Positions 1 through 13,193 of a DNA stretch of 13,193 bases are shown here, piece by piece. Numbering within the stretch: the stretch's first letter is position 1; each line of letters starts with the position of its first letter. A program made the position numbers and the translations under genes. The stretch is from an uncultured Anaerolineae bacterium. Its GTDB lineage: Bacteria; Chloroflexota; Anaerolineae; Anaerolineales; Villigracilaceae. The DNA lies in assembly GCA_903854805.1 (NCBI GenBank), contig CAINXK010000470.1, positions 1 through 13,193 of the forward strand. The letters run 5' to 3'. Below the pieces are notes generated by a model. It was not told the origin of the DNA, did no database searches, and saw only the letters and a program-made list of their open reading frames with translations.

Positions 1-8
1 GCATTCTC

Positions 9-27
9 AAAACAGGCAGGCGCCTGT
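9..27 (-). terminator. Weak candidate terminator after the DedA operon
   Basis: Read on the minus strand, ACAGGC pairs with GCCTGT around a GCCT loop and runs into TTTT. It lies about 110 nt past the dedA stop, with no gene between. The stem is only 6 bp and the T-run is short, so this is a tentative call. The rest of 1-139 shows no convincing gene. Confidence 0.3.
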
Positions 28-139
28 CGGGCGAAGGATGCCCTGGCGCAAGTTGCCTAAGCTTTCATACCTACAGCCGTCTTTATTGTCGGTTTGTAAG
101 GTTCAAGTTCCCTTTATTGAAGGGTTTTTCATAGCACTC

Positions 140-799
140 CTAATCATCCTCCACCCGAATTGGTGCAACTGCTGGAACCAGCGCCCAACGGGTAAGCCAA
201 AAATAGACCGCCAGCGCGATAACTCCACCTGCCAACAAGATGGGCAGAGACTGTTTGAGATAGACACTGATCAGCACCCATTCATTTCCAAGTAGGTAAC
301 CAACGCCGATCAGCAGGGTGCACCAGAGGTAAGCGCCGATAAAAGTGGCGATGAAAAAAGTGACGAAGGGCATACGTGCCAGCCCGGCTGGGATACTGAC
401 CAGTGTCCGAACGCCGGGTATAATGCGCCCAATCAGCACCAGTCCGGCTCCCCAACGGTGAAATTGGGTTTCGGCGCGGTCAATATGGGCAGCGTCAATC
501 CGCACCCAGCGGGCAAGTTTATCTACCAACGGCCGTCCGCCCAGACGCGCCACCCAGTAAGCGATGGAGGCGCCAATGACACTGCCGAGTGCAGCGTAGA
601 ACCCGCCGAGGGGGATCATCGAGGCTGGAAGCTGGTGCTCGGCAATCAGCATCCAGCCTGCCAGTCCCAGGATGATTTCGCTGGGGGTGATGCCGGTGGC
701 ATTTTCAAAGACCAGCAGCGCCGCCACGCCAAACCAGCCCCAGGCATCGTAAATGGTTTGGGCGGCAGATAATATGATGGTTTCAAGTTCGGTGATCAA
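140..799 (-). CDS. DedA family (SNARE-associated/VTT domain) membrane protein
   Basis: 219-residue integral membrane protein of the DedA family. Members of this family are linked to undecaprenyl-phosphate or phospholipid translocation and to envelope and pH homeostasis. Diagnostic stretches are FE..TGITPSEIIL at residues 31-44, a Gly-rich segment GSVIGASIAYWVARLGG at about 72-88, and the conserved block HRWGAGLVLIGRIIPGVRT at 114-132 (Arg125, Pro128, Arg131), followed by IPAGLARM and a second hydrophobic pair ending in GYLLG near 167-171. Length is normal for the family. The start is TTG. It overlaps the upstream TGA (TTGA), and an AGGAG lies 9 nt before it inside the preceding gene, so it is probably translationally coupled. 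It is the last gene of the zinc-ribbon/LTD/zinc-finger operon. The transported substrate cannot be told from sequence. Confidence 0.93.
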   Translation of the reverse strand: MITELETIILSAAQTIYDAWGWFGVAALLVFENATGITPSEIILGLAGWMLIAEHQLPASMIPLGGFYAALGSVIGASIAYWVARLGGRPLVDKLARWVRIDAAHIDRAETQFHRWGAGLVLIGRIIPGVRTLVSIPAGLARMPFVTFFIATFIGAYLWCTLLIGVGYLLGNEWVLISVYLKQSLPILLAGGVIALAVYFWLTRWALVPAVAPIRVEDD

Positions 800-1071
800 A
801 TTTGTATTCTCCTAGAAAGTTTGGCTTTAGTTTGCCAATAGCGAACCAATCGCCAGGAAAGATGTATTTCGCGTTTGAAGGTAAACAAGCGGACGGTATC
901 TTCGCTAAAACATTCGTGCCATTTCATCTCACCTGCCGCAGTTTTTTTTGTGATTTTGTCCAATTCGCCGCGGTCAAGCCAGACACCATGGCATTGTGGA
1001 CAGTAATCAATCTCAACTTCCTGACGTTGAGAGATCAACATGGGAATGATACAGATTGGGCAGTTCATCAT
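796..1071 (-). CDS. TFIIB-type zinc-binding domain protein
   Basis: 91-residue protein with an N-terminal zf-TFIIB-like zinc ribbon: CPIC at 4-7, CPQC at 24-27, then the family signature GVWLDRGEL at 29-37. The remaining 50 residues are basic and Trp/Arg-rich with no recognised domain. Proteins of this type are small, cytoplasmic and mostly of unknown function. The first two codons are ATG ATG. The GGAG upstream is only 3 nt from the first but 6 nt from the second, so the true start may be at 1068. The gene overlaps the LTD gene upstream (ATGA) and the DedA gene downstream (TTGA), which shows tight operon packing. Confidence 0.85.
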   Translation of the reverse strand: MMNCPICIIPMLISQRQEVEIDYCPQCHGVWLDRGELDKITKKTAAGEMKWHECFSEDTVRLFTFKREIHLSWRLVRYWQTKAKLSRRIQI

Positions 1072-1610
1072 TTACTCCGTAAATCGAAAGGTTGAGTGTT
1101 TTTAATCACCTGGTCTGTTTCCGGGTTACTTTCCGATATGTACGAGCGGCGCATCGATAATTTCAAACCATCATCGTGATAGATCAAGGCTTTTGGGCGG
1201 TTAGCGCTACTCCACATCACGCGCTCGTGAGGGTAAGAATGCCGATCGATTTCCAGACCATTTGCGTCGAACAATATGGCTTTATCCCAATGGCTTTTCC
1301 AGATCTGGTCAGTTGTCCACCATAGATTTACCACCCGGTAAGCTTGTAGATTGGAACTTTTTTCTGTCTCGGTTTGACCGCTGTGAATCACTACACCCAT
1401 ATCTGGGTGGAGCATAAAATTCTCATGGAAAAGGTAGATAATTTGTCCGCGCAGACTCGCAAGTACCCATCCTGACATTGGTTGAACAACCGTGCCTCGA
1501 TTAATGATTGTGACAGATTCTTGCAAGCCGTCATTATGAACTGTTTCGATCTTCATAATTGCACCTTCCATCTGACCGGCATGGAGACTGTATGGAGTTT
1601 GTTTTGGCAT
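1068..1610 (-). CDS. Lamin-tail-domain (LTD)-like protein
   Basis: 180-residue protein whose segment from about residue 20 to 130 has the layout of a bacterial lamin tail domain (an Ig-like beta-sandwich): ESVTIINRGT at 31-40, then SGWVLAS at 46-52, a Tyr/Phe strand (QIIYLF), LHPDMGVVIHSG at 67-78, and a final strand with AILFDANGLEID at 111-122. No signal peptide or membrane segment is visible, although many bacterial LTDs are extracellular, so this one may be cytoplasmic. AAGGA lies 7 nt before the ATG. It is the second gene of the operon, 24 nt after the zinc-ribbon gene, and its stop overlaps the next start. The domain call is from pattern only and the function is unknown. Confidence 0.7.
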   Translation of the reverse strand: MPKQTPYSLHAGQMEGAIMKIETVHNDGLQESVTIINRGTVVQPMSGWVLASLRGQIIYLFHENFMLHPDMGVVIHSGQTETEKSSNLQAYRVVNLWWTTDQIWKSHWDKAILFDANGLEIDRHSYPHERVMWSSANRPKALIYHDDGLKLSMRRSYISESNPETDQVIKNTQPFDLRSK

Positions 1611-1634
1611 AGAATTTTCCTTGGGAACAAGCTT

Positions 1635-1967
1635 TTATCCGTTTCGGTACCCGCATTGCAGACAGAAGGGTGCATTGACAGGTAACCTTGAACCACAACT
1701 GGCACACTTGGCAACCATCTCGAGAGCCTGGCCACAGCCGTGGCAAAATCTGGCGCCTTGCACAGTTTGCGTGGAACAATTGCGGCAAACGATGTCTGGT
1801 AGCAAAGCCGAAGGGTTGGCCAAGGCTTGCTGGAATGAGTTTCCCGGAGGTTGTTGGCGATGATCATGGTCATGGTCTTGATCGTGATGATCCCCGTTTT
1901 GGAACATTCCACCGGTTCTTCGACGTTTGCGGTCGCCAAAATCGAGCAGGTCTTCTAGAAAGTCCAT
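1635..1967 (-). CDS. Double zinc-ribbon protein with His/Asp-rich linker
   Basis: 110-residue protein starting MDFLEDLLDFGDRKRRR. An ATG 8 codons upstream (1991) is in frame, but AGGA lies 7 nt before the ATG at 1967, so the shorter form is chosen. The C-terminal half carries two CxxC-x10-CxxC zinc ribbons: Cys61/64/75/78 and Cys88/91/102/105. Between the acidic/basic N-terminus and the ribbons is a run DHHDQDHDHDHR at 27-38, which could bind metal ions. Such zinc-ribbon proteins are probably adaptors or nucleic-acid-binding factors, and the exact role is unknown. It is the first gene of the four-gene leftward operon. Confidence 0.8.
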   Translation of the reverse strand: MDFLEDLLDFGDRKRRRTGGMFQNGDHHDQDHDHDHRQQPPGNSFQQALANPSALLPDIVCRNCSTQTVQGARFCHGCGQALEMVAKCASCGSRLPVNAPFCLQCGYRNG

Positions 1968-2049
1968 CTTTAGTTCCTTTACAATATGCACGCCAATAGC
2001 AATCTCTAGCTTAAAAAAGCCAGGTGGTCTAATGCGCGCCCTGAGAAAA

Positions 2050-2071
2050 GGAAATGATTTGAACCATTTCC
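2050..2071 (-). terminator. Hairpin with T-run, minus strand
   Basis: On the minus strand GGAAATG pairs perfectly with CATTTCC around an 8-nt loop and is followed by TTTTCTC. It lies between the 99-residue gene and the zinc-ribbon operon. The stem is AT-rich, so its strength is uncertain. It could end the riboswitch transcript or serve as a leader element of the next operon. Confidence 0.4.
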
Positions 2072-2080
2072 TTACAGAAA

Positions 2081-2117
2081 CAGGTCACAGCAGCCAGAGG
2101 CTGTTGTCTGCTACCTG
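2081..2117 (-). terminator. Long imperfect hairpin after the 99-residue gene
   Basis: On the minus strand CAGGT pairs with ACCTG, enclosing ACAACAGCC / GGCTGCTGT (one mismatch) with a TCT loop, followed by TTTCTGT. It begins about 20 nt past the stop of the 99-residue gene and fits its terminator. The internal loop is asymmetric. Confidence 0.45.
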
Positions 2118-2135
2118 GATGGGCATCTTTTTAAA

Positions 2136-2435
2136 TTAGGAGTGTTTTGGAGGGGGAAAATGGGGAGATAAGGAAATGGTTTGAAAATCTAGATTCACGG
2201 GTCTGGATTTTGAAAAAATTAAATCTGCGATTGTGGCGCCAACAACTGTTATGATAAAAAGTTCTTCATCAGTCTCAGCCAGGTTAAATAGATTGCAATT
2301 CTCAGATGCAACTTCGGGAATCTCCAACACAGGCATATCGATAGCATTTAAAATCGGTATGCCTGTCAGACTGCTTAAATAAAAACAGAAGATCAGGGTT
2401 GCCCAAAAAACTTGAGAACTGCGTAGCTTAACCAT
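2136..2435 (-). CDS. Uncharacterised 99-residue protein downstream of a Mn2+ riboswitch
   Basis: I do not recognise this family. The N-terminus is basic (MVKLR) and followed by a hydrophobic stretch at about 9-31 (FWATLIFCFYLSSLTGIPIL, then NA), which could be a signal peptide or a membrane anchor. The remaining 68 residues include an acidic part (ETDEE near 54-58), a second moderately hydrophobic segment LFIITVVGATIADLIF at about 59-74, and a C-terminal tail rich in Pro and Ser. The single Cys of the mature part is near residue 47. The ATG has no good Shine-Dalgarno; GGGTG lies 13 nt upstream. The gene sits about 95 nt after the riboswitch terminator, with no other sizeable frame between, and is followed by two hairpins, so it appears monocistronic. 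A role in manganese handling is inference from the riboswitch only. It might also be a non-genuine frame. Confidence 0.5.
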   Translation of the reverse strand: MVKLRSSQVFWATLIFCFYLSSLTGIPILNAIDMPVLEIPEVASENCNLFNLAETDEELFIITVVGATIADLIFSKSRPVNLDFQTISLSPHFPPPKHS

Positions 2436-2530
2436 TTTTGATGTAATTTACACCCAATTGAACAAGGTTAGTAATATTCGGTATCGAAACAACTCAACTT
2501 CATCGCAGATTTTATATTACAAGCTTGCCA

Positions 2531-2566
2531 AAACAAAAAGACCAACGCAAATAGATAGCGATGGTC
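2531..2566 (-). terminator. Riboswitch expression-platform terminator
   Basis: On the minus strand GACCA-T-CGC pairs with GCG-T-TGGTC (one T/T mismatch) around a 9-nt loop and is followed by TTTTTGTTTT. Its 5' arm contains the CCATCG that forms the 3' side of the riboswitch P1 helix, so the two structures exclude each other. Confidence 0.85.
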
Positions 2567-2650
2567 TTGCATTTTCTTTCAGACAGCCGGGAAATTTCTT
2601 TCCGTCTTGACGACTGTCCATCCCAAAAGCTGGGCGGCTACTCCCCATCG
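2559..2650 (-). ncRNA. yybP-ykoY manganese riboswitch
   Basis: Read on the minus strand, all hallmark elements of the yybP-ykoY family occur in order: P1 5' strand CGATGG (2650-2645), the conserved loop GGGGAGTAGC just inside it, a short P2-like arm (GCCCA..TGGGA), a GACAG/CTGTC helix holding TCGTCAA on one side and CCCGGCTGTC on the other, and the closing GCAAGACC followed by P1 3' strand CCATCG (2564-2559). This family binds Mn2+ and normally turns on Mn-efflux genes (MntP, TerC/Alx, P-type ATPase). Here P1 overlaps a terminator, so Mn2+ binding should favour read-through. A promoter lies at the correct place just upstream, and the first gene downstream is the 99-residue unknown protein. 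Confidence 0.93.
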
Positions 2651-2660
2651 GAGTAATTTA

Positions 2661-2689
2661 AGTGTACAGGATATCGATGGCGAAGTCAA
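2661..2689 (-). promoter_or_regulatory. Sigma70-type promoter of the riboswitch transcript
   Basis: On the minus strand -35 TTGACT (2684-2689) and -10 TACACT (2661-2666) are separated by exactly 17 bp. The predicted transcription start falls at about 2653-2655, a few bases before the riboswitch P1 helix. A 12-bp tandem repeat lies just upstream of the -35. Confidence 0.75.
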
Positions 2690-2691
2690 TG

Positions 2692-2715
2692 GTTTTTCTG
2701 TCAGTTTTTCTGTCA
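2692..2715. repeat. 12-bp perfect tandem repeat upstream of the riboswitch promoter
   Basis: GTTTTTCTGTCA occurs twice head to tail (2692-2703 and 2704-2715), starting 2 bp beyond the -35 box of the riboswitch promoter. It could be replication slippage or a pair of activator sites in phase. Nothing in the sequence decides between these. Confidence 0.8.
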
Positions 2716-2791
2716 GTTATCAGGTCTCTTTTTGTGTTTTGCCTTACTGCTCAGGTATCGAAAATATAGGGTTGTCAAAAGAATAAAAATC

Positions 2792-2970
2792 GTGGACAAT
2801 CAAGGCGTGGAAAAGTTACGCTTGCCAACGGACGAAGAAATCTGGAAATCATTTGATCAAGGCCAAGAAGCAGTGATTGTGCTTTTTCACGACACATTTG
2901 GGCAATTGATCGTCCATGTTCGGGCTTTAGAAGATCGGGTAGCAAAGAATAGTAGTAATAGCAGGAAAGC
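2792..2970 (+). pseudogene. N-terminal fragment of IS66-family transposase (TnpC)
   Basis: About 60 codons, possibly from the GTG at 2792, read VDNQGVEKL, then PTDEEIWKSFDQGQEAVIVL, then VRALEDRVAKNSSNSRK. This matches the N-terminal leader of IS66 transposases, which typically runs through a short coiled coil into LEDRLxKNSxNSSKPPSSDG. The reading breaks off right after NSSNSRK, where SKPPSSDG is expected. There is no DDE catalytic domain, no orfA/orfB partner and no clear terminal inverted repeat. It is a remnant of an insertion, fused out of frame to the receiver-like fragment downstream. Family call from motif, fairly sure; exact left limit uncertain. Confidence 0.7.
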
Positions 2971-3069
2971 TGCGCGGTGCGGGTCGCATACAACAGTAAA
3001 GCTGCGCTGGATTTTGTGCACGATGAACGACCTGATTGCATTGTGCTGGACCAGAAACTGCCCAAATAG
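2971..3069 (+). pseudogene. Response-regulator receiver-domain fragment
   Basis: In the frame beginning at 2971 about 32 codons run to a TAG at 3067-3069 and read VRVAYNSKAALDFV, then ERPDCIVLDQKLPK. This has the look of the middle of a CheY-like receiver domain: the alpha2 segment with AALDFV, then beta3 PDCIVLD whose Asp is the usual phosphoacceptor, then KLP. There is no start codon, no beta1 acidic pair and no C-terminal half. The frame is closed by a stop at 2959 upstream. The piece abuts the IS66 fragment in a different frame, so both look like debris from a deletion or recombination. The short length limits certainty. Confidence 0.5.
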
Positions 3070-3108
3070 AATTCAACCTTGAATATCTTCAATGAATGAG
3101 ACGCAAAC

Positions 3109-4128
3109 ATGACCATAACCCGTAAAGAACGCATGCGAAAAGCCCTGCAGCACGAACAGGTCGACCGCCTGCCAACGCAAATCAACTACACCGCTGGAAT
3201 GGGCCAGAAAATGGCAGAGCATTTTCGAGTCTCTGAAAAAGACCTGCCTTCATTTTTGGGCAATCACATGGTCAGGGTCGATCTGAACACCCCGGCGCAC
3301 TTGAGCACAGACGGTAAAGTCAAATTTGATTGGTGGGGAGTAGGTTTTGATACCAACGAAGAAGGTTACTTTGCCGCAGTCAACCCGCTCAAAGACAATC
3401 CCAACCTGGATGCATATCCATGGCCGGATCCATCTGACGTTAAGCTCTTCGAGAAAGCCAAACAGGTTATTCAAGAAAAAGGGAGTGAGTATTTCATCAC
3501 CCCCAATTTTGGTTTTGCATTGTTCGAACGCGCCTGGACACTGCGCGGTTTTGAGCAATTTTTCATGGATATGGGCAGCGACCCAACCTATACCGGCGAA
3601 TTGCTCGACCGCATCACAGAGATCCAGTTAAAGCTCATTCATCAATATCTCGACCTGGGCATTGATGGCGCTTATTTTGGTGATGATTATGGCGCTCAGA
3701 AAGGTCTGCTATTCTCTCCGGCAATGTGGCGGAAATACATAAAACCTCGCCTGCAAAAAATGTTCAAGCCATTTATTGAGCGCGGAATGCCGATCCTGAT
3801 GCACTCTGATGGACAGATCCAAAAAATTCTTCCCGACCTGCTTGAAATTGGCCTGACCACCCTAAACCCGGTACAGCCGGAAGTTCTGGAGCATGGCTGG
3901 CTGGCCGACAACTTCAAAGGTAATTTGGCTTTCTATGGCGGCATCTCCACCCAAACAGTGCTGCCTTATGGTACTCCTGACGAGGTTCGGAATGCGATTG
4001 GCACCTGCGTTAACACCCTCGCACCTGAAGGAACTGGTCTGGTACTCGCGCCATCTCACCGCATGATGACCGATATTCCCATGGCTAATATTTCCGCCAT
4101 GTTGGAAGTATTTGGCGTATCACATTGA
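3109..4128 (+). CDS. Uroporphyrinogen decarboxylase (URO-D) superfamily protein
   Basis: 339-residue protein of the URO-D/MtaA/CmuA fold, which covers haem-pathway decarboxylases and corrinoid or coenzyme M methyltransferases. It starts with the family opening TRKERMRKALQHEQVDRLP (4-22) and has GIDGAYFGDDYGAQ at 184-197, SPAMWRKYIKP at 203-213, MHSDGQIQKILPDLLEIG at 231-248, LNPVQPE at 252-258 and GGISTQ at 277-282. In MtaA-type enzymes Zn is bound by HxC and a later Cys. Here the first motif is H232-S-D234 and the C-terminal position reads APSH (His317), so a classical Cys2His site is absent. True haem-pathway UroD is unlikely given the sequence type and context. It is paired with a sugar kinase 14 nt downstream, and its role in sugar metabolism is unknown. 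The RBS is weak (TGAGA 8 nt upstream). Confidence 0.85.
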   Translation: MTITRKERMRKALQHEQVDRLPTQINYTAGMGQKMAEHFRVSEKDLPSFLGNHMVRVDLNTPAHLSTDGKVKFDWWGVGFDTNEEGYFAAVNPLKDNPNLDAYPWPDPSDVKLFEKAKQVIQEKGSEYFITPNFGFALFERAWTLRGFEQFFMDMGSDPTYTGELLDRITEIQLKLIHQYLDLGIDGAYFGDDYGAQKGLLFSPAMWRKYIKPRLQKMFKPFIERGMPILMHSDGQIQKILPDLLEIGLTTLNPVQPEVLEHGWLADNFKGNLAFYGGISTQTVLPYGTPDEVRNAIGTCVNTLAPEGTGLVLAPSHRMMTDIPMANISAMLEVFGVSH

Positions 4129-4142
4129 TCCCTGGAGTTGGA

Positions 4143-5312
4143 ATGCAATTAGCTGACCGAAAAAACCTGATAAGTGAACAGTTTCGCCAGGCATATGGCG
4201 AATTACCCGAAATCTGGGTGCGGGCGCCTGGTCGCGTTGACCTGATGGGCAGCCACACAGATTACAACATGGGCTATGTAATGACCATGACGATCAGCCA
4301 GGATACCTGGATCGCCGCTCGGCCTCGCTCGGACGAACAGGTCTGCCTGCGTTCATTGAACATAGACGGAGGGAGCTGCTTCGAACTGGGCAATATCCTG
4401 CACGATCAAGATGTACCCTGGAGCAACTATGTGCGTGGGGTTGCAAAGATCATGCAGGCAAACGGCCACAGACTGAAAGGTTTTGATGGATTGATCCACA
4501 GCACCATTCCATTTGGCAGTGGTTTAAGTTCATCTGCCGCGTTGGAAATGGCCAGCGCCATCATCTTTCAGCAGGTCAGTGGATTTACGCTGGATCCTGT
4601 TCAGATGGCGCTTTACGGACAGGAAGCCGAAAATAAGTTTGTGGGGGTAAGTACCGGTATCCTGGATCAATACAGTTCTGCCATGGGCAAAGAAGGTTGC
4701 GCCCTGCTCTTGGACTGTCGCCACCTTAACAGCCAAAACGTCCAAATTTTTGAGGGACTGCGAGTTGTGATCTGTGATACCCGTGCAAAGCGGAATTTGG
4801 TTGGGTCTGAGTATGATGATCGCAGAAAACAATGTGAGGCCGGTGTAGCTTTTTTACAAAAATTTTATCCAGACGTCAGGGCATTGCGCGATGTTTCCCT
4901 GGATAAATTTCTACCTCATGCAGGAAAAATGCCCGAACTGGTTGCCAGACGCTGCCGCTTCATCATTGAAGAAAATCAGCGGGTATTAGACCTGGCTGCT
5001 CCTTTAACTGCAGGTGATTTTGACACCTTGAGACAGTTATTATCTGCTTCTTATGCCGGAGCCCGTGATCTCTTTGAAATAGGTGCCCCCTCCATGCTAG
5101 CCATGATTGACGCAATATTGAATAGTCCGGGCGTCATTTCCGGCCGGCAAGCAGGCGCAGGTTTTGGTGGCTGCATGGTCGCGCTTGTCAAGACAGAACA
5201 GGTCGAAGATTTTTCTTCGCAGGTGCAAAAACAGTATCAAGAAAAGACAGGGATTGCCCCTCGGATTTTCAGCATCGCTGCGTCAGCGGGAGCGGGCCTG
5301 ATAAATTGGTAA
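4143..5312 (+). CDS. galK: Galactokinase-type GHMP sugar kinase
   Basis: 389-residue cytosolic sugar-1-kinase of the GHMP family, expected to phosphorylate D-galactose or a related sugar at C1 with ATP. The three family motifs are present: RAPGRVDLMGSHTDYN at 27-42, IPFGSGLSSSAALEMA at 122-137 (phosphate loop) and GAGFGGCMVAL near the C-terminus. GILDQ carries the catalytic Asp175, and GSEYDDRR at 221-228 matches the galactokinase sugar-binding Tyr region. The usual GEHTDYN is GSHTDYN, so the Glu that contacts the sugar's C6 hydroxyl in galactokinases is Ser37. Start: a TTG at 4125 overlaps the upstream stop, but GGAG lies 5 nt before the ATG at 4143, which is preferred. It forms a pair with the URO-D gene. 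No galT or galE is nearby, so substrate identity is open. Confidence 0.88.
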   Translation: MQLADRKNLISEQFRQAYGELPEIWVRAPGRVDLMGSHTDYNMGYVMTMTISQDTWIAARPRSDEQVCLRSLNIDGGSCFELGNILHDQDVPWSNYVRGVAKIMQANGHRLKGFDGLIHSTIPFGSGLSSSAALEMASAIIFQQVSGFTLDPVQMALYGQEAENKFVGVSTGILDQYSSAMGKEGCALLLDCRHLNSQNVQIFEGLRVVICDTRAKRNLVGSEYDDRRKQCEAGVAFLQKFYPDVRALRDVSLDKFLPHAGKMPELVARRCRFIIEENQRVLDLAAPLTAGDFDTLRQLLSASYAGARDLFEIGAPSMLAMIDAILNSPGVISGRQAGAGFGGCMVALVKTEQVEDFSSQVQKQYQEKTGIAPRIFSIAASAGAGLINW

Positions 5313-5430
5313 TAAAAAATCCGAATGTCCCCAGGCTGATCTGGCGAAAACATCTCGCCACCAGATTCGTTGTCTGAATTTTGCGTGACAGGTGAAGGTG
5401 CCAGACTAGAGCAGGAATCAAAAAAACGTA

Positions 5431-5468
5431 TTTACTTCCGGGTGCCCGTTTTAGGCGATAACTCATCC
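5431..5468 (+). repeat. Copy A of a short dispersed repeat
   Basis: TTTACT, CGGG, GCC and the 12-bp core GTTTTAGGCGAT (5448-5459), then CATCC, recur in the same order on the minus strand at 12691-12727. The match is imperfect (spacing differs by 1-3 nt). Both copies lie in non-coding DNA flanking the sugar locus. It may be part of a degenerate mobile element. Confidence 0.35.
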
Positions 5469-5503
5469 CAACCAAAAGCACCAAAATAGATGGGCTGCCC
5501 CGT

Positions 5504-5545
5504 GGGTGTTTATTTTACGGAAGTGTTTCCGTAAAATAAACACCC
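5504..5545. terminator. Perfect 19-bp hairpin between convergent genes
   Basis: Starting GGGTGTTTATTTTACGGAA, a 19-bp arm pairs perfectly with its complement around a GTGT loop. It sits between the plus-strand kinase gene and the minus-strand operon end, 10 nt past the stop of the DUF4432 gene, so it probably blocks transcription from both sides. There is no T-run after either arm, so it is not a canonical intrinsic terminator. It may act as a 3'-end stabiliser. Apart from this and the repeat copy, 5313-5503 shows nothing recognisable. Confidence 0.55.
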
Positions 5546-5555
5546 AGAGAAATCT

Positions 5556-6590
5556 TTAAAATTTGGTAATCACTTCGACCAACAGGTTATAGCTGCGGCT
5601 TTCGCCGGGCTCGAGGTGCGGCAGATGACCCGCTTGACGTGTCGCCGCACGCCCACCCAATCCGTCACAGTTGGCTGGTTCTATACCAACCACATACGCA
5701 CCCTCTCCCATCATCTTCCACTCCATCAAATAGGGCAGCTCGGCAGTTTTATACGTCCATCTCAAACCCAAACCCAGCTGTGGATTGCGCAACTCAACCT
5801 GGGTTAGCCCTTTTTCGGCCGCAACAGGCCGGTGGATGAAAACCTGTTCCTGGTAGCCGTGTGTAGGTACCTGAAAGCGATCCCAATCAGCCAGGCCACT
5901 CTGGGCAGTTGCATCGCGGGGCAATGTTTCCTCAGACTGAAGTTTAAGTTGGGTATGCTCACTAACCAGCGGAAAGCCTAAGTTAAAGTGATACAGCAGC
6001 ATATGGGGAGCAGGCTCAAAGCCTTCATTGGTGACGGTATCCTCAATACTGATTTGAACTGAACCCAGCGCTGTTGTAATTCGCCGGCGCAAAACCAGGT
6101 TTTCGCTAAAGAGCGCCGCCTGCCGAACCTCGCCAGTGATCTCCAATTTGTACTCGTTGCCATCCCAGAAAGTACGATAATTTACCTGGTTGGCTGGCTG
6201 ATTACTGATCCGCCCATGCAAACCAAATTCCTGACCGTCCTCCTGGGATGGCAAACCGAATTGATCCAGACCACAAGTCGCCAGTAAGCCCCCGGGGAAT
6301 GATCGCAACCAATCGAAGCGCTGATGCTCAAAAAAGGCAGGGTGAACATCCCCGGCGGGAGAACGCCAGGCTATCGGCAGGCCCATGAAATCACAAGCGG
6401 TTATGTCCAAAGCACGCTCAGCATTGACCTGGAAGCGCAAACCGGATCCCGTCCACACGTCCAGCAGCCTGCATCCACGCGCTTTTCCATCATCAGCCTC
6501 CGACAGACGAATACCTGCCAGCTGGTCCATCTGGCCCACCCGGCTCAGTAACTCAGCCTTGCTCCACTCGCGATCGAAAAGTATAGCCAT
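5556..6590 (-). CDS. DUF4432 (aldose 1-epimerase-like) protein
   Basis: 344-residue protein of the DUF4432 branch of the galactose-mutarotase fold. Seen: ERALDI at 58-63, GLPIAWRSPAGD at 70-81, GGLLATCGLDQFG at 100-112, LHGRISNQPA at 124-133, HMLLYHFNLGFPL at 196-208 and VGIEPANCDGLGGR in the C-terminal third. These match conserved points of the family, including the His pair expected in the active site. Members sit in sugar-utilisation operons and presumably interconvert anomers or otherwise act on free sugars. GGGAG lies 6 nt before the ATG. It is the last gene of the operon, 12 nt after the FGGY kinase. Confidence 0.88.
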   Translation of the reverse strand: MAILFDREWSKAELLSRVGQMDQLAGIRLSEADDGKARGCRLLDVWTGSGLRFQVNAERALDITACDFMGLPIAWRSPAGDVHPAFFEHQRFDWLRSFPGGLLATCGLDQFGLPSQEDGQEFGLHGRISNQPANQVNYRTFWDGNEYKLEITGEVRQAALFSENLVLRRRITTALGSVQISIEDTVTNEGFEPAPHMLLYHFNLGFPLVSEHTQLKLQSEETLPRDATAQSGLADWDRFQVPTHGYQEQVFIHRPVAAEKGLTQVELRNPQLGLGLRWTYKTAELPYLMEWKMMGEGAYVVGIEPANCDGLGGRAATRQAGHLPHLEPGESRSYNLLVEVITKF

Positions 6591-6602
6591 GGCTTACTCC
6601 CT

Positions 6603-8129
6603 TTATCCTTGTTTATGCATATCAGCTGATGATTCGCGCAGAAAATCAGTCATTAGCGGCCCCATCTGTCGATAATATTGAAAACGAGCCTGGTAGCGCT
6701 CATGTTTGTGTAAGTCTGGCTCAAAGCTGCGCTCAAGTCTGACCATGGCAGAGACAGCCTCGGTATAATTTTTGAAGACTCCAGCTCCAACCCCTGCAAT
6801 AATGGCCGCACCGAGAGCGCCTGCTTCGGTGATGACCGGCCGGGTAAATGGCTGCCCAAAAATATCGGCGCAAGTTTGTACCCAGGCATCGGAACGGCTG
6901 CCACCACCAACGGCGCGATAATTCTCGATCTTGATGCCCGTGGCTGGCAGTGAATCAACCGATTCTTTGAGAAAGAAAGCTACCCCTTCGATGATGCCCT
7001 TGAGCACCTCACCACGACTTGTTCCCAAGTGCATCCCGGCCATTAAACCCGCAGAATCTGCAATAAACCTAGGAGGGCCGGTCGGTGAAAAATGCGGCAG
7101 GACCATCACATTGCTGGGTTCTGATGGAATTTCAGCGAAGAGCGCCGGGTAGATAGAGCGTCCTTCTGCTTGGGCCTGATGGTGTTCGACAGCGGCGAAA
7201 GTATCCCGATACCATTTGACCAATGCGCCACCCTGGTTATAGATAAAACACACATAGCGGCCAGGGATGGCATGATGTTCAGTGTTCAGACCGCGCGCAA
7301 TCATCACGGTTGGATCGGGTGGGGTGGAAAAGACCGGGGTAATGCAATGATATGTACCCATGCCATAAACACTCGTGCCCGAATCTACCACACCACAACC
7401 GACGGCATTGGCACATTGATCGTGCGCCCCGCTGACAATACACACACCGGGTGGTAGGCCCAACTCGGTTGCAATATGTGCAGCAACTGTTCCAATCACC
7501 GTGCCCGAGGGGGCTGTAGCCGGCAGCTTTGATCGGTCGAGACCAGCAATTTCAAGCAGGGTGTCTGACCAATCTCCGGTATGGATATCGAAGAGTAATG
7601 AGCGGTTAGCCAGTGAATAATCCACCACCGGATCGGCGCCCAACATAAAGGCAATGAAATCGCTCCAGTGCAAAAATTTATAGGTACGGGCGTATAACTC
7701 AGGTTGGTGAACGCGAATCCACTTGAGTTTGGTGAGGGTATATTGATTACCGAAAGTGTTGCCGTTGATGGCGTACAGGCGTTCATTCGGTAAAACCTTC
7801 GCAAGATCTGCCAGGAATTCCTCACCCCTGATATCATAGTTCAACAGTGAAGGCCCCAAAACTTGACGCGCAGCAGAAACAGGAACAGCTGCCTCGGCCA
7901 GGGATGAAATCGAAACTGCCTGAATTTCTGCTCCGGGTCTGGCTGCCGTTACAGAACAGATAGCCAGTTTCACAGCATCCCAAATCGCGGCTGAGTCAAG
8001 CTGCGCCCATCCGGGTTGTGGACTTTGGAAATCGTATTCACAATAAGCCGAAGCCAGCATCTCGCCCTGAAGTGAGAACAAAGCCACCTTACAGCCAGTC
8101 GTGCCGACATCAATCCCAAGCAAATTCAT
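6603..8129 (-). CDS. FGGY-family carbohydrate kinase
   Basis: 508-residue two-domain sugar kinase. The N-terminal phosphate-binding loop is GIDVGTTGCK at 5-14, the catalytic base is Asp237 in SGAHDQCANAVG, the C-terminal ATP-binding GGGSRSD is at 408-414, and EAGALGAA is at 435-442. Length is typical. Where xylulokinases carry a QMHG-type substrate motif, this protein has SSLAEAAVPV at 75-84, which is closer to the YgcE-like group of unassigned kinases. It probably phosphorylates the ketose made by the isomerase two genes upstream, giving the aldolase substrate; this is inferred from context. Its ATG overlaps the aldolase stop (ATGA), so the two are likely translationally coupled. Confidence 0.93.
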   Translation of the reverse strand: MNLLGIDVGTTGCKVALFSLQGEMLASAYCEYDFQSPQPGWAQLDSAAIWDAVKLAICSVTAARPGAEIQAVSISSLAEAAVPVSAARQVLGPSLLNYDIRGEEFLADLAKVLPNERLYAINGNTFGNQYTLTKLKWIRVHQPELYARTYKFLHWSDFIAFMLGADPVVDYSLANRSLLFDIHTGDWSDTLLEIAGLDRSKLPATAPSGTVIGTVAAHIATELGLPPGVCIVSGAHDQCANAVGCGVVDSGTSVYGMGTYHCITPVFSTPPDPTVMIARGLNTEHHAIPGRYVCFIYNQGGALVKWYRDTFAAVEHHQAQAEGRSIYPALFAEIPSEPSNVMVLPHFSPTGPPRFIADSAGLMAGMHLGTSRGEVLKGIIEGVAFFLKESVDSLPATGIKIENYRAVGGGSRSDAWVQTCADIFGQPFTRPVITEAGALGAAIIAGVGAGVFKNYTEAVSAMVRLERSFEPDLHKHERYQARFQYYRQMGPLMTDFLRESSADMHKQG

Positions 8130-9043
8130 GACTGCGCCTCATGAACAAGCAATGGCTGAATGTTTTTCAAACCAAAATACTCTCCTATCAGCCAACTGGT
8201 GCGCTCGTAAACGGCATCCTGGGCAGAAGAAATTTTCCCGGAGGATTGCAACTCGACCTCATAAGCCTGCCGAATTTCGGTACCGATATTTATTTTTGTA
8301 ATCCCCTTTTGAAAAGATGCCAATACATATTCACGGGGAATACCAGAACCGCCGTGTAGAACCAGCGGCAACCCGGTCGCCAGGAACAAACTCTCCAGAT
8401 GTTTCAGGTTCAAGCGGGCAGCAATTTTCTTCTGATCTTTATAGCCACTTGAAATGGCTCCATGAATATTCCCAATGGCCACCGAAAGCCAATCGCAGCC
8501 AGTTTCAGCTACGAAACGGTGGGCTTCATCTACTTTCGTAAATCCTTCCCCCGATTCAAACAACACATCGTAGGGTGGCAGTGGGCCAGCTTCATGGCCC
8601 AGGACGGCACCTAGCTCAGCCTCACAGGGGATCCCAGCCTGGTGAGCCAGCTCTGCGACCTGATAAGTAGCGGCGATATTTTCATCCAAGGGCAAACGTG
8701 AGCCATCCACCATGACAGAATGATAGCCCAGACCAATCGCCTGTTGAATAATGGCCAGGTAATCAACCCGCTGGTCATCTTCATCGATCACGGGAATATG
8801 GTCGAGATGCAGGCGCACATGTTCTGGGGTCTGCCAGCGGTAAAATTCGCGAGCTACCGCATCTGGTCCGCCCGCTTCAAATTTAAACCATTCCAGGCGC
8901 GCCGTTTCAATCAGAGCGAAGCTGTTTTGGTCAACCACAGCCCGCACAACCGGTTCGAGCATGGGCAGATAAGGAATATTAAAGGCTGGCAATGCCACGC
9001 CGGCTTTGGATGCATTCTGGATGATGACCTTGAGTTCAGGCAT
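8126..9043 (-). CDS. Class II (FBA/KbaY-type) aldolase, second copy
   Basis: 305-residue Zn-dependent aldolase of the fructose/tagatose-bisphosphate aldolase family. Seen: PAFNIPYLPMLEP at 19-31, LHLDHIP at 78-84 (catalytic Asp81, Zn ligand His82), MVDGSRL at 111-117, CEAELGAVLGHE at 140-151, GNIHGA with His194, LHGGSGIP with His230, and KINIGTE at 250-256. All metal ligands and the DHAP-phosphate loop are kept, so it should cleave a ketose phosphate to DHAP and an aldehyde. It has an unusual insertion ARLEWFKFEAGGPDAVAREF near 48-67 compared with the other aldolase in this operon, where a short substrate loop is expected. It starts 3 nt after the isomerase-like gene and overlaps the FGGY kinase by 4 nt. 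Confidence 0.9.
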   Translation of the reverse strand: MPELKVIIQNASKAGVALPAFNIPYLPMLEPVVRAVVDQNSFALIETARLEWFKFEAGGPDAVAREFYRWQTPEHVRLHLDHIPVIDEDDQRVDYLAIIQQAIGLGYHSVMVDGSRLPLDENIAATYQVAELAHQAGIPCEAELGAVLGHEAGPLPPYDVLFESGEGFTKVDEAHRFVAETGCDWLSVAIGNIHGAISSGYKDQKKIAARLNLKHLESLFLATGLPLVLHGGSGIPREYVLASFQKGITKINIGTEIRQAYEVELQSSGKISSAQDAVYERTSWLIGEYFGLKNIQPLLVHEAQS

Positions 9044-9046
9044 GGA

Positions 9047-10459
9047 CTACTCTGCCTGGGGGATGCTGATATCGAAGCCAAGGTACTTTCCCAGGGCCTC
9101 TTTTAAGGGGGCAACGTGCTTACCAGGGGTAACGCCGACATGATGGCGATAACCGTTCATGCCCACGTGCAACAATACATCCTGTAACTTATCAATCTCG
9201 GCCACCCCGGCCGCACCAAAGAAATTGCCCGGGATGGGGTCCTCAGTGAAACGGCCATCGCCGAGGAAGATCTTGACTTTGCCCGCATCCGTCATCATGC
9301 TGCCAAAAGTCAAATCGGTGGGTGCGATGCGCCCGACAACACAGCCGAAGCTATTATTTGGGCCAACAGAATTGGCCAGAATCAGGTGATCCGAAATGTG
9401 GCCTTTATCAATCATCAATTCGCGTGGCACTGGCCCACAATGGAATAAGATGCATTTGTCATCTTCATCCTTATAGTTATTGTTCCAGTCCAACACCGTA
9501 GCGGGACGGCCAGAAGCGAAAGACAATGCCGCCATCACCACTGCATTATAGATATCCACCTCACAGGCCGCAATCGTGCCAGTATTATTTAGCAACCCCA
9601 TCAACACACACGGCGAAATACCCAACTGCTGCTGCAGTTCAATCCAACACCGGATGGCAATCGCGTCCATTTGGTTTTCGGCAATCAGTTCATCCAGAAC
9701 CACGCCCAGGCGGGTGATATTGTTAAGGGCCGCATCCGGAACACCATCCCAGCTAGTATATTCCTTCAAAACTTCCATTTTGGCTTTGTAAGAACTGCTA
9801 TCCGCAGAAAGAGCCTTGACCCGCGCGATCACTGTGGAAAGATCGAAAGTCTCAACTGTTACCCCCATACGCTGCAAGGCAACTTCATCATAGCGGACCG
9901 TTTTGAAAGCCGAGGTGCGGGCACCAATCGCCCCAACCACCAGGTGCCGGAAACCCTTAACCACGCGGCAAACCCGGTCGAAATGGTCGAGATTAGCCTG
10001 AAACCGCTCGCTGGTCGGGCTGACAACATGTGGTTTCAGAGCTGTAAATTTCAGGTTGTGCTGGTAGAACACGTCCATGATTGAGAACTTACCGCAAAAT
10101 GCATCCCGCCGAAGAGTTGGCCCCATGTGATCAAAATCATCGGGATAAGCCTGGACAAAAATAGGAACTCCGGACTCCTTAAGGGCCGCCACGGCTCCAT
10201 TTTCATCGCCAAAGTTCGGAAGGCTTAATATCACGCCGTCATATTTTCCCTGGTTTTGTCGCAGAAAATTGGCGAAAAGCTGGCCTTCCTGAGGAGTTTC
10301 AACCGCGCCGTAGCGGGTGGCTTCTGATTCCAACATGATAACTTCATGTCCCGCCGCTTTGATCACTCGGGGAAGTTCCTCGCGTGCCTCAGCTTGGAGC
10401 GAGGCCGGGAAGAAACCGCGGTTTCCGAAAAAGAGTGCGAATCTGGATTTCTGTGTCAT
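9047..10459 (-). CDS. L-fucose/L-arabinose isomerase-like protein
   Basis: 470-residue member of the FucI/AraA isomerase superfamily, which interconverts aldoses and ketoses using a divalent metal (often Mn2+). Likely metal and catalytic residues are Glu300 (AACEVD), Asp324 (TVLDWNNNY), His340 (FHCGPVP) and His439 or His440 (GYRHHVG). N-terminal landmarks are FFGNRGFFPASL at 10-21 and GVILSLPNFGDENG at 75-88. An upstream in-frame start would add 20 residues, but AGGAG lies 6 nt before the ATG at 10459, so that start is used. Sequence is clearly in the superfamily but not close to classical E. coli FucI or AraA in length (about 590 and 500 residues), so the substrate is unassigned. It follows the first aldolase by 67 nt. 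Confidence 0.85.
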   Translation of the reverse strand: MTQKSRFALFFGNRGFFPASLQAEAREELPRVIKAAGHEVIMLESEATRYGAVETPQEGQLFANFLRQNQGKYDGVILSLPNFGDENGAVAALKESGVPIFVQAYPDDFDHMGPTLRRDAFCGKFSIMDVFYQHNLKFTALKPHVVSPTSERFQANLDHFDRVCRVVKGFRHLVVGAIGARTSAFKTVRYDEVALQRMGVTVETFDLSTVIARVKALSADSSSYKAKMEVLKEYTSWDGVPDAALNNITRLGVVLDELIAENQMDAIAIRCWIELQQQLGISPCVLMGLLNNTGTIAACEVDIYNAVVMAALSFASGRPATVLDWNNNYKDEDDKCILFHCGPVPRELMIDKGHISDHLILANSVGPNNSFGCVVGRIAPTDLTFGSMMTDAGKVKIFLGDGRFTEDPIPGNFFGAAGVAEIDKLQDVLLHVGMNGYRHHVGVTPGKHVAPLKEALGKYLGFDISIPQAE

Positions 10460-10526
10460 CTTATTCTCCTGAAGAAAGGCCTTTATAAAGGGCAATCGCT
10501 TGGTGAAAATAGCAACCAAACACCTG

Positions 10527-11399
10527 CTAGAATGTCAAAGCAGCTTGACCCCGGCTGCCGAAAATTTCCATCTGTTCGGCCACCACGCTGGCCACTCGGT
10601 CTTTCACTTGATTCAACATCAGCGGGTAATCGTTATAGCGCTCGCCAGCGGTACTCATGTAACTGGCAGTAACCTGCATGGCTGCTTCCGACATCCCGGT
10701 AAAAAAATTAATCTTGGCAATCCCAAGCGAGATGGCTTTACGAAAATCGGCGGCCGAAATACCCGAACCGCCATGCAAGACCAGTGGAATACCAGTCACA
10801 TCACGGATCGCGCGTAAGCGCTCGAAATCCAGGTCTGGCTGACCCTTATAGCGGCCATGCGAGTTACCGATTGCCACTGCCAGGGCATCGATCCCGGTTC
10901 GCTCCACGAAAGATTTTGCCTGAGAAATATCTGTATATTTGGCAGGGTCAGCCATACCCACCAGGCCACCACCCTCTTCTCCACCAACGGCGCCCAGTTC
11001 CGCTTCCACAGAAACATTCCATGCATGACACATCCGAACCACTTCACTTGTCTGACGGATATTTTCCTCGAAACCCAGATGTGAGCCGTCGAACATGATG
11101 GAAGTAAAACCGTTGGACAAGGCTCGTTCAATCGTATTGAACGTCAACCCGTGGTCCAGGTTGAGAACAATGTCAAACCGTTCCCGCCTGGCAATCTCCT
11201 TGATCACAGGGACAATATTTTCCATGGTAACAAATGGCAAATGAACTTCAGCAATATTCAAAATCACGGGCGAAGCTGAACGACGAGCTGCCAGTGTAAT
11301 GGCTTCCAAAAATTCGAGATTGATAACATTAAATGCCCCAACAGCATATCCATTTTGATATGCTTTATCTAACATTGTTTTCAGTGTAACTAGAGCCAT
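10527..11399 (-). CDS. Class II (FBA/GatY-KbaY-type) aldolase, first copy
   Basis: 290-residue Zn-dependent aldolase, usual length for the GatY/KbaY/FbaA group. Seen: GAFNVINLEFLEA at 21-33, LNLDHGL with catalytic Asp82 and Zn ligand His83, FDGSHL at 103-108, VEAELGAVGGEEGG at 131-144, GNSHG with His181, and LHGGSGI with His209. After KIN (229-231) the sequence is FFTG rather than the usual (V/I)(A/G)TE/D seen in the second copy, so the DHAP-binding edge is altered. First gene of the operon; GAGAGG lies 6 nt upstream of the ATG. Its promoter overlaps LacI operators. It probably cleaves the ketose phosphate produced by the FGGY kinase, with substrate specificity unknown. Confidence 0.9.
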   Translation of the reverse strand: MALVTLKTMLDKAYQNGYAVGAFNVINLEFLEAITLAARRSASPVILNIAEVHLPFVTMENIVPVIKEIARRERFDIVLNLDHGLTFNTIERALSNGFTSIMFDGSHLGFEENIRQTSEVVRMCHAWNVSVEAELGAVGGEEGGGLVGMADPAKYTDISQAKSFVERTGIDALAVAIGNSHGRYKGQPDLDFERLRAIRDVTGIPLVLHGGSGISAADFRKAISLGIAKINFFTGMSEAAMQVTASYMSTAGERYNDYPLMLNQVKDRVASVVAEQMEIFGSRGQAALTF

Positions 11400-11437
11400 T
11401 TTGACCTCTCGATAGAATATTTGATAACAATTACGGC

Positions 11438-11455
11438 AATTAAAACGTTTTAACT
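11438..11455. promoter_or_regulatory. LacI-family operator O1
   Basis: AATTAAAACGTTTTAACT, palindromic with a central CG and one mismatch in the outer arms. It matches O2 in 17 of 18 positions. It lies about 10-20 bp inside the predicted operon transcript, 35 bp centre to centre from O2. AAAACGTTTT-type palindromes are typical of LacI-family regulators. Confidence 0.85.
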
Positions 11456-11463
11456 ACTATAAT

Positions 11464-11472
11464 TGTTATAAT
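11464..11472 (+). promoter_or_regulatory. Extended -10 promoter for the LacI gene
   Basis: TGTTATAAT on the plus strand is a perfect extended -10 (TGnTATAAT). No good -35 is seen 17 bp upstream. The predicted start of transcription (about 11479) falls inside operator O2, which implies autorepression. It overlaps the -10 of the opposing operon promoter. Confidence 0.6.
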
Positions 11473-11496
11473 AGTTAAAACGTTTTAACTTGTCAA
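11468..11496 (-). promoter_or_regulatory. Promoter of the sugar operon
   Basis: On the minus strand a consensus -35 TTGACA (11491-11496) and -10 TATTAT (11468-11473) are spaced by exactly 17 bp, and that spacer is operator O2. A bound repressor would sit directly between the two promoter boxes. Confidence 0.8.
11473..11490. promoter_or_regulatory. LacI-family operator O2
   Basis: AGTTAAAACGTTTTAACT is a perfect 18-bp palindrome with central CG. It fills the spacer of the sugar-operon promoter and covers the predicted start of the lacI-type transcript. Confidence 0.88.
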
Positions 11497-11536
11497 GTGT
11501 CTTTTGACACAACTTTATAAACCCGGAGAAACTTTT

Positions 11537-12568
11537 ATGAAAGCCACCATTGAGGATGTTGCTCGGCATGCGGAAGTCTCCACCGGAACGGTCTCCAACG
11601 CCCTGACAGGCAAGCGGCCCGTTGCCAAAGCGACACGCCAGCGCATCCTGGAAGCAATGACCGAGTTAGGTTATCGGCCCAATTTAATGGCACGCGGGCT
11701 GGTTAATCAGCGCAGTCATGTGTTTTCGATTGTCATTTCTGAGTTACAAGATCTCGGCTTTTATGGATATTCTTCTGCTTTGACTGGTATTCAATTAAAA
11801 GCAAATCAATTGGGATATTCACTCATGCTTCATTTTGTCAACGGATCATCGGAGGATGAAATTTTTGCCACTTTGGACCAGATCGGTGCCCGCCAGGCAG
11901 ACGGCATCATCTGGGCGATCCATGAAATTGAAGGCAATCGGGATTGGGTACGAGATGTTCATCCGGAAAAATATCCCCCGATTATCTTTCTGCACATGCA
12001 CGGAAACCCAGCCTTGCATGTAGTTTCAATTGACAACCAGACAGGAGCCTGCCTGGCAGTTTCCCATTTAATCAATCAGGGCTGCCGCAAAGTTGGAATC
12101 ATCACCGGGCCGGCAGGCTGGTGGGAATCGCAAGCCCGTTTGGCGGGTTGGCAGCAAACTTTGCAACAAGCTGGCCTGGAGACAGACTCATCGCTAATAG
12201 TCGAAGGGAATTGGCTGGCAGAGAGTGGTCAAAAAGGCATGGAAACACTATTAAATCAACGACCAGACATCGATGCGGTCTTCGCCTGTAACGATAGCAT
12301 GGCCCTGGGTGTGATCCATACCGCCCGCCTGCGTGGGCTATCGATCCCCGATGACTTGCTGCTGGTCGGATATGACAATACGCCTGAAGCAGCTTCCTAT
12401 TGGCCGCCTTTGACATCCATACAACAGGGTTTATTACAATCCGGGCAGATAGCGGTTGAAGAACTACATAAAATTATTGAAACCGGGAATAATGAACAAA
12501 TCATTCCCGGCCAGCATATCATTCAACCTGAACTGATTATTCGGCAAAGTTCAATACGGGTAAGATAA
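11537..12568 (+). CDS. LacI-family transcriptional regulator
   Basis: 343-residue repressor. The DNA-binding helix-turn-helix is TIEDVARHAEVSTGTVSNAL at residues 4-23, followed by the hinge region ending YRPNLMARGL. The rest is a periplasmic-binding-protein-like ligand domain with SIDNQTGACLAVSHLI, an IITGPAGWWES segment, DAVFACNDSMALGV and LLVGYDNTPEA, the last holding the conserved ligand-contact Asp. An upstream TTG at 11504 is in frame, but GGAG lies 8 nt before the ATG at 11537, so that is the start. It is divergent from the sugar operon, and the two operators between them fit its family. It is expected to repress both directions until the pathway sugar or sugar phosphate binds. The effector is unknown. 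Confidence 0.93.
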   Translation: MKATIEDVARHAEVSTGTVSNALTGKRPVAKATRQRILEAMTELGYRPNLMARGLVNQRSHVFSIVISELQDLGFYGYSSALTGIQLKANQLGYSLMLHFVNGSSEDEIFATLDQIGARQADGIIWAIHEIEGNRDWVRDVHPEKYPPIIFLHMHGNPALHVVSIDNQTGACLAVSHLINQGCRKVGIITGPAGWWESQARLAGWQQTLQQAGLETDSSLIVEGNWLAESGQKGMETLLNQRPDIDAVFACNDSMALGVIHTARLRGLSIPDDLLLVGYDNTPEAASYWPPLTSIQQGLLQSGQIAVEELHKIIETGNNEQIIPGQHIIQPELIIRQSSIRVR

Positions 12569-12745
12569 CCCAGGCACCATTCGGCGTGGTTTACGTTTTC
12601 CATCAGCAATGCTCTTTTCGGAGGCTTTGTCAGTGTGCTTCGGCATGCTATCGAACTGATCTGGCAGGATTTTGGGTTTAGAGGCCGGTAGGATGGGATC
12701 GCCTAAAACTGGCGTCCCGTGAGTAAAAACAATTATTTACCCATA
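12569..12745. other. Intergenic region after the LacI gene
   Basis: No gene recognised. On the minus strand about 60 codons from near 12738 down to 12555 are open but lack a good start; they contain THGTPVLGDPILPASKPK and a Lys/Arg-rich tail beginning MPKHTDKASEK. I find no family for it. Copy B of the dispersed repeat lies here. Confidence 0.3.
12691..12727 (-). repeat. Copy B of a short dispersed repeat
   Basis: Minus-strand counterpart of the sequence at 5431-5468, sharing TTTACT, CGGG, GCC, the 12-bp core (12698-12709) and CATCC in order. See copy A. The relation is imperfect and could be chance in part. Confidence 0.35.
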
Positions 12746-12792
12746 AAAATGCGATCATGTTGTTGAAATACAGAACAACATGATCGCATTTT
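12746..12792. terminator. Bidirectional hairpin terminator
   Basis: AAAATGCGATCATGTTGTT pairs perfectly (19 bp) with its complement around a 9-nt loop. Arms end in TTTT on the plus side and TTTTT on the minus side, so it can stop transcription from the LacI gene and from the minus-strand gene on the right. From 12793 to 12924 nothing else is seen. Confidence 0.8.
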
Positions 12793-12924
12793 CTGCGGAG
12801 GGATGTTTTTTGGATGCACATCCAGATGGTCCAGGGTCAACCCAGAACGGGTACAAATAGCAACTGCCCAGGCTACCAAAAAGTTATAAAAGCCAGCGAC
12901 CTTGACTGCTTATATTCTCGCCGA

Positions 12925-13193
12925 TCAGTACAACGCCAGCGTATTTTCAAGCACCATTTCGCCAAATTTTACATCGCCTGTCAGTGAGGCTTTTGCCCGG
13001 GCTTCTTCGTAACTAGAGCGCCTCGAAACGTAAATATTAAAATCGAGTACATCCATCTGAATCGTGGATATCGAGTCGCCCCCACCTATTTTCCATGAGC
13101 CACCGGAAGTGCCCGAGAGCTCGAAAACCACACTTCTCTTGCTGGTTATTTTGGAGAGGACTTTCGCAATATCTCTCATCACCAATGCCACAA
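12925..13193 (-). CDS. C-terminal part of an MDMPI/DinB- or SCP2-like protein, cut by the window edge
   Basis: About 89 codons are open to the right edge. A GTG at 13191 could be a start but has no visible context, so the gene is treated as partial. The visible part reads VVFELSGTSGGSWKIGGGDS, then TIQMDVLDFNIYVSRR, then a helix EEARAKASLTGD and a final FGEMVLENTLALY. The pattern (Gly-rich beta turn with Trp, then MDxLDF, then a GD-containing helix pair) resembles the C-terminal domain of mycothiol-dependent maleylpyruvate isomerase-like/DinB proteins, which share an SCP2-like fold. The assignment is by gestalt. It is convergent with the LacI gene across the hairpin terminator. Confidence 0.5.
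   Translation of the reverse strand, partial: VALVMRDIAKVLSKITSKRSVVFELSGTSGGSWKIGGGDSISTIQMDVLDFNIYVSRRSSYEEARAKASLTGDVKFGEMVLENTLALY

Follow-up and report, generated by a model that had tools for sequence, protein, structure and literature searches.

A manganese riboswitch whose first gene encodes a protein of no recognised family raises the question of what the switch controls and what the protein does. Such an arrangement is found in a 13,193-nucleotide stretch of DNA from an uncultured Anaerolineae bacterium (contig CAINXK010000470.1; the whole stretch is referred to as the window), for which the initial annotation had proposed that a yybP-ykoY aptamer drives a 99-residue protein instead of a known Mn exporter or, alternatively, that the exporter was lost and the switch orphaned. 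The promoter, riboswitch, small protein (family SP) and operon genes all lie on the minus strand of the window. No paper on SP or on a yybP-ykoY riboswitch in Chloroflexota was found in the open-licence literature, and no close DNA copies of positions 1900–2800 were detected in plasmids or phages.

The aptamer (2559–2650, minus strand) was delimited by its RF00080 match, covariation and a covariance model, and shows the loop conservation and helix layout of yybP-ykoY (RF00080). Its conserved loops are GGGGAGTAG and CGTCAA, and its switch helix is formed by CGATGG (2650–2645) and CCATCG (2564–2559). The CCATCG strand is also part of an intrinsic terminator (2530–2566, minus strand), recognised from sequence, stem pairing and the covariance model, in which GACCATCGC (2566–2558) pairs with GCGTTGGTC (2548–2540) ahead of a T-run; the two structures are mutually exclusive. 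Because of this overlap, the window riboswitch should be a transcriptional Mn2+ ON switch. It resembles the transcriptional switch of L. lactis in its GGGGAGUAG and CGUCAA loops and in opposing a switch helix to an intrinsic terminator; there, Mn2+ stabilises helix P1.1 and the terminator is prevented (PMC11087558). Upstream of the aptamer, a consensus scan placed a sigma-70-like promoter, TTGACT-17-TACACT (2661–2689, minus strand; 9 of 12 consensus positions), with four such sites in the region against 2.2 expected; comparable boxes were seen by eye immediately 5′ of the aptamer in several relatives.

Rfam at its gathering threshold gave no match in the window, and at an E-value threshold RF00080 matched positions 2651–2530 with 21.2 bits (E 0.0015 in 1.1 kb), so that the Infernal search suggested by the initial annotation did recover the aptamer but left it below the cut-off of 45. 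In a control with 14 genomes, RF00080 matched in five and exceeded the cut-off in two; the model is weak for this subtype. One of its matches, at L023, was rejected as chance, as it overlaps long coding frames and lacks the riboswitch core by eye. Relatives were collected with the pattern GGGGAGTAGC-CGTCAA-AAGACC (variable gaps). It is present in 9 of the 396 genomes that sample the class and in 58 of the 152 that represent one family, whereas the reversed pattern is present in 1 and 0, respectively. The pattern detects sites at G531:C4 and G002:C121 that genome scans with RF00080 did not report, the scan missing the G531 site having been run at E 0.01 with stricter filters. Of 66 non-redundant sites, the author aligned 57 and omitted nine; the covariance model made from this alignment, which did not include the window, matched the window at 2658–2521 with 140.2 bits (E 2.3e-36), which bears out the aptamer. 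Across the 57 sites, 93.6% of cells in the aptamer helices are paired and 14 of 22 pairs have changed on both sides, a level of covariation reached by none of 500 shuffles. Pairing in the terminator stem reaches 95.7%, and its covariation is modest: both sides have changed in 3 of 9 pairs, a number equalled by 123 of 500 shuffles.

The genes behind the riboswitch were read at 79 oriented loci, comprising 70 of 75 pattern sites, the G531 site, the window and seven earlier loci, several of them cut by contig ends; a further site (G515:C10, L032) was read outside this count. Homologues of the P-type ATPase of L027 lie downstream at 67 of these loci, DedA genes at 35 (window included), genes for lamin-tail-domain (LTD) or Zn-ribbon proteins at 11, a second small hydrophobic family at 30 and SP at 13 (window included). 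This gene content, together with a score below the Rfam cut-off in the window, distinguishes the riboswitch from its closest known counterpart, the yybP-ykoY riboswitch (RF00080) of the transcriptional ON type as in L. lactis. At L022, L024, L030 and L031 the riboswitch is followed directly by DedA and then the ATPase, and at L036 and L103 by orthologues of the LTD and Zn-ribbon genes of the window. Two loci, L114 and L116, have no ATPase, DedA, LTD or Zn-ribbon gene within 5.5 kb; the first frame is a 219-residue protein, hydrophobic by eye, at L114 and a member of the second small family at L116. At L076 and L112 a frame resembling a flagellar rod/hook protein (by eye) lies behind the riboswitch, followed at L112 by Zn-ribbon, LTD and ATPase genes and at L076 by the contig end.

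Two of the ATPases (L104 and L093) were typed by model and scored 755 and 766 bits with a PMR1-type calcium ATPase model, their best match (cut-off 798). Among the solved sequences closest to that of L104 are the calcium ATPase lmo0841 and calcium-transporting ATPase type 2C member 1, which we take to be LMCA1 and SPCA1, respectively; SPCA1 carries Mn2+. The second small protein has the core WKPxxATGAGGTxxxxWFEE and roughly 72–95 residues and is hydrophobic by eye (examples are L082:445–672 on the plus strand, L093, L102, L111, L134 and L135). One member gave no NCBIfam match. It accompanies the ATPase at 28 of its 30 loci, usually just 5′ of the ATPase gene, and is the first gene behind the riboswitch at some; a role as small subunit of the ATPase or as its regulator is possible.

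In the window, SP is followed on the same strand by genes for a double zinc-ribbon protein (1635–1967; Pfam DZR/Zn_Ribbon_1, with an orthologue in the L036/L103 riboswitch operon), an LTD protein (1068–1610; PF00932, 44.3 bits, cut-off 34.3), a TFIIB-type zinc-ribbon protein (796–1071; PF13453, 61.1 bits, cut-off 22) and a DedA/VTT membrane protein (140–799; PF09335, 82.7 bits, cut-off 33.9) that is homologous to the riboswitch-linked DedA of relatives. An exporter was not seen in the window, which ends 139 nt past DedA; these 139 nt contain no start of a second small protein or P-type ATPase. A His/Asp-rich stretch, GDHHDQDHDHDH, precedes the zinc ribbons of the double zinc-ribbon protein in the window and at L036 and L103, and this protein, placed under the Mn riboswitch together with the LTD protein, is possibly Mn-binding. 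A neighbouring isomerase is 89–91% identical to its counterparts at four MAG loci, which carry the labels Anaerolinea, Anaerolineales, Anaerolineaceae and Herpetosiphon; an Anaerolineae (Chloroflexota) host is therefore the most likely.

SP itself (99 residues; 2136–2435, minus strand) was defined by homologue searches and the comparison of 157 distinct sequences. Successive searches yielded 5 relatives (E 0.01), 52 (E 1) and 135 (E 0.001), with 120 of the last 135 among the matches listed, and the comparison set comprised 158 proteins, 157 of them distinct. Organism names among the matches listed were confined to two rows, Anaerolineales and Chloroflexi, and one relative (P0123) bears an unrelated enzyme name; most of the homologues seem to come from metagenome contigs. 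As initially suspected, SP belongs to no named Pfam family: 31 members compared with Pfam at E up to 1 matched ten families (best E 0.041), DUF2946 not being among them, and no PDB relatives were found at E up to 1. The initial annotation would have been undermined by a lack of homologues and of a conserved frame; instead, the 14 closest pairs among 12 genomic copies have dN/dS values of 0.27–0.73, and on these comparisons the 99-residue frame is judged a real coding sequence.

At all 13 loci that hold it, the window included, SP comes first behind the riboswitch (two of the proteins are identical). After correction of two over-called starts, the distance between the end of the aptamer and the start of SP is 37–128 nt. 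An independent search of 152 genomes returned 11 strong copies, all at these riboswitch loci, and among the 396 class genomes G531 was the one strong addition, with SP located between riboswitch and ATPase. Two further matches were dropped as chance, namely a twelfth in the 152 genomes (G583; E 0.007, inside a 783-residue frame) and one in G330 (E 7e-4, in a frame with two stops). A first, narrow SP alignment found no relatives in genome and viral contigs, and alignment A2 found none in 147 genomes of the family of G001. Downstream of SP, 11 of the 13 loci have a P-type ATPase gene in the same orientation, the other two being the window and L100, whose contig ends 1.4 kb downstream; the notion that SP is expressed instead of an exporter is not supported by its relatives. 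The absence of SP from 66 of the 79 loci indicates that the riboswitch does not need SP, which is an optional layer, and since the riboswitch directly precedes DedA, ATPase or LTD/Zn-ribbon orthologues in relatives without it, SP is a leading cistron and not the sole target. The Zn-ribbon and DedA genes, put forward initially as a competing target, are by position in relatives targets of the switch. Judged by this gene order, SP heads an Mn-handling operon and is not a replacement for its exporter.

A hydrophobic N-terminal segment of SP is predicted by hydropathy in all 150 members that reach this region (seven shorter entries do not contain it); the second hydrophobic segment described initially is less general, reaching the same threshold in 85 of 157. 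An AF2 model (mean pLDDT 62, pTM 0.25) has helices at residues 4–31 and 57–76. Column conservation marks out a carboxylate patch, ETDEE (residues 54–58; 2262–2276, minus strand), with Asp or Glu in 97–98% of the 157 proteins at three columns and in 88% at a fourth. Two residues before the stop lies PPPK (residues 94–97; 2145–2156, minus strand), encoded by C-rich, G-poor DNA. PPP is present in 155 of the 157 proteins (the exceptions are P0138 and L065, which has QPPR), and in 148 of these 155 it is directly followed by Lys; likewise, three residues separate PPP from the end of the protein in 148 of 155. Patch and proline motif are spaced by 34 (65 proteins) or 35 residues (92 proteins) in all 157. 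Among 20 representatives with less than 55% identity, this spacing stays at 34–35 even though the residues that span it average 30% identity, and the linker ahead of the patch (28% identical) has anything from 12 to 26 residues. The relatives were found with profiles containing the motif, so its invariance partly reflects ascertainment and is somewhat inflated. PPP is absent from the last eight residues of all 108 complete operon genes other than SP, and likewise of all 171 ORFs with 150 residues or more. Between the hydrophobic segment and PPP, no column holds Cys or His in more than 50% of members.

On balance, these features lead us to favour, with modest confidence, the view that SP is a cis-acting nascent-chain regulator that acts in series with the Mn2+ riboswitch at the head of an Mn-handling operon. 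The hydrophobic N-terminus would go to the membrane, and the ribosome would pause at PPPK, immediately ahead of the stop codon, at which point the carboxylate patch, 34–35 residues upstream, would sit approximately at the tunnel exit. There, Mn2+ or membrane insertion would change the pause, and the paused ribosome, covering C-rich mRNA, would alter access to the ribosome-binding site of the next gene or to Rho. The operon would thus be gated twice, with the RNA responding to cytosolic Mn2+ and the nascent peptide to a second signal. What the comparisons establish is the layout of the riboswitch, the position of SP as leader and its anatomy and spacing; a pause at PPPK, a sensory patch close to the tunnel exit and regulation of the operon are inferred. 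Against an arrest, PPPK differs from the RAPP motif of a known system (see below) and EF-P may relieve the pause; the fixed spacing could also reflect a folded helix, with residues 57–76 predicted as helical at a mean pLDDT of 62. More tentatively, and with less confidence than in the regulator itself, SP might represent a new family of arrest peptides that sense Mn2+, or a membrane state affected by Mn2+, through a carboxylate patch held at the exit by a 34–35-residue spacer and that gate the exporter operon jointly with the riboswitch.

The main rival to a nascent-chain regulator is that SP functions on its own, as a small membrane or secreted protein that helps to handle Mn, for instance as an accessory of DedA or the ATPase, and is simply co-expressed with the operon under the riboswitch. 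The conserved reading frame with its dN/dS of 0.27–0.73 is what such a protein would show, as are the N-terminal segment in 150 of 150 members, the second segment in 85 of 157 and the second predicted helix, albeit of low confidence, and the operons do contain another small hydrophobic protein (30 of 79 loci, 28 with the ATPase). However, what is nearly invariant in SP is PPPK at the extreme C-terminus, always about equally far from the end; identity in the linkers has fallen to about 30%, and the C-terminal codons are biased at the nucleotide level. We consider a stand-alone function unlikely, though a serious contender.

This nucleotide bias admits a reading in which the peptide senses nothing. 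Over 12 distinct loci, the final 42 nt of SP contain 46% C and 10% G, compared with 23% each in the rest of the gene. Of the 50 Pro codons that fall within the last 12 positions, 25 are CCC, 20 CCT, 5 CCA and none CCG, a codon that makes up 6 of 31 Pro codons elsewhere in SP and 13–42% in downstream genes. All 12 loci have CCTCC among their C-terminal Pro codons. The C-rich end may be an anti-Shine-Dalgarno sequence, a rut-like stretch or a codon effect. In the RNA-only case, it would pair with a Shine-Dalgarno sequence or bind Rho and thereby couple the translation of SP to the next gene. In favour of this, pairing between the Shine-Dalgarno sequence of the next gene and SP codons is high at L065, L102 and L134, where at most 2 of 100 synonymous recodings reach it; against it, such pairing is unremarkable at 8 of the 12 loci and absent in the window, the motif retains its reading frame and Lys, and the carboxylate patch and its spacing are features of the amino-acid sequence. 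RNA action alone is rated improbable. SP starts without a recognisable Shine-Dalgarno sequence at 11 of 12 loci, so its translation may be weak, and a GGAG/AGGA-like site precedes the next gene at most of them.

The structure of the gap after SP was considered in the same 12 loci. A hairpin common to most of the aligned loci (CTGGCT...AGCTAG; 2006–2023, minus strand) comprises four pairs in RNAalifold, one changed on both sides, which amounts to weak covariation; a stem hiding the Shine-Dalgarno sequence has weak support as a conserved feature, and as far as these alignments go, intergenic RNA structure is barely conserved. A second, terminator-like hairpin, GGAAATGGTTCAAATCATTTCC followed by TTTT (2046–2071, minus strand), is specific to the window. 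The region of its 5′ arm (2075–2062) is complementary over 14 bp to SP codons at 2181–2168, a pairing that excludes the hairpin and scores 30 with its own locus against 20 for the highest of 11 cross-locus scores, which sets the window alone among the 12. Hairpin and pairing together would be an attenuator-like pair that is not conserved. Hairpins after the ORF, noted initially as seeming to end the transcript, are present, but a terminating role for them is at most putative: a consensus scan of 1900–3110 flagged no terminator, a weak negative, since it also missed the riboswitch's own. The arrangement in relatives suggests that the transcript of the window continues from SP into the next genes.

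A decaying or chance ORF behind an orphan riboswitch, as might be supposed from the missing family name and from the exporter not seen inside the window, is so improbable, given 157 distinct homologues, dN/dS values below 1 and riboswitches that head metal-gene operons in relatives, that both the chance ORF and the orphan switch were rejected.

The preferred nascent-chain regulator has counterparts among known leader peptides. CruR (DUF2946), a copper-responsive uORF product of Bordetella, has a fixed spacing between its Cu motif and RAPP, which lies three residues before the C-terminus; a C>G bubble in its gene harbours a putative rut site, and its signal peptide is dispensable (PMC9426467). 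SP shares with it the character of a small exported-type protein encoded first in a metal operon, a Pro motif three residues before the end, a fixed spacing between a metal motif, in SP a candidate one, and the Pro motif, and a C-rich, G-poor stretch (PMC9426467). It differs in having carboxylates rather than CXXC, a spacing of 34–35 rather than 45 and PPPK rather than RAPP, in lying behind a riboswitch and in that DUF2946 was not among the Pfam matches of 31 members. CutF, a copper-sensing nascent exported protein of Rhodobacter, likewise combines a Sec-type N-terminus, a C-terminal proline-rich motif and a leader position in a metal operon (PMC9973294). No stalled product was seen with fusions of the CutF C-terminus (PMC9973294), a caution for the proposed arrest, as is the dispensable signal peptide of CruR. 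Motifs with Cys and/or His characterise CutF-like clusters, which are rarely found in Chloroflexota (PMC9973294). Unlike CutF, SP has no Cys/His motif, and a conserved stem shielding the Shine-Dalgarno sequence was not found at the 12 SP loci. The N-terminal segment, C-terminal proline motif and fixed spacing of these systems are present in SP; unmatched by DUF2946 and devoid of conserved Cys/His, it would work like the CruR/CutF group without being a member, with the carboxylate patch as the inferred sensor. Arrest peptides of the SecM, MifM and ApdP type are similarly membrane or secretory proteins that carry a short motif at the C-terminus and are encoded ahead of the genes under regulation (PMC12992588), whereas the genes downstream of SP are metal genes and arrest at PPPK is putative.

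For the Chloroflexota, these results give a parts list of the Mn operon, namely SP, DedA, the P-type ATPase, the second small hydrophobic protein, and LTD and Zn-ribbon proteins, and a revised RF00080 model would add riboswitch sites. The metal-sensing leader peptides considered here (PMC9426467, PMC9973294) respond to copper, in some cases perhaps to nickel or cobalt, by means of Cys or His. If the proposed role of SP is true, a riboswitch and a metal-sensing nascent peptide would be combined in one leader as two-layer control, which would suggest that hard metals, too, can be read by nascent chains.
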